Positions 1-64,000 of a stretch of 64,000 bases of DNA are shown in pieces. The stretch is from an uncultured Pelagibacteraceae bacterium (GTDB taxonomy: Bacteria; Pseudomonadota; Alphaproteobacteria; Pelagibacterales; Pelagibacteraceae). The notes under the pieces were generated by a model, which made no database searches, was not told the origin of the DNA, and worked only from the letters and a program-made list of their open reading frames with translations. The stretch's first letter is position 1. Every line of letters starts with the position of its first letter. The translations under genes and the position numbers were made by a program. The DNA lies in assembly GCA_902574035.1 (NCBI GenBank), contig CACGMC010000001.1, positions 62,001 through 126,000 on the forward strand, in the 5' to 3' direction.

Positions 1-1062
1 GACACCCCAGACAATGTTAAAGAGGCTGCTATAGAAGCTATCAAAAAAGGTGATACTAAGTACACAGCAGTTGATGGAACTCCAGACTTAAAAAAAGCAA
101 TTGTTGAAAAGTTTAAAAGAGAGAATAATTTAAATTATACAACTGACCAAATTACAGTCGGAACTGGAGGCAAACAAGTTATATATAACACCTTCATGGC
201 AACATTGAATAAAGGAGATGAGGTAATTATACCAGCACCTTTTTGGGTTTCTTACCCCGATATGGTTTTATTAGCTGGTGGCACTCCTAAGGTTATAAAG
301 TGTGAAGAAAAAGATGGTTTTAAACTTTCAGCAAAAAAATTAGAAAAAGCAATATCTAAAAAAACAAAATGGCTTATTTTAAACTCTCCATCTAATCCGA
401 CTGGAGCAGGATATACAAAAAAAGAAATAGAAGATTTATCAAAAGTATTACTTAAAAATAAAAAAATTTTTATTTTAAGCGACGACATTTATGAACATAT
501 TAGATACGAAGACTTTGATTTTTTTACAATTGCTCAAATTTCAAAACTTAAAGAGAGAACTTTGACCATGAATGGAGTAAGCAAGTCTTACGCGATGACA
601 GGTTGGAGAATTGGTTATGCGGCAGGTCCTAAAGAAATAATTAATGCAATTAGAAAGATACAATCTCAATCTACTTCAAATCCTTCATCTATTAGTCAGG
701 CAGCAGCAGTTGAGGCATTAAATGGGCAACAAAATTTTATTAAAGAAAGAGCAGAAGCTTTCAAAGAGAGAAGAGATTTTGTTGTCAGTAGTTTAAATAG
801 TATTAAAGGAGTCAATTGTTTAACACCAAACGGAGCTTTTTATGTTTTTCCAAGCTGTAAAGGGCTCTTAAATAAAAAAACTAAACTCAAAACTGATACT
901 GAATTTGTTCAAAAATTATTAGAGAAATCTATGGTTGCTGTAGTTCAAGGATCTGCCTTTGGATTAGATGGTTATTTTAGAATATCTTATGCAACCTCTA
1001 TGGAAAATTTAAAAAAGGCCATAACAAGAATTAAAGATTTTTGTGATAGCTTAAATAATTAA
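1..1062 (+). CDS. aspC: Aspartate aminotransferase (class I/II, PLP-dependent), 5' end cut by window edge
   Basis: The reading frame is open from base 1, so the gene begins upstream of the window; 353 residues are visible. It is a fold-type I PLP aminotransferase that moves amino groups between aspartate or related amino acids and 2-oxoglutarate in the cytoplasm. Visible motifs are the cofactor-anchoring GTGGKQ near residue 55, the NSPSNPTGAGY substrate and cofactor loop, DDIYEHI, the Schiff-base lysine in SKSYAMTGWRIG (K195 of the visible part) and the C-terminal FRISYA arginine motif. From family length, about 40 N-terminal residues are missing. The stop overlaps the convergent downstream gene by 4 bases. 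The exact substrate (aspartate versus another amino acid) cannot be fixed from sequence, but the 'Asp aminotransferase Ib' look is strong. Confidence 0.9.
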   Translation, partial: DTPDNVKEAAIEAIKKGDTKYTAVDGTPDLKKAIVEKFKRENNLNYTTDQITVGTGGKQVIYNTFMATLNKGDEVIIPAPFWVSYPDMVLLAGGTPKVIKCEEKDGFKLSAKKLEKAISKKTKWLILNSPSNPTGAGYTKKEIEDLSKVLLKNKKIFILSDDIYEHIRYEDFDFFTIAQISKLKERTLTMNGVSKSYAMTGWRIGYAAGPKEIINAIRKIQSQSTSNPSSISQAAAVEALNGQQNFIKERAEAFKERRDFVVSSLNSIKGVNCLTPNGAFYVFPSCKGLLNKKTKLKTDTEFVQKLLEKSMVAVVQGSAFGLDGYFRISYATSMENLKKAITRIKDFCDSLNN

Positions 1063-2006
1063 TTTTGCCTTAAAATTCTTTTAGCTGCATCTGTTTTTTT
1101 TACCCACGAATTTGGAATAGATCCTACTCCTTTTAATGCCGCATAATATGCTCCAATAAAGTTTACTCTAGAACAGTTACATCCTCCTGCTTTAATTGTT
1201 TTTAAAACAGCGCTTTTATAATTAGAAGAGGTTAAAATAGAATGAACTGAACTATCAAAAGTACCAGGATAACTACAAGCCATTCCAAGTTTTTTTACTA
1301 CTTGCGGATGAGGTTCTTTTTTTAATTTCTTTATTTTATTAATATTTTTGATAATGTTTTTAAAATATAAATTATTTTTATATTTTGAAGTAAATTCTTT
1401 TATAGGATCTTTTGAACCTTTAAGAGCCAAATCAATTAAATGAAATTTAGCTAAAGCATACTTTAAACTAATTTTTGAAACTGTGACAAAAGAAATAATT
1501 TTTTTTAAATTTTTAAAACCATAACCATATAAAAAGTAAGGTAGTGCAGCACAGAAACCATCAGACTCATTTACTTTTCTTCCTCCTGTTAATTTTTTTC
1601 CCTTTTTAATATTTTGAACAGTTTCGATTATATTTTGATGTATCCAAGGACCTTTAATGATTCCACGCCAGTCTTTAACTTTTCTATATTTTGCTCTTAG
1701 ATTATAATTTTTCCAATATATGCTCCCAGGACCAAAATTTTTAATAATATTTTTTTTGAATCTACCCTCAATATTTGTATGTCCCTCAATTAATGTTTTG
1801 AACATGACTTGACCAATATCATTGTAACCAGAAACTTTACCAGTTTTAATGCTATAGAAAGGGCTTTTATTTTTTTTTAAAAAAGTAAAATCTTTTTTTC
1901 CTCTAATATAATTCAGTAATTTTTTTTGATTATACACCCAATGCAAAGGTCTTGCAGCTGCGTCGGCAACAGTAGAACCTAAAAATACATGTAAATTGTT
2001 TTTCAC
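1059..2006 (-). CDS. ADP-ribosylglycohydrolase (DraG / crystallin J1) family protein
   Basis: 315 residues. The N-terminal stretch LGSTVADAAARPLHWVYN matches the family's opening helix, where GxxxGDALG-type residues form the metal site, and NESDGFCAALPYFL resembles the second acidic motif. The C-terminal GGCNCSRVNFIGAYYAAL corresponds to the family's GGDtDT-like metal loop, but here with NCS instead of the canonical aspartates, as in the J1-crystallin-like branch. The family hydrolyses ADP-ribose from proteins or small molecules using a Mg2+ pair; with weakened metal ligands the activity here is uncertain. It follows trxB on the same strand with one base between them, so the two are probably cotranscribed. 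Its 3' end overlaps the aminotransferase gene by 4 bases. Confidence 0.6.
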   Translation of the reverse strand: MKNNLHVFLGSTVADAAARPLHWVYNQKKLLNYIRGKKDFTFLKKNKSPFYSIKTGKVSGYNDIGQVMFKTLIEGHTNIEGRFKKNIIKNFGPGSIYWKNYNLRAKYRKVKDWRGIIKGPWIHQNIIETVQNIKKGKKLTGGRKVNESDGFCAALPYFLYGYGFKNLKKIISFVTVSKISLKYALAKFHLIDLALKGSKDPIKEFTSKYKNNLYFKNIIKNINKIKKLKKEPHPQVVKKLGMACSYPGTFDSSVHSILTSSNYKSAVLKTIKAGGCNCSRVNFIGAYYAALKGVGSIPNSWVKKTDAAKRILRQN

Positions 2007-2007
2007 T

Positions 2008-2955
2008 TTATTTACTAGATAAATGCTTTTCAGCTTCCAGTGCAGCCATACAACCCATGCCAGCAGCAGTGACTGCTTGCCTAAAAATTTTATCTTTTAC
2101 ATCTCCAGCAGCAAATACTCCTGGTATATTTGTAATAGTTGAGTCTGGTTTGGTAATCAAATAACCTTCTTTATCCATTTTTAACTGATCTTTAAATAAA
2201 GCCGTAGCTGGGTCGTGGCCTATTGCTATAAATAAACCATCAACTTTAAGCTCAGATGTTTTTTTAGTTTTAACATTTTTTATTTTTATTCCATTAACTC
2301 CTTTGGGCTCATTTGTTCCCATAACTTCTTCAACCACACTGTCCCAAATAATTTGAATTTTTTTGTTAGCTTTAAGTTTTTCTTGTAATAATTTTTCTGC
2401 TCTTAACTCATTTCTTCTATGTATCAAATGAACTTTAGAGGCAAATTTAGTTAAAAACATTGCTTCCTCTACTGCAGCGTTTCCACCACCAACAACTGCA
2501 ACTTCTTTTTCTTTAAAGAAAAAACCATCACATGTTGCACAAGCAGATACTCCAAATCCCCTAAATTTTTGTTCAGACTCTAAATTTAACCATCTTGCTT
2601 GAGCGCCTGTGGAGATAATAATGCTATCTGCAGTATAAATTTGACCACTGTCGCCATGAGCTGAAAAAGGCTTTTTTGAAAGATCAACTTTTTTAATATG
2701 ATCTTGAATCATCTCGGTACCCACAGCTTTCGCTTGGCCTTTCATTTCTTCCATCAACCATGGTCCTTGAATTACTTTTGCAAAACCTGGAAAATTCTCA
2801 ACATCTGTTGTTGTTGTAAGTTGTCCACCAGGCTCAGACCCAAAAACTAATATTGGTTTAAGAAGGGCTCTAGCAGCATATATCGCTGCAGTATAACCTG
2901 CTGGTCCTGATCCAAGAATCAACACTTTTGTATGTTTAGATGATTTATTATTCAT
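2008..2955 (-). CDS. trxB: Thioredoxin-disulfide reductase
   Basis: 315 residues. It transfers electrons from NADPH through FAD and a redox disulfide to thioredoxin in the cytoplasm. The FAD-binding LGSGPAGYTAAIYAARA is at the N-terminus, the redox-active CATC is at residues 139-142, the NADPH-binding VVGGGNAAVEEA follows, and the FAD-binding AAGDVKDKIFRQ is near the C-terminus. The length is typical. I chose the ATG at 2955 (MNNKSSKHTK) rather than an in-frame start 24 bases upstream, because family members start shortly before the first FAD motif. The start codon is only 24 bases from the divergent ELM1-like gene. The ADP-ribosylglycohydrolase-like gene follows immediately. Confidence 0.95.
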   Translation of the reverse strand: MNNKSSKHTKVLILGSGPAGYTAAIYAARALLKPILVFGSEPGGQLTTTTDVENFPGFAKVIQGPWLMEEMKGQAKAVGTEMIQDHIKKVDLSKKPFSAHGDSGQIYTADSIIISTGAQARWLNLESEQKFRGFGVSACATCDGFFFKEKEVAVVGGGNAAVEEAMFLTKFASKVHLIHRRNELRAEKLLQEKLKANKKIQIIWDSVVEEVMGTNEPKGVNGIKIKNVKTKKTSELKVDGLFIAIGHDPATALFKDQLKMDKEGYLITKPDSTITNIPGVFAAGDVKDKIFRQAVTAAGMGCMAALEAEKHLSSK

Positions 2956-2979
2956 TCTAATGAAGGTATATAGTAACAA

Positions 2980-3930
2980 ATGTCAAAATTAAAAGCACTC
3001 CTTTTAACGCAAGGTATGCACGGTATGGTTAGTCAGGTCGAAGGCTTAGCAAAAGCTTTGAATTTAAACTATAAACATCAAGAAATTAAACTTAAAAAGT
3101 TTTGGAATCTTATACCACCATTTCTTACACCTATATCTATGAGCGTTCTAGAGAATCAATTTATATTCGATTCGAAAATAATTATTTCTTGTGGAAGAAA
3201 AAGTGTAATACCTTCTTTAGCTTTAAAAAAAAAATATAAAGAAAAAATCTTTACGATTCATATTCAAGACCCAAAAGTTTCATTAGACAGATTTGATTTA
3301 ATCATTTGTCCTGAACATGATAATATAATAGGAAATAATGTAATCAAAACAACTGGAGCAATTCATTATCTCTCTGAAAAAGAAATTTCAAAAGAAAACA
3401 ATTATTTAAAGATTGATAAAGAAAACAAAAAAATAATTGCCTTTATTATTGGTGGGCCAAATAAATATTACACTTATTCTGAAAAAGAGATTCATTTTCT
3501 ATTTAACAAAATAAAATCTATTTTTACCAGGGATAAATACAAATTAGTTGTAATACCTTCTTATAGGACTCCATCAGATATTATTAAAAAGGCTTATAAT
3601 TCTTTTGGTCACGATCACATGGTGATAAAAGATGTAGATAAAAAAGCTTACTTGTCTGCACTTTCAATCTCAGATTATATTGTTGTAACTTGCGACTCTA
3701 CCTCTATGATTTCTGAAGCTGCAATTACTAAAAAACCAATTTATGTGGCACAAATGAAACCAAAGAAGAATAATCTAAGATTCCAAAAATTTTTCTCCCA
3801 ATTTAAACAATTAAATATAATAAAAGATTTGACAGATAAAATTGATTTATGGTCATATAGCAAACTCGACGAAGTAAACAGAATATCGCCTTTGATTAAC
3901 GAAAAGATGAAAAAAAATGGAATTATTTAA
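2980..3930 (+). CDS. ELM1 / GtrOC1-like family protein (DUF1022, GT-B-like)
   Basis: 316 residues. The opening LLLTQGMHGMVSQVEGLAKAL and the later IIGGPNKYY, VIPSYRTPSD and the C-terminal TCDSTSMISEAAITKKP match the 'mitochondrial fission ELM1-like' family of putative glycosyltransferase-fold proteins that is frequent in Alphaproteobacteria. The SMISEA motif resembles the nucleotide-sugar-binding end of GT-B enzymes. No activity is established for the bacterial members; a role in surface glycan synthesis is inference. It overlaps the next gene (a 2OG oxygenase-like protein) by 14 bases, so the two are likely co-translated. The start ATG faces trxB with 24 bases between start codons. Confidence 0.8.
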   Translation: MSKLKALLLTQGMHGMVSQVEGLAKALNLNYKHQEIKLKKFWNLIPPFLTPISMSVLENQFIFDSKIIISCGRKSVIPSLALKKKYKEKIFTIHIQDPKVSLDRFDLIICPEHDNIIGNNVIKTTGAIHYLSEKEISKENNYLKIDKENKKIIAFIIGGPNKYYTYSEKEIHFLFNKIKSIFTRDKYKLVVIPSYRTPSDIIKKAYNSFGHDHMVIKDVDKKAYLSALSISDYIVVTCDSTSMISEAAITKKPIYVAQMKPKKNNLRFQKFFSQFKQLNIIKDLTDKIDLWSYSKLDEVNRISPLINEKMKKNGII

Positions 3931-4579
3931 GTCATTAGAAAGCAGAACTAAATCGTTCAACGATCCTTTTAAACATTTTGAAATTAATCAACCTTTAACC
4001 AAAGAAGCTATTGCGGAAATTAGTAATGCAGATATTGCTGACCCTAAAAAAGAAAATTTAAACTACGACGGTACTAGAGCGCTTGATGGTGGAGATGGTG
4101 CTTTTCGTTCAGGTATCAAAGATGGAGGAAAGGCAAAAAAAATAAGATGCTACGTTACTAAAGAAAATGCAAATCAATTTCCACATCTAAAAAATTTTAT
4201 TGAGGAGCTGAGATCCCCTAAAGTTTACAAAAAAATTAGCAGCTTAATAGGAAAAGATTTAAGTAATTCTTATGTCAGACTAGAAGTTATTTGTGATAGA
4301 GAAGGTTTTTGGCTTAAACCCCATTGTGATATTAAAGAAAAATTAATGTCATCAATAGTTTTTATCAACCTTCATAATGAGACTGAAAATCTAGGAACAG
4401 ATTTCTACGATACTAAATTAACCAAAGTAAAAACAGTTCCGTATAAACATAATTATGGATATTTCTTTACTAGTGGACCAAACTCTTGGCATGGTATGGA
4501 AAAAAAAGAGATTAAAAAGGAGCGCAGATGTATTCAAATTAACTACGTTACTTTCAAGACTGACTGGAAAGTAAGATAA
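3917..4579 (+). CDS. 2-oxoglutarate/Fe(II)-dependent dioxygenase-like protein
   Basis: 220 residues. I infer a double-stranded beta-helix oxygenase from the order of the metal and cosubstrate residues: HCD (HxD) in FWLKPHCDIKEKL about residue 135, a distal His in SGPNSWHGMEKK about residue 195, and a following basic residue in ERRCIQINYV that would bind 2-oxoglutarate. Such enzymes hydroxylate or otherwise oxidise small molecules, lipids or proteins; the substrate is unknown. The gene overlaps the ELM1-like gene by 14 bases, which suggests a joint pathway, perhaps surface-glycan modification (inference). It converges on carB with 4 bases between stop codons. Confidence 0.65.
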   Translation: MELFKSLESRTKSFNDPFKHFEINQPLTKEAIAEISNADIADPKKENLNYDGTRALDGGDGAFRSGIKDGGKAKKIRCYVTKENANQFPHLKNFIEELRSPKVYKKISSLIGKDLSNSYVRLEVICDREGFWLKPHCDIKEKLMSSIVFINLHNETENLGTDFYDTKLTKVKTVPYKHNYGYFFTSGPNSWHGMEKKEIKKERRCIQINYVTFKTDWKVR

Positions 4580-4583
4580 AATT

Positions 4584-7500
4584 TTAAATCTCTTGTAGAG
4601 AAGTTACTTTAATCTCTTTATTTTTAAGAGACTTAATACCTTCAATACAAACTTTTGCTGTCGACATATTTGTACAATAAGGGACTTTATTTGCTAAAGT
4701 TGCTCTTCTTAATGCTAAAGCATCGTTTAGTTGTTTTTCACTATTACCTCCACCAGTATTAATTACTAGAGCAATTTTTTTTGCATTAAGGACATCGACA
4801 ATATGAGGTGATCCTTGATTGACTTTATTTATTTTTTTACATTTAATTCCATGCTTATTAATATATGCAGCTGTTCCTCCAGTACCGCAAAGTTTGAAGT
4901 TAAGCTTATTTAACTGTTTTGCCAAATCTACACCTTCGTTTTTATGGCTATTTTTTAGTGATATAAATGCTAAACCTTTTGTAGGAAGCGAGTTAGAAGC
5001 TGCCATTTGACTTTTGGCAAAAGCCATACCAAAATTTTCATCGAAACCCATTACTTCTCCGGTAGATTTCATCTCTGGACCAAGTAAAAGATCACTATTT
5101 GGAAATTTATTAAATGGGAATACCGCCTCTTTTACCGCAAACATTTTTTTTGTTTTACTTCTTAAATTAAATTTAGATAATTTTTCACCCGCCATTACTC
5201 TAGATGCAATTTTGGCTAATGGAAGATTTTTTGCTTTTGATACAAATGGTACAGTTCTGCTTGCCCTAGGGTTAACTTCTATAACAAAAATTTCATCGTT
5301 CTTAATTGCAAATTGTACATTCATAAAACCCTTTACCTTAAGTGCTAGGGCCAACTTTTTAGTTTGGTTCTCAATCTCTTTAATCAAAAAAGGTTTAATA
5401 GAAACTGGAGGCAAACTGCAAGCCGAGTCACCGGAATGAATTCCTGCTTCTTCAATATGCTGCATGACTCCTGCGACAAATACTTGTTTGCCATCTGATA
5501 GTGCATCAACATCTACTTCCATTGCATTATCTATAAATTTGTCAATTAAAATTGGATTTTTTTCTGCCGCTTTAAATGCCTCCTGTACAAAATTCTTAAG
5601 TTGTTTTTTTTCATGTACAATTTCCATTGCTCTTCCTCCTAAAACATAGGAAGGTCTAACCATAAGGGGTAATCCAATTTTTTCAGCTATTTTTAATGCC
5701 TGTGAAAATGTTTTTGCTATTCCACTTTTAGCTTGTTTTAATTTTAATTTACTCAAAAGATTTCTAAATCTATTTCTATCTTCAGCTAAATCGATTGAAG
5801 TATATTGAGTTCCTAATATTGGAAGTTTGTTTTCATGTAAAAACTTGGCCAACTTTATAGGTGTCTGTCCACCAAATTGCGTAATGACACCTACCAAGTT
5901 TCCTTTAACTTTTTCTCTTTTAATAATATTAAAAACAAATTCTTCTATTAATGGCTCAAAATACAATCTGTCACTCGTATCATAATCTGTTGAAACAGTT
6001 TCAGGATTACAATTAACCATTATTGTTTCATACCCAGCTTTTTTCAAAGCAAAACTAGCTTGGCAACAACAGTAATCGAATTCAATACCTTGGCCAATTC
6101 TATTAGGGCCACCTCCAAGAATAATAATTTTTTTTCTATTAGATGGATCCGCCTCACACTCGGAACCAACGGAAAAATTTCTCTGATAAGAAGAATACAT
6201 ATATGGGGTAAATGATTTAAATTCAGAGGCGCAAGTATCTACTTTTTTATAAACAGGAAAAATTTTCAATTTTGATCTTATTTTTCTGATATTTTCCTCT
6301 GTGGTATTAGCTAACTTAGAGAGTCTTTTATCTGAGAAACCTATTGATTTTATATAATTAAATTCATTAAACGTTTTTGGTAAACCGTTTTTTTTAATCT
6401 TATTTTCTTCATCTACAATTTCTTTTATTTGACTCAAAAACCAGTTATCAATTTTTGAAAGTTTTTGTATTCTTTTAATATTAATTTTTTTTCTAAAAGC
6501 TTCACCAATTAGTAATATTTTATTAGGTATATTTTGTGCAAGTTTTTTTTCAATTTGTTTGACTTTTAAATTGAATATTTGGTCTACACCTGAAAAACCA
6601 GTTTCAAGAGAAACTAAAGCTTTTTGCAAGGATTCCTTAAAGTTTCTTCCTATAGCCATAGCTTCTCCAACTGATTTCATAGATGTGCCTAAAATTGCAG
6701 TTGAGGTTGAAAATTTTTCAAAAGTAAATCTAGGAATTTTAGTTACTACGTAGTCTATTGTTGGCTCAAAAGAAGCTGGAGTGACTTTAGTAATCTCATT
6801 TTTTAATTCATCTAAAGTATAACCCACAGCAAGTTTTGCAGCTACTTTAGCAATTGGAAATCCAGTGGCTTTTGACGCTAAAGCAGAGGATCTAGAAACT
6901 CTTGGATTCATTTCTATAATAACCATTCTTCCGTCTTTAGGATTTATTGCAAATTGAACATTTGAACCTCCAGTTTCCACTCCTATTTTTCTTAAACAAG
7001 CTATCGATGCATTTCTCATTACTTGATATTCTTTATCTGTAAGAGTTAATGCAGGAGCGATAGTTACAGAGTCACCAGTATGAATTCCCATAGGATCAAT
7101 ATTTTCAATCGAACATATTATTATACAGTTATCATTTTTATCTCTTACTACTTCCATTTCAAATTCTTTCCAGCCCTCTAAACATTCTTCCACCAAGACC
7201 TGGTTAACCGGTGACTCATGTAATCCATTTTTTAATATTTTAAAAAATTCCTTTTTATTTTTTGCTATCCCTCCACCAAGTCCTCCTAGAGTAAAGGCAG
7301 GTCTTATAATTGCTGGAAGACCGATTTGTTTTAAAGCATTTGATGCTTGACTAAAATTATTTACAATTTTTGACTTTGGCAGATCTAGGCCAATATCAAG
7401 CATATTTTTTCTAAATTTTTTTCTATCTTCTGCGTTTGAAATAGCTCTAGAATTAGCACCAATAAGTTCAATTTTATATTTTCTTAGAATTCCCTTTTTT

Positions 7501-7808
7501 TCTGCTTCCATAGCTAAATTTAATGCAGTCTGACCTCCCATTGTTGGAAGAATTGCGTCTGGTTTTTCTTTAGCTAAAATTTTTTCTAAAACTGTTAAAG
7601 TTATAGGTTCAATATATGTTTTGTCTGCAACATCAGGGTCCGTCATGATTGTTGCTGGATTAGAATTAATTAAAATTACTTTATAACCTTCATCTTTCAA
7701 AGCCTTGCATGCTTGAGTACCAGAATAATCAAATTCACATGCCTGTCCAATAATGATAGGGCCAGCGCCAACTACTAAAATTTTTTTAATATCTTTTCTT
7801 TTTGGCAT
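4584..7808 (-). CDS. carB: Carbamoyl-phosphate synthase large subunit
   Basis: 1074 residues, the family's usual length (about 1070). It makes carbamoyl phosphate for pyrimidine and arginine synthesis from bicarbonate, two ATP and ammonia channelled from CarA. The two homologous ATP-grasp halves are visible: the first begins [20 protein letters not shown] and carries [14 protein letters not shown]; the second begins [20 protein letters not shown] and carries [14 protein letters not shown]. The C-terminal MGS-like allosteric domain ([16 protein letters not shown]) is present. It overlaps carA by 23 bases, which implies coupled translation. No truncation or frameshift is seen. Confidence 0.98.
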
Positions 7809-8994
7809 TTTGTTTCATGGTTTTTATAAATTCTTCAAATAAATAAACACTATCTTGAGGTCCCGGATTCGACTCAGGATGATATTGAACGGAAAAAACT
7901 GGTTTAGATTTAAGTTTAATTCCCTCTATACTATTGTCAAAAAGAGATTGGTGAGTAATTTGAATATTGCTTGGCAAATTTTTTTTTACTATTTCAAACC
8001 CATGATTTTGACTTGTTATTTCAACATTTCCTTTTATTAAATTTTTTACTGGGTGATTAGCACCTCTATGTCCTAAATTCATTTTTTTTGTTTTTGCTCC
8101 CAAGGTTAATCCTAATAACTGATGACCTAGACAAATTCCAAATATAGGCAGATTCATCTTAATAAGTTTTTTTATAATTGGAATAGCATATTTTCCTGTA
8201 GCCGCTGGGTCTCCAGGTCCGTTAGATAAAAAAATACCATTAGGTTTTAATTTTGAAATATCATCTGCACTTGTCTTACACGAAACAATCGTTACCTTGC
8301 AATTATAATCGGAAAAATATCTAAGTATATTTTTTTTTATTCCGTAGTCTATTGCTATTACATGTAAATTTTTCTTCTTATTTCTTATAAAACCTGATCC
8401 TTTTTTCCAAGTTTTAAAATCTTTCCAAACATAACTTTTTTTGGTCGTAACTTGTTTTGCTAAATCTAAATTTTTTAACCCACTCCATTTTTTTGTGGCC
8501 TTTAAAATTTTTTTTAAATCAAATTTACCATTTTTTAAAAAAACCACTGTTCCTTTAGGAGCACCTTTATCCCTAATGAAATTGGTTAAATTCCTTGTAT
8601 CAATACCAGTTATTCCAACTATTTTATTTTTTTTTAACCATAAATCTAAATGTTTTAAGGAACGATAATTGCTTGGATCAGTGATCTCGGTATTAAATAT
8701 TACACCTTTTGTCCATATTTTATCAGATTCATGATCCTCTTTATTTGTTCCAACATTTCCAACATGAGGAAAAGTAAAATTAATAATTTGTCCTGCATAC
8801 GATGGATCTGAAATTATTTCTTGATAACCAGTGATAGAGGTGTTGAAACAAACTTCTCCAGTTGCATGTCCCTCATAACCTAAACCTAAACCTTTTAATA
8901 TATTTCCATTTTCAAGAACTAAAATAGCGGTGCAATTGATCTTTTTAAGATTATTTTTTGAGTATATATTTTGATCAATCTGTTTCAAATACAA
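7786..8994 (-). CDS. carA: Carbamoyl-phosphate synthase small (glutaminase) subunit
   Basis: 402 residues. It hydrolyses glutamine and feeds ammonia to CarB. The N-terminal small-subunit domain ([48 protein letters not shown]) is followed by a class I glutamine amidotransferase domain with the nucleophile in [11 protein letters not shown] and the catalytic His/Glu pair in [10 protein letters not shown]. The N-terminus is about 18 residues longer than typical CarA; the ATG at 8994 is the first start after a well-placed promoter, and a shorter start is possible. It is first gene of the carAB operon and overlaps carB by 23 bases. Confidence 0.97.
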
Positions 8995-9036
8995 CTCATG
9001 AGTTAAAGTAAAAAACTTATAAACATGATTTTGCGA

Positions 9037-9065
9037 AACATATGAAAAACTTTAAAAATCGTCAA
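9037..9065 (-). promoter_or_regulatory. Predicted sigma70 promoter for carAB
   Basis: On the minus strand, TTGACG (9060-9065) and TATGTT (9037-9042) are separated by exactly 17 bases. The predicted start is near 9030, giving a leader of about 35 bases before carA. Found by eye only; it agrees with the divergent gene layout. Confidence 0.55.
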
Positions 9066-9086
9066 GAAAGATCTTTTTATTTTAAA

Positions 9087-9092
9087 TATAAT
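9087..9092 (+). promoter_or_regulatory. Predicted -10 element for yqeY-dnaG
   Basis: TATAAT lies 23 bases before the ATG at 9116. A -35 element is not clear. With transcription starting near 9099, the GTG at 9095 could not be translated from this promoter, which supports the ATG at 9116 as the start of the YqeY-like gene. Confidence 0.45.
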
Positions 9093-9115
9093 TTGTGATT
9101 AAACTACTAAAAAAA

Positions 9116-9568
9116 ATGTCTCTAGAAAAAAAAATAGAAGAAAAATTAAACGAAAGTCTTAAAAATAAAGATAAAACAGTCTTTCCAACTTTGAGACTTA
9201 TAATTTCAGCTATTAAAGATTTTAAAATAGCCTCTAAAGTTAAGGAAAGTTCTTTGAAAGACCAAGAAATCATCACAATATTAAAAAAGATGAATAAACA
9301 AAGAAATGATTCGTGTGAAGCTTACAAAAAAGCAGGGAGGGAAGACTTACTCAAAAAAGAACAAGAGGAAATTTCAATTATTAATGATTTTCTACCTAAA
9401 CAAATGAATGATGAAGAAACTAAAAATATTTGTAAAAAAGTAATTGAAAATCTTCAAGCAAAATCTATTAAGGACATGGGAAAAGTTATGGGAGTTCTTA
9501 AAAAAGATTACGGAGATGTCTTGGATTTTTCTAAAGTAAGCAACTTTATTAAAGAATTTTTAAAATGA
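9116..9568 (+). CDS. GatB/YqeY domain-containing protein
   Basis: 150 residues from ATG 9116 (MSLEKKIEEKLNESLKNKDK). The helical TLRLIISAIKDFKI, RNDSCEAYKKAGREDLLKKE and the C-terminal KDMGKVMGVLKKDYGD are typical of YqeY, a stand-alone relative of the C-terminal tail domain of the GatB tRNA-amidotransferase subunit. Its cellular role is not settled. An in-frame GTG 21 bases upstream would add MIKLLKK, but it lies at the promoter -10 region and family members start at MSL. It overlaps dnaG by 4 bases. The yqeY-dnaG-rpoD order is conserved in many bacteria and places this gene in the macromolecular-synthesis operon. Confidence 0.9.
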   Translation: MSLEKKIEEKLNESLKNKDKTVFPTLRLIISAIKDFKIASKVKESSLKDQEIITILKKMNKQRNDSCEAYKKAGREDLLKKEQEEISIINDFLPKQMNDEETKNICKKVIENLQAKSIKDMGKVMGVLKKDYGDVLDFSKVSNFIKEFLK

Positions 9569-11346
9569 TAATGAAGTATCCAAAAGAATATTTAGACGAA
9601 ATTAAACTTAGAGTAAAAGTATCACAAGTAGTAGGTAAATATGTTCAGTTAAAAAAAAGAGGAAAAGAATTTATTGGTTTGTCACCTTTCAAGAATGAAA
9701 AAACACCTTCATTTACTGTAAATGATGAAAAGGGATTCTATCATTGTTTTAGTAGCGGTGAGCATGGGAACATATTTGATTTTTTAATGAAGACCAGATC
9801 TTTAGGCTTTGGTGAAGCAGTCAAAGTTTTAGCTTCAGAGGCTGGAATGCAAATTTATAAATTTTCCAAATATGATAAAGAAAAAGAAGAAAAGTATAAT
9901 AGGTATAAAAAAATTATTAAAGAATATTCAGATTACTCTCAAAATCAGTTATTTGATAAAAAAAACTCTTTTGCATTAGATTATTTAAAAAAAAGAAAAT
10001 TATCGGAAGAGACAATTAAAAAATTTCAGTTAGGTTACATTCCAATTAATAATTTTTTCAGTGATTTGTCAAAAAAATATTCCATAGAAGATATCAAATC
10101 TACAGGAATATATTACTTAATAGAAAAAAATCAGAAATATTTAGATAGATTTAAAAATAGAATTATTTTTCCAATTTTTAATTTGTCTGGAGACGCAGTT
10201 GCGTTTGGGGGAAGAATTATAAAAGGTGATAACATAGCTAAATATATAAATTCTCCAGAAACCGAATTTTTTAAAAAAGGAAGACAGTTATTTAACTTAA
10301 ATTTTGCAAAAGATGAAAGAGCAAATACAAAAGAGGTTTTAATAGTCGAAGGCTACATGGATGTAATATCTCTTTATTCAAGAGGAATTAAAAATGTTAT
10401 TTCAAATTGTGGTACTGCTCTCACAGAGAGTCAGATTAATTTAATTTGGAAATTTTTTTCAAATCCAATAATATGTTTAGATGGAGATAAAAGCGGTCAG
10501 CAAGCAGCTTTAAGAATAGCAGAGAGATTATTTTCTTTAATTAGTGAAGAAAATAAAATTTATTTTTCTATTCTTGATCAAGGTAAAGATCCAGATGATA
10601 TCATAAATGATTTAGGTAAAGAAGGTTTTTTAAAATTCTTGGAAAACAAAACTATTATTCAATCTTTTATTTGGAACACTTATGCTAATAAAATTAATAC
10701 AGAAAATCCGTATGAAGTAACAAAATTTGAAAAACAAATGAGAAAGTTATGTTCATCTATTAATGACAGCACTTTAAAGAAATACATTTTAGAGGACTTT
10801 CTTGTTAAAATTAACAAACTTACACCTAATGTAAATAATAAGTTTGACCACAGTTACCCTAAAAGAAAAAACTTCAAAGTTCTTAATGAGACTAAAAAAA
10901 TACATTTGCAAAAAAAGGATCTTACAAGGGAAAATTTATTAGAATTTTCAATATTATTTATAATGATATTTTATGGTGGAGCCATACAAAATAATTTTGA
11001 AAATATATCATCAATTGTATTTTCAAATTCTGAAAATGAAAAACTTAAAAATTTTTTGATAGATCAAATTAAATTAAATAAAAATGAAAAGGAAATTGAA
11101 AGTGAGACATTTAAAGTTTACCATGATCAAGTTAAAAGAATAGTCGATAATTCTAATTTAAATTCAATTATAAGTAAAAAAAACTATAATCAGATTAAAG
11201 AACTATTTGATGACTTCACTAGTGATCTTATTGAAAGTCAAAACAAAAAAAAGATAGAATCTTTGGAGAAAAAATTAATTAATAATATGGAAGAGCAGGC
11301 ATATTCAGAATTTATAAAGCTCAAAAGTCAAATAAATAGGGATTAA
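9565..11346 (+). CDS. dnaG: DNA primase
   Basis: 593 residues. It makes the RNA primers for DNA replication. The N-terminal CHC2-type domain covers about 1-100, and the Toprim catalytic core carries VEGYMDVISLYSRG and the metal-binding CLDGDKSGQQAA. The C-terminal helicase-binding part is weakly conserved, as usual. The zinc-ribbon ligands are mostly replaced: the four ligand positions (C40, H43, C61, C64 in Geobacillus primase) read Ser40, Lys43, Cys61 and Ser64 here (GLSPFKNEKTPSF and FYHCFSSGEHG). The domain is therefore unlikely to bind zinc in the classic way. It overlaps the YqeY-like gene by 4 bases and precedes rpoD. Confidence 0.95.
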   Translation: MIMKYPKEYLDEIKLRVKVSQVVGKYVQLKKRGKEFIGLSPFKNEKTPSFTVNDEKGFYHCFSSGEHGNIFDFLMKTRSLGFGEAVKVLASEAGMQIYKFSKYDKEKEEKYNRYKKIIKEYSDYSQNQLFDKKNSFALDYLKKRKLSEETIKKFQLGYIPINNFFSDLSKKYSIEDIKSTGIYYLIEKNQKYLDRFKNRIIFPIFNLSGDAVAFGGRIIKGDNIAKYINSPETEFFKKGRQLFNLNFAKDERANTKEVLIVEGYMDVISLYSRGIKNVISNCGTALTESQINLIWKFFSNPIICLDGDKSGQQAALRIAERLFSLISEENKIYFSILDQGKDPDDIINDLGKEGFLKFLENKTIIQSFIWNTYANKINTENPYEVTKFEKQMRKLCSSINDSTLKKYILEDFLVKINKLTPNVNNKFDHSYPKRKNFKVLNETKKIHLQKKDLTRENLLEFSILFIMIFYGGAIQNNFENISSIVFSNSENEKLKNFLIDQIKLNKNEKEIESETFKVYHDQVKRIVDNSNLNSIISKKNYNQIKELFDDFTSDLIESQNKKKIESLEKKLINNMEEQAYSEFIKLKSQINRD

Positions 11347-11379
11347 TTAAGGATAGATTTTTAATATTTAGTGTTTATA

Positions 11380-11385
11380 TATAAT
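11380..11385 (+). promoter_or_regulatory. Possible -10 element for rpoD
   Basis: TATAAT sits 19 bases before the rpoD ATG in the 58-base dnaG-rpoD gap. The -35 region is AT-rich and poor. It could give rpoD its own promoter within the dnaG operon; weak evidence. Confidence 0.35.
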
Positions 11386-11404
11386 TCACTATTTATTTCA
11401 GTTT

Positions 11405-13276
11405 ATGGGTGAAAAATTAATTACAAAATCTTTTGAAAGAATACTTGAAAAGGGTAAGAACCGAGGGTTTATAACCTACGAGGAACTTGGGAAATCACTA
11501 GGTAAAAGAGGTGGCTCATTTGAAAACACCGAAAAAGCTTTTCTAATAATTGCTGACAATAAAATTACTTTAGTAGAAAAAAAATCAGAGTATCAATCAA
11601 ATAAGAAAAAAGAGTCAACAAGTAATACAGAAGAAAAAACATCTGAGAAAAGTGATGATCCTATTAGAATGTATCTACGTGAAATGGGAGGTGTTGAATT
11701 ATTATCGCGTGAAGGAGAAATTGCTATTGCTAAAAGAATAGAAGCTGGAAAAGATGTCATGATAAATGCTCTTACTCAAAGCCCTATCGTAGGAAAAAAA
11801 ATAGCAGAATGGAAAGGGAAAATTGAAAATCAAGAAATGTTGGTCCGAGACATTATTGATATAGATTCTACATATGAAGATTTTGAAGCTTCAGATGATG
11901 AAGAAATAAAAGCTAAAAAGAACACCGACAAAAAAGTAAAAATTAAAGATGAAAAAAATGAGCATGAAAAAAACTTAGAAGAAAAAGGAGAAGTTACTGA
12001 GGAAGATGAATTTAACTTGTCTCTTGCAAAAATGGAGGAGGAAATTAAACCAAAAATACTTAAATTATTAGAGTCTTTAAATAAGAATTACCTAAAGTTG
12101 CAAAAATACCAAAAAGAAAATTTAGAATGTATTCTATCTGGTAAAGAACTTTCAGTTTCAAAAAATAAAAATTTTAAAAAGATTCAATTAATTTTAGTAG
12201 ATAATTTTAAAAACTTACAAATTGCACCCCATATAGTTGAGGAACTAGTACAGTCTCATTATAAAGAAAATAAAAAGATAGTTTCTTTAGAAGGAGTTCT
12301 ATTAAGACTTGCCACTGACAATAAAATTTCTAGAGAAGAATTCTTAAAATATTACATAGGCAACGAAATAAATCCAAAATTTGAAACTTTTCTAAATCAA
12401 AATTCACTTTGGAAATCTTTTTTTAAAAAATTCAAAAAGGATTTTTCTGAAATAAGAGATAGACTTGTCGAATTTAGTAAAAAAATTGGTCTTTCAGTAG
12501 GTGAATTTAAAAGATTAGTAAGCAGAATTCAAAAGGGAGAAAGAGAGTCTAGAATTGCAAAAAAAGAAATGGTTGAAGCCAATTTAAGATTAGTTATTTC
12601 AATAGCTAAAAAATATACGAATAGAGGTCTTCAGTTTTTAGACTTAATACAAGAAGGGAACATTGGTTTGATGAAAGCAGTTGATAAATTTGAGTATAGA
12701 AGAGGTTACAAATTCTCTACTTACGCAACATGGTGGATCAGACAAGCGATTACGAGATCAATTGCAGATCAAGCTAGAACAATACGTATTCCTGTTCATA
12801 TGATTGAAACAATTAATAAAATTGTCAGAACCCAAAGACAAATTATGAGTGAATTTGGTAGAGAACCTACTCCTGAGGAACTTGCTAAAAAACTTGCAAT
12901 GCCATTAGAAAAAGTAAGAAAAGTTTTAAAGATTGCAAAGGAACCAGTTTCTTTGGAAACTCCAGTGGGTGATGAGGAAGATAGCAGTCTTGGAGATTTT
13001 ATTGAAGATAAAAATGCACTTCAACCTTTAGATACTGCTATTCAATCTAACTTAAGCGAGTCAACCACAAAAATTCTCGCATCTCTTACTCCAAGAGAAG
13101 AGAGAGTTCTTAGGATGCGATTTGGGATTGGAATGAATACCGATCACACATTAGAAGAAGTTGGTCTTCAATTTTCAGTAACCAGAGAAAGAATAAGACA
13201 AATTGAAGCTAAAGCTTTAAGAAAATTAAAACACCCAAGTAGATCAAAGCAATTAAAAAGTTTTCTAGAAAAATAA
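11405..13276 (+). CDS. rpoD: RNA polymerase primary sigma factor (sigma70)
   Basis: 623 residues, the normal size for alphaproteobacterial RpoD. It directs core RNA polymerase to housekeeping promoters. Region 1.1 is at the N-terminus ([12 protein letters not shown]), region 1.2 reads [21 protein letters not shown], and the non-conserved acidic and lysine-rich insert covers about 155-330. Region 2 contains [20 protein letters not shown] and [12 protein letters not shown]. Regions 3 and 4 contain [12 protein letters not shown] and the helix-turn-helix [20 protein letters not shown]. No defects are seen. The gene follows dnaG and precedes a tRNA gene that starts 26 bases after its stop. Confidence 0.98.
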
Positions 13277-13302
13277 CCTTTTCTAATGTAAAAGAAAGCT
13301 AT

Positions 13303-13379
13303 GGGCCTGTAGCTCAGTTGGTTAGAGCAGTACACTCATAATGTATTGGTCCCAGGTTCGAGTCCTGGCGGGCCCACCA
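13303..13379 (+). tRNA. tRNA with CAT anticodon (elongator Met or Ile2)
   Basis: A complete 77-base cloverleaf with encoded CCA: acceptor stem GGGCCTG/CGGGCCC, D stem GCTC/GAGC, anticodon stem GTACA/TGTAT with loop CTCATAA, and T stem CCAGG/CCTGG with loop TTCGAGT. The anticodon is CAT. It is not the initiator, since the 1-72 pair is a normal G-C. Features that fit isoleucine tRNA read by a lysidine-modified CAU are C4-G69, U12-A23, A73 and the TTGGTC variable region; elongator methionine cannot be excluded. It lies 26 bases after rpoD and may be cotranscribed with it. Confidence 0.93.
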
Positions 13380-13380
13380 A

Positions 13381-13983
13381 CTAATTTGATACAAATTCCT
13401 CTAACTTACTAATAAGTGCATTGATATCATTATTATTAGAGTTCAATATTGAAGAGAATTCCTCTTTTTGAGTTCTTGCTAAACTTAGACCCTCAACTAC
13501 TAAATCTCTTATCAAAGGTTTTTCAGGATTTTTAGTATAAACCCTCCAATCGACTTTTATCTCAGGCGATTTAACACTTTCAACTATTTTAGATTTTACG
13601 ATTGTATAATTTGAGCTTTTAAGCTCAGAGTCGATAACTTCAAATTTTTGAGAGGAATAGTCAGTCAATCTTGAAGTTAAACTTTTTAAAAAGTATTTTT
13701 GAAAAATATTTTGATAATTTTTCATACTATTTTCGTCTAATTCTTTTCTAATTTTTCCTAAAGTGTATAGACCCAAAGCTTTGATATCTACGTTTTCTAG
13801 TGCAATTTTTTCTATAACTTCATTTTTTTCTTTTTCAGTTAAAGACTTATCAGATAAAGTTTTGACTGCATCATCTACAAGTTCTTGTATAAAAATTTTT
13901 GGTTCAGAGTTATAAGTAACTGAATAAAGAGAGTTAAAATATAAAAGAATACAAGAAATTAGAAAAAATAGTTTCTTTTTCAT
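13381..13983 (-). CDS. mlaC: MlaC/Ttg2D family phospholipid-binding periplasmic protein
   Basis: 200 residues with an N-terminal signal sequence (KKLFFLISCILLYFNSLYS). The mature part shows the helical start, ALGLYTLGKIRKELD, FQKYFLKSLTSRLTDY and the beta segment VDWRVYTKNPEKPLIRDLVVEG that form the lipid-binding pocket of MlaC. In the Mla pathway this protein carries phospholipids between the outer-membrane MlaA and the inner-membrane MlaFEDB transporter. The mlaA gene lies 11 bases upstream on the same strand; mlaD, mlaE and mlaF are not in this window. The 3' end faces the tRNA with one base between them. Confidence 0.85.
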   Translation of the reverse strand: MKKKLFFLISCILLYFNSLYSVTYNSEPKIFIQELVDDAVKTLSDKSLTEKEKNEVIEKIALENVDIKALGLYTLGKIRKELDENSMKNYQNIFQKYFLKSLTSRLTDYSSQKFEVIDSELKSSNYTIVKSKIVESVKSPEIKVDWRVYTKNPEKPLIRDLVVEGLSLARTQKEEFSSILNSNNNDINALISKLEEFVSN

Positions 13984-13994
13984 TGAAAAAGGGT

Positions 13995-14741
13995 TTATTT
14001 ATCCAAATCTCCCCAAGAATCATCATCCGAGGTAGACTTATTTTTAATTTTTTTTGATCTATCTTGAAGATATAAGCTTTTTGTAGCGGCGTAGACATCA
14101 ACCGAATTTTTTTCTAAACTTTCAAAATTTAACATATTATCACCTCTGAAATCGACCGCTGTTGCTGCTTTTACCCCAACGTAATCTAATTTATTTCCTG
14201 ACAAGTTTTTAATTTCTTTTTCATGCCATGTAACTCTAGCAAATGCGTCTAAGTAGTTATTATCAAGAACCATTCCAAATGAGTCTCTTACAGTAGTTGG
14301 CCCCAAAACTGGCAAAACGAAATAGCATCCACCGCCAACACCATATGTTCCTAAAGTTTGACCTAAATCTTCTTTTTGATTTTCTAAACCTAATGCAGCA
14401 GCAGGGTTTCCTAATCCAAGAATTCCAACAGTGGTATTAACTAAGAAACTACCAGTTGCGTGCCCAGCTAAGCGTAGCTCACCTTGAAGTAGATGATTAG
14501 GTATTGAAAGTAAAGTAGCTATATTTGAGGTAAAGTTTCCTGTGCCATTTCTTACTGGTTCTGGAAGTTTATTATACATTTTTGCTACAGGCTCTAAAAT
14601 AATATTGTCGAAACCTTGATTAAATTTAAATACTCCTCTACTTACTTTTTCAAAGCATTCATCTTCTGCATGTGCGTTAGCTAATAAAAAAATATTTAAC
14701 AGAATAGAATAAAATATTATTTGTAATTTTTTAATTCTCAT
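13995..14741 (-). CDS. mlaA: MlaA/VacJ family outer-membrane phospholipid-retrograde protein
   Basis: 248 residues. The core carries the family signatures FNQGFDNIILEPVAKMYNKL, PEPVRNGTGNFTSN, SFLVNTTVGILGLGNPA, LGTYGVGGGCYFVLPVLG and TTVRDSFGMVLDN. MlaA removes misplaced phospholipid from the outer leaflet of the outer membrane and hands it to MlaC. The N-terminus is a signal peptide ending in NAHAEDE with no lipobox cysteine, so it would be cut by signal peptidase I and not lipidated, unlike E. coli MlaA. The C-terminal tail is charged. It is the first gene of a two-gene unit with mlaC and is divergent from the amidase gene. Confidence 0.9.
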   Translation of the reverse strand: MRIKKLQIIFYSILLNIFLLANAHAEDECFEKVSRGVFKFNQGFDNIILEPVAKMYNKLPEPVRNGTGNFTSNIATLLSIPNHLLQGELRLAGHATGSFLVNTTVGILGLGNPAAALGLENQKEDLGQTLGTYGVGGGCYFVLPVLGPTTVRDSFGMVLDNNYLDAFARVTWHEKEIKNLSGNKLDYVGVKAATAVDFRGDNMLNFESLEKNSVDVYAATKSLYLQDRSKKIKNKSTSDDDSWGDLDK

Positions 14742-14848
14742 ATTGGCTATATATATAAATTATTAAGAGATTGCACATAAATCATGCCTTTATTTTGAGA
14801 TATTTTACGTATAAATTTACGTAATTTAAGAACAAAAGTGTTTAATTT

Positions 14849-15562
14849 ATGTTGCTAAAAGTTAATAAATCGTTGAATTTTTCTAAAAAGGCAAGATCTT
14901 TGAAAAATATTCGTTTTTTAATAATTCACTACACTGGAATGCAATCAACACGTGTATCCCTGAAAAGACTGAAAAACCCCAAATCCAAGGTAAGCTGCCA
15001 TTACTTTCTAGATAGAGACGGTAATATTTTTAGGATGGTGGATGACAATAAAATAGCTTGGCACGCAGGAAAATCTAAATGGAAAAACATTAATAATTTA
15101 AACAAATACTCTATTGGGATTGAACTTCAAAATCGAGGCCATTTTATAAGCTACCAAAATTTTCCAAAAAAACAAATTTTTTCACTCATCAAATTAATAA
15201 AAATACTGATGAAGAGATACAAAATAAATAAAAGAAACATTCTCGGACATTCAGATATAGCACCACTTCGAAAATTAGACCCAGGAGAGAAATTTCCTTG
15301 GAATATTTTAAGTGCAAAAGGAATAGCTGTTTGGTATCCAAAATTTGAACTTAAAAAAAAGAGTTATGAATACAAATCTGAGGTAAGGAGAAAAATTTTT
15401 TTTCAAAATATTTATAAAATTGGTTACAGATTTTTTAATTCATCAAAAAAAACAAAAAAAGATCGTAAGATAGTTATGGCATTTCAAAGAAGATTTTTGC
15501 CTGATGAAGTTAGTGGCAACATAACTGATAAAACCCTTAAAATCAGCCAATTATTGTCCTAG
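14849..15562 (+). CDS. N-acetylmuramoyl-L-alanine amidase (AmpD/AmiD type)
   Basis: 237 residues. The amidase_2 domain (about 15-165) has the zinc-binding IIHYTG, the fold marker VSCHYFLDRDGNI with IAWHAG, SIGIELQNRG carrying the conserved catalytic-site Glu, and the distal zinc ligands in LGHSDIAPLRKLDPGEKFPW. The enzyme cuts the amide between MurNAc and the stem peptide. The C-terminus (KIVMAFQRRFLPDEVSGNITDKTL) looks like a peptidoglycan-binding repeat. No signal peptide is visible, so a cytoplasmic anhydro-muropeptide recycling role like AmpD is possible, although the C-terminal domain resembles AmiD. RNase P RNA follows. Confidence 0.88.
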   Translation: MLLKVNKSLNFSKKARSLKNIRFLIIHYTGMQSTRVSLKRLKNPKSKVSCHYFLDRDGNIFRMVDDNKIAWHAGKSKWKNINNLNKYSIGIELQNRGHFISYQNFPKKQIFSLIKLIKILMKRYKINKRNILGHSDIAPLRKLDPGEKFPWNILSAKGIAVWYPKFELKKKSYEYKSEVRRKIFFQNIYKIGYRFFNSSKKTKKDRKIVMAFQRRFLPDEVSGNITDKTLKISQLLS

Positions 15563-15576
15563 AAACGTTATTTTAC

Positions 15577-15605
15577 TTGATTTTATTCAATATTAACATT
15601 ATTTA
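15577..15605 (+). promoter_or_regulatory. Predicted promoter of rnpB
   Basis: TTGATT (15577-15582), 17 bases, TATTTA (15600-15605). The expected start, about 7 bases downstream, falls at 15612, exactly where the P1 stem of RNase P RNA begins. That positional agreement is the main support. Confidence 0.5.
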
Positions 15606-15611
15606 AGTTAT

Positions 15612-15962
15612 GCCAGATAATTGGACAGTCGCTATCTAATTGGTAGAGGAAAGTCCGGGCTCCGTAAAGACAATTTGCCAGTTAACGGCTGGCGAGGGCG
15701 ACCTCAGGGCTAGTGCCACAGAAATAAACCGCCTAATCAAGGTAAGGGTGAAACGGTGTGGTAAGAGCACACCGGGTTTTTGGTAACAAAAATCGCTAGG
15801 TAAACCCCAGATGGAGCAAGGCTAAATAGGGATGACATTGCGTTTTACGCTAAAAACAGTCTTTAGTTCGTCATCCGGGTTAGCTGCTTGAACATATTCG
15901 CAAGAATATGTCTAGATAAATGACTTCTTAAATGACAGAACCCGGCTTATAGATTATCTGGC
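15612..15962 (+). ncRNA. rnpB: RNase P RNA (bacterial type A)
   Basis: About 351 bases. The ends pair: GCCAGATAAT at 15612-15621 with ATTATCTGGC at 15953-15962 (P1). Conserved segments include GAGGAAAGTCCGGGCTCC near the 5' end, GGGTGAAACGGTGTGGTAAGA in the middle, TAAACCCC and the 3' ACAGAACCCGGCTTATAG. It is the catalytic RNA that matures tRNA 5' ends. It lies directly before the mraZ promoter. A T-rich tract follows, but I see no clear hairpin terminator. Confidence 0.95.
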
Positions 15963-16023
15963 TAATCTAAATTTCATTCCTAAATGTTCCTTTTTTGTAC
16001 TTTTTAGTCTTAAATTTAATATA

Positions 16024-16051
16024 TTGACTAAGCTGCTAAATCCCATATGAT
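16024..16051 (+). promoter_or_regulatory. Predicted sigma70 promoter of the dcw cluster
   Basis: TTGACT (16024-16029), 16 bases, TATGAT (16046-16051); expected start near 16058, giving a leader of about 58 bases before mraZ. The -10 element is interleaved with the putative MraZ-binding repeats. Confidence 0.65.
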
Positions 16052-16065
16052 CCCAAATAATCCCA
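16041..16065 (+). promoter_or_regulatory. Putative MraZ operator: three TCCCA boxes at 10-bp spacing
   Basis: TCCCA occurs at 16041-16045, 16051-16055 and 16061-16065, an exact 10-bp period; on the other strand these are TGGGA direct repeats. MraZ is known to bind several TGGG-containing direct repeats with about 10-bp period in its own promoter and to repress the dcw operon. Here the boxes cover the -10 element and transcription start. Autoregulation is therefore likely, though inferred. Confidence 0.7.
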
Positions 16066-16116
16066 AATTGGAGGATTGATTGAATATTAAAAAAACAAAA
16101 AGAAAATTAAAAAATT

Positions 16117-16563
16117 ATGTTTTTATCAAGTCACGAAAACAAGATAGACAAAAAAGGAAGGGTGTCAGTGCCTGCAGCATTTAGATCGTATTTAACAACT
16201 CTAGGTTATAATGGTTTTATCTCTTATCCATCTTTTAGTAATCCAGCTTTAGAGTGTTGCACCCAGGACAGGATAGAAAAGCTATCAGACTCAATTGATA
16301 CTTTAAATCCGTTTGAAGAAAAAAGAGATTATTTTGCAACTGCTGTTTTATCAGAAAGTTCAAATTTAGTTTTCGATACTGAGGGCAGAGTGCAATTTTC
16401 AAAAAAAATTTTAAATTTTGCAAAAATTAAAACTGATATTTTATTTGTAGGTTTGGGTAAAACTTTTCAAGTTTGGGATCCAAAAAATTTTGAAAAATTT
16501 AAGTCGTTTGCGAGAAAAAAAGCTTTACAAAGCAGATCAACACTTAAATGGGACAATAATTAA
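16117..16563 (+). CDS. mraZ: Transcriptional regulator MraZ
   Basis: 148 residues, family length. It contains two AbrB-like beta-swapped repeats: the first reads HENKIDKKGRVSVPAAFRSYL and the second has NLVFDTEGRVQFSKKILNFA; DxxGR is the hallmark of both. MraZ forms a ring and binds TGGG-type direct repeats to regulate the dcw cluster. The first gene of the cluster, it lies 3 bases before the ATG 16567 (21 bases before the preferred ftsZ start at 16585). The promoter upstream carries three fitting TGGGA boxes. Confidence 0.95.
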   Translation: MFLSSHENKIDKKGRVSVPAAFRSYLTTLGYNGFISYPSFSNPALECCTQDRIEKLSDSIDTLNPFEEKRDYFATAVLSESSNLVFDTEGRVQFSKKILNFAKIKTDILFVGLGKTFQVWDPKNFEKFKSFARKKALQSRSTLKWDNN

Positions 16564-16574
16564 ATAATGATAAA

Positions 16575-16582
16575 AGGGGGAG
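16575..16582 (+). promoter_or_regulatory. Ribosome binding site that decides the ftsZ start
   Basis: The purine run AGGGGGAG lies just before ATG 16585. Another in-frame ATG (16567) lies upstream of this run and has no such site, so the RBS favours 16585. Confidence 0.55.
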
Positions 16583-16584
16583 AT

Positions 16585-18024
16585 ATGAGTATTAATGTAG
16601 GCGGTGGTGAATTAAAAGAATTAAAACCAAGAATATTAGTTATGGGAATTGGAGGCGCAGGCGGTAATGCAATTAATTCTATGATTGAGTCTGGAATGCA
16701 AGGTGTGGAATTTGTTGCGGTAAATACAGACGCTCAAGACTTAAGGGTAAATAAAGCAGAAGCAAAAATTCAAATTGGAATGAATTTAACAAAAGGTCTT
16801 GGTGCTGGCGCAAAAAATGATATTGGACAAGCAGCTGCTGATGAGTCACTTAATGAGATAGTAAGTTACATTCAAGGAAGCAACATGATTTTCATCACAT
16901 CTGGCATGGGTGGAGGGACTGGTACAGGTGCTTCTCACATAATAGCACGTGCTGCTAAAGAGTTAAATATACTTACAGTTGGTGTTACAACTTTACCTTT
17001 TGCATATGAGGGGCCCAAGAGAATGAGAAGAGCAGTAGCGGGATTAGAGGAGTTAAAAAAACATCTTGATACTGTTATAGTTGTTCCTAATCAAAATCTT
17101 TTTAAAATTGCAAACGAAGGTACAACTTTAAAAGAAGCTTTTACTTTATCTAATGATGTTCTCAAACATGGTGTTCAGAGCGTTACAGATTTGATGGTCA
17201 GACCAGGTATGGTCAACTTAGACTTTGCTGATGTTGAAACTGTTATGAGTTCGATGGGTAAAGCTATGATGGGAACTGGTGAAGCTGAAGGAGAGAATAG
17301 AGCTAATGTTGCTACTGAGATGGCTCTGAACAATCCTCTTATAGATGAGTATTCTCTAAAAGGTGCTAAAGGCCTTCTAGTTAATATTACTGGAGGTGAA
17401 GATATTACTTTATTTGAAGTGGATCAGTCAGTAAACAAAATTAGAGCTGAAGTTGACCCTGAAGCTGAATTAATTTTTGGAGCTATACAAGATGAGAAAC
17501 TTAAAGGGAAAATGAGAGTTTCAATTGTTGCAACTTCTTTAGACGGACACAGACCCGAGTCAAAAACTGTTTTGAATATGGTAAATAGAATTCAGAATAG
17601 AAACCCAGGATATTCTGACAATCTTTTCAAAAATCCGAATATTGAACAAAATACTTTAAATTCAATAGATGGAGCTACAGCTTTGAAACTTGATGAGCAA
17701 CTAGAAATTGATACTACTCCTTCTAGTGTAAATGACTCATCTTTTGCTCAAGAGACAACTGAAAATCTAGAGACTATTCAGGATTCTAGCCCTCATGGCG
17801 TCTCGATAGAGAACGCATCCTACATTGAAAACAATTTAGATATAGATAATAAAATTGATAATTTAGATGCAGATGAGGATCATGATCCAAAATTATTTTC
17901 AGATGACATCGCTAATAATAATGTAGAAGAGATGGATACTCAAAATGAAAAGCTATTTGATCAAAACTCTTCAGATGATGAGGAATTTGAAATACCTGCT
18001 TTTTTAAGAAAGCAAAAATTTTAA
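16585..18024 (+). CDS. ftsZ: Cell division protein FtsZ
   Basis: 479 residues. It is a tubulin-like GTPase that polymerises into the division ring. Visible are VMGIGGAGGNAINSM, the GTP signature GGGTGTG (residues 109-115), NQNLFKIANEGTT, the T7-loop region and a conserved GTPase core to about 320. An acidic, poorly conserved linker of about 130 residues leads to the C-terminal peptide EEFEIPAFLRKQKF that binds FtsA and other tethers. I start at MSINVGGGELKELKPR, which matches alphaproteobacterial FtsZ; starting at 16567 would add MIKGGD. The position between mraZ and rsmH is unusual, since ftsZ normally follows ftsA at the end of the cluster. Confidence 0.97.
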   Translation: MSINVGGGELKELKPRILVMGIGGAGGNAINSMIESGMQGVEFVAVNTDAQDLRVNKAEAKIQIGMNLTKGLGAGAKNDIGQAAADESLNEIVSYIQGSNMIFITSGMGGGTGTGASHIIARAAKELNILTVGVTTLPFAYEGPKRMRRAVAGLEELKKHLDTVIVVPNQNLFKIANEGTTLKEAFTLSNDVLKHGVQSVTDLMVRPGMVNLDFADVETVMSSMGKAMMGTGEAEGENRANVATEMALNNPLIDEYSLKGAKGLLVNITGGEDITLFEVDQSVNKIRAEVDPEAELIFGAIQDEKLKGKMRVSIVATSLDGHRPESKTVLNMVNRIQNRNPGYSDNLFKNPNIEQNTLNSIDGATALKLDEQLEIDTTPSSVNDSSFAQETTENLETIQDSSPHGVSIENASYIENNLDIDNKIDNLDADEDHDPKLFSDDIANNNVEEMDTQNEKLFDQNSSDDEEFEIPAFLRKQKF

Positions 18025-18051
18025 TGCAAATTTTGAAGAATAATAATAATA

Positions 18052-19056
18052 ATGAAATTACCCCACACATCACCGGAAGCAAAACATCTTCCGGTGATGA
18101 TAGATGAGGTTTTAAAAATTTGTACGCCTAAAAATGGCGGCACTTTTATGGATTGCACCTTTGGGGCTGGTGGATACTCAAAAGAACTATTAAAGTTTCC
18201 TAAAACAAGTGTTGTAGCTTTAGATAGAGACAACCATGTAACCGAGATAGCAGAAAGATTAAAAAAGAAATTTCATTCTAGATTTTTTTTTCATAATAAA
18301 AGATTTAGCAAACTGGACTTCGACTCATCAATTAAATTTGATGCAGTTATCTTTGACTTAGGTTTATCTTCAATTCAATTAGATGATTTATCAAGAGGAT
18401 TTTCTTTTAAATCAAAAAATGAATTAGATATGTCCATGGGACAAACTGAAAGATCAGCTAAAACAGTAATAAACTCATACGGCAGTCAAGATTTGAAAGA
18501 TATTATAAAAACATTTGGCGATGAAAAAGAAGCTTCAAAAATTGCAAAAAATATTATCAAAGAAAGAGCTTCTATGCCAATTCAAACCACTGATCAACTA
18601 GTAAAAATTATTAAGAATTCTAAAAACAAAAATTACAAAAAAATAGACGAAAGCACAAAAACTTTTCAAGCTATTAGAATTTTTGTTAATCAAGAAATAT
18701 CGGAGCTAATTGAAGGAATAACAAAAGCATCAAAAATTCTTAAACCTGGAGGCAAACTTGTTGTTATAAGCTTTCACTCGATTGAAGATAAAATTGTAAA
18801 ATTCTTTTTTAAACATTTTTCAAAAAATCATTCCAGGTCAAATAAATATTTACCTGAAAATATTAAAAATTTATATTTATTTGAGGATTATAAAAACAAA
18901 ATTATTAAGGCTACTTCAAACGAAGTTAAAAGCAATCCAAGATCTAGATCAGCGAAATTGCGTTTTGCAGTAAGAAGCGAAGACGTATTTTATGATCCAG
19001 AAGAATTAAGAATTAAATTTAAATACCTTACTGATTTGGAGAAAAGAATTGCCTAG
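18052..19056 (+). CDS. rsmH: 16S rRNA (cytosine(1402)-N(4))-methyltransferase RsmH (MraW)
   Basis: 334 residues. SAM-dependent methylation of C1402 in the decoding centre of 16S rRNA. Motifs are KHLPVMIDEVL at the N-terminus, the SAM site DCTFGAGGYSKELL, FDLGLSSIQLDDLSRGFSF, TFQAIRIFVNQEI and the C-terminal VVISFHSIEDKIVK. The N4-methyltransferase gene is a standard dcw member. It starts 27 bases after ftsZ and overlaps the ftsL-like gene by 8 bases. Confidence 0.96.
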   Translation: MKLPHTSPEAKHLPVMIDEVLKICTPKNGGTFMDCTFGAGGYSKELLKFPKTSVVALDRDNHVTEIAERLKKKFHSRFFFHNKRFSKLDFDSSIKFDAVIFDLGLSSIQLDDLSRGFSFKSKNELDMSMGQTERSAKTVINSYGSQDLKDIIKTFGDEKEASKIAKNIIKERASMPIQTTDQLVKIIKNSKNKNYKKIDESTKTFQAIRIFVNQEISELIEGITKASKILKPGGKLVVISFHSIEDKIVKFFFKHFSKNHSRSNKYLPENIKNLYLFEDYKNKIIKATSNEVKSNPRSRSAKLRFAVRSEDVFYDPEELRIKFKYLTDLEKRIA

Positions 19057-19354
19057 TACTAAATTTATAATTTCCATAATAATTTTCTCTTTTTTATTGT
19101 TTTGTACTTCAATTATAAAAAATAAAACAAGAGCAATTGAAAAAAATATAATCTCTTATGAAATAAAAATTTCAAAGTTAGATAAAGAATTATATGAAAG
19201 TCAATTGGACTACTACTATTTAACTTCTCCAAAGTTATTACAAGAAAAAATTTCCTTTTTGACCAGTGATTATTATCAATACATGAATATTTCGAAAATA
19301 TATCTTGATTACAAAAGTTTTATCGAGGATCAAAAAAAAATTACAAAAAAATAG
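19049..19354 (+). CDS. ftsL: FtsL-like divisome protein
   Basis: 101 residues from a TTG start that overlaps rsmH by 8 bases. One N-terminal membrane helix (FIISIIIFSFLLFCTSIIKN) is followed by a short coiled-coil-like segment (residues 30-65), the FtsL architecture. Sequence conservation of FtsL is always low, so the call rests on size, topology and its place between rsmH and ftsI. FtsL would bridge FtsB/FtsQ and activate FtsW-FtsI in the periplasm. Confidence 0.75.
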   Translation: MPSTKFIISIIIFSFLLFCTSIIKNKTRAIEKNIISYEIKISKLDKELYESQLDYYYLTSPKLLQEKISFLTSDYYQYMNISKIYLDYKSFIEDQKKITKK

Positions 19355-19357
19355 TAT

Positions 19358-21085
19358 ATGAGAAAAAAAAAGAAAGAAAAAAAATTTCATGCAAACCAAC
19401 ACAGTTTCTTTTTTGAAGATTATTTAAGTACTAATCAAAAATTTAAAAAAGAAAAAAATTTTATCATTAATGAGGATAGAATTTACATTCTTTTCTTCTC
19501 GTTTTTTTCACTTATTTTGATTTTCTCATTAAAAATAGTTTTTATTTCTTTTCAAAGCCCAATTCATAATGAGAGAACAAACCATATATATAATTTTAAT
19601 CCTGTTAGAACTGACATCGTAGATAGAAATGGTATTCTATTATCAAGAAGTGTGACTGCTTATCATGCAGCTGTTAAACCTAACCTAATTAAAGATAAAA
19701 AAAAATTTTTAGTAAAAATCAAATTGGTTTTTCCAAAAACTGATAGTAAAAATCTAATTAAAAATTTAAATCAAAAAAAATATTTTTATTTAAAAAAGAG
19801 GCTTACCGATACAGAAAGAGAAAAGCTTTGGAAACTTGGGGAAAAAGGTATAATTTTTGAACCTTTCCAAACTAGGGTATATCCTCATTCTGATCTTTAT
19901 AGTCATATTATTGGTCAAACAGATTTTGATAATTTCGGTATTTCAGGAGTTGAAAATTATTATGACAATTATTTAAGAAATAAAAAAAATTTGGCCAAAC
20001 CATTACAGCTTTCATTAGATACAAATATACAATATCTTGTTAAAAACGAACTTGATGATGCACTTAAAATTTTTAAAGCACAAGGCGCTGCCTCATTATT
20101 AATGGACACAGAAAATGGTGAAATACTATCTTTAGTTTCACTTCCTGATTTCAATATAAATAAAAGAACAGATCTTAGAGATAAAGTTTTTATGAATAAA
20201 ATAACAAAAGGTGTTTTCGAGCTAGGGTCAATTTTTAAAACTTTCACAATAGCCTTGGCTTTAGACGAGAATTTGGTCGATCAAAACACAATAATTAATG
20301 ATATTACAACTGATATTAAATGCTCTGTACATAAGATTTCAGACATCAAAAAATTTCCCGAATCCATGACAGTTGAAGATATACTGATACAGTCATCTAA
20401 TATCGGCACTATCAAAATAGCGAGAAAAATAGGAGAGGAAAAATATAAAAAATTTTTAAATAAATTAAATCTTTTAAAAAGTCCTGAAATCGAGCTAGAC
20501 GAAATCGGAAATCCACTTCCATTTGAATGGAACAAATGTAAACTTGAAACAGTTTCATTTGGCCATGGTATTACTACAACTCCACTTCAAGCAGCAACGG
20601 CCTATGCTAGTTTAATAAACGGCGGGAAACTTCTATCACCCACTCTTGTAAAAGATAAAAATAACAACTTAAAAACAAATCAAATAATCTCCAAAGAAAC
20701 AAGTCAAAAAATTAAAAAAATCTTGAGAAAAGTTGTTACAGATGAAAATGGCACTGCCAGTTTGGCGAACATTTATGGATATAATGTTTCGGGAAAAACT
20801 GGAACTTCTCAGTACTATAATGATGAAAACAAAAACATTAATACTTTTATCTCGTTTTTTTCTGTCTCAAATAAAAACTATATTCTCTTAGTAATGTTGG
20901 ATAATCCTCAGATAGCAAAGAATCTTACCTACAATTACAGGGGTCTAAAAATTAAGGGAACAAGAAACGAAGCAGGTTGGAACGCTGTTTATACGTCAGG
21001 CAAAATTATAGAAAAAATTGGACCTATTTTAGCCATAAATAATAAAGAAGTTCTAAATCATCATGTTGTTAAAAAAACTAATTAA
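19358..21085 (+). CDS. ftsI: Peptidoglycan D,D-transpeptidase FtsI (PBP3)
   Basis: 575 residues. One N-terminal membrane helix (about 42-66) is followed by the pedestal domain (RTDIVDRNGILLSRSV, then SHIIGQTDFDNFGISGVE) and the transpeptidase domain. The catalytic motifs are SIFK (S291), SSN (346-348) and KTG (480-482), all intact. It cross-links septal peptidoglycan together with FtsW. It starts 3 bases after the ftsL-like gene and overlaps murE-murF by 23 bases. Confidence 0.95.
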   Translation: MRKKKKEKKFHANQHSFFFEDYLSTNQKFKKEKNFIINEDRIYILFFSFFSLILIFSLKIVFISFQSPIHNERTNHIYNFNPVRTDIVDRNGILLSRSVTAYHAAVKPNLIKDKKKFLVKIKLVFPKTDSKNLIKNLNQKKYFYLKKRLTDTEREKLWKLGEKGIIFEPFQTRVYPHSDLYSHIIGQTDFDNFGISGVENYYDNYLRNKKNLAKPLQLSLDTNIQYLVKNELDDALKIFKAQGAASLLMDTENGEILSLVSLPDFNINKRTDLRDKVFMNKITKGVFELGSIFKTFTIALALDENLVDQNTIINDITTDIKCSVHKISDIKKFPESMTVEDILIQSSNIGTIKIARKIGEEKYKKFLNKLNLLKSPEIELDEIGNPLPFEWNKCKLETVSFGHGITTTPLQAATAYASLINGGKLLSPTLVKDKNNNLKTNQIISKETSQKIKKILRKVVTDENGTASLANIYGYNVSGKTGTSQYYNDENKNINTFISFFSVSNKNYILLVMLDNPQIAKNLTYNYRGLKIKGTRNEAGWNAVYTSGKIIEKIGPILAINNKEVLNHHVVKKTN

Positions 21086-23825
21086 AAATTGCCCAAAAAA
21101 ACTCTCAGACTTAAAAGTCAAAGGACTATCATGTGATACAAGAAAGCTAAAAAAAGGAGAATTATTTTTCGCCTTAAAAGGCTTGGAAAATAGTGGTGAA
21201 AAATTTATAAATGAGGCAGCAAAAAAGGGGGCATGTGCAATTATTTCCTCAAAAAAAAATAGCGGAAATTCAAAAACTATTATTGTTAAAAATGTCAGAG
21301 GCCTTTTAGGAAAAATTTGTTCTAAATTTTATAGAAAAAAACCAAAAAATATTTTTGCAGTAACTGGTACAAATGGGAAAAGCTCAGTTGTCGATTTTTT
21401 TCACCAGATATTCTCTTTAAATAATTTACAAGTAGCAACAATCGGAACTCTCGGAATTAAAACGAGAACTGTAAAAAAAAATTATCTTACCAGTCCTGAT
21501 GTAATAAGTTTACACAAAGAACTAAATAATCTGAAAGAAAAAAAAATTGATAATGTTTTATTAGAAGCTTCAAGCCATGGTTTACACCAGGGAAGACTTG
21601 ATGGGATAGATTTTAAAGGAGGAATTTTTACAAATTTTAGCCAAGACCATATGGATTATCACAAATCAATGAAAAAGTATTTAGGGGCTAAATTGATACT
21701 TTTTAAAAAATTGTTAAAAAAAAATGACTTTTTAATAACTGATAAAACAATTCCAGAATTTAAAAAGTTGAAAAATATCGCACAAAAAAGAAAACTTAAA
21801 ATTAAACTTATAAATTCTTTAGAAAAAAATTATGATTTTACTAATTTTAAACTTTTAGGAAACTTTCAAAAGAAAAATTTAATGATGGCAATTATGGTTT
21901 GTGAAACTCTTGGTTTAAATAAAAAAAAAATTTCTAATTGTTTACATAAGTTAAAAAGTGTAAAAGGTAGATTAGAATTAGTAAAAGAATTCCCTGATCG
22001 AACAAAAGTTTTTGTAGATTTTGCCCACACTCCTGATGCAATTAATACTGCAATAAAATCTTTAAAAACACATTTTAAAAAAGATATAACTATTGTATTT
22101 GGATGTGGCGGTGAAAGGGATAAAAACAAAAGGGGAAAAATAGGAAAAATAGTAAATAAAATATGCAGTAAAATATTTATTACAGATGATAATCCTAGAA
22201 GAGAAAAACCAGAAGCTATAAGAAAATCAATTATCAAATTTATCAAAAAAGAAAAAGTCACTGAGATAGGCAATCGAGCTTCTGCTATACACAAGGCTAT
22301 TAAAAATTCCAACCCCAATGAAATAATCTTGATAGCTGGTAAAGGACATGAAGATATTCAAGATTATGGAAAGAAAAAAATTAAAATTTCTGACTTTCAA
22401 ATAATAAGAAATTTAAAAACAAAAAAACTTAAGTCGAAAAACGAAAACAATGTTCAACAAAATAAATATATTATTAATCAGATTGCGAAAAATAAGCTTA
22501 AACAAAATGGATTTCTTGGGGTGTCTATAGACTCTAAATCGTTAAAAAAAAAAAATCTTTTTATTGCGATTAAAGGAAAAAATAATGATGGTCATAATTA
22601 TATAAAGGAAGCTATTACAAAAGGAGCTAGTAAATGCGTAATATCAAAAAATTCTATCAAGATCTCAAAAAATAAAGTGTTAAAAGTTGCAAACACTCAT
22701 ACTTTTCTAAAAAAATTAGCGTCGCTTAAAAGAAATTACACTAACGGAAAAATTGTTGCTGTAACTGGTAGTTCAGGAAAAACTTCTGTGAAGGACTTAA
22801 TAGGAAATTTACTTAAAAACTACGGTGAAACTTATTTTTCTCCTAAGTCCTACAATAATTTTTACGGAGTTCCTTTAAGCCTTTGTAATCTTGAACAATC
22901 ACATAAATTCGGAGTTTTTGAAATAGGAATGAGTAAAAAAGGGGAGATAGATACTCTTTCAAAAATTGTTAAACCTGACATAGCAATTATTACAAATATA
23001 GCAGAGGCACACATAGAAAATTTTAAAAATTTATATCAAATAGCTAAAGCCAAGGGAGAGATAATTGAAAATATTTCAAGCCAAGGAAATTTAATAATTG
23101 ATAGAGACAGTAAGTTTTATAGCTATTTTAATTCCAAGGCAAAAAAAAATAATATCAAAGTAACTACGGTGGGTTTTAATACTAAATCGGATATAAAAAT
23201 TGTTAAAGTGCAAAATTTTCCTAAGTACAAATTAGTCAAAATTAAATTATATAAAAAAAATCTTGTGATAAAAACCGGGAATCAATTAGTAAAAAATATA
23301 GCTTTCGCAATTGCAGTGTTAGAAACTCTAAACTTAGATATTAATAAGATTAAAAATAAAATTCACGATATTAATATTTTAGAGGGCAGAGGTAAAATTT
23401 ATAAAATAAAATATAAAAATTTAAATTTTAATTTAATAGACGAAAGTTACAATGCTAACCCATTATCGATGAAACAATCAATTCTAAATTTATCAAATAT
23501 TAAAAATAGAAATTCAAAATATATGTTACTTGGCGACATGTTAGAATTAGGAAAAAAATCACGAAAATTACACAAAAAGTTATCTCCAATAATAAATAAT
23601 TCAAATATAAAAAAGCTATTTATTCATGGAAATTATATAATGGACACATATAAAAGTGTAAAAAAAAGTAAAAGAGGAAATATTCTACAAAATAAATCAG
23701 ATTTTAAAGATTTATTGCTTCCAATTTTGCAAAGTGATGATTATTTAATGATCAAAGGTTCAAATGCAACAGGATTAAATGAAATATCTAAAAATTTAAC
23801 TAAAGGAAAATTTAATGCTATTTGA
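21063..23825 (+). CDS. murEF: MurE-MurF fusion: UDP-MurNAc-tripeptide synthetase / D-Ala-D-Ala-adding ligase
   Basis: One uninterrupted 920-residue frame containing two Mur ligases. Residues 1 to about 455 are MurE: SCDTRKLKKGELFFALKG, P-loop GTNGKSS (102-108), LLEASSHGL and the diaminopimelate-specificity motif DNPRRE (376-381), so the third residue should be meso-DAP. Residues from about 465 to 920 are MurF: SIDSKSLKKKNLFIAIKG, P-loop GSSGKTS (569-575), SYNNFYGVPLSL and DESYNANPLSMK. The linker is a short Lys/Asn-rich stretch. It catalyses two successive steps of lipid II precursor synthesis in the cytoplasm. It overlaps ftsI by 23 bases and mraY by 11 bases. Confidence 0.95.
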   Translation: MLLKKLIKNCPKKLSDLKVKGLSCDTRKLKKGELFFALKGLENSGEKFINEAAKKGACAIISSKKNSGNSKTIIVKNVRGLLGKICSKFYRKKPKNIFAVTGTNGKSSVVDFFHQIFSLNNLQVATIGTLGIKTRTVKKNYLTSPDVISLHKELNNLKEKKIDNVLLEASSHGLHQGRLDGIDFKGGIFTNFSQDHMDYHKSMKKYLGAKLILFKKLLKKNDFLITDKTIPEFKKLKNIAQKRKLKIKLINSLEKNYDFTNFKLLGNFQKKNLMMAIMVCETLGLNKKKISNCLHKLKSVKGRLELVKEFPDRTKVFVDFAHTPDAINTAIKSLKTHFKKDITIVFGCGGERDKNKRGKIGKIVNKICSKIFITDDNPRREKPEAIRKSIIKFIKKEKVTEIGNRASAIHKAIKNSNPNEIILIAGKGHEDIQDYGKKKIKISDFQIIRNLKTKKLKSKNENNVQQNKYIINQIAKNKLKQNGFLGVSIDSKSLKKKNLFIAIKGKNNDGHNYIKEAITKGASKCVISKNSIKISKNKVLKVANTHTFLKKLASLKRNYTNGKIVAVTGSSGKTSVKDLIGNLLKNYGETYFSPKSYNNFYGVPLSLCNLEQSHKFGVFEIGMSKKGEIDTLSKIVKPDIAIITNIAEAHIENFKNLYQIAKAKGEIIENISSQGNLIIDRDSKFYSYFNSKAKKNNIKVTTVGFNTKSDIKIVKVQNFPKYKLVKIKLYKKNLVIKTGNQLVKNIAFAIAVLETLNLDINKIKNKIHDINILEGRGKIYKIKYKNLNFNLIDESYNANPLSMKQSILNLSNIKNRNSKYMLLGDMLELGKKSRKLHKKLSPIINNSNIKKLFIHGNYIMDTYKSVKKSKRGNILQNKSDFKDLLLPILQSDDYLMIKGSNATGLNEISKNLTKGKFNAI

Positions 23826-24900
23826 TTTTTTAACTTCATTAATAGATGAATATTCATTTTTAAATGTATTTAAATATTTAACTTTTAGGACAGGTCTATC
23901 TTTGATGACCTCATTAGTAATTGTTTTCTTGATTGGTGGCCCTTTGATTAAATTTTTTTCAAAAATGGATATTACGGGACCTATAAGGCAGGATGGTCCC
24001 ATTGATCATATTGTAAAAAAATCTGGGACCCCAACAATGGGTGGAATAATTATTATTATCGGTATGTTAACCAGTACACTTCTTTGGGCAGATTTAACCA
24101 ATATTTACATTTGGTCTTTAATATTTATTTCAATAAGTTTAGGAACTTTAGGATTTATAGATGATTTATTAAAAATAAAATACAGAAATTCAATTGGATT
24201 AAATTCAAAACTCAAATTTTTTGGTCAATTTTTTATTGGCTTAATAACTTTGTTAATTATCATTTATTTTTCAGAACATGAATTTATAAACAATATTTAT
24301 TTTCCTTTTTTTAAGAATTTAATAATTGATCTTGGAATATATTTCATTCCATTTGGTTTATTTGTCATTATTGGTTCCTCTAATGCTGTAAATTTAACTG
24401 ATGGTTTGGACGGTTTGGCCACTGTTCCTATAATGTTGGTTGCACTTTCTTTTACATTTATTAGTTATGTAGTGGGTAACATTATTTTTTCAGAGTATTT
24501 GCAAATACAATATATACCTGATGTTGGAGAAACGGCAATTTTTTGTGGAGCAATTGTAGGATCTTGTTTAGGTTTTCTTTGGTACAATGCTCCGCCAGCA
24601 AAAATATTTATGGGCGATACAGGATCTTTATCTTTAGGAGGCTCATTAGCAGCTGTAGCAATAATAGTGAAACATGAAATTGTTTTAGCAATAATTGGAG
24701 GCTTGTTTGTTTTAGAGACTGTATCAGTAATAATACAAGTAATTTCTTTTAAGCTTACCGGAAAAAGAGTTTTTATGATGGCTCCTATTCACCATCATTT
24801 TGAAAAAAAAGGTTGGGCTGAGTCCACAATAGTAATCAGATTTTGGATTATCGCTATAATTCTAGCTTTAATAGGACTAGCAACATTAAAATTAAGATAA
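23815..24900 (+). CDS. mraY: Phospho-N-acetylmuramoyl-pentapeptide transferase
   Basis: 361 residues, about ten membrane helices. It transfers phospho-MurNAc-pentapeptide from UDP to undecaprenyl phosphate, forming lipid I. Motifs present: RQDGPIDHIVKKSGTPTMGG, FIDDLLKIKYRNSIGL (catalytic Asp region), NAVNLTDGLDGLA, FMGDTGSLSLGGSLA and the C-terminal MMAPIHHHFEKKGWAES. The length is normal. Its stop shares bases with the murD start (TAATG). Confidence 0.98.
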   Translation: MLFDFLTSLIDEYSFLNVFKYLTFRTGLSLMTSLVIVFLIGGPLIKFFSKMDITGPIRQDGPIDHIVKKSGTPTMGGIIIIIGMLTSTLLWADLTNIYIWSLIFISISLGTLGFIDDLLKIKYRNSIGLNSKLKFFGQFFIGLITLLIIIYFSEHEFINNIYFPFFKNLIIDLGIYFIPFGLFVIIGSSNAVNLTDGLDGLATVPIMLVALSFTFISYVVGNIIFSEYLQIQYIPDVGETAIFCGAIVGSCLGFLWYNAPPAKIFMGDTGSLSLGGSLAAVAIIVKHEIVLAIIGGLFVLETVSVIIQVISFKLTGKRVFMMAPIHHHFEKKGWAESTIVIRFWIIAIILALIGLATLKLR

Positions 24901-26174
24901 TGCGAGTATCGACTAATTTTAAAGATAAAAGTTTTGCTGTCTATGGTTTAGGATTAACAGGTAAATCTGTTGTAAATTTTTTAAAAAAAAATAAAGCTAG
25001 CAAAATTTGTGCTTGGGACGATTATCTAACTAAATCTGACAGAAAACTAAAAGATAAATTTAAAGTAAATATTAATACAGCAGATTATATTGTGATAAGT
25101 CCTGGTATCAACATTAATAAATCAAGTTTTAAAAGTTTATTATTAAAAAATAAAAAAAAAATTATTACAGACCTAGACTTATTTTTTATTAAAAATGATA
25201 TTAAAAGGTCAGTAATAATTACTGGGACCAATGGGAAATCAACAACCTGTTCACTAGTTCACCATATTTTGACAAAAAACAAAATCAAAAATAAATTAGC
25301 AGGAAATATAGGAAAACCAATTTTAGATTTAAAATTTGTAAAGAAAGAAATTTATATTATTGAAGCCTCCTCTTTCCAGTTAGAATATTCTCAGTTTATA
25401 AAACCATATTGTGCAGTAATTTTAAATATATCACAAGATCATTTAGAGTGGCATGGATCAAAAAAAAATTATATTAAATCCAAATTTAAAATTTTTGAAA
25501 ACCAATCGAAAAATGACTTTGCTATTTTAAATAATAAAAAATTAAAAAAAATTTATGATGAAAAAAAATATTTAGGAAAATTAAAATTTATAAAAAACAA
25601 GTCAATTAAATTGACCAAATTAAAAAATAGATATCTTCAGTTAGAGGCTAATACAGACAATGTAAAATTTGCTTATTTTATAACAAAACTTTTTAATATT
25701 GATAAAAGAAATTTTATTAAATCATTAAATTCATTTAATGGATTAGCTCATAGACATGAAACTTTTTTAAAACTTGACAATTATACCTTCATTAATGATT
25801 CTAAAGCCACATCGTTCGAGTCAACTAAATATGCTTTAAAGTCAAATAAAAATATAATTTGGATAACTGGAGGTCAGCCAAAAAAAAACGATAAAATAAA
25901 TATTGAAAAATTTAAAAATAAAATTATAAAAACCTATATTATTGGTAAGCATTCAAGTTTTTTTGTAAAATACATTAATAAAAAAATTAAATTTGAAATT
26001 ACAAAAAATTTAAAAACTACTATAAATAAAATATTTAAGTCTTTTGTGAGAAATAAAAAGATTACTGTTTTATTAAGCCCGGCGAGCGCATCATACGATC
26101 AATTTAGAAATTTTGTTCAAAGAGGTGAAGAGTTCAAAAAACTAGTAAAACATTATGCTGAAAAACTTAATTAA
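24900..26174 (+). CDS. murD: UDP-N-acetylmuramoylalanine--D-glutamate ligase
   Basis: 424 residues from the ATG at 24900, which overlaps the mraY stop in TAATG; an in-frame start 57 bases upstream lies inside mraY and is unlikely. Motifs: the N-terminal FAVYGLGLTGKSVV fold, P-loop TGTNGKSTTC, LAGNIGKPIL, EASSFQLEYS, NISQDHLEWHG and NDSKATSFES. It adds D-glutamate to UDP-MurNAc-L-Ala. It overlaps ftsW by 20 bases. Confidence 0.95.
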   Translation: MRVSTNFKDKSFAVYGLGLTGKSVVNFLKKNKASKICAWDDYLTKSDRKLKDKFKVNINTADYIVISPGININKSSFKSLLLKNKKKIITDLDLFFIKNDIKRSVIITGTNGKSTTCSLVHHILTKNKIKNKLAGNIGKPILDLKFVKKEIYIIEASSFQLEYSQFIKPYCAVILNISQDHLEWHGSKKNYIKSKFKIFENQSKNDFAILNNKKLKKIYDEKKYLGKLKFIKNKSIKLTKLKNRYLQLEANTDNVKFAYFITKLFNIDKRNFIKSLNSFNGLAHRHETFLKLDNYTFINDSKATSFESTKYALKSNKNIIWITGGQPKKNDKINIEKFKNKIIKTYIIGKHSSFFVKYINKKIKFEITKNLKTTINKIFKSFVRNKKITVLLSPASASYDQFRNFVQRGEEFKKLVKHYAEKLN

Positions 26175-27282
26175 TTCTGAAAGATTAAGCGATTATTGGA
26201 GAAATATTGATAAGAATATTTTATTTAGTTTTTTAACTTTGTTTTTCTTGGGAATATTTTTTTCATTTTCATCAACATCATCACTAGCTGGGGAAAGATT
26301 AAATAAAGATTTTTATCATTATTTTTCAAGACATTTGATATTTTCGGTTTTGGCAATTTTTGTGATGTTTGTAATTTCTTACATAAATATATCCTTTTTA
26401 AAAAAAACAATTTTACCAATATTTATTTTATCTTTAATTTTACTTATATTAGTTCCTTTATTTGGTGTCGAAATTAAAGGTGCAAAAAGATGGTTAGATT
26501 TATTCATTTTTCGCTTACAGCCAATTGAGATAATAAAACCTTTCTTTGTTTTAATAACCGCAAGTTTAATTTGTAGAGGAAAAGAAAAAAATTCAAGGTA
26601 TTCATACTTTTTAAGTTTAATTTTACTATCAATTATTTTAGCATTACTTTTAAACCAACCTGATGTTGGTCAATCAATTTTGTTAATAACAACTTGGATA
26701 TCAATAATATTTATTTCTGGAATTAAAATAAGTTATATTTTTTTAATTTTTGGTTTGATGATTTTTTCATTAATTTCCTTATTAACAATTTTTCCTGAAA
26801 AATTTGGATATATAGCTAACAGAATAAATACTTTTTTTGATCCAACAAAAGGAGATAGTTTTCAAACTGACAAAGCTTTAGCTGCAATAAAACAAGGAGG
26901 CCTTAAAGGCCAGGGTATGGGTGAAGGTATTTTAAAGGATAGCGTTCCCGAAGCGCACACCGATTACATAATAGCTGTAATAACCGAGGAGTTCGGTTCA
27001 ATCATATCAATATTAGTGATAACAATTTTTTTATTTATTTCTTACAAGATTATAAAAAACTGTATTAAAATATCAGATGAAAATTTAAAAATTTCACTTT
27101 GTGGACTATCATCTTTATTAATTTTTCAGACATTTATACATATAGGAGTTAATACAAGTTTATTACCTACAACAGGTATGACTTTGCCATTTCTAAGTTA
27201 TGGGGGATCTTCTTTAATAGGCAGCTCAATATTAGCAGGGGTGATTTTAAATTTTACAAAGAATCGTTTTAAAGATGAATGA
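26155..27282 (+). CDS. ftsW: Septal peptidoglycan glycosyltransferase FtsW
   Basis: 375 residues with about ten predicted membrane segments (SEDS family). It polymerises lipid II at the septum in partnership with FtsI. Signatures: RWLDLFIFRLQPIEIIKP, LLNQPDVGQSILL, the large periplasmic loop QTDKALAAIKQGGLKGQGMG with HTDYIIAVITEEFG, and GMTLPFLSYGGSSLIG near the end. The second SEDS protein in this window (rodA, 62 kb) sits in the rod-shape cluster, and this one in the dcw cluster, so the assignment by context is firm. It overlaps murG by 8 bases. Confidence 0.95.
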   Translation: MLKNLINSERLSDYWRNIDKNILFSFLTLFFLGIFFSFSSTSSLAGERLNKDFYHYFSRHLIFSVLAIFVMFVISYINISFLKKTILPIFILSLILLILVPLFGVEIKGAKRWLDLFIFRLQPIEIIKPFFVLITASLICRGKEKNSRYSYFLSLILLSIILALLLNQPDVGQSILLITTWISIIFISGIKISYIFLIFGLMIFSLISLLTIFPEKFGYIANRINTFFDPTKGDSFQTDKALAAIKQGGLKGQGMGEGILKDSVPEAHTDYIIAVITEEFGSIISILVITIFLFISYKIIKNCIKISDENLKISLCGLSSLLIFQTFIHIGVNTSLLPTTGMTLPFLSYGGSSLIGSSILAGVILNFTKNRFKDE

Positions 27283-28357
27283 TAATAAAAACATAATTAT
27301 AGCAACTGGAGGTACTGGGGGTCATGTTTTTCCTGCAATTAGTTTAGCTAATTATCTTACCAATGCTGGATTTAAGCTTATTTTAACAACTGATCAAAGA
27401 GGTTTAAAATTCATTGATGATAAATTTGTAAATAAGATAAAAATAATTAATAGTTCACCATTAAGTAAAAAAAACATATTTATTTCATTTTTTAAAATTT
27501 TAACAGCTTTTTTAAAATCATTTATTTTCTTATTAAAATCAAGGCCAAAATTTATATTTGGCATGGGAGGCTATGCTTCTTTCCCTATTTGTTTTGCAGG
27601 AACAATATTAAAAATTCCTTTTATTATTTATGAGAACAATTTATCTATTGGAAAGGCGAATAGATTTCTCGCAAATTTTGCAAAAAAAATTTTTATTTCA
27701 TACGAAGACATCGAAGGGATAAGTGATAAACATAAAAACAAAATAATTATAATTGGAAATATTTTAAGAGAAAAAATTTTAAATAATTCTCAGATTGAGA
27801 AAAATGAAACCAATAAAGATTTAAATATTTTAGTGTTGGGAGGAAGTCAAGCCGCAAAAATATTTGCTGAATTGCTACCTGATATATTTGTAGAATGCAA
27901 AAAAAATATGATTAATTTTAAAATTTACCAACAATGTTTAAATGAACAAAAATTAAATTTACAAAAAAAATATGAAAAAAACGGAATTAATTATGAGCTC
28001 TTTAGTTTTACATTTGATATTTTAAAATACTATAATTTATCAAATTTGGTAATTACAAGAGCAGGCTCTTCAGCTCTCGCAGAACTTTTAAATTGTAAAA
28101 TTCCTATAATTTCAGTACCATTACCTTCATCTTCTGAAAATCATCAATTAAAAAATGCTCAATATTTTAAGAAAAAAGGTTATGGATTCATGATAGAAGA
28201 AAAAAATATTAAAAAAGAGCTGTTTAATTTGCTTCAATCTATGCATAAAGATAAATCAATACTAAATTCAATAAAAACAAATCAGAAAAATCACTCTGAT
28301 ATCAATGTTTTTATGATTATTAAAAAAGAAATTAATAAAATATTTTATGAAAATTAA
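27275..28357 (+). CDS. murG: Lipid II synthase MurG (UDP-GlcNAc transferase)
   Basis: 360 residues. GT-B glycosyltransferase that adds GlcNAc to lipid I on the inner face of the cytoplasmic membrane. N-terminal loop ATGGTGGHVFPAIS, FGMGGYASFPICFAG, YENNLSIGKANRFL, the LGGSQAAKIF loop and TRAGSSALAELLNCKIP with VPLPSSSENHQ complete the donor site. The size is normal. It overlaps ftsW (8 bases) and murC (11 bases). Confidence 0.97.
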   Translation: MNDNKNIIIATGGTGGHVFPAISLANYLTNAGFKLILTTDQRGLKFIDDKFVNKIKIINSSPLSKKNIFISFFKILTAFLKSFIFLLKSRPKFIFGMGGYASFPICFAGTILKIPFIIYENNLSIGKANRFLANFAKKIFISYEDIEGISDKHKNKIIIIGNILREKILNNSQIEKNETNKDLNILVLGGSQAAKIFAELLPDIFVECKKNMINFKIYQQCLNEQKLNLQKKYEKNGINYELFSFTFDILKYYNLSNLVITRAGSSALAELLNCKIPIISVPLPSSSENHQLKNAQYFKKKGYGFMIEEKNIKKELFNLLQSMHKDKSILNSIKTNQKNHSDINVFMIIKKEINKIFYEN

Positions 28358-29741
28358 TATTGGTCAAAAAGAAATTATACATTTCATAGGCATGGGTGGT
28401 ATCGGCATGAGCGGTCTTGCGCAAATAATGAAAATCATGGGTTTTAAAGTTCAAGGGAGTGATATAAGCACAAATAAAAATATTGAGAATTGCAAAGGTC
28501 TAGGAATTAAATTTTTTTTAGGACAGAAAAAAAAAAATATAAAAGATGCCACCATTTTAGTCAAATCCTCAGCGATAAAAAATAATAATCAGGAGATTGT
28601 AGAGGCAAAGAAAAGAAAACTTCCAATTTATGAAAGAGTTGAAATGCTTTCAAATATTGTTTCATTGAAAAAAAATATAATAGTTTCTGGTTCGCACGGA
28701 AAAACAACAACTACATCTTTAGTTTCTAAAATATTGATAGAGTCAAAACTAGATCCTACCATTATTAATGGTGGAGTGATAAATTCTATTAAAAATAATG
28801 CAAAACATGGTAAAGGAGAATGGGCAGTACTAGAAGCAGATGAGTCTGACGGTAGCTTTTTAAGATTACCTTTTAATTATTCTATCGTAACAAATATAGA
28901 TAAGGAACACATAGATTTTTATAAAAGCTTTAAAAATTTAGAAAACTATTTTATTAAATTTATAAATAAAACTCCACCCATCGGAAAATGCATAATTTGC
29001 ATAGATGATAAAAATATTAAAAAATTAAAAAAGAAAGTCAAAACAAAAAATATTTTGACTTATGGTTTTAACTCATTGTCTGATTATCAAATTATAAAGC
29101 CAAAATATAACATGAATTATTGTAAATTTGATCTTGTAGTAAAGAATTTTCTAGGAAAAAAAATGATTATCAAAAATATAGTTTTAAATCTAATTGGAAA
29201 ACACAATATTTTAAATTCTGTTGCAGCTATAAGCGTTTGTCTAAACCTGGGAATTAAAATTAAAATTATCAAAAAGGCTCTATTAAAATTTACCGGTGTT
29301 CAAAGAAGAATGACAAAAATATTTGAAATGAATGATAACGAATTTTATGATGATTATGCTCATCACCCAACGGAAATATATTCTGTCTTGGAAGGTATAA
29401 AAAAAGTTGCTAGTAAAAAGAGAATAACTTCAATTTTTCAACCACATAGGTTTAGTAGAGTAGACTTACTCAAAAAAGAGTTTTCTAGATCTTTTAAATA
29501 TTCAGATAGAGTAGTTTTATGTCCTATCTACGCAGCAGGAGAAAAAATTAACAAAAATTTTAACTTGTTAAAATTTGGTAAGATGATCTCTGAAAATTCA
29601 AATGTTGATGTTATTATTATAAAAAATGAGGAAGACTTAAAAAATTTTTTGAGAAAAAATTTAATAAGAAATGAGATGATTATTGGAATGGGTGCCGGAT
29701 CAATATCTAATTGGATGAGAAATTTAAAAAAAACTTTATGA
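28347..29741 (+). CDS. murC: UDP-N-acetylmuramate--L-alanine ligase
   Basis: 464 residues. It adds L-alanine to UDP-MurNAc, the first Mur ligase step. Motifs: HFIGMGGIGMSGLAQIM at the N-terminus, P-loop SGSHGKTTTTSLV, ADESDGSFL, TNIDKEHIDFY, DDYAHHPTEI and FQPHRFSR. Complete. Its stop overlaps the murB ATG in ATGA. Confidence 0.97.
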   Translation: MKINIGQKEIIHFIGMGGIGMSGLAQIMKIMGFKVQGSDISTNKNIENCKGLGIKFFLGQKKKNIKDATILVKSSAIKNNNQEIVEAKKRKLPIYERVEMLSNIVSLKKNIIVSGSHGKTTTTSLVSKILIESKLDPTIINGGVINSIKNNAKHGKGEWAVLEADESDGSFLRLPFNYSIVTNIDKEHIDFYKSFKNLENYFIKFINKTPPIGKCIICIDDKNIKKLKKKVKTKNILTYGFNSLSDYQIIKPKYNMNYCKFDLVVKNFLGKKMIIKNIVLNLIGKHNILNSVAAISVCLNLGIKIKIIKKALLKFTGVQRRMTKIFEMNDNEFYDDYAHHPTEIYSVLEGIKKVASKKRITSIFQPHRFSRVDLLKKEFSRSFKYSDRVVLCPIYAAGEKINKNFNLLKFGKMISENSNVDVIIIKNEEDLKNFLRKNLIRNEMIIGMGAGSISNWMRNLKKTL

Positions 29742-30652
29742 ATTTGAATGAAAAAGAATTAAAAAATAAATTTGGGAAAAATATATCTTTTCACGAGGGT
29801 TTATCTAAGTATAGTTGGTTCAACCTAGGTGGGCCTGCCCAAATTTTATTTAAACCAGAAAGTGTAGATCAACTGATAGATTTTTTAAAAATAATTAAAA
29901 ACTTTCACAAAATAACATGTTTGGGTGCAGGATCTAATACATTGATAAGGGATGGAGGATTTAAAGGAGTAGTGATTAAATTAAGTTCTAAATTTTCTTA
30001 TATAAAAAAACTTGAAAAAAATATCTTAGAGGTAGGAGCCGGGACACTCGACAAAACTTTGTCTAGATACGCTGCAGAAAATTCTATAAAAAACTACGAG
30101 TTTCTATCTTGTATCCCAGGCTCAATAGGCGGCGCCATTACAATGAATAGCGGTTGTTATGGAGATGAGATTTCAAATATCTTAATTTCTGTTCAAGTAT
30201 TGGACTTTAAGGGAAACATTTTTGAGATTAAAAAAAAAGAAATTGAATTTGTTTATCGAGGCAGTAGTTTAGCAAAAAATTTAATAATATTATCTGCTAA
30301 GCTAAATGTAGAATATGGTGATAAAAACTTAATTCATGAAAAAATTAAAAAATTTGCTAAAGAAAAAAAAGACACTCAACCAAGTCAAATCAAAACATGT
30401 GGAAGCACATTCAAGAATCCTAAAAATGAAAAGGCTTGGAAATTAATAAAAAATTCTAATTGTAATACCATATCTTTCGGTAAAGCTAGTATATCAAAAA
30501 AACATTCTAACTTTTTTGTAAATGAAGGAGGCGCATCATCAGAGGATATTGAGAAATTAATAAATTTTGTAAAACAAAAAGTCTATGAAAAACACAATAT
30601 AAGACTAGATTTAGAATTAAAAATAATTGGTGAAACAATTAAAAATGACTAA
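29738..30652 (+). CDS. murB: UDP-N-acetylenolpyruvoylglucosamine reductase
   Basis: 304 residues from the ATG at 29738 that overlaps the murC stop (ATGA); a TTG 27 bases upstream would extend it into murC and is not preferred. FAD-binding enzyme using NADPH to make UDP-MurNAc. Motifs: YSWFNLGGPAQILFKP, LGAGSNTLIRDGGF, CIPGSIGGAITMNSGCYG, EFVYRGSSL, the catalytic-Ser region CGSTFKNP and FFVNEGGASSEDI. It overlaps ddl by 8 bases. Confidence 0.96.
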   Translation: MNLNEKELKNKFGKNISFHEGLSKYSWFNLGGPAQILFKPESVDQLIDFLKIIKNFHKITCLGAGSNTLIRDGGFKGVVIKLSSKFSYIKKLEKNILEVGAGTLDKTLSRYAAENSIKNYEFLSCIPGSIGGAITMNSGCYGDEISNILISVQVLDFKGNIFEIKKKEIEFVYRGSSLAKNLIILSAKLNVEYGDKNLIHEKIKKFAKEKKDTQPSQIKTCGSTFKNPKNEKAWKLIKNSNCNTISFGKASISKKHSNFFVNEGGASSEDIEKLINFVKQKVYEKHNIRLDLELKIIGETIKND

Positions 30653-31574
30653 AAAAAGAATCCTTGTTGTTCTAGGTGGAAATTCGAAAGAGAGAGAAAT
30701 AAGTTTAAAAACTGGCAAAGCATGTATCGCAGCCCTGAAAAGGCTAGGCTATAAAGTTGAAAAATTTGATCCGAAAATAAATTCATTTTTTGACATTAAC
30801 AAAAGTAAATCGGATATTATTTTTAATGCTCTTCATGGTGAAGAAGGAGAGGATGGTTATGCACAAAGCTTTTTTGAATATTCGAAAATTCCCTATACAC
30901 ATTCTGGAGTATTACCCTCTATGAACGCAATGAATAAACTTGTCTCTAAAAAACTATTTATAAAAAATAAAATTAAAACGCCTAAATACGAAGTAATAAA
31001 AAGAAAAAATTATATTTTTTCAAACTTAAAAAAAATTTTAAATAAAAAAAGTTTCAAGTACCCTATAGTAATTAAACCCAATAACGAGGGATCAAGCATA
31101 GGTGTTAAAATTTGTAGAAATCTAAAAATTTTAAAAAAGAATATAGAAGTTTTACTTAAAAATTATGAAACCTTAATTATGGAAAACTTCATAGGTGGGC
31201 AAGAAATACAAGTTGCTGTTTTAAATGGTAGAGCATTAGGCGCTATAGAGTTAAAACCAAAAAGGAAATTTTATGATTACAAAGCGAAATATTCAAAATC
31301 TGCCAAAACAGATCATATAATGCCAGCTAACATACCCAAAAAAAAATATAATGAAGTTCTCAAAATTGCAGAAAGAACACATAAAATCTTAAAATGTCGA
31401 GGTGTAACGAGGTCAGACTTTAAATTTCTAGAAAATAATTTTTATCTATTGGAAATTAACACTCAACCTGGAATGACAGACTTATCTCTAGTTCCTGAAA
31501 TTGCAAATTATAAAAAAATTTCTTTCGATAAACTTGTAAAAAAATTGATCCTTGATGCAAGCTTAACTAAATGA
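30645..31574 (+). CDS. ddl: D-alanine--D-alanine ligase
   Basis: 309 residues from ATG 30645 (MTKKRILVVLGGNSKEREIS); an upstream in-frame start 18 bases earlier is less likely. ATP-grasp enzyme that makes the D-Ala-D-Ala dipeptide used by MurF. Visible: NALHGEEGEDGY, YTHSGVLPSMNAMNKLVSK, KPNNEGSSIGV, the flexible loop with FYDYKAKY and the metal-binding EINTQPGMTDLSLVPEIA. It overlaps murB (8 bases) and ftsQ (4 bases). Confidence 0.96.
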   Translation: MTKKRILVVLGGNSKEREISLKTGKACIAALKRLGYKVEKFDPKINSFFDINKSKSDIIFNALHGEEGEDGYAQSFFEYSKIPYTHSGVLPSMNAMNKLVSKKLFIKNKIKTPKYEVIKRKNYIFSNLKKILNKKSFKYPIVIKPNNEGSSIGVKICRNLKILKKNIEVLLKNYETLIMENFIGGQEIQVAVLNGRALGAIELKPKRKFYDYKAKYSKSAKTDHIMPANIPKKKYNEVLKIAERTHKILKCRGVTRSDFKFLENNFYLLEINTQPGMTDLSLVPEIANYKKISFDKLVKKLILDASLTK

Positions 31575-32236
31575 GAAAATTTTCTATTATTTTATCCTCC
31601 TTATTATTAATGGTTACACTTACAACATTCAATCCAAACTATTTTTCAGGTTTTAAATTCTTTAAAATAAAAAAAATTGATGTTAAAAATCTAAAAATCT
31701 TAGATAAAAAAAAGATTAAGGGACTATTTTTAAATGAATTATCTGACACTAATCTGTTAATTATAGATGAAAAAAAAATTAATAAAATTTTGAAAGATAA
31801 TGAATTAATTGATTTCATAGAGTTAAGAAAGATTTACCCATCAAAGCTTGAAATCGTTATTCACGAAAAAGAGGTTATAGCCATAATTAATAAAAAGCAG
31901 GATGTATTTTATTTAACAAGAAAAGGCGAGGAGATCAAATTTTTCAAAAATCTTGAATTAGAAAAATTACCAAATATCTTTGGAAAACAAAAAAATTTTT
32001 TAGAGGTTTATTCTGCTTTATTACAATTAGAATTTCCTATTTCAAATATTAAGTCATTTTACCATTTTGAAATTGGAAGATGGGATATAATTTTAAAAGA
32101 AAATAAAGTTATTAAATTACCAGTCAAGAACTTTATTGAATCTCTAAAAAATTACATGGAATTGAAAAAAAAGATTAATTTTGAAAATTATTCAATTTTT
32201 GATTATAGAATTAACAATCAATTAATTTTGAATTAA
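31571..32236 (+). CDS. ftsQ: Cell division protein FtsQ
   Basis: 221 residues with an N-terminal membrane helix (about 4-22), then a POTRA domain (IKKIDVKNLKIL to LRKIYPSKLEIVIHEKEVIAII) and a beta domain with FYLTRKGEEI. FtsQ is the bitopic scaffold that recruits FtsL, FtsB, FtsW and FtsI. The sequence is divergent, but its POTRA strand order and its position between ddl and ftsA support the call. It abuts ftsA directly. Confidence 0.88.
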   Translation: MRKFSIILSSLLLMVTLTTFNPNYFSGFKFFKIKKIDVKNLKILDKKKIKGLFLNELSDTNLLIIDEKKINKILKDNELIDFIELRKIYPSKLEIVIHEKEVIAIINKKQDVFYLTRKGEEIKFFKNLELEKLPNIFGKQKNFLEVYSALLQLEFPISNIKSFYHFEIGRWDIILKENKVIKLPVKNFIESLKNYMELKKKINFENYSIFDYRINNQLILN

Positions 32237-33427
32237 ATGAATAAATTAGAAAAAAAAAATCTTTTTGTAGAAATTAGTGATGAAAATTTTTTAATTGCTA
32301 TTGGAGAACACGATGATGAACTCAATTTTAAAATAATTGAAAAAGAAATATTTTCACCATCAGGTTTTAAAAACGGAAAAATAATAGATTTAGAAACAAC
32401 CGTTAATAATTTAAAAAAAACCATAAATAGAATTGAGGACAGATCTAAACTTTATTTTTCAAAAGCTAATTTAATAATAAACCAAACAAATTTTGATTGT
32501 ATTAATATAAGTGGATTTAAAAAATTAAATGGAAACCAAATATTGTCTGAAGATATATCTTACATTTTAAATGATATTAAATCTAAAATAATTGAATCCG
32601 AGAAGCATAAAAAAATTATTCATCTTTTTAATACAAAATACTTATTAGACAATAAACCAATTGATAATTTACCAATCGGTTTGTATGGAGATTTCTATTC
32701 TCATCAATTAACATTTTTTATGATGAAAGATAATGATTTAAAAAATCTTCAAACTTTATTTAATAGGTGCAATCTAAGTTTAAACAAAATTATTTTAAAA
32801 AGCTTTACAGAAGGAATTGATATAATTAATAAAGAGAAAAAAAATACTTTTATAAAAATCAAAATTAATAGAGAAGATACACAGTTGACTTTCTTTTCTG
32901 ACTTTGCCTATTGTTTTTTTCAAAAATTTAATTTTGGTTCAGATATTATTTTAAAAGATATCTCAAAACTATGTTCCCTTGAAATAACGGAGGTAAAAAA
33001 AATAGTTTCAAAATGCAATTTTGATATTTCAGATGAAAATACTTATGTAGATAAAAAATATTTTCATGAAAATAAATTTAGAAAAATAAGTTTGAAACAT
33101 TTAAAAGAAATTTCATCTGCCAGAATAGAGGAAATGATAAATATTATATTTAAAAAAAATAAAAATTTATATAATTTCAAAAAAAAAGAAATTCCTATAT
33201 ATTTTGATATTTATGATCGAGATATATTTAATAAATTTAAAGAAATTTTTGAAAATTATTTTAGTGAACATAATTTAATTGCTAATAAATTAATCGAGAA
33301 AGATCCCTTTTCATCTATCAAAATATCTGGAACACTACTAAGCAAAGGTTGGATAAAAGAGGCAATACCGATTATTATTAAAAAAAGATCTTGGATTTCC
33401 AGGATATTTTCAGGACTATTTGAATAA
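32237..33427 (+). CDS. ftsA: FtsA-like membrane tether for FtsZ, nucleotide-binding motifs degenerate
   Basis: 396 residues, the position and length of FtsA. Segments that align with E. coli FtsA are GFKNGKIIDLETTVNNLKKT (subdomain 1C entry) and the region around residue 140-195 (CNLSLNKIILKSFTEGIDII), and the protein ends in a basic amphipathic tail KRSWISRIFSGLFE like FtsA's membrane helix. The actin-fold ATP motifs are missing: the N-terminal loop reads EISDENFLIAIG instead of an EIGTxK type, the DIGGGTT-like phosphate-2 loop is IKINREDTQLTF, and the C-terminal TGGG loop is ISGTLLSKGW. It probably no longer binds ATP normally (inference). It is separated from ftsZ, which lies 15 kb upstream. 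Confidence 0.82.
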   Translation: MNKLEKKNLFVEISDENFLIAIGEHDDELNFKIIEKEIFSPSGFKNGKIIDLETTVNNLKKTINRIEDRSKLYFSKANLIINQTNFDCINISGFKKLNGNQILSEDISYILNDIKSKIIESEKHKKIIHLFNTKYLLDNKPIDNLPIGLYGDFYSHQLTFFMMKDNDLKNLQTLFNRCNLSLNKIILKSFTEGIDIINKEKKNTFIKIKINREDTQLTFFSDFAYCFFQKFNFGSDIILKDISKLCSLEITEVKKIVSKCNFDISDENTYVDKKYFHENKFRKISLKHLKEISSARIEEMINIIFKKNKNLYNFKKKEIPIYFDIYDRDIFNKFKEIFENYFSEHNLIANKLIEKDPFSSIKISGTLLSKGWIKEAIPIIIKKRSWISRIFSGLFE

Positions 33428-33491
33428 AATTGTTATTTTTTGAAACATTTTTTGTTTTAAGAAAAACTTTTTAATTTTATATACAACACTA

Positions 33492-34418
33492 ATGTTTTCA
33501 ACTAAACAAAAAACTATTAATAAAACGATTAAATTATCGGGAGTAGGTTTGCACAGCGGTGTTATAGCTGAGTTAGTGATAAAACCAGCAGACGAAAATT
33601 TTGGTATTAACTTTTGCAGAGTCGATATTAATAGAAGTGATTTAATAACCGCAAATTTTAAAAATGTAATTGAACCAATATTGTGTACAAAAATTTCTAA
33701 CCAAAATGAGGTAACTGTTTCGACTGTGGAACATTTAATGGCGGCTTTCTTTGGTGAAGGTATAGACAATGCTTTAGTTGAGATTAATGCGCCTGAAGTT
33801 CCCATACTTGATGGATCAGCAAATGGGTTTGTAGAAGCTATTAGATCTGCTGGAATAAAAGAACAGTCTGCTCAAAGAAAATTTATTAAAGTTGAAAAAA
33901 AAATAGAAATTAGAGAGGGAGAAAAATTTATATCTATAGAACCGTCCGATAATGATCTTATAGTTGACTTTGAAATTATTTACAAAAATCCATTAATAAG
34001 AACTAGAAGAAAAAAGTTTAAGCTAAGCACAGATGAATTATCTGAAATATATAACTCAAGAACATTTTGTTTATATGAGGATATTGATTTTATAAAAAGT
34101 AAAGGTTTGGCAAAAGGTGGATCTTTAGACAATGCAATAGTTGTAAAAGGAAACGAAATTTTAAATGATGATGGTTTAAGAAATAGACATGAATTCGTGT
34201 ATCATAAGATTTTAGATTGTATTGGAGATTTAATGTTATCAGGAAATAGAGTAATCGGTCACATTATAACTTCGCAGGGTGGCCATGCCTTAACTAATAA
34301 ATTATTAATAAAATTCTTCTCTGATAAATCCAACTGGTCTTTAAAAAGTGGAAATTCTTTAAAAAAAAAAGCTCAGATTAGTGAGACATTTAAAAAGCCT
34401 CTTGTAGCGAGTATTTAA
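33492..34418 (+). CDS. lpxC: UDP-3-O-acyl-N-acetylglucosamine deacetylase
   Basis: 308 residues. Zinc enzyme for the committed step of lipid A synthesis, so the organism should make lipopolysaccharide. Motifs: LSGVGLHSG at the N-terminus, zinc ligand in STVEHLMAAFFG, LDGSANGFVEAI, SRTFCLYEDI, and HEFVYHKILDCIGDL with the other zinc ligands plus GHALTN. The ATG follows a 64-base AT-rich gap after ftsA. The lpxC position behind ftsA/ftsZ is typical of proteobacteria. Confidence 0.97.
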   Translation: MFSTKQKTINKTIKLSGVGLHSGVIAELVIKPADENFGINFCRVDINRSDLITANFKNVIEPILCTKISNQNEVTVSTVEHLMAAFFGEGIDNALVEINAPEVPILDGSANGFVEAIRSAGIKEQSAQRKFIKVEKKIEIREGEKFISIEPSDNDLIVDFEIIYKNPLIRTRRKKFKLSTDELSEIYNSRTFCLYEDIDFIKSKGLAKGGSLDNAIVVKGNEILNDDGLRNRHEFVYHKILDCIGDLMLSGNRVIGHIITSQGGHALTNKLLIKFFSDKSNWSLKSGNSLKKKAQISETFKKPLVASI

Positions 34419-34463
34419 AAAACAAAATTTTACCTAATATAATTTTTTTGATATGAATTAAAA

Positions 34464-39030
<4,567 letters not shown>

Positions 39031-39043
<13 letters not shown>

Positions 39044-41076
39044 TTTATTAATTTTTTTTTAAGTCTGTTCCATCCTGGACTTCTAAATTCATCTCCTAAT
39101 TCAATAGAATTGTCTTGATTAAAATCAAAATTATCGTCGTTTTCCTTTTCTACAATTTCATTTTTTTCTATATTATTTTCAGGTAATTCATTTATAAACC
39201 TAGAGGGAACAGCGTCCATCCAATCGCCTTGATAAGCCCTTCTCATTGCAAAAGATAAAAAAGCTTCTTTCTTCGCCCTTGTGATCCCAACATAAGCCAA
39301 TCTTCTTTCCTCTTCTAAAGCAAAATCACCTTTTTCTTGTAAGGATTTTTGATGAGGAAATAAACCTTCTTCCCAGCCAGGTAAAAAAACGACATCAAAC
39401 TCTAAACCTTTTGCAGCGTGCATAGTCATTAAATTTACTTTTTCACCTTCCCACTCTTGATCGGCTGAAGTAGCTAATGATACATGTTCCAAAAAATCTT
39501 GTAAATTCTCATAATCTTGCATTGCTCTTAACAATTCCTTCAAGTTTTCAAGTCTATTTTCATTCTCTAAATCTTTTTTATTTTTTAATGAAGATGAGTA
39601 GCTTGACTCATCTAAAATTAATTTCAGCAAATCATAATGTTTAATTTTTTTTGCATCAATTCTCCATTTCTCAATCATTTTTATTAAAACAGAAAATGTT
39701 TTTTTTATTTTTGGTTTGAATTGATTTAATTTAATTAAATTAATTATTGCATCTTCTAGACACAGTTTTTCTTTAGATCCGTATTCGTATATTTTTTTTA
39801 GAGTGGCATCACCAACACCCTTTTTGGGTGCACCAATTACTCTTTCTAAGGCTAAATCATCAAATTTCTGATTAACAATTCTTAAATAGCTTATTGCATC
39901 CTTTATTTCAGCTCTTTCGTAAAATCTTATACCGCCTAAAACTCTGTATCCTAAGCCAATTTTAAGAAATCTTTCTTCAAATTCTCTAGTTTGGTAAATA
40001 GCTCTTACAAGTATACATACATTATTTAAAGAGTATTTTTTCTTAATTTTTGTTTCAATTATATCACTTACTCCTGTGGCCTCATCTTTTCCACTACTAT
40101 AACAGTTTAATTTAACTAGATCTCCATTGTTCCCAGAGGACCAAAGTTTTTTTCCTACTCTACTATTATTATTGGAAATTAAACTAGATGCAGTTTCTAA
40201 AATATTCTTTGTAGATCTATAATTTTGTTCTAATTTATAAACTTTACAATTTGGATAAATTTTATCAAAAGTAAGAAAGTTCTTAATTTCAGCACCTCTC
40301 CAACTATAAATTGACTGATCATCATCCCCAACACAGCATATATTTTGTTTAGAGTTTACTAATAAATTTAACCATTTGTTTTGAATAAAGTTGGTATCTT
40401 GATATTCATCAACTAAAATATACTTAAAATTTTTTCGATAAATTTCAGCAATATCATCATTATTTTCAAATAATTTAACTGTAAACAAAATTAAATCCCC
40501 AAAATCCATCGCATTTAAATCTTGTGCTTTCTGTTGATAAATTGAGTAAACTTTTAAAATTTGTGATTCTAAGGTGTTATTTTTTTTAATCTTTACATCC
40601 TTGTGTGTTAATCCCTTATTTTTCCAATTATCTATGAACGAAATAATAAATTGAGGAGATATTTTTTTTGCATCTATATTCTCAGCTTCACATATTTTTT
40701 TTATTAATTTTTTCTGATCATCAGTATCTAGAATAGTGAAGTTGCTCTTAAAGCCAATAGCCTCTGCGTGCCTTCTTAAAAATTTCACACTTATTGAGTG
40801 AAATGTACCAAGCCACGGTACAGCGCTATTTTTACCTTTAATAAATCCTAGAACTCTATTCTGCATTTCCTTTGCTGCTTTATTTGTAAAAGTTACGCAT
40901 AAGATTTGATTAGGCCATGCTCTTTTTTCACTAATTATGTAAGCTAGTTTGGTAGTAAGCACTCTTGTTTTTCCAGATCCTGCGCCAGCAACAATTAAGT
41001 TTGGTCCCTCAGTATCTAATACAGCTTTTTTTTGCACACTATTTAAGTTATCTAGTAATTTATTTTCAGATGACAT
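39031..41076 (-). CDS. uvrD: ATP-dependent DNA helicase UvrD/PcrA/Rep family
   Basis: 681 residues from the ATG at 41076 (MSSENKLLDNLN); an in-frame start 24 bases upstream is possible. SF1A helicase motifs in order: I GAGSGKTRVLTTKLAYI, Ia VTFTNKAAKEM, II DEYQDTNFIQN, III GDDDQSIYSWRGAE, IV QNYRSTKNI, V MTMHAAKGLEFDVV, VI EERRLAYVGITRAKK. It unwinds DNA in repair and replication restart. It is probably cotranscribed with fumC upstream, and pepP overlaps its end. Confidence 0.94.
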
Positions 41077-41156
41077 GACTTCTAATTTACTTTTATACAC
41101 TACTAAATATAATAAAAAAGATGATAATTAATACTTCTCAAAAGGTGAAATAGAAC

Positions 41157-42545
41157 TTATTTAGGTTTAGTCATTTTAATTGGATCCATGATCTTATCAT
41201 ATTCACTTTCTGAAATAAGATTAGTTTTTAAAACTTCCTCTTTCAACGTAGTTCCATTCTTATGCGCTGCTTTAGCAATTTTAGCAGCATTGTCATAACC
41301 TATTTTAGGAGCTAGTGCTGTAACAATCATTAAAGAATTATCTAGCAAATTTTTAATCCTTTTTTTATCTGCTTTAATCCCCTTAATACAATAAAGAGCA
41401 AAAGTTTTAGATGAGTCCGCCATGATCTCGATAGACTGAAGAATGTTGTGTATAATTAAAGGTTTAAAAACATTTAATTCAAAGTGACCATGAGACCCTG
41501 CCATTGTTATTCCATTGTGATTGCCAATAACTTTTACACAAACCATAGTTACCGCTTCAGACTGCGTTGGGTTCACCTTTCCTGGCATTATAGAAGAACC
41601 TGGTTCATTAGATGGTAATATTAATTCTCCATATCCTGCACGTGGTCCAGAACCGAGAAATCTAATATCATTAGCGATCTTCATTAAACAAACTGCTGTA
41701 GTATTCATGGTGCCTGAAAAATTTACAATTGCATCATGAGCCGCGAGTGCTGCAAATTTATTCTTTGCTGGTTTAAAGGGTAATTTTGTAATTTTTGAAA
41801 TTTCTTTAATAATTTTGATATCAAAATTTTTTTTTGTATTTAATCCAGTCCCAACCGCAGTACCGCCCTGAGCGAGGTAATAAATTTCTTCTAAAGCATC
41901 CTCAATTCTATTAATGCATTTTTTAAGTTGTGCATGATATCCTGAGAATTCTTGTCCTAAAGTTATTGGTGTTGCGTCTTGTAAATGCGTTCTTCCAACT
42001 TTTACAATTTTATTAAATTCTTTTACCTTTTTAAGAAGCTCTTTTTCTAATATTTTTAATGAGGGTAAAAGTTTTTGTTTAGTTTTTATTGCTATGGAAA
42101 TGTGCATTGCAGAGGGAAAAACATCATTAGTTGATTGTGATTTATTTACATGATCATTAGGGTGTACAGGTTTTTTTGTTCCAAGTTTTCCCCCAAGCAT
42201 TTCTATAGCTCTATTTGAAATAACTTCATTTACATTCATATTAGTTTGTGTGCCTGATCCTGTTTGCCAAACTTTCAGCGGAAAATGATTGTTTAGTTTT
42301 CCTCTTATTACTTCTTCTGATGCTTTAACTATGTATTTTGAAATTTTAGAATCTAAATCACCATTATTTTTATTAACTATAGCTGCAGCTTTTTTTATTA
42401 TAGCGATAGATTGTATAACTATTGGTCTTACTAGAAAATCACCAATGTTAAAGTATTTATTAGATCTTTCAGTTGAAGCACCCCAATACTTATCACCAGG
42501 TACTTTGATTTTGCCTATACTATCAAACTCGTTTCTATACTTCAT
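41157..42545 (-). CDS. fumC: Class II fumarate hydratase
   Basis: 462 residues. Interconverts fumarate and malate in the TCA cycle, without an iron-sulfur cluster. Motifs: [48 protein letters not shown], and the signature loop [15 protein letters not shown]. The length is typical. It heads a likely fumC-uvrD-pepP transcript. It is divergent from the MazG-like gene with a 59-base gap. Confidence 0.97.
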
Positions 42546-42604
42546 TTATGATTCTCTGATATATTATTTTTATAATTAAATTAAAAAAATATAAAGGCGG
42601 AAAT

Positions 42605-42982
42605 ATGAGTAATTTTGAAAAAGTGGGAAAATTCATGAAAACTTTTGGTCAAGAAGTTAATAATAAAGCGAAATTTCCAGAAGAAAAAATAGTTAAGCTC
42701 AGATATGATTTAATTGCTGAGGAGCTTGAAGAGTTTAAGATTGCCATTAAGGAAAAAAATATTAAGGAGGTTGCAGATGCTTTAACAGATATACTTTACG
42801 TAACCTATGGCGCAGGACATGCGTTTGGTATAGATTTAGATAAGTGTTTTCAAGAAGTGCAAAATTCTAATATGAGCAAACTTGGAGCGGACGGAAAGCC
42901 CATTTACAATGAGTTTGGGAAAGTAATGAAGGGACCAAAATATTTTAAACCTAATTTAGAAAAACTTATAAATGAAAGATAA
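42605..42982 (+). CDS. MazG-like / phosphoribosyl-ATP pyrophosphohydrolase-type nucleotide pyrophosphohydrolase
   Basis: 125 residues. The all-alpha NTP-PPase signature is present: EELEEFKIAIKEKNIKEVAD, followed by ALTDILYVTYGAGHAFG with the EExxE ... ExxD spacing of Mg-binding residues, and the family end NMSKLGADGKPIYNE ... GKVMKGPKYF. Such enzymes hydrolyse (d)NTPs to monophosphates, and related ones occur in phages as well as hosts. A good ribosome site (AAAGGCGG) precedes the ATG. It starts the accessory stretch that ends at ssrA. Substrate unknown. Confidence 0.8.
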   Translation: MSNFEKVGKFMKTFGQEVNNKAKFPEEKIVKLRYDLIAEELEEFKIAIKEKNIKEVADALTDILYVTYGAGHAFGIDLDKCFQEVQNSNMSKLGADGKPIYNEFGKVMKGPKYFKPNLEKLINER

Positions 42983-43052
42983 AATTTTTTGGATTTTAAC
43001 TGGTATTGCCTTGGGGTTGTTATTCTATTTAGGAGACAAATATATTTTTTAA
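42972..43052 (+). CDS. Possible tiny membrane protein (26 aa)
   Basis: An ATG inside the last codons of the MazG-like gene (11-base overlap) opens a 26-codon frame: MKDKIFWILTGIALGLLFY then LGDKYIF. It is a single hydrophobic helix with a charged N-terminus. Overlap with the upstream stop suggests translational coupling, but such short frames can occur by chance in AT-rich DNA. No homology can be claimed. Confidence 0.35.
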   Translation: MKDKIFWILTGIALGLLFYLGDKYIF

Positions 43053-43168
43053 AAACCCATATTCGACCAATTGTCTTTATCTTTAAATCTCTTTAACTCC
43101 TCTTTTGAGGTCGGTCTTAAAAGATAATAAATTAAAAATAAAACTACAACTACAAATATTATTTCCAT
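43049..43168 (-). CDS. Possible small membrane protein (39 aa)
   Basis: A 39-codon frame on the minus strand: MEIIFVVVVLFLIYYLLRPT is a single hydrophobic helix, followed by the charged tail SKEELKRFKDKDNWSNMGF. The sharp hydrophobic/charged split is what a small bitopic protein would look like. Its stop overlaps the stop of the convergent 26-aa ORF by 4 bases. No clear ribosome site. Function unknown. Confidence 0.45.
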   Translation of the reverse strand: MEIIFVVVVLFLIYYLLRPTSKEELKRFKDKDNWSNMGF

Positions 43169-43213
43169 AATTTAAATCTAAATAATTATTTCTCTAAATC
43201 AATGCGACTGATT

Positions 43214-43528
43214 TTAACAGTTTTTTTTTTCTTTAATATTATTCAAATGTTCTGCTCTTTTCGCTGCTGCAGTAATTGCTTGATCTATATTTTTCATTGT
43301 CACTCCATATCCTGGTATAAAAAATAATATTGCCCCAATATTGTGAGGTTTATCCATTTTCTTTGCTTCTTTGGCCTCATCGGCATATTTATTTGCTAAT
43401 GCAATTTCATTGCTTAATTCTTCACAACTTAAATTACTATCATTTGGCCCAATAACATTGACTATTGTTGGATTAGCGCAAGAAACGCTATAAAAAAATA
43501 AAATTAAAAATAAAAAATTTTTTTTCAT
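43214..43528 (-). CDS. Small putative lipoprotein, unknown function
   Basis: 104 residues. The N-terminus is a lipoprotein signal (FLFLILFFYSVSC) with the lipobox SVSC and acylated Cys at about 17. The mature part has two helical stretches, SCEELSNEIALANKYADEAKEA and NIDQAITAAAKRAEHLNNI, separated by a hydrophobic NIGAILFFIPGYG segment. This helix-glycine-helix layout is seen in small exported proteins of marine bacteria, but I cannot assign a function. It stands alone between the tiny membrane ORF and an intergenic stretch that resembles the end of ssrA. Confidence 0.7.
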   Translation of the reverse strand: MKKNFLFLILFFYSVSCANPTIVNVIGPNDSNLSCEELSNEIALANKYADEAKEAKKMDKPHNIGAILFFIPGYGVTMKNIDQAITAAAKRAEHLNNIKEKKNC

Positions 43529-43684
43529 TACCAGCGGAGTTGTGTTGCGAGATACCTTTCAACCCATTGTTGTCAGGTACCCTTAACCTAGTCTCTAGAA
43601 TCCTTATATACCAACAAAGTCGTGATTGCAAAATTCTGAAATTCGAAGAAAATTAAGAGTGACTTTGTGATAAGATAATGAATT
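43529..43684. other. Intergenic region with ssrA-end-like segment (fragment C)
   Basis: 156 bases between divergent genes. It is less AT-rich than neighbouring gaps. Bases 43569-43583 (TGTTGTCAGGTACCC) match 13 of 15 positions of the ssrA coding-piece end at 46119-46133 (TGTTGCCAGGTGCCC). No ORF of note. Promoters for both flanking genes must lie here, but none is convincing. Confidence 0.4.
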
Positions 43685-44353
43685 ATGGACTTAATACTTG
43701 TTGCTCTAGTTTCAGTTATTTTAGCAACTGGAGTTTTCAATACTGAACCTAAGGTCAGTGAAGAAAATAAAAAAACAGAGAATATAGAAATAGTAAAAGA
43801 ATCGTCAGAAACGAATTCAACTGAGCAAGAGGTCAAAGCTGAAGCACAAGCTCAGGCTGAAGCGGAAGCTAAAGCAGCGGCTGAAGCTCAAGCTCAAGCG
43901 GAAGCAGAAGCTAAAGCAAAAGCAGAAGCAGAAGCACAAGCTCAAGCAGAAGCTAAAGCAGCAGCAGAAGCACAAGCTGCAGCAGAAGCGAAGTCTCAAG
44001 CAGAAGCAGAAGCAGAAGCAGAAGCACAGGAAGCAAGTAAAGAAATAGACAGTACGAAAGACTCGGGAACAAATTATTTGAGGTTAGCTCTATATATATT
44101 TGGTTCAATAATGGTTATTTCTATAGGTGCTTATTTTTATTTTAGACAACGAGATAATTTGTCATCAAGAAACGTAACCAGAACACCTGATAGTCCTAGA
44201 AGAGATTTTAGAAAAGAAGTTGTAGTTGAACCTCAAGAAGAACAGCCAAGACAAGAGGAGGTTAAACCTGAACCTCAAGAAGAACAGCCAGCACAAGAGG
44301 AGGTTAAACCTGAACCTCAAGAAGAACAGCCAACCGAAGATGAAAAAAAATAA
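43685..44353 (+). CDS. Membrane protein with Ala/Glu-rich helical repeat arm and Pro/Glu/Gln tandem repeats
   Basis: 222 residues. An N-terminal hydrophobic segment (MDLILVALVSVILATG) is followed by about 65 residues made almost only of Ala, Glu, Gln and Lys (about 52-118), which should form a long single helix or coiled coil as in TolA-like arms. A second membrane helix (about 129-152, RLALYIFGSIMVISIGAYFYF) leads to a tail of 14-residue repeats, EVKPEPQEEQPAQE-like. The tail is encoded by 42-bp tandem repeats. Codon use is more GC-rich than neighbours because of GCA/GCT and GAA/CAA codons. I recognise no family; a structural role between membrane and periplasm or cytoplasm is a guess. Confidence 0.7.
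   Translation: MDLILVALVSVILATGVFNTEPKVSEENKKTENIEIVKESSETNSTEQEVKAEAQAQAEAEAKAAAEAQAQAEAEAKAKAEAEAQAQAEAKAAAEAQAAAEAKSQAEAEAEAEAQEASKEIDSTKDSGTNYLRLALYIFGSIMVISIGAYFYFRQRDNLSSRNVTRTPDSPRRDFRKEVVVEPQEEQPRQEEVKPEPQEEQPAQEEVKPEPQEEQPTEDEKK
44231..44340 (+). repeat. 42-bp tandem repeat in the C-terminal coding tail
   Basis: Units begin with CCTCAAGAAGAACAGCCA at 44231, 44273 and 44315: two full copies and a partial third. Each full copy encodes 14 residues of the Pro/Glu/Gln tail. Near-identity of the first two units points to recent slippage or unequal exchange. Confidence 0.85.
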
Positions 44354-44374
44354 AAAAATTTTTAAAATATAAAT

Positions 44375-44382
44375 AAGGAGGT
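44375..44382 (+). promoter_or_regulatory. Unusually strong Shine-Dalgarno site
   Basis: AAGGAGGT lies 4 bases before the ATG at 44387. A full consensus site is rare in this AT-rich window, so the downstream small protein may be made at a high level. Confidence 0.7.
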
Positions 44383-44386
44383 AAAT

Positions 44387-44701
44387 ATGGGAATACTAGT
44401 CAAAGGTGAAATTACAATTACTAAAGGATTTAAAAGTTGGAAAGAGATGGTTTATGCTCAGGACGAAAAATTAAAAGAACATGGAATCAAGTTTATTTTT
44501 GCAGGCACACAAAAAAATGATCCATCAAAACTGCATACAGTGATGCAATTTCCAAACATGGAAGCACTCCAAGCTTTTAGGGATGATAAGCAACTTACTG
44601 AGAAAAGAAGGGAGGCTGGAGCTGTTATAGAAAGTGCTGTAATGATACCAATTTCAGATGAATATCTTACTAACTATCCAGATGCATATACTAAACACTA
44701 A
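44387..44701 (+). CDS. Small conserved-looking protein, possible dimeric alpha/beta barrel (DUF3764-like)
   Basis: 104 residues without signal or membrane segment. The pattern of short strands and helices (ILVKGEITITKGFKSWKEMV, IKFIFAGTQKNDPSKLHTVM, FPNMEALQAFRDDKQLTEKRREAG, then ESAVMIPISDEYL) resembles ferredoxin-like, dimeric alpha/beta-barrel proteins such as the antibiotic monooxygenase-like and DUF3764 groups. The substrate is unknown. It has a perfect Shine-Dalgarno and follows the repeat protein by 33 bases, so both are probably one transcript. Confidence 0.6.
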   Translation: MGILVKGEITITKGFKSWKEMVYAQDEKLKEHGIKFIFAGTQKNDPSKLHTVMQFPNMEALQAFRDDKQLTEKRREAGAVIESAVMIPISDEYLTNYPDAYTKH

Positions 44702-44737
44702 TTCTAGATCATAAAAAACGTCATTTTTTTTGCTATA

Positions 44738-44772
44738 TGTACCTGTATTGTGCTCACCAGTCAGTCCGGATA
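44738..44772. other. ssrA-end-like segment (fragment D)
   Basis: The minus strand reads ACTGAC followed after about 15 bases by ATACAG, the same two blocks and nearly the same spacing as in fragment B at 45455-45488. It lies between the small alpha/beta protein gene and the AsmA-like gene. Similarity is short, so the relation is tentative. Confidence 0.3.
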
Positions 44773-44782
44773 TTATGGTTTT

Positions 44783-45454
44783 ATGTCGAGAATAAATGTT
44801 ATCGTCCTCATTTTTATCTCAATTTTAATTTTTTTTAATAAAAAAATTGTTTCTTACTACTACATAAATAAATTTTCTAATTGGGTTGAAAGACCAGTTG
44901 AAATTAAAAAACTGAATTTTAATTATTCTGGCTATGTCAAAATAGAGGATATTAAAATTTTAAATCACGAAAAAAATTATTACAGAAATATATTTAAAGC
45001 TGAAAAAATAGAAATTAGTTTTGACATGAACTCTATTTTTTCAGACTTAATATTAATTAAAAGTTTAGATATATATGGTCCAGAATTTTTTTTAGATATA
45101 AATGTAAAAAAGGATAATAAAAATAATGATAATAAAAAATTTTACGAAGATAATATTGGTCTAGCCAAAAAAATAAATGAAAACACACCAGACAAAATTT
45201 GGCCAAAAAAAAATAAAGATATTAATTTTTTGATAAAAAAATCAAATTTATATGGCGGCGTAGGTTATATTAAGGTCCCTCAAATATTAAATCCATCAAA
45301 GGTGAAACTTTCACGGATGAAATTTTCTTCCTTCGGAAATGATAAAAATTATAGACATTATAAAGATATTCTAAATTCGATTCTTTTTGATTTGTATGCT
45401 AGGACAGATGAAATTAAATTAAAACAATTATTAAAGGAAATTTACAAATTTTAG
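44783..45454 (+). CDS. AsmA-like / DUF748-type membrane-anchored protein, short
   Basis: 223 residues from ATG 44783 (MSRINVIVLIFISIL); an in-frame start 33 bases earlier falls in the ssrA-like fragment and is not preferred. After one N-terminal membrane helix come alternating beta segments: PVEIKKLNFNYSGYVKIEDI, KAEKIEISFDMNSIFSDL and IKSLDIYGPEFFLDI. This opening is typical of AsmA/TamB-type proteins that build lipid-transfer grooves. However, at 223 residues it is far shorter than full AsmA. The C-terminus (LDLYARTDEIKLKQLLKEIYK-like) is charged. Possibly a cut-down or accessory member; function unknown. Confidence 0.6.
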   Translation: MSRINVIVLIFISILIFFNKKIVSYYYINKFSNWVERPVEIKKLNFNYSGYVKIEDIKILNHEKNYYRNIFKAEKIEISFDMNSIFSDLILIKSLDIYGPEFFLDINVKKDNKNNDNKKFYEDNIGLAKKINENTPDKIWPKKNKDINFLIKKSNLYGGVGYIKVPQILNPSKVKLSRMKFSSFGNDKNYRHYKDILNSILFDLYARTDEIKLKQLLKEIYKF

Positions 45455-45490
45455 GGACGTTCTGTATCCCGCCCTCGGTCAGTTCATACC
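45452..45490. other. ssrA-end-like segment (fragment B)
   Basis: TAGGGACGTTCTGT at 45452-45465 matches 13 of 14 bases of TAGGGGCGTTCTGT at 46108-46121, the end of the ssrA coding piece, and GTTCA occurs in both about 20 bases further. It starts at the stop codon of the AsmA-like gene. On the minus strand it can form a small hairpin (GGGA/TCCC around TACAGAACG). Confidence 0.5.
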
Positions 45491-45511
45491 ATAAAATACA
45501 ACTTTTTGGAA

Positions 45512-45580
45512 AGGTACATAGTTAGGTACATAGTAATTTAAGGTTTTTTTTGTTATAGATTTGCGTTTGAGGTACATAGT
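45512..45580 (+). repeat. Three copies of AGGTACATAGT
   Basis: Copies at 45512-45522, 45524-45534 and 45570-45580; the last two extend to AGGTACATAGTAAT. They lie in the 148-base gap (45455-45602) before an orphan gene; the remainder of the gap is AT-rich with a T8 tract at 45544-45551 (AGGTTTTTTTTGTTAT). They could be operator-like repeats or remnants of insertion. A reverse copy of AGGTACATA is at 44736-44744. Confidence 0.6.
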
Positions 45581-45602
45581 AATATTTGATTAAACTTACT
45601 TT

Positions 45603-46106
45603 ATGAAAAGTGTTTTAATTAAATACTGGTATCTAGTATTAATATTTTTTTTATTCTCATATCATTCCTGGTTAATGCAAATGTTTCCTTGGGAAAAACA
45701 ATTATTAAAATGTAAATTAGATTTCAATAATATCAAAATTTACAATGTACCAAAAAATATTGATTTAGAGATAAACGGTTGGGGTACAGGGAAATTTACT
45801 AACAATCAGTATTTTGGATCAAATTCATTTGGAGTAAACACTAATGGAAGTAATCGTTCAGATTTTTTAGTGAGAATTTTAGGTTCTTATCAATATGATT
45901 TTGAAATACATGTAAAAAAAGATAACTGGGGTTACGAGTTTGGTTATACACATTTGTTTTTAATTCCAAAAAAAAGAGAAACCTTTGTAGACAAAAATGG
46001 AAATAAAATTAAATTAAAATCTAGGTCTTTATATCTTATGGATATCTCGTACGATGGTAATGAGAATCCTGAAGCATTATGGGATTGTTTTGATGAATCA
46101 ATGTAA
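45603..46106 (+). CDS. Orphan membrane-anchored or exported protein, unknown
   Basis: 167 residues. One hydrophobic segment at about 7-24 (KYWYLVLIFFLFSYHSW), then a mostly beta, Asn/Gly/Tyr-rich domain (INGWGTGKFTNNQYFGSN, NWGYEFGYTHLFLIPKKR) with cysteines near both ends (LLKCKLD and LWDCFDESM) that could form a disulfide. I recognise no family. It lies between two ssrA-end-like segments and converges with ssrA, so it may be cargo brought in by insertion there. Confidence 0.6.
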   Translation: MKSVLIKYWYLVLIFFLFSYHSWLMQMFPWEKQLLKCKLDFNNIKIYNVPKNIDLEINGWGTGKFTNNQYFGSNSFGVNTNGSNRSDFLVRILGSYQYDFEIHVKKDNWGYEFGYTHLFLIPKKRETFVDKNGNKIKLKSRSLYLMDISYDGNENPEALWDCFDESM

Positions 46107-46109
46107 GTA

Positions 46110-46352
46110 GGGGCGTTCTGTTGCCAGGTGCCCCAGACCCCGTTCACTTAATTAACAAGTTAATTAAGCAGCAAGTGCAAATTTATTATTTGCATTTATA
46201 ATTAGCCCGTTACGTCGGAACTATCTCGAACGAAAGAAAAACCTTTAGACACCCGTCGAGCCTAATTCACCCCCTCAAGTTGTAAATGGTGGAGGTGGTG
46301 GGTACTGCCCCCACGTCCGCAATGTTTATTACGAGATTCGTTTATCGTCATA
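46110..46352 (-). ncRNA. ssrA: Transfer-messenger RNA, circularly permuted two-piece type
   Basis: Reading the minus strand: an acceptor piece (about 46352-46287) with ACGATAAACGAATCTCG, T arm GTGGG-GGCAGTA-CCCAC, acceptor strand CACCTCC, A and CCA ending at 46287; a 12-base spacer (46286-46275); then the coding piece starting GGGGGTGAATTAGGCTCGACGGG in meaning (46274 onward), whose GGGGGTG pairs with CACCTCC. The tag codons lie at 46193-46164 and read ANNKFALAA followed by TAA inside a hairpin. The 3' end, near 46110, is set by the GGGGC/GCCCC stem and is uncertain by a few bases. It rescues stalled ribosomes with SmpB. Confidence 0.9.
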
Positions 46353-46369
46353 GTTGGAAAACCAACATT

Positions 46370-46375
46370 TATAAT
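46370..46375 (+). promoter_or_regulatory. Possible -10 element for thyX
   Basis: TATAAT on the plus strand, 39 bases before the thyX ATG at 46415, overlapping the -10 element of the divergent ssrA promoter. The -35 region is unclear. Confidence 0.35.
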
Positions 46376-46400
46376 ATAAAACTCTTTTTTAGAGATTCAA
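46373..46400 (-). promoter_or_regulatory. Predicted promoter of ssrA
   Basis: Minus strand TTGAAT (46395-46400), 16 bases, TATATT (46373-46378). The predicted start is near 46366, where an inverted repeat (GTTGG-TTTT-CCAAC, 46353-46366) precedes the mature acceptor piece. Confidence 0.45.
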
Positions 46401-46414
46401 TAACTTTATTCAAA

Positions 46415-47362
46415 ATGAAACTAACAAAAGAACAAAAGCAAGAAATAGCTGAACAACAGTCTCAAAAAAATCAGACGAAAAGAGTAACTTCACCAGAATT
46501 AGAAAAAATTCTTTACGAAGCATTACCTGTTTTAGACCATGGTTTTGTGAGAGTTGTTGACTACATGGGAGATGATACTTCTATTGTACAATCGGCAAGA
46601 GTCTCATACGGAAAGGGAACAAAAAAAGTTTCAACAGATGAAGGTCTAATTAAATATTTAATGAGACATTGGCATTCAACACCTTTTGAAATGTGTGAAA
46701 TTAAATATCATGTAAAACTCCCAATATTTATCGCAAGACAATGGATTAGACACAGAACTGCTAATGTAAATGAATATTCCGCTAGATATTCTATATTAGA
46801 TAAAGAGTTCTATATTCCTGCAAAAGAACAACTCTCAGCTCAGTCAACTTCTAATAGACAAGGAAGAGGAGATCTAATTACAGGTGATCAAGCAAACGAA
46901 GTTTTAAAGATTTTAAAAGATGATGCTACTAGGACATATGAAAACTACGAAAAAATGCTAAATGAAAGATTTGATGGATCTACTATTGACGAAGGTAAGG
47001 CAGGATTAGCAAGAGAACTTGCAAGAATGAATTTAACTTTAAATTCATATACTCAATGGTATTGGAAAACAGATTTATTAAATTTGTTAAACTTTTTATT
47101 TCTTAGGGCTGATAGTCATGCTCAGTATGAAATTAGAGTTTATGCAGAAACTATGTTAGACACTGTAAAAAAATGGGTTCCAATAACTCATTCAGCTTTC
47201 TTAGATTATAGAGTTGGAGCGGTACATGTCTCTGCTAAAGGCAAAAAAGTAATTCAACAAATGGCAAAAGGTAAAAAAGTTTCTTATGAAGACTCAGGTC
47301 TATCTAAGAGAGAGTGGAATGAGCTAATGAGTTCTTTTGAATTTAAAGAAAAGATTGTTTAA
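46415..47362 (+). CDS. thyX: Flavin-dependent thymidylate synthase ThyX
   Basis: 315 residues from ATG 46415 ([14 protein letters not shown]). It makes dTMP from dUMP with methylene-tetrahydrofolate and FAD/NADPH. The signature [15 protein letters not shown] is at 112-126 (RHRxxSxNExSxRYS with Ala-Asn-Val in the variable part), and [15 protein letters not shown] plus the dUMP-binding C-terminal [11 protein letters not shown] are present. An ORF that runs 129 bases further upstream would overlap the tmRNA acceptor piece and is an artefact. Its end overlaps the convergent Mrp gene by 20 bases. Long N-terminus relative to short ThyX forms is common in alphas. Confidence 0.95.
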
Positions 47363-48137
47363 TTTTTTCAGCAATATTCTTAAATATTTTCGAAACTTCA
47401 TGATCAGGTTGAGAATGAGTGAGAGGATCTCCGATATCAGCTGAATTTCTCAAATCTTGATTTAATGGAAGATGACCTAAAAATTCTTTATTAAATTCTT
47501 TTGCTGTTTTCACTACTCCACCCTCCCCAAATATTTTATATTCTTTTCCATCATCTCCCTTAAAAAAACTCATATTATCTATTAAGCCTAAAATTTTAAC
47601 GCCAGTCTTTTCAAACATTTGTATCCCTCTTTTTACGTCAAGAAGAGCTAAATCTTGTGGAGTAGAGACAATTATAGCACCATCAACTTTTACTTCTTGA
47701 GCAAATGTTAACTGAGTATCACCCGTGCCTGGCGGCATATCTATGATGATAACATCTCTGTCTTTCCATAATACTTTTTGTGTCATTGTTTTTATAGCAC
47801 TGATCACCATTGGCCCTCGCCATATCATTGGTGTTTGTTCGTCAACTAAAAACCCCATTGACATACATTGAGCGTTATATTTTTCAATTGGAATAATCTT
47901 ATTACCATCTTCAGTTTTTGGCTTTTCATTTAAATTAATTAATTTTGGCAAAGAAGGTCCGTAAACGTCAGCGTCGAGAATTCCAATCTTTAATCCTAAT
48001 TTTTGTAAAGCAAAAGCTAAGTTGACCGCAACTGTGGATTTACCAACTCCGCCTTTTGCGCTTGAAATTAATAATGTGTATTTTGTTCCAATGATTGGAG
48101 TCTTAACAAATTGCTTAGGAGGTGGTTTTTTACTCAT
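47343..48137 (-). CDS. mrp: Mrp/NBP35-family P-loop ATPase (iron-sulfur carrier, ApbC-like)
   Basis: 264 residues. Deviant Walker [66 protein letters not shown] and the closing [12 protein letters not shown]. Mrp proteins carry and transfer iron-sulfur clusters. The usual N-terminal DUF59 (MIP18-like) domain is absent, so this is the short form. The family CxxC is not evident where expected, so the cluster-binding mode is open. It is divergent from hflK and converges with thyX. Confidence 0.9.
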
Positions 48138-48178
48138 AATGTTCCTCTATTTCGGTCATAATATCGCTATTACTTAAC

Positions 48179-48208
48179 TTGTTTTTACAATAAAAGTCAC
48201 TATATAAA
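48179..48208 (+). promoter_or_regulatory. Possible promoter of the hflK operon
   Basis: TTGTTT (48179-48184) with TATATA (48201-48206) or TATAAA (48203-48208), spacing 16 or 18. The start would lie within a few bases of the hflK ATG at 48214, implying a very short leader; weak. Confidence 0.3.
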
Positions 48209-48213
48209 GTGTC

Positions 48214-49317
48214 ATGAGTTTAATAGGAAGTATATTCAAAAATCAATCACCTTGGGGATCTTCAGGCCCAACAGGTGGTAGCGGAAACGGTTCAGGATCA
48301 CGGAGAGAACCGCCAAATATAGATGAACTCATAAGAAATATTCAGAACAAGATAAATAGATTTATGCCAGGGGGAAAATCAGGTGGTGGCAAACCAATAG
48401 TTTTGGGTTTAATAATTTTATTAGTGATCTGGGTTTTAAGCGGTCTTTACAGAGTGTTACCAGATGAACAAGGAGTAGTTTTAAGATTTGGAAAATTCGT
48501 AAACACAACACAGCCTGGATTGAACTATCATTTACCTTTCCCAGTTGAGAGAGTTCTAAAGCCAAAAGTAACAAAAGTTAACAGAATAGATGTTGGCTTT
48601 CGAGGAGCTAGCGATAGTGGAAGATCTTCCGGTGTTGGAGAAGTTCCAGAAGAAAGCTTAATGTTAACTGGAGACGAAAATATCGTAGATATAAACTACT
48701 CAGTTTTTTGGGTTATTAAAGATGCGGGTAAATTTTTATTTAATATTCAAAGTCCAGTTGAAACTGTCAAAGCGACTTCAGAAACAGCTATGAGAGAAGT
48801 TATAGCAAAGAGTGAAATTCAATCAATTTTAACTGAAGGACGATCTAACATAGAAGTTGAAGTCCAGGAAATTACTCAAAGTATTTTAGATGAGTATGGA
48901 TCTGGTATTCAAATAACACAAGTTCAAACACAAAAAGCTGACCCGCCAAGTCAAGTTATCGACGCCTTTAGAGATGTACAAGCAGCTAGAGCAGATAAAG
49001 AAAGAGCAAAAAATGAAGCAGAAGCTTATGCTAATGACGTCATACCTAGAGCACGAGGAGATGCAGAAAAAATATTACAAGAAGCTGAAGCATATAAAAA
49101 AGAAGTTGTAGCAACTGCTGAGGGTGAAGCTTCTAGATTTCTAGCTATTTATGGTGAATACAAAAATGCCAAACAAGTAACTCAAGAAAGAATGTTTCTT
49201 GAGACCATGGAAAAAGTTTTAGCCGACATAGACAAAGTAATTATTGATAAAGAGTCTGGTTCAGGTGTAGTACCTTATTTACCTTTACCAGAAATTAAAA
49301 AGAAGAGCGGTAGTTAA
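48214..49317 (+). CDS. hflK: FtsH protease modulator HflK
   Basis: 367 residues. A glycine/serine-rich cytoplasmic N-terminus (PWGSSGPTGGSGNGS) leads to one membrane helix (about 64-80) and the band-7/SPFH domain (DEQGVVLRFGKFVNTTQPGLNYHLPFPVERV). The C-terminal helix is rich in RADKERAKNEAEAYANDVIP. HflK and HflC form a periplasmic cage around FtsH and limit its degradation of membrane proteins. Its stop overlaps the hflC start by one base. Confidence 0.95.
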   Translation: MSLIGSIFKNQSPWGSSGPTGGSGNGSGSRREPPNIDELIRNIQNKINRFMPGGKSGGGKPIVLGLIILLVIWVLSGLYRVLPDEQGVVLRFGKFVNTTQPGLNYHLPFPVERVLKPKVTKVNRIDVGFRGASDSGRSSGVGEVPEESLMLTGDENIVDINYSVFWVIKDAGKFLFNIQSPVETVKATSETAMREVIAKSEIQSILTEGRSNIEVEVQEITQSILDEYGSGIQITQVQTQKADPPSQVIDAFRDVQAARADKERAKNEAEAYANDVIPRARGDAEKILQEAEAYKKEVVATAEGEASRFLAIYGEYKNAKQVTQERMFLETMEKVLADIDKVIIDKESGSGVVPYLPLPEIKKKSGS

Positions 49318-50189
49318 TGAAAGTATCTAAATTTTTCATTCCAATAATAGTTGTTTTAGGTATTACTGCCTTCCAATCAATTTTTATTGTTCAAGAAATC
49401 AACCAAGCTATAGTATTACAATTTGGTGATCCAAAAAAAATTGTAAATAAATCAGGTTTGAATTTTAAATTGCCATTTATTCAGAACGTTGCGTATTTAG
49501 ACAAAAGAGTATTAAACTTAGACAATCCTCCAGAAGAGGTAATTGCAGCAGACCAAAAGAGGTTAATTGTTGATGCGATTGCTAGATTTAAAATTGTTGA
49601 TCCACTTAAGTTTTATATTTCTGTTGGTAACGAGAGAGTTGCTAGACAAAGACTTGCGACAATTATTAATTCAAGAATAAGAGGTGTTTTAGGTAAACAA
49701 GAGCTTGCTACTTTATTATCAAAAGATAGAGCCAAACAAATGTCGATAATCCAAAACGATGTGAACACTGAGGCTAAAAATTTTGGAATTGAAATTGTTG
49801 ATGTTCGAATTAAACGAGCAGACTTACCACAAGCTAACAGCGAAGCGATTTATGCCAGAATGCAAACCGAAAGGCAGAGAGAAGCAAAAGAATTCAGAGC
49901 CCAAGGAGCTGAGATAGCTACAAGAATTAAATCTACAGCTGATAAAGAGGTAACAGTAATCTTAGCAAACGCTAAGAAGAAATCAGAAATTATGAAAGGT
50001 GAGGGAGATGGCCAAAGAAACAAAATATTTGCAGATGCTTTTGGTAAGGACCCGCAATTTTTCAGTTTTTACAGAGCGATGCAATCTTATGAAAAAGCTC
50101 TTATAGGCGGAGACACATCTTTAATACTTTCACCAGACAGTGATTTCTTTAAATTTTTTGGAAAATCAGGTCTAATTAAAAAAAACTAA
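49317..50189 (+). CDS. hflC: FtsH protease modulator HflC
   Basis: 290 residues. N-terminal membrane anchor (FFIPIIVVLGITAFQSIFIV), SPFH domain (QEINQAIVLQFGDPKKIVNKSGLNFKLPF), AIYARMQTERQREAKEFRAQG and the coiled C-terminus. Partner of HflK in the FtsH-regulating complex. The next gene (DUF2065) is 8 bases downstream, consistent with one operon. Confidence 0.95.
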   Translation: MKVSKFFIPIIVVLGITAFQSIFIVQEINQAIVLQFGDPKKIVNKSGLNFKLPFIQNVAYLDKRVLNLDNPPEEVIAADQKRLIVDAIARFKIVDPLKFYISVGNERVARQRLATIINSRIRGVLGKQELATLLSKDRAKQMSIIQNDVNTEAKNFGIEIVDVRIKRADLPQANSEAIYARMQTERQREAKEFRAQGAEIATRIKSTADKEVTVILANAKKKSEIMKGEGDGQRNKIFADAFGKDPQFFSFYRAMQSYEKALIGGDTSLILSPDSDFFKFFGKSGLIKKN

Positions 50190-50197
50190 TTTAAAAT

Positions 50198-50383
50198 ATG
50201 AGTGATCTTATAACGGCTATAGGATTACTTTTTTTTATAGAGGGGCTTTTACTTGCCATGTTTCCGTCAAGAATAAAAAATATGCTTAAAGTTATAGAAA
50301 ATATGTCAGAAAATAAGCTAAGATATTCAGGTATATTTTTTTTACTGATAGGATTTTTAATAATTTGGTATATGAAGCATTAG
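50198..50383 (+). CDS. DUF2065 family small membrane protein
   Basis: 61 residues with two membrane helices (ITAIGLLFFIEGLLLAMFP and YSGIFFLLIGFLIIWYM) joined by a charged loop with RIKNMLK. DUF2065 (YjeT) proteins usually sit behind hflC; their job is not known. It stops directly before the degP-like ATG. Position and length are typical, so I am fairly sure it is real. Confidence 0.85.
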   Translation: MSDLITAIGLLFFIEGLLLAMFPSRIKNMLKVIENMSENKLRYSGIFFLLIGFLIIWYMKH

Positions 50384-51799
50384 ATGAGAATATTTAAAAA
50401 ATTTATCATAATTCTATTAATTTCCTCTTTTTCTAGCAATATAAGCGCAAATACTAGACCAGACTCATTTGCCGATTTAGCAGAAAAACTCATGCCATCA
50501 GTCGTTAACATTTCAACTACACAAACAATTCGTACAACAAATAATAACCAATTTCCTTTCCAATTTCCTCCTGGATCGCCTTTTGAAGATATGTTTAAAG
50601 AATTTCAAAGACCAACTGAGCGAAAAGCTTCATCTTTGGGATCTGGCTTCATAATAAAAAAAGAAGGGGTTGTAGTAACAAATAATCACGTTATCGCCAA
50701 TGCAGAGGATATTATCGTACGAGTTGGTGATAAGGAATATAAAGCAGAAGTTTTAGGTTCAGATCCTTACGCTGATGTTGCTGTTTTAAAAATTAAAGAT
50801 AGCAAAAATGATTTCGAAGTCGTGGAGTTTGGGGACTCTGATAAAGCAAGAGTTGGAGACTGGGTTGTAGCAATTGGAAATCCTTTTGGATTAGGTGGAA
50901 CTGTAACTTCTGGAATTATTTCAGCAAGAAATAGAGATATTAATTTAACACGATACGATGATTTTATTCAAACTGATGCATCTATAAATCAGGGAAACTC
51001 TGGCGGTCCTCTTTTTAATTTAAAGGGTGAGGTAATTGGAATTAACACAGCTATAATTGCTCCTGGTCAAGCTGGATCAATTGGAATTGGTTTTGCAATT
51101 CCAGCAAACGCTGCCTCAAACATTATTGATCAATTAATAAAATATGGTGAAACAAGAAGAGGTTGGCTTGGAGTTAGAATTCAAGAAGTCACCAAAGAAA
51201 TAGCAGAAGTAGAAAATTTAAAAAAACCATCCGGAGCATTAGTTGCAAGTGTAGGAGAAAAAAGTCCTGCTGATAAAGCTGGTATAAAAGCTGGAGACAT
51301 CATTTTGGAGTTTGATGGAAAAAAAATTGATACAATGAGAAAACTTCCTAAGGTAGTTGCAAGCACTGATGTCGGAAAAAGTGTTACGCTTAAAATTTGG
51401 AGAAATAAAAAGTTGATCGATAAAAGACTTACTCTAGGTAGACTTGAGTCTTCGAGTGAGTTTAAAGAAAAGAAAGCTGAGTTACCCAAAAAAACCAAAG
51501 AGTTAGATGTAGACACATTAAAAATAACTGTAAGAGATTTAAACTCAAATGATATTAAAACAAGAAATTTAAATAAAGCTTTAAAAGGAGCAGTCATCGT
51601 AGAGATATCTAAGAGAAGCCCTTTAGTAGGTTTATTAAATGTTAATGACGTGATAATTGAAATCCAAAAAAAACCGATACAAAAAATTGATAACTTAGAT
51701 AATTTAATTAAAAAAGTTAAAGATAAAGGACAACCTTTATATCTTACAATTATCAATAACAATAATCAACGAAGATACCTTGGCGTAAAACTCAAATAG
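50384..51799 (+). CDS. degP: Do-like periplasmic serine protease (DegP/DegQ)
   Basis: 471 residues. Signal peptide (FIIILLISSFSSNISA), trypsin-like domain with the triad H102 (TNNHVI), D131 (YADVAVL) and S206 (GNSGGPLF), then two PDZ domains (GWLGVRIQEVTKEIA and a second around 375-470 with SKRSPLVGLLNVNDV). It degrades or refolds misfolded envelope proteins in the periplasm. It follows hflK-hflC-DUF2065 without a gap, forming an envelope quality-control operon. miaA starts 2 bases after its stop. Confidence 0.94.
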   Translation: MRIFKKFIIILLISSFSSNISANTRPDSFADLAEKLMPSVVNISTTQTIRTTNNNQFPFQFPPGSPFEDMFKEFQRPTERKASSLGSGFIIKKEGVVVTNNHVIANAEDIIVRVGDKEYKAEVLGSDPYADVAVLKIKDSKNDFEVVEFGDSDKARVGDWVVAIGNPFGLGGTVTSGIISARNRDINLTRYDDFIQTDASINQGNSGGPLFNLKGEVIGINTAIIAPGQAGSIGIGFAIPANAASNIIDQLIKYGETRRGWLGVRIQEVTKEIAEVENLKKPSGALVASVGEKSPADKAGIKAGDIILEFDGKKIDTMRKLPKVVASTDVGKSVTLKIWRNKKLIDKRLTLGRLESSSEFKEKKAELPKKTKELDVDTLKITVRDLNSNDIKTRNLNKALKGAVIVEISKRSPLVGLLNVNDVIIEIQKKPIQKIDNLDNLIKKVKDKGQPLYLTIINNNNQRRYLGVKLK

Positions 51800-51801
51800 T
51801 T

Positions 51802-52719
51802 TTGAAAAGAAAAATTATTTTATTAGCTGGTCCAACTGCATCAGGTAAAACAAAAATAGCAATCAAATTAGCAAAAAGAATTAACGGTGAAATTATTAAT
51901 GCAGATAGTATGCAAGTATATAAAGATTTTCAAATTTTATCGTCTAGACCAAGTAAAAATGAATTAAGATTAGCACTACATCATTTATATGGATTTCAAT
52001 CTTCTGGAGCTGTTTTTTCTACAGGAAAATGGCTTAAACTTGCTTCAGATAAAATTAATCAAATAGTCAAAAAAGATAAAGTTCCAATACTAGTAGGGGG
52101 AACTGGTCTATACTTTAAGGCAATAACTGATGGTATAAGCAAAATTCCAAATATAAAGATTTCTGATAGGAACAGGATAAGAAATTTACATAAAAAAATA
52201 GGTCAAAAACAATTTTATAAGAAATTAATTAATCTAGATCCTATTTCAAAAAATAAAATTTCTTCAACTGACACTCAAAGAACACTCAGAGCATATGAGG
52301 TAAAAAAATTTACGAAAAAATCAATTTATGAATGGGCGAAAAAAACAAAACCATTATTTAAAAATTATGTATTCAAAAAAATTTTTATTAATACACCAAA
52401 AAATCAACTACTTAAAAATATTGAGTTGAGAACTAATTCTATGATTAAAAAAAAATGTATCAACGAAGTCATAAAGTTTAAAAAAAGAAAGCTAAAAAAA
52501 TCACTTTCACCCAATAAGATAATTGGAGTCCAAGAAATTCAACGATTTTTGAGTGGAGATTTAGACCAAAATAATCTTGTAGAATTAATGAACATTAAAA
52601 CGAGACAGTATGCTAAGAGACAAAAAACTTGGTCTAGAGCTCATATGAGTGATTGGCATATGATATATTCAAGTAATTCTTCTATTCTTTTAAAAAAAAT
52701 TTTAAATCTCGTTAGCTAA
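51802..52719 (+). CDS. miaA: tRNA dimethylallyltransferase MiaA
   Basis: 305 residues from a TTG start 2 bases after degP. Adds a dimethylallyl group to A37 of tRNAs reading codons starting with U. P-loop LAGPTASGKTKIA, INADSMQVYKDFQILSSRPS, HHLYGF, VGGTGLYFKAITDG, QRTLRAYEV and the C-terminal TRQYAKRQKTWSR. The catalytic region is complete. The downstream ilvB follows after 37 bases. Confidence 0.93.
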   Translation: MKRKIILLAGPTASGKTKIAIKLAKRINGEIINADSMQVYKDFQILSSRPSKNELRLALHHLYGFQSSGAVFSTGKWLKLASDKINQIVKKDKVPILVGGTGLYFKAITDGISKIPNIKISDRNRIRNLHKKIGQKQFYKKLINLDPISKNKISSTDTQRTLRAYEVKKFTKKSIYEWAKKTKPLFKNYVFKKIFINTPKNQLLKNIELRTNSMIKKKCINEVIKFKKRKLKKSLSPNKIIGVQEIQRFLSGDLDQNNLVELMNIKTRQYAKRQKTWSRAHMSDWHMIYSSNSSILLKKILNLVS

Positions 52720-52756
52720 AACTTGACCAAAAACGATTCTCCGGTAGATTGTATAA

Positions 52757-54522
52757 ATGTCTAAATTATTTACTGGTGCAGAAATAGTTTTTAAGGCCTT
52801 GGAGGATCAAAAAGTTGATTATATTTTTGGTTATCCTGGAGGGGCCGTTCTTCCTATTTATGATGAACTAAAAAACCACAAATCAATAAAACATATTTTA
52901 GCGAGACATGAACAAGGTGCAGGACATGCTGCTGAAGGTTATGCTAGATCAAGTGGTAAGCCAGGTATATTGTTAGTTACCTCTGGTCCTGGCGCAACTA
53001 ATGCTGTTACAGCTTTAACGGATGCCTATATGGATTCAGTTCCACTAGTTTGTATATCTGGGCAAGTACCAACTCATTTAATCGGGACTGATGCTTTTCA
53101 GGAATGTGACACAACTGGTATTACTCGTCCTTGCACAAAACATAATTGGTTAGTTAAAGATGTTAATGATTTGGCAAGAGTTTTACATTTAGCTTTTGAA
53201 GTAGCCACAACAGGAAGACCTGGTCCGGTATTAGTTGATATTCCAAAAGATATTCAATTCAAAAAAGGGAAATATAGTTTTTCTAAAAGCACTCTTAAGA
53301 AAAAACTGAATGGAAGAGCTACACATAAAATTTCAAATAATGATTTAGATAAATTTATTGATTTATTAAAAAAATCTTCAAAACCAATTTTTTATACTGG
53401 GGGAGGAGTTATTAATTCTGGACCTCAAGCCAGTGAATATTTAAGAGAGCTAGTATCTTTAACTGGCTTTCCAATCACTTCAACATTGCAAGGACTAGGT
53501 GCTTACCCTGGAGATGATCCACAATTTTTAGGAATGTTAGGTATGCACGGAACATTTGAAGCTAATAACGCAATGCATGATTGTGATTTAATGATTAACA
53601 TTGGTGCAAGATTTGATGACAGAATAACTGGCAAGGTTGATGAGTTTTCTCCTGGATCAAAAAAAATACACGTTGATATTGATCCATCCTCTATAGGAAA
53701 AAACATAAAAGTTGACTTAGCGATTGTGAGTGATGTTTCTGAGTTTTTAAAATCGTTAATAAAACGATTTAAAGAAAAAAATAAAAATTTTTTAAGTTCT
53801 AATAAACAGAAAACATCGAAATGGTGGAGCACAATTGAGAAATGGAGAGAAAAGAAATCTCTTAACTTTATTAATAGCAACAAAATAATTAAACCACAAC
53901 ACGCAGTTCAAAGACTATACGAATTAACAAAAGACAAAGACACATTTGTGACAACTGAGGTTGGTCAACATCAAATGTGGGCTGCACAACATTATAAGTT
54001 CAATAAGCCTAACAGATGGATGACCTCTGGAGGATTAGGTACTATGGGCTATGGTTTACCAGCTGCAATTGGTGTTCAAATAGCCAATCCTGGCAAATTA
54101 GTAGTAGATATAGCTGGGGAAGCTTCAGTTTTAATGACGATGCAAGAAATGTCCACAGCAGTGCAATATAAGTTACCAATAAAAATATTCATTTTAAACA
54201 ACGAATACATGGGAATGGTCAGACAATGGCAAGAATTGTTGCATGAAAAAAACTATTCTGAAAGTTATACCGCTGCACTACCTGACTTTGTAAAACTTGC
54301 TGAGTCATATGGATGCGTTGGCATGAGGGCAAAAACTCCTGATGAGCTTGATGAAAAGATTAAAGAGATGGTTAATGTAGATAGACCAGTAATTTTCGAT
54401 TGCTTGGTTGATAAAGCTGAAAATTGTTTTCCGATGATACCTTCCGGCAAACCACATAATCAAATGATTTTAGGACCTGAAGAAGAGGAAGAAATTTCTG
54501 ACGAAGGAAAGATTTTAGTTTA

Positions 54523-54523
<1 letters not shown>
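52757..54523 (+). CDS. ilvB: Acetolactate synthase large subunit
   Basis: 588 residues. ThDP-dependent enzyme for the first common step of branched-chain amino acid synthesis. IFGYPGGAVLPIYDEL, HEQGAGHAAEGYARSSGK, TSGPGATNAVTALTDAYMDS, the FAD-domain YTGGGVINSG, and GDA-type ThDP motif here read as DIAGEASVLMTMQEM with NNEYMGMVRQWQELLH. The GD to GE change in the ThDP motif is seen in related alphas as well, so I do not treat it as a loss. One-base overlap with ilvH. Confidence 0.95.
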
Positions 54524-56093
<1,570 letters not shown>

Positions 56094-56134
56094 CCCAATC
56101 TGAACTAAATTTTCCAAGATTTAACTATAAGTAT

Positions 56135-56162
56135 TTGCATATTCTCGTTTTGCTTGTAATAT
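56135..56162 (+). promoter_or_regulatory. Possible promoter before leuA
   Basis: TTGCAT (56135-56140), 16 bases, TAATAT (56157-56162) in the 81-base ilvC-leuA gap. The expected start is only about 6 bases before the ATG, so a very short leader; tentative. Confidence 0.35.
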
Positions 56163-56174
56163 GTTTTTCAGTTT

Positions 56175-58791
<2,617 letters not shown>

Positions 58792-58806
58792 TGGACAAAG
58801 AAAAAA

Positions 58807-59658
58807 ATGTCCTCAAGCAGAGATGATTTTGGAATAGCTATTCGTTCAGCTCTATTAAAAAAAGGAGCTAGACAAAAGTTTTCTTTAGTTTTTTTATTAA
58901 TTATCGCAACTATAATTTTCTTATTAGACTCATATCAATTTAAAGCAATACAATTTACAAAAGTAATTATAAATGATGGAATTTACAGACTTACCAATAT
59001 CTCTACTGCACCCTTAAAGCTACTACCACAAATTAATGATAAAATTAAAGAAACAACATTTGCAATAAGTGAAAATAAAAAGCTAAAGGCTGAGATTCAA
59101 AATTTTAAAAATAAAGAATTTCAAGTTGAGTTTCTTAAGAATCAAAACGACAGTCTTAGAAGAATATTAGACTCTGATGCAAAAATCAAAGGCGAGAGCA
59201 TATTAGCAAAAGTTCTCCTTGATAAAGACAGCCCGTATCTTAAATCTATTATTATTAATAGAGGATCAAAATCAGGAATTATAAAAGGGATGCCTGTAGT
59301 TGATGGAAGTTATTTAGTTGGTAAAATTGTTGAAGTTAACTATTTATCCTCAAGAGTCCTTCTTTTAAATGATCTTAATAGTAGAATACCAATAACTTTT
59401 GGAGAGAATTCTATTCAAGCTATTTTATCTGGAAAAGGTAAAAGCAAACCAATGCTTACGTATTTACCTGATCTATATGAGCCATACGGAAATCTAACAG
59501 TTTTTACGTCTGGAAAAGACGGAGTTTTTCCTCCAGGTATACCAGTTGGTAAAACTGAAATGGATGAATTAGATGTCAAAGTAAATCTATTTTCAGATCC
59601 TAATCAACTTTCTTTTGTGACAGTTCAATTAATTAATATGAATAAGGATAATTTTTAA
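58807..59658 (+). CDS. mreC: Rod shape-determining protein MreC
   Basis: 283 residues. Short cytoplasmic N-terminus, one membrane helix (FSLVFLLIIATIIFLLDSY), coiled coil (about 70-110), then the beta-rich periplasmic domain (KVLLDKDSPYLKSIIINRGS, GMPVVDGSYLVGKIVEV, PITFGENSIQAIL). It links MreB to the PBP2-RodA pair. It starts 15 bases after mreB and ends on the mreD start. Confidence 0.92.
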   Translation: MSSSRDDFGIAIRSALLKKGARQKFSLVFLLIIATIIFLLDSYQFKAIQFTKVIINDGIYRLTNISTAPLKLLPQINDKIKETTFAISENKKLKAEIQNFKNKEFQVEFLKNQNDSLRRILDSDAKIKGESILAKVLLDKDSPYLKSIIINRGSKSGIIKGMPVVDGSYLVGKIVEVNYLSSRVLLLNDLNSRIPITFGENSIQAILSGKGKSKPMLTYLPDLYEPYGNLTVFTSGKDGVFPPGIPVGKTEMDELDVKVNLFSDPNQLSFVTVQLINMNKDNF

Positions 59659-60176
59659 TGGCAATTTTATATAAAAATTTGAGGATAAGTTTTGTTAATT
59701 CAGTGCCTTTGATAACTCTATATTACTTATCTATAAGTGAAATCGATACGCATTTTAGCAACATGTTTGAAATTTTATCATTTAACCTTCAAATAATAAT
59801 TATTTATTATTGGATGTTAAAAAACTCTAGTGTTCTAGGAAACGGCCATATATTTTTTGCTGGAATAATTAATGATGTTGTAATGGGCTTGCCATTAGGG
59901 ATAAGTTCAATATCTTACTTAACTGTTTCATTTGTTGCTTCCTATATTCGTCAAGTAACTGTCAATATATCATTGTTCACAGATTGGTTTACCTTCTTAT
60001 TGGCTATATTTTTTTCAAATTTAGTTTATTTAATCTTAATTACAAATTTTTCTGATCTGCAAATATCTTATGTAGATATTTCTTATAATGCTTTTTTTAC
60101 ATTTTTATTTTATCCTTTTATTTGGGCTGTTTTTAATTTTTATAAAAAAATAATGTTTTTGAGGGCGGATGATTAA
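59658..60176 (+). CDS. mreD: Rod shape-determining protein MreD
   Basis: 172 residues, about five hydrophobic helices (VPLITLYYLSI, ILSFNLQIIIIYYWML, IFFAGIINDVVMGLPLGISS, FTFLLAIFFSNLVYLILI, FLFYPFIWAVF). The GLPLGISSISYLTV segment with the preceding NDVVMG is a MreD hallmark. Identified by topology, this motif and its place between mreC and mrdA; it overlaps mrdA by 8 bases. Confidence 0.85.
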   Translation: MAILYKNLRISFVNSVPLITLYYLSISEIDTHFSNMFEILSFNLQIIIIYYWMLKNSSVLGNGHIFFAGIINDVVMGLPLGISSISYLTVSFVASYIRQVTVNISLFTDWFTFLLAIFFSNLVYLILITNFSDLQISYVDISYNAFFTFLFYPFIWAVFNFYKKIMFLRADD

Positions 60177-62100
60177 TTTTGGTTCTGGTAACACTGTAAT
60201 AAAGTCTAAATTAATAAGTAGAAGAATGTTTATTTTGACTGCTGCTAAAACAATTGTTTTTTGTGGAATTTTTGGAAGACTAGTTTCATTGCAAATTAAT
60301 GAGGCAACTAAATATAAAACTTTATCAGACAAAAACCGTTTTAGAGAGTGGAAATTAGCTCCTCAAAGAGGTATTATAAGAGATTATTTCGACAAAGAAA
60401 TTGCATCCAATGAAAAAGTTTATCAGTTACACATTACTCCTGAAAATTCACCAAATTTAGAAACTTTATTTTTTAGGCTCAAAACAATTTTAAATCTCAC
60501 TGATAAAAGAATATTTTATCTAAAAAGGAAAATTGCTAAACAGAAACCTTGGGAGCCTATAATCGTTTCAGATAATCTTACCTGGTCAGAATTTTCAAGA
60601 ATAAATTTATTTCTTCATGAACTTCCCGGAGTAGAACCAATTGTATCAGTTGCACGACAGTATCCAGATCAATCCACAGCTCATTTGGTAGGTTATGTTT
60701 CTCAAGTAAGTCAAAAAGATCTTCAAAATAAACAATATTTAAAAGATATGTCAGTTGGAATAGCAGTTGGAAAAACTGGATTAGAAAACAAACTAGATAA
60801 AGATATTATAGGCAAAGTTGGATTTCAACGCTATGAGGTTAATGCCTTTGGAAAAAGAATAAAACAAATTCAAGTCGACCCAGGAGAATCAGGAAAGAAT
60901 TATAGAACCACACTTGATCTAGACGTTCAAAAGTACACCTCAGAAATTTTAGAGGAAAAAGCTGCATCCGTCTGTGTCATGGATATATATAATGGAGATA
61001 TTATTACTATGGCTTCTTCACCTAGTTTTGATCCCAACTCCTTTGTCCATGGAATTGATAAAACCTATTGGAAAGAATTAATTTCAAATGAAAAAAAACC
61101 TCTTAACAATAAAGCTATAGCTGGATTATATCCTCCAGGATCAACCATAAAAATAATTGTTGCACTAAGCGCTCTAGAAAATGATGTATGGAATCCTAAA
61201 AGATATTTAAACTGTAGTGGTGTAACAGAACTCTACGGAGAAAAATTTCACTGCTGGAAAAAAAAGGGTCACGGTCCAATGAATATGAGATCAGCAATTC
61301 AAAGATCGTGTGATGTGTACTTTTACGAAGTAGCAAGATTACTTGGAGTAGATAGGTTATCTGAAACTGCAAAAAAATTCGGTTTAGGGAAAAAAGTTCT
61401 TGATGGATTTATAGAGGAGAGAGCTGGAGTAGTCCCAAGCACTGCATGGAAAAGAAAATTCATTGGAAAAAATTGGTATTTAGGAGAAACTTTGCACTCT
61501 GGCATAGGACAAGGATATTTTCAAAGTACACCGTTGCAGCTATGTTTGATGACTGCTCAAATTGCAAACGGTGGATTTGAAATAAAGCCTAGAGTTCTTG
61601 TAAACAACAATAAAAATAATTTACGTAATTACATAAAATTCAAAAATGAAAATCCAAACGAACCTTTGCCAATAGACATGTTGGTATCAAATTTTGATCT
61701 AAAACCTTTATTTAGAAATCAAGAAAATATTAATTTTGTTAAAGACGCTATGTTCGCAGCTACTAACGAAGCTGGTGGCACTTCATTTAGATCAAGGTAC
61801 AATGATCAAAAATTTATGTTTGCAGGAAAAACTGGATCTTCTCAAATTAAAAGATTCACAGAATTACAAAGAGAACTTGAAATTAAACAAAAAGATATTG
61901 AATACAAAGATCGAGACCACGCTCTTTTTGTTGCATTTGCACCTTATTCAGATCCAAAATATGCTATTAGTGTAGTTGTAGAGCATGGAGGAACAGGAAG
62001 TGGTTCAGCAGCTCCTATTGCAAAAAAAGTAATTAAAAAGGTTTTAGAAAGAGATCAGTTAAGAGAAAATGTTAAAAATTTAACTGGAGAAGAAATATAA
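60169..62100 (+). CDS. mrdA: Penicillin-binding protein 2 (elongation D,D-transpeptidase)
   Basis: 643 residues. One membrane helix near 20-38, the N-terminal dimerisation/pedestal part (RGIIRDYFDKEIASN, SVARQYPDQSTAHLVGYV), then the transpeptidase with S325 (STIK), the SCD motif in AIQRSCDVYFYEVA, and KTG at 554-556 (KTGSSQ). It cross-links lateral peptidoglycan with RodA. The C-terminus ends with PIAKKVIKKVLERDQ. One shared base with the rodA start. Confidence 0.95.
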   Translation: MINFGSGNTVIKSKLISRRMFILTAAKTIVFCGIFGRLVSLQINEATKYKTLSDKNRFREWKLAPQRGIIRDYFDKEIASNEKVYQLHITPENSPNLETLFFRLKTILNLTDKRIFYLKRKIAKQKPWEPIIVSDNLTWSEFSRINLFLHELPGVEPIVSVARQYPDQSTAHLVGYVSQVSQKDLQNKQYLKDMSVGIAVGKTGLENKLDKDIIGKVGFQRYEVNAFGKRIKQIQVDPGESGKNYRTTLDLDVQKYTSEILEEKAASVCVMDIYNGDIITMASSPSFDPNSFVHGIDKTYWKELISNEKKPLNNKAIAGLYPPGSTIKIIVALSALENDVWNPKRYLNCSGVTELYGEKFHCWKKKGHGPMNMRSAIQRSCDVYFYEVARLLGVDRLSETAKKFGLGKKVLDGFIEERAGVVPSTAWKRKFIGKNWYLGETLHSGIGQGYFQSTPLQLCLMTAQIANGGFEIKPRVLVNNNKNNLRNYIKFKNENPNEPLPIDMLVSNFDLKPLFRNQENINFVKDAMFAATNEAGGTSFRSRYNDQKFMFAGKTGSSQIKRFTELQRELEIKQKDIEYKDRDHALFVAFAPYSDPKYAISVVVEHGGTGSGSAAPIAKKVIKKVLERDQLRENVKNLTGEEI

Positions 62101-63224
62101 TGTTTCAACCAAGATCGATACAAACATCAATGACATATAGGGATAAGATTATGTCTATGGATTATGTTTTAGTTATATCAATTTTATTATTAGGTGTTGT
62201 AAGTATGTTTGCAATGTTTTCTACAGACGGTGGAAAATTTGATTATCATACCAAAAGTCATATTTTAAGATTTGGCGTTTTTTTTCTAATGTTTCTAATA
62301 ATATCCATGTTTCAAATTAGATTTTGGTACCAAACAAGCACACTTTTATATTTAGCATTTTTTATATTACTTTTAGGTGTAAAATATTTTGGTCTAACTT
62401 CTTCTGGATCACAAAGATGGCTTAACTTTTATTTTATGAATCTTCAACCATCAGAGCTAATGAAGATCGGTTTAATTTTATTTTTGGCCAAATATTATCA
62501 CCGAATATCAACGCAAGATGTTAATAGAATCAAGTTTTTATTTTTACCTGTTGTAGCACTGGTAGCACCAGTTTTATTAGTAGTTGCTCAACCAGATTTA
62601 GGAACCTCAATACTTATTGCCCTTGGAGGTGTAACAGTTTCATGGCTTGCTGGAGTACGCGTCAAATTTTTTGCTTATGCATCTATTCTATTTATTTCAT
62701 TAACACCTATAGCAATTGCATTTTTAAAGCCATATCAGAAGTCAAGAATTTTAACTTTTTTAAATCCAGATAGAGACCCACTTGGTGCTGGCTATCAAAT
62801 TATTCAATCAAAAATTGCTATAGGCTCAGGGGGTCTTTTTGGTAAGGGCTTTTTAAATGGATCACAAAGTTATTTAGATTATCTTCCCGAAAAGCATACA
62901 GATTTTATATTTACTCTATTTTCCGAAGAATTTGGCTTTGTCGGCTCCTTATTCATCTTGTTACTATATAGTGTGATAATTTATAGAATAATCAGTATCG
63001 GTGATGTAACTAGAAGTAGCTTTGGAAAGTTGTATTGTTACAGTTTTGCAACCGCATTCTTTATATATGTAGGGGTAAATATGGGTATGGTTCTAGGACT
63101 TTTACCAATAGTTGGTGCCCCATTACCAATAATGTCCTATGGTGGTTCTTCAATGATGGCAATTATGCTAGGCCTTGGAATAGTTATGTCATGCAAAATT
63201 TACAAAGATACCCCAGTAAACTAA
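62100..63224 (+). CDS. rodA: Rod shape-determining glycosyltransferase RodA (SEDS family)
   Basis: 374 residues with about ten membrane segments. Polymerises peptidoglycan during elongation with PBP2. RWLNFYFMNLQPSELMKIG, VAQPDLGTSILIALGG, DRDPLGAGYQIIQSKIAIGS, GLFGKGFLNGSQSYLDYLPE with HTDFIFTLFSEEFGF, and GAPLPIMSYGGSSMM. Together with ftsW it shows both SEDS enzymes in this window. The start is placed at the first ATG, overlapping mrdA by one base. Confidence 0.95.
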   Translation: MFQPRSIQTSMTYRDKIMSMDYVLVISILLLGVVSMFAMFSTDGGKFDYHTKSHILRFGVFFLMFLIISMFQIRFWYQTSTLLYLAFFILLLGVKYFGLTSSGSQRWLNFYFMNLQPSELMKIGLILFLAKYYHRISTQDVNRIKFLFLPVVALVAPVLLVVAQPDLGTSILIALGGVTVSWLAGVRVKFFAYASILFISLTPIAIAFLKPYQKSRILTFLNPDRDPLGAGYQIIQSKIAIGSGGLFGKGFLNGSQSYLDYLPEKHTDFIFTLFSEEFGFVGSLFILLLYSVIIYRIISIGDVTRSSFGKLYCYSFATAFFIYVGVNMGMVLGLLPIVGAPLPIMSYGGSSMMAIMLGLGIVMSCKIYKDTPVN

Positions 63225-63323
63225 TTTCAACCACCTATAATATTGGACCAAAATGAACCTAATTTAAAAAAATTAGTGCTTGCTTTAGCTAGATTAAGAT
63301 GATCTAATTTTAAATATTAAAAT

Positions 63324-63779
63324 ATGTTTGGTGATAAAAAATCGTTAAAAGACTCAGAAAGATCTTTAATTAGTGAAACAGTAAGTATTGACGGTACTGT
63401 TAATAGTTCTGGAGCAATAGATGTAGCTGGTTTAGTAAAAGGACCTGTTTACTCAAAAGAGATAGTAATTAAAGAAACAGGCTCAATATCTGGTGGTGTT
63501 GAGGCGGAGACAGTCGAAATTCATGGTCATTTAGATGGAAAAGTTTCTGCTGATAACGTAGTTATTGGTTCCTCTGGTGTAGTGAAAGGTGATATAGAAT
63601 TTTCAAATAATTTAAGAACTGAAAATGGTGCGGATATTGAGGGTTACATCAAAAAAACTGCAGCAAAAAGTAAAATCACAGGAGATTTCTTATTTTCAAA
63701 ATCAAAAGAGGAAAAGAAAACTAAAAAGAACGGCAAACCTGAAGCAAATGTGAATAAAGAGAGCGAAGCTCTGATCTAA
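63324..63779 (+). CDS. Bactofilin (polymer-forming cytoskeletal protein)
   Basis: 151 residues. A central right-handed beta-helix of short hydrophobic repeats (ISETVSIDGTVNSSGAIDVAG, VKGPVYSKEIVIKETGSISG, VEIHGHLDGKVSADNVVIGS, VVKGDIEFSNNLRTE) is flanked by short disordered ends, the bactofilin fold. Bactofilins form nucleotide-free filaments that position wall enzymes. The placement behind rodA, after a 99-base gap, fits a morphogenetic role. The C-terminal tail is Lys-rich. Confidence 0.92.
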   Translation: MFGDKKSLKDSERSLISETVSIDGTVNSSGAIDVAGLVKGPVYSKEIVIKETGSISGGVEAETVEIHGHLDGKVSADNVVIGSSGVVKGDIEFSNNLRTENGADIEGYIKKTAAKSKITGDFLFSKSKEEKKTKKNGKPEANVNKESEALI

Positions 63780-63824
63780 TCTATCGCACTATAAATATTT
63801 CAAATTTTCAACTATATTTAATGC

Positions 63825-64000
63825 ATGAATAATTATAAATGCAACTCCGTTGGTATTGTAGGCGCTGGAATACAAGGGGTCTGTATCGGTCTACAACTCA
63901 TTAAAAAAAAAATACCAGTTACAATTTTTGATAAAAATGATCCTGGCAGTATGAGTTCATACGGTAACGCGGGTCACTTCTCTCCATATGCGGTAGTTCA
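63825..64000 (+). CDS. FAD-dependent oxidoreductase, DadA-like (D-amino acid dehydrogenase family), 3' end cut by window edge
   Basis: Only the first 58 codons are visible, from ATG 63825 (MNNYKCNSVGIVGAGIQGV). The FAD-binding GIVGAGIQGVCIG, the acidic residue ending the second strand (TIFDKND), and SSYGNAGHFSPYAV closely match the start of the DadA/glycine-oxidase type of flavoprotein oxidoreductases. The substrate cannot be told from this fragment. An overlapping upstream ATG at 63821 gives only 3 codons and is ignored. Confidence 0.75.
   Translation, partial: MNNYKCNSVGIVGAGIQGVCIGLQLIKKKIPVTIFDKNDPGSMSSYGNAGHFSPYAVV

Follow-up and report, generated by a model that had tools for sequence, protein, structure and literature searches.

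A probable cassette array at the 3' end of the SAR11 tmRNA gene, with a candidate tyrosine recombinase in a rarer element

SAR11 are among the commonest marine bacteria, and their genomes are textbook cases of streamlining with few recognised mobile elements. We analysed a 64,000-nucleotide stretch of SAR11 (Pelagibacteraceae) DNA, hereafter the window, in which small genes beside the tmRNA gene ssrA are interspersed with segments that a sequence-only reading had likened to the end of ssrA and had attributed to serial insertion. This locus raises the question of whether these segments mark insertions and, if so, which recombinase made them.

The tmRNA gene was positioned by ARAGORN at 46073-46382 (tmRNA*, tag ANNKFALAA). 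The 23-bp core at its 3' end has the layout GGGGCACCT-GGCAACA-GAACGCCCC, where the 7-bp central part is the proposed overlap; the core has inverted ends of 5 bp and apart from these is ssrA sequence. The features of the locus are as follows.

46106..46404, minus strand: ssrA, two-piece (permuted) alphaproteobacterial tmRNA gene, proposed integration target (RF01849, 217.7 bits)
46110..46132, minus strand: core attachment sequence GGCACCTGGCAACAGAACGCCCC, ssrA 3' end, 23 bp (exact in 97 of 99 ssrA loci)
45454..46109, minus strand: module 1, orphan membrane-protein-like gene plus the right end of an integrase-type element (matches to G088_m1 and G089_m1)
45603..46106, plus strand: module 1 cargo ORF, 167 aa (no Pfam family)
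45513..45580, minus strand: three ACTATGTACC repeats, putative arm-type integrase binding sites (word common to the G089 element)
45454..45476, minus strand: displaced attachment copy 1 (profile E 0.14; AsmA-like modules of G093 and G126 begin here)
44692..45453, minus strand: module 2, AsmA/DUF748-like gene plus common right end (86-87% identity to G093_m4 and G126_T from base 1)
44750..45454, plus strand: module 2 cargo ORF, 234 aa (weak DUF748 match, E 6.7e-6, below the Pfam cut-off)
44692..44777, minus strand: conserved module right end, type A, with short direct repeats (120-bp query, E 1.3e-15)
43534..44701, minus strand: module 3, DUF3764-like gene plus Ala/Glu-rich repeat protein (collinear with G083_m3, G099_m4 and G159_m3 over most of its length)
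44387..44701, plus strand: module 3 cargo ORF, DUF3764 (E 3.4e-7, above cut-off)
43685..44353, plus strand: module 3 cargo ORF, Ala/Glu-rich repeat protein, 222 aa (homologue inside G083_m3)
43568..43591, minus strand: displaced attachment copy 2 (profile of 190 copies, E 2.5e-5 on the 3.2-kb island)
43534..43556, minus strand: displaced attachment copy 3, 17 of 23 core bases (its end is the empty-site boundary of G081)
41157..43533, no strand: distal flank (directly after ssrA in G081)

The distal flank holds genes that we take, from their appearance, to be small lipoprotein-like (43214-43528), MazG-like (42605-42982), and fumC-like (41157-42545). The extent of the island is given by genome G081, where ssrA is joined directly to the sequence that follows 43534, which makes this locus an exact empty site and the island 2,576 bp long. 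Identity between the two genomes is 91.4% over the 3,000 bp after 43534 and 93.1% over the 1,480 bp that lead to the ssrA end, and no core copy (<=4 mismatches) occurs in the 7 kb after ssrA in G081. Copy 3, which is not significant by profile alone (E 14), ends precisely where homology to this empty site begins. Likewise, G002 and G162 have ssrA immediately next to a flank that in G164, G033, G035, and G094 lies beyond the last displaced copy. These alignments indicate that relatives carry empty sites. The expectation that a relative without the cargo would also be without the matching segments held for G081, and relatives with different cargo between the same copies were found as well; together these support serial insertion at the ssrA 3' end.

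The core (<=3 mismatches) was detected in 138 of 169 same-genus genomes, 95 of which hold at least two copies, while a reversed-pattern control was detected in none of the 169. Among 99 fetched ssrA loci, the two without an exact core at the ssrA end have it with 2 mismatches. The same loci contain 190 displaced copies, all of them downstream of ssrA and on the ssrA strand (836 kb); there were none in 168 kb upstream, none on the reverse strand, and none of the reversed pattern. The exact cores and the 190 displaced copies in the same orientation are what insertion at the ssrA 3' end, restoring an intact gene end and leaving the old end as a direct repeat, would produce. The displaced copies bound 190 modules with a median length of 843 bp (109 are shorter than 1 kb), within which ORFs point towards ssrA in 232 cases and away in 70. 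Copy mismatches rise with rank away from ssrA (Spearman 0.38, p 5e-8), from 0.47 in the first to 1.35 in the last copy of 49 arrays (p 6e-4), as arrays that age outward from ssrA would show. In a second SAR11 family the ssrA end itself differs (4 mismatches in G217), and a 19-base pattern is therefore uninformative there; the tmRNA model gave no second match in 24 genomes of that family. A search of open-licence literature on SAR11 mobile elements, tmRNA islands, and tandem tRNA-gene islands, judged by title and the start of the abstract, showed no paper on the ssrA array among the records listed (10 of 32 for tandem tRNA-gene islands).

Within the window, the displaced copies lie on the same strand as ssrA, and the segments first proposed as ssrA-like fared unequally. 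The one at 43569-43583 was borne out by a profile match at 43591-43568. The 13 of 14 matching bases at 45452-45465 are present, but such similarity is at chance level, as its alignment score of 23 recurs near 59,600 in the window and the match to the profile of 190 displaced copies is not significant by itself. The segment is nevertheless a real boundary, since modules G126_T and G093_m4 start there, their first bases aligning at 45454 and 45453, respectively. In contrast, 44738-44772 is not ssrA-like (best scores of 10-12 against the other segments) but sits within a right-end sequence of ~85 bp (44777-44692) common to many modules elsewhere; the 120-bp query matches 69 of 190 modules and lies <=45 bp from the module end in 65 of these. 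An attachment copy for module 2 was searched for at its end, around 44692-44777, and not found, and modules 2 and 3 overlap at 44692-44701 in a manner resembling the aftermath of a deletion. Two of the three segments said to separate gene blocks thus mark true module boundaries, the third being a conserved module right end. Chance similarity stands as an explanation for each of the raw segments, 45452 and 44738, when considered by itself. It is rejected for the phenomenon as a whole: shuffling the downstream stretches by dinucleotide in 10 rounds yielded no matches at E<0.05 (lowest E 0.06) versus 28 in the real sequences. The sequence-only observation was partly confirmed; the reading drawn from it was essentially right, on evidence that was itself weak.

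Our comparisons go beyond it in showing that the copies lie at exact cassette boundaries and that copy 1 is similar to the right end of an element with an integrase. Positions 46109-45575 are 94.8% identical to G088_m1, starting at base 1 of that module, and 45556-45451 aligns with the right end of the integrase element G089_m1. In the sequence up to copy 1, 74% of 108 aligned columns agree with that right end (E 1e-10 in the comparison with all modules; E 4.6e-14 pairwise). Copy 1, whose right half is conserved (GGATACAGAACGTCCC at 45469-45454), aligns with the right attachment sites of the G089 and G338 elements. The ACTATGTACC word, present at 45571-45580, 45525-45534, and 45513-45522, is also found in the G089 element, in three copies at its left end and two at its right end, and the right-end repeats of that element survive at 45513-45580.

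Modules recur in new contexts. Shared modules form 21 clusters comprising 54 of the 190, with differing neighbours, and the same cassettes occur in different order in different species; the other 136 were sighted once. Among 27 comparable module pairs, 16 exceed the identity of the thyX-side flank by at least 3 points, led by a 272-bp module (99.6 vs 83.6% in the flank) and a 1,362-bp module (98.8 vs 84.0%). The nine intermediate pairs and the two that are at least 3 points below the flank are what vertical descent would give. The pairs above the flank show that some cassettes were laterally transferred between divergent genomes. In aligned cases, between-genome homology stops at the core, and a module can recur on its own, with the modules beside it missing. 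The two ends of a module, left and right, have 9-mers in common in 36 of 134 modules (1000 re-pairings of ends: 10.3 +/- 2.9, maximum 21). Many small cassettes are without arm-like repeats. Collectively, the arrays are stacked, one-polarity units that mostly lack an integrase and are exchanged between genomes.

The window's island encodes no integrase among its ORFs and no integrase-like ORF adjoins ssrA. A search of relatives for integrase genes, as had been advised, was productive in that one was found in a module of G089 and its family near ssrA in four more genomes, but it occurs in only 1 of 190 modules and 1 of 169 genus genomes. Relatives of the G089 integrase are present in 6 of 297 genomes of the order, and in 4 of these 6 the tmRNA gene is on the same fetched stretch. 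Alone, the G089 protein has no sequence match in Pfam, PHROG, or PDB; the G338 integrase matches phrog_1 integrase (E 1e-12), and 3 of 5 relatives match Phage_integrase at E about 1e-3, under the Pfam cut-off. Five full-length family members have invariant R235, K269, R345-H346, and Y377. Single-sequence structure prediction was unusable (pLDDT 39), and a five-sequence alignment gave a model with pLDDT 76 and pTM 0.49 that matches Tn1549 Int, XerA, an integron integrase, and lambda Int in Foldseek; TM-scores against solved structures are modest (0.33-0.44 of query among the first 40 matches), the best match being Tn1549 Int (E 7e-7, TM 0.37 of query). Catalytic residues and predicted fold place the candidate in the tyrosine recombinase family. 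The G338 element is apparently intact (9.4 kb) with arm words at both ends; in both elements, words repeated 11-12 bp apart at the left end, putatively arm sites, occur again at the right end, and the serine recombinase that both carry is a resolvase-type protein of 225-246 aa. The arm words of these two mapped elements resemble a minority of cassettes only, and for GGACTCA-type and ACTCGTAAT-type ends, which account for a large share of the biggest end clusters, no partner element with an integrase was found.

Other carriers and recombinases were considered. The exact core in eight viral contigs is in all eight the end of the contig's own tmRNA gene, and phage carriers were rejected; a right-end word is absent from the viral contigs, no integrase relatives were detected in viral contigs or phage records, and no circular form or viral carrier of the cassettes was seen. 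A host Xer might yet be the recombinase, although nothing found here supports it: of 120 genomes with a Phage_integrase match, 110 carry a single one of Xer size and 10 carry two. By eye, and among the listed core places (from which those of G184, G187, and G192 are absent), only G148 has a Phage_integrase match and a core on one contig, ~93 kb apart. A few genomes carry cores away from ssrA, one as an array at tRNA-Thr, and cores and one array cassette also occur at unlinked places, so that the target is wider than ssrA.

Given module boundaries, the single polarity of ssrA arrays, an empty site, and recurrence in new contexts, we consider it likely that the ssrA-mazG/fumC island is a cassette array formed by repeated site-specific integration at the tmRNA 3' end, with the recombinase supplied by a rarer element. 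An incoming unit, putatively a circle with one attachment site, would recombine inside the core, presumably crossing over within the 7-bp overlap, and thereby restore an intact ssrA end and push the earlier end outward, such that the array grows beside ssrA and ages outward. Most units would consist of one or few genes and an attachment core, with no integrase, and many would have repeated words at both ends that may serve as arms. An autonomous element of about 7.5-9.5 kb would encode the tyrosine recombinase (about 400-430 aa), whose action in trans would place cassettes without an integrase in the ssrA 3' end.

It is unlikely, in our judgement, that each module is instead the shrunken remnant of an autonomous ssrA-integrating element that lost its integrase after insertion, with no movement in trans. 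Integrase remnants near ssrA in G330 and G421, the integrase-type right end without integrase in window module 1, and the outward decay of copies are in keeping with such loss. However, 109 of 190 modules are shorter than a 1.2-kb integrase gene, and near-identical integrase-less modules occupy different array positions in divergent genomes, which implies that they moved at a time when they had no integrase, whether through loss or from the start. Of the two alternatives originally offered, lost integrases or units mobile without one, the latter is for this reason the better fit for many modules. Recombination among SAR11 cells is frequent, and imported DNA might spread cassettes by homologous exchange at the ssrA and mazG/fumC flanks and repeated cores, leaving site-specific recombination ancient or minor. 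The conserved distal flank in many genomes, the two module pairs less identical than their flank, and the deletion-like junction at 44692-44701 would fit; homology that ends at the core, modules that recur singly, a 23-bp core that is short for such exchange, and cores and a cassette at unlinked places do not, and we rate this account slightly lower still. Finally, GGGGC...GCCCC could form a short hairpin and the copies lie between genes, as terminators or processing hairpins that mark no insertions would. All 190 copies in 99 loci have one orientation on one side of ssrA, relatives have empty sites, and the match extends into the loop while the left stem half is more variable (core conservation is partly by construction, as displaced copies were selected by core match); such functional repeats are rejected on single polarity, sidedness, and empty sites, and we give them practically no credence.

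Preferring site-specific integration, we lean, by a little over even chances, towards a broader reading in which SAR11 would have integron-like gene capture anchored on the tmRNA gene, tRNA-Thr would now and then serve as another slot, and cassettes would be mobilised in trans by integrases that rare visiting elements bring in. The pool would span species and comprise cassettes of about 0.1-2 kb with attachment sites only, the cargo including restriction-modification, superoxide dismutase, and small membrane genes. A streamlined genome would thereby gain a cheap, ordered, and evolvable accessory-gene slot. A conserved slot for stacked and swapped cassettes would explain part of the SAR11 accessory gene pool, would point to hitchhiking elements cut down to attachment sites and cargo, and would let gene exchange in uncultivated plankton be read from array order; the integrase family makes trans mobilisation open to direct testing.

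Unlike ssrA-targeted islands in general, the window island has no integrase. Dehalococcoides ssrA islands are tandem, lie downstream of ssrA, have a 20-bp repeat of the 3' end of that gene at their borders, and carry strain-specific cargo; a six-gene module with the CcrB-like serine recombinase DsiB is in 16 of 31 islands, and the 15 without an integration module were suggested to be cis-mobilised with neighbours (PMC3146451, PMC2764846). SAR11 islands are similarly tandem behind ssrA and bounded by ssrA-end repeats, but the candidate is a tyrosine recombinase and the units are mostly small, some recurring singly between species. In 'Ca. Methylopumilus', the additive island fGI-2 likewise belongs to a streamlined plankton genome, but the target is tRNA-Lys, repeats of whose last 20 nt precede islands of 330 bp-42 kb (PMC10872708). 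Tycheposons, according to the same paper, target tRNAs and span 4-200 kb (PMC10872708). SAR11 cargo elements resemble them, on that account, in integrating at RNA genes of streamlined marine bacteria with a tyrosine recombinase, but mainly target tmRNA and are mostly sub-2-kb. Integron cassettes are small units that have no integrase and are stacked at a fixed site, always with the same polarity, by a tyrosine recombinase whose gene lies outside the cassette. SAR11 units are likewise small, mostly integrase-less, and stacked in one polarity at a fixed site. Unlike the integron, where intI lies beside attI, the array head is ssrA with no integrase gene found there, the sites are near-identical ssrA ends that are not visibly attC-like, and ORFs run in both directions. 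By analogy, the arrangement would closely resemble an integron that has a housekeeping RNA gene as its base.

Three modules (the stretches between successive core copies) lie downstream of ssrA, the tmRNA gene, in the window, which derives from a SAR11 (Pelagibacteraceae) genome. The core is the 23-bp attachment sequence at the 3' terminus of ssrA, and core-like repeats downstream of the gene are referred to here as displaced copies.

Features of the ssrA locus in the window
46404-46106, minus strand: ssrA, two-piece alphaproteobacterial tmRNA (tmRNA searches)
46132-46110, minus strand: last bases of ssrA, GGCACCTGGCAACAGAACGCCCC (sequence search)
46109-45454: module 1, first outward from ssrA
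45453 to about 44692: module 2, second outward from ssrA
about 44701-43534: module 3, third outward from ssrA
Beyond module 3: flank with small lipoprotein-like, MazG-like, and fumC-like genes, names that we assume from sequence appearance

The sequence-only reading had proposed serial insertion at ssrA, based on three segments resembling the ssrA end. Plain alignment is insufficient for this claim, and the segment boundaries are settled by sequence homology with relatives. A profile of the ssrA tail, applied to a 3.2-kb stretch, recovered the two better segments with E-values of 0.05 and 0.81, whereas a profile built on the 190 displaced copies in relatives yielded 0.14 for the copy at 45454, 14 for 43556-43534, and 2.5e-5 at 43591-43568, the last of which bears out the segment proposed at 43569-43583. 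At 45452, the plain alignment score of 23 was equalled at another place in the window; the boundary itself is backed by homology, with base 1 of an AsmA-like module aligning to 45454 in the case of G126 and to 45453 in that of G093. Alignments with the next module in G099 and G159, when extended to the module end, reach about 43534. The third proposed segment, 44738-44772, bears no similarity to ssrA and belongs to a module right end (44777-44692). A single 120-bp query of this right end, denoted type A, matched 69 of the 190 modules and was within 45 bp of the module end in 65 of those. The attachment copy expected after the right end was not found in the window, and modules 2 and 3 overlap by ~10 bp at their junction, as a deletion would leave.

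The relative G081 lacks the cargo and carries an empty site for the window island. Its post-ssrA sequence starts at window position 43533, and the 3,000 bp following the end of ssrA have 91.4% identity to the window sequence that begins 2,576 bp past this gene. Identity is 93.1% over the 1,480 bp that lead up to and include the end of ssrA.

A tmRNA family search of 61 genomes detected weak second matches in 11 genomes of the same genus, each on the ssrA contig and no more than 3 kb downstream of the gene, and in none of 24 genomes of another family. The core, allowing three mismatches, was identified in 138 of 169 same-genus genomes, 95 of which encode at least two copies (360 copies in total, with a maximum of eight per genome); the reversed pattern was identified in none of the 169. 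A 19-base version with up to two mismatches was detected in 233 of 297 order-level genomes spanning 7 of 11 genera, many with a single match, although this pattern is blind to copies in the second SAR11 family, where the end of ssrA differs. We then compiled 103 sequences comprising 102 regions from relatives and that of the window, which were chosen partly for having matches and do not estimate prevalence. The ssrA tail was present in 99 of these, and 190 displaced copies (up to four mismatches) were distributed downstream of ssrA over 78 loci, with 21 loci, including the window, lacking copies at that threshold. No displaced copies were identified in 168 kb upstream of ssrA (vs. 836 kb searched downstream), and none were detected on the opposite strand or with the reversed pattern at these loci. 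Consensus was 87-99% at individual positions of the core and did not exceed 84% beyond it, for copies that were themselves selected by their match to the core. The decay of copies increases with distance from ssrA, as expected if new units enter beside the gene.

The 190 modules are small (median of 843 bp; 109 are <1 kb and 169 are <2 kb), with 25 lacking an ORF of 70 amino acids and 90 encoding one. ORFs of at least this length were oriented towards ssrA in 232 cases versus 70 away from it. Whole-module alignment grouped 54 modules into 21 clusters that recur beside different neighbours, including one module of 409-411 bp in ten genomes at several array positions; the other 136 were without a partner at the alignment cut-off. 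Identity in 27 comparable module pairs was set against that of the flank in the same two genomes, on the side of a gene that we take, from sequence appearance, to be thyX. Module identity exceeded flank identity by three points or more in 16 pairs (e.g., 99.6 vs. 83.6% and 98.8 vs. 84.0%), was lower by three points or more in two, and was in between in nine. Lateral transfer of whole modules thus accounts for at least some of them; others fit vertical descent.

The 302 module ORF products formed 170 clusters, and 150 of the 155 representatives of at least 85 amino acids were scanned for protein families. Among the 25 of 94 families listed, each with at most three members, were DNA methylases, type III and type I restriction subunits, trypsin-like proteases, methyltransferases, Fe/Mn superoxide dismutase, and families with unknown function. 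Among the 25 of 280 families listed for a defence library, methyltransferases and others were identified, with at most five members per family. One 409-bp cassette is a DUF2784 cassette. Four modules of 124-136 bp (G143_m1, G117_m1, G073_m4, and G035_m3) consist almost entirely of a stretch resembling a ribosome-binding site and a short ORF (~20-30 codons) whose product resembles a single membrane helix.

Right or left ends are common to many modules. The two ends of one module share words in 36 of 134 cases, compared to a mean of 10.3 (SD 2.9, maximum 21) in 1000 re-pairings. Tandem words spaced by 10-13 bp were identified at 7 left and 11 right ends among 100 modules ≥800 bp in length, compared to 1 and 0 cases for two inner control stretches. 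The words at cassette or element ends include ACTATGTACC, TCAACGAAGTT, GGACTCA, and ACTCGTAAT, and look like putative arm-type sites of a lambda-type integrase.

An integrase-like gene was detected in only one module, the 7,880-bp G089_m1. An additional, divergent attachment site at base 7548 suggests that the G089 element itself ends there. The ends of this element carry ACTATGTACC, a word that occurs three times between 45513 and 45580 in the window. The right end of G089 can also be aligned with the window sequence that leads up to the displaced copy at 45454, with 74% identity across 108 columns. The window genome thus probably once carried a G089-type element, of which the right end is left over.

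The G089 integrase (409 amino acids) had no sequence match in Pfam, PHROGs, or PDB. Its predicted structure (mean pLDDT of 76) matched tyrosine recombinases, with 39 matches at E ≤ 0.001 and modest TM-scores, and R235, K269, R345-H346, and Y377 are common to five full-length members. Weak Phage_integrase matches below the cut-off were obtained for three of five relatives, and the G338 integrase had a PHROG integrase match. Protein searches identified the integrase in one of 169 genus genomes, and its relatives were detected in 6 of the 297 genomes from the order. A tmRNA gene is within about 8 kb on the same stretch in four of the six (G338, G421, G330, and G217, the latter from another family); none was found in the stretches fetched for G423 and G285. 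The integrase gene is distal in G089 and G338 and nearer to ssrA in G217. The G338 element, ~9.4 kb long and bordered by ssrA on one side and a ppdK-like gene on the other, is apparently intact with a right attachment site, and carries TCAACGAAGT three times at its left end and twice near its right end. Past the ssrA genes of G330 and G421 (L347 and L353) are remnants of integrases, which are decayed copies of the autonomous element. Separately, Phage_integrase matches were detected in 120 of 169 genus genomes, with exactly one protein in 110 (mostly about 309-327 amino acids), such that only one Xer recombinase may operate in SAR11 of this genus.

As the simplest account, we propose that integration is site-specific within a 25-bp core comprising two 9-bp half sites and a 7-bp overlap, GGGGCACCT-GGCAACA-GAACGCCCC, a division inferred from tyrosine-recombinase practice. 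Each insertion would restore ssrA and push the old end outward. Modules without integrases would be relocated by an integrase supplied in trans. The detection of an integrase in one module only, together with near-identical integrase-less modules in divergent genomes, favours this as the most likely route, with loss of integrases after insertion or homologous exchange of array pieces being possible for part of the modules. No viral carrier of the cassettes was found when viral contigs were searched for the core and right-end word, and when viral contigs and phage records were searched for integrase relatives. All eight viral contigs with an exact core (L088-L095) encode their own two-piece tmRNA with a tag ending in ADENLALAA; phage-borne two-piece tmRNA has already been described, according to excerpts of PMC9004378.

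Cores were also identified away from ssrA. In G148 (contig 1, stretch L343, 3662-15474, minus strand), an array comprises four cores, three of them exact and one mismatched at three positions, and no tmRNA gene was found in the fetched stretch; the G148 tmRNA gene is on a different contig with one core. The array is anchored at tRNA-Thr(TGT), which terminates in GGCACCA, a sequence similar to the core's left half, and shares its 3' end with the first copy. Module ends of type A are found again within the array. The same cassettes have a second target in this tRNA gene. Two cores 272 bp apart were identified in nine genomes (G023, G105, G107, G108, G125, G126, G164, G167, and G169). In the four stretches inspected (L284, L304, L360, and L361), they flank a 272-bp cassette known from ssrA arrays that carries a 71-amino-acid ORF and lies beside tRNA-Leu(TAA). 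In L304 and L360, tRNA-Thr(TGT) is located at a distance of 1-2.3 kb, and the cores are on its strand. Single cores in G066 and G070 (L358 and L359) are in the same neighbourhood. Among genomes of genus g6, three of five fetched 8-kb stretches (L362 from G313; L365 and L366 from G201) carry exact cores, but neither a tmRNA nor a tRNA gene was found in them, in contrast to the arrays in the genus of the window; this possibly reflects further targets or rearrangement. Overall, ssrA is the main, but not the only, target in the genus of the window.

A description of such an array was not found in the titles or abstract openings of open-licence SAR11 literature on tmRNA/ssrA, genomic islands, hypervariable regions, integrases, and mobile elements. 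The SAR11 array works like an integron array, although its head lacks an adjoining integrase, a defining feature of integrons. Islands targeted to ssrA are already known: excerpts of two papers on Dehalococcoides describe them in tandem, as in SAR11, with 15 of 31 lacking an integration module (PMC3146451, PMC2764846). Judging from those excerpts, the SAR11 array differs in its recombinase class, in its smaller units, in the recurrence of some units singly across species, and in the near absence of integrases from its modules.
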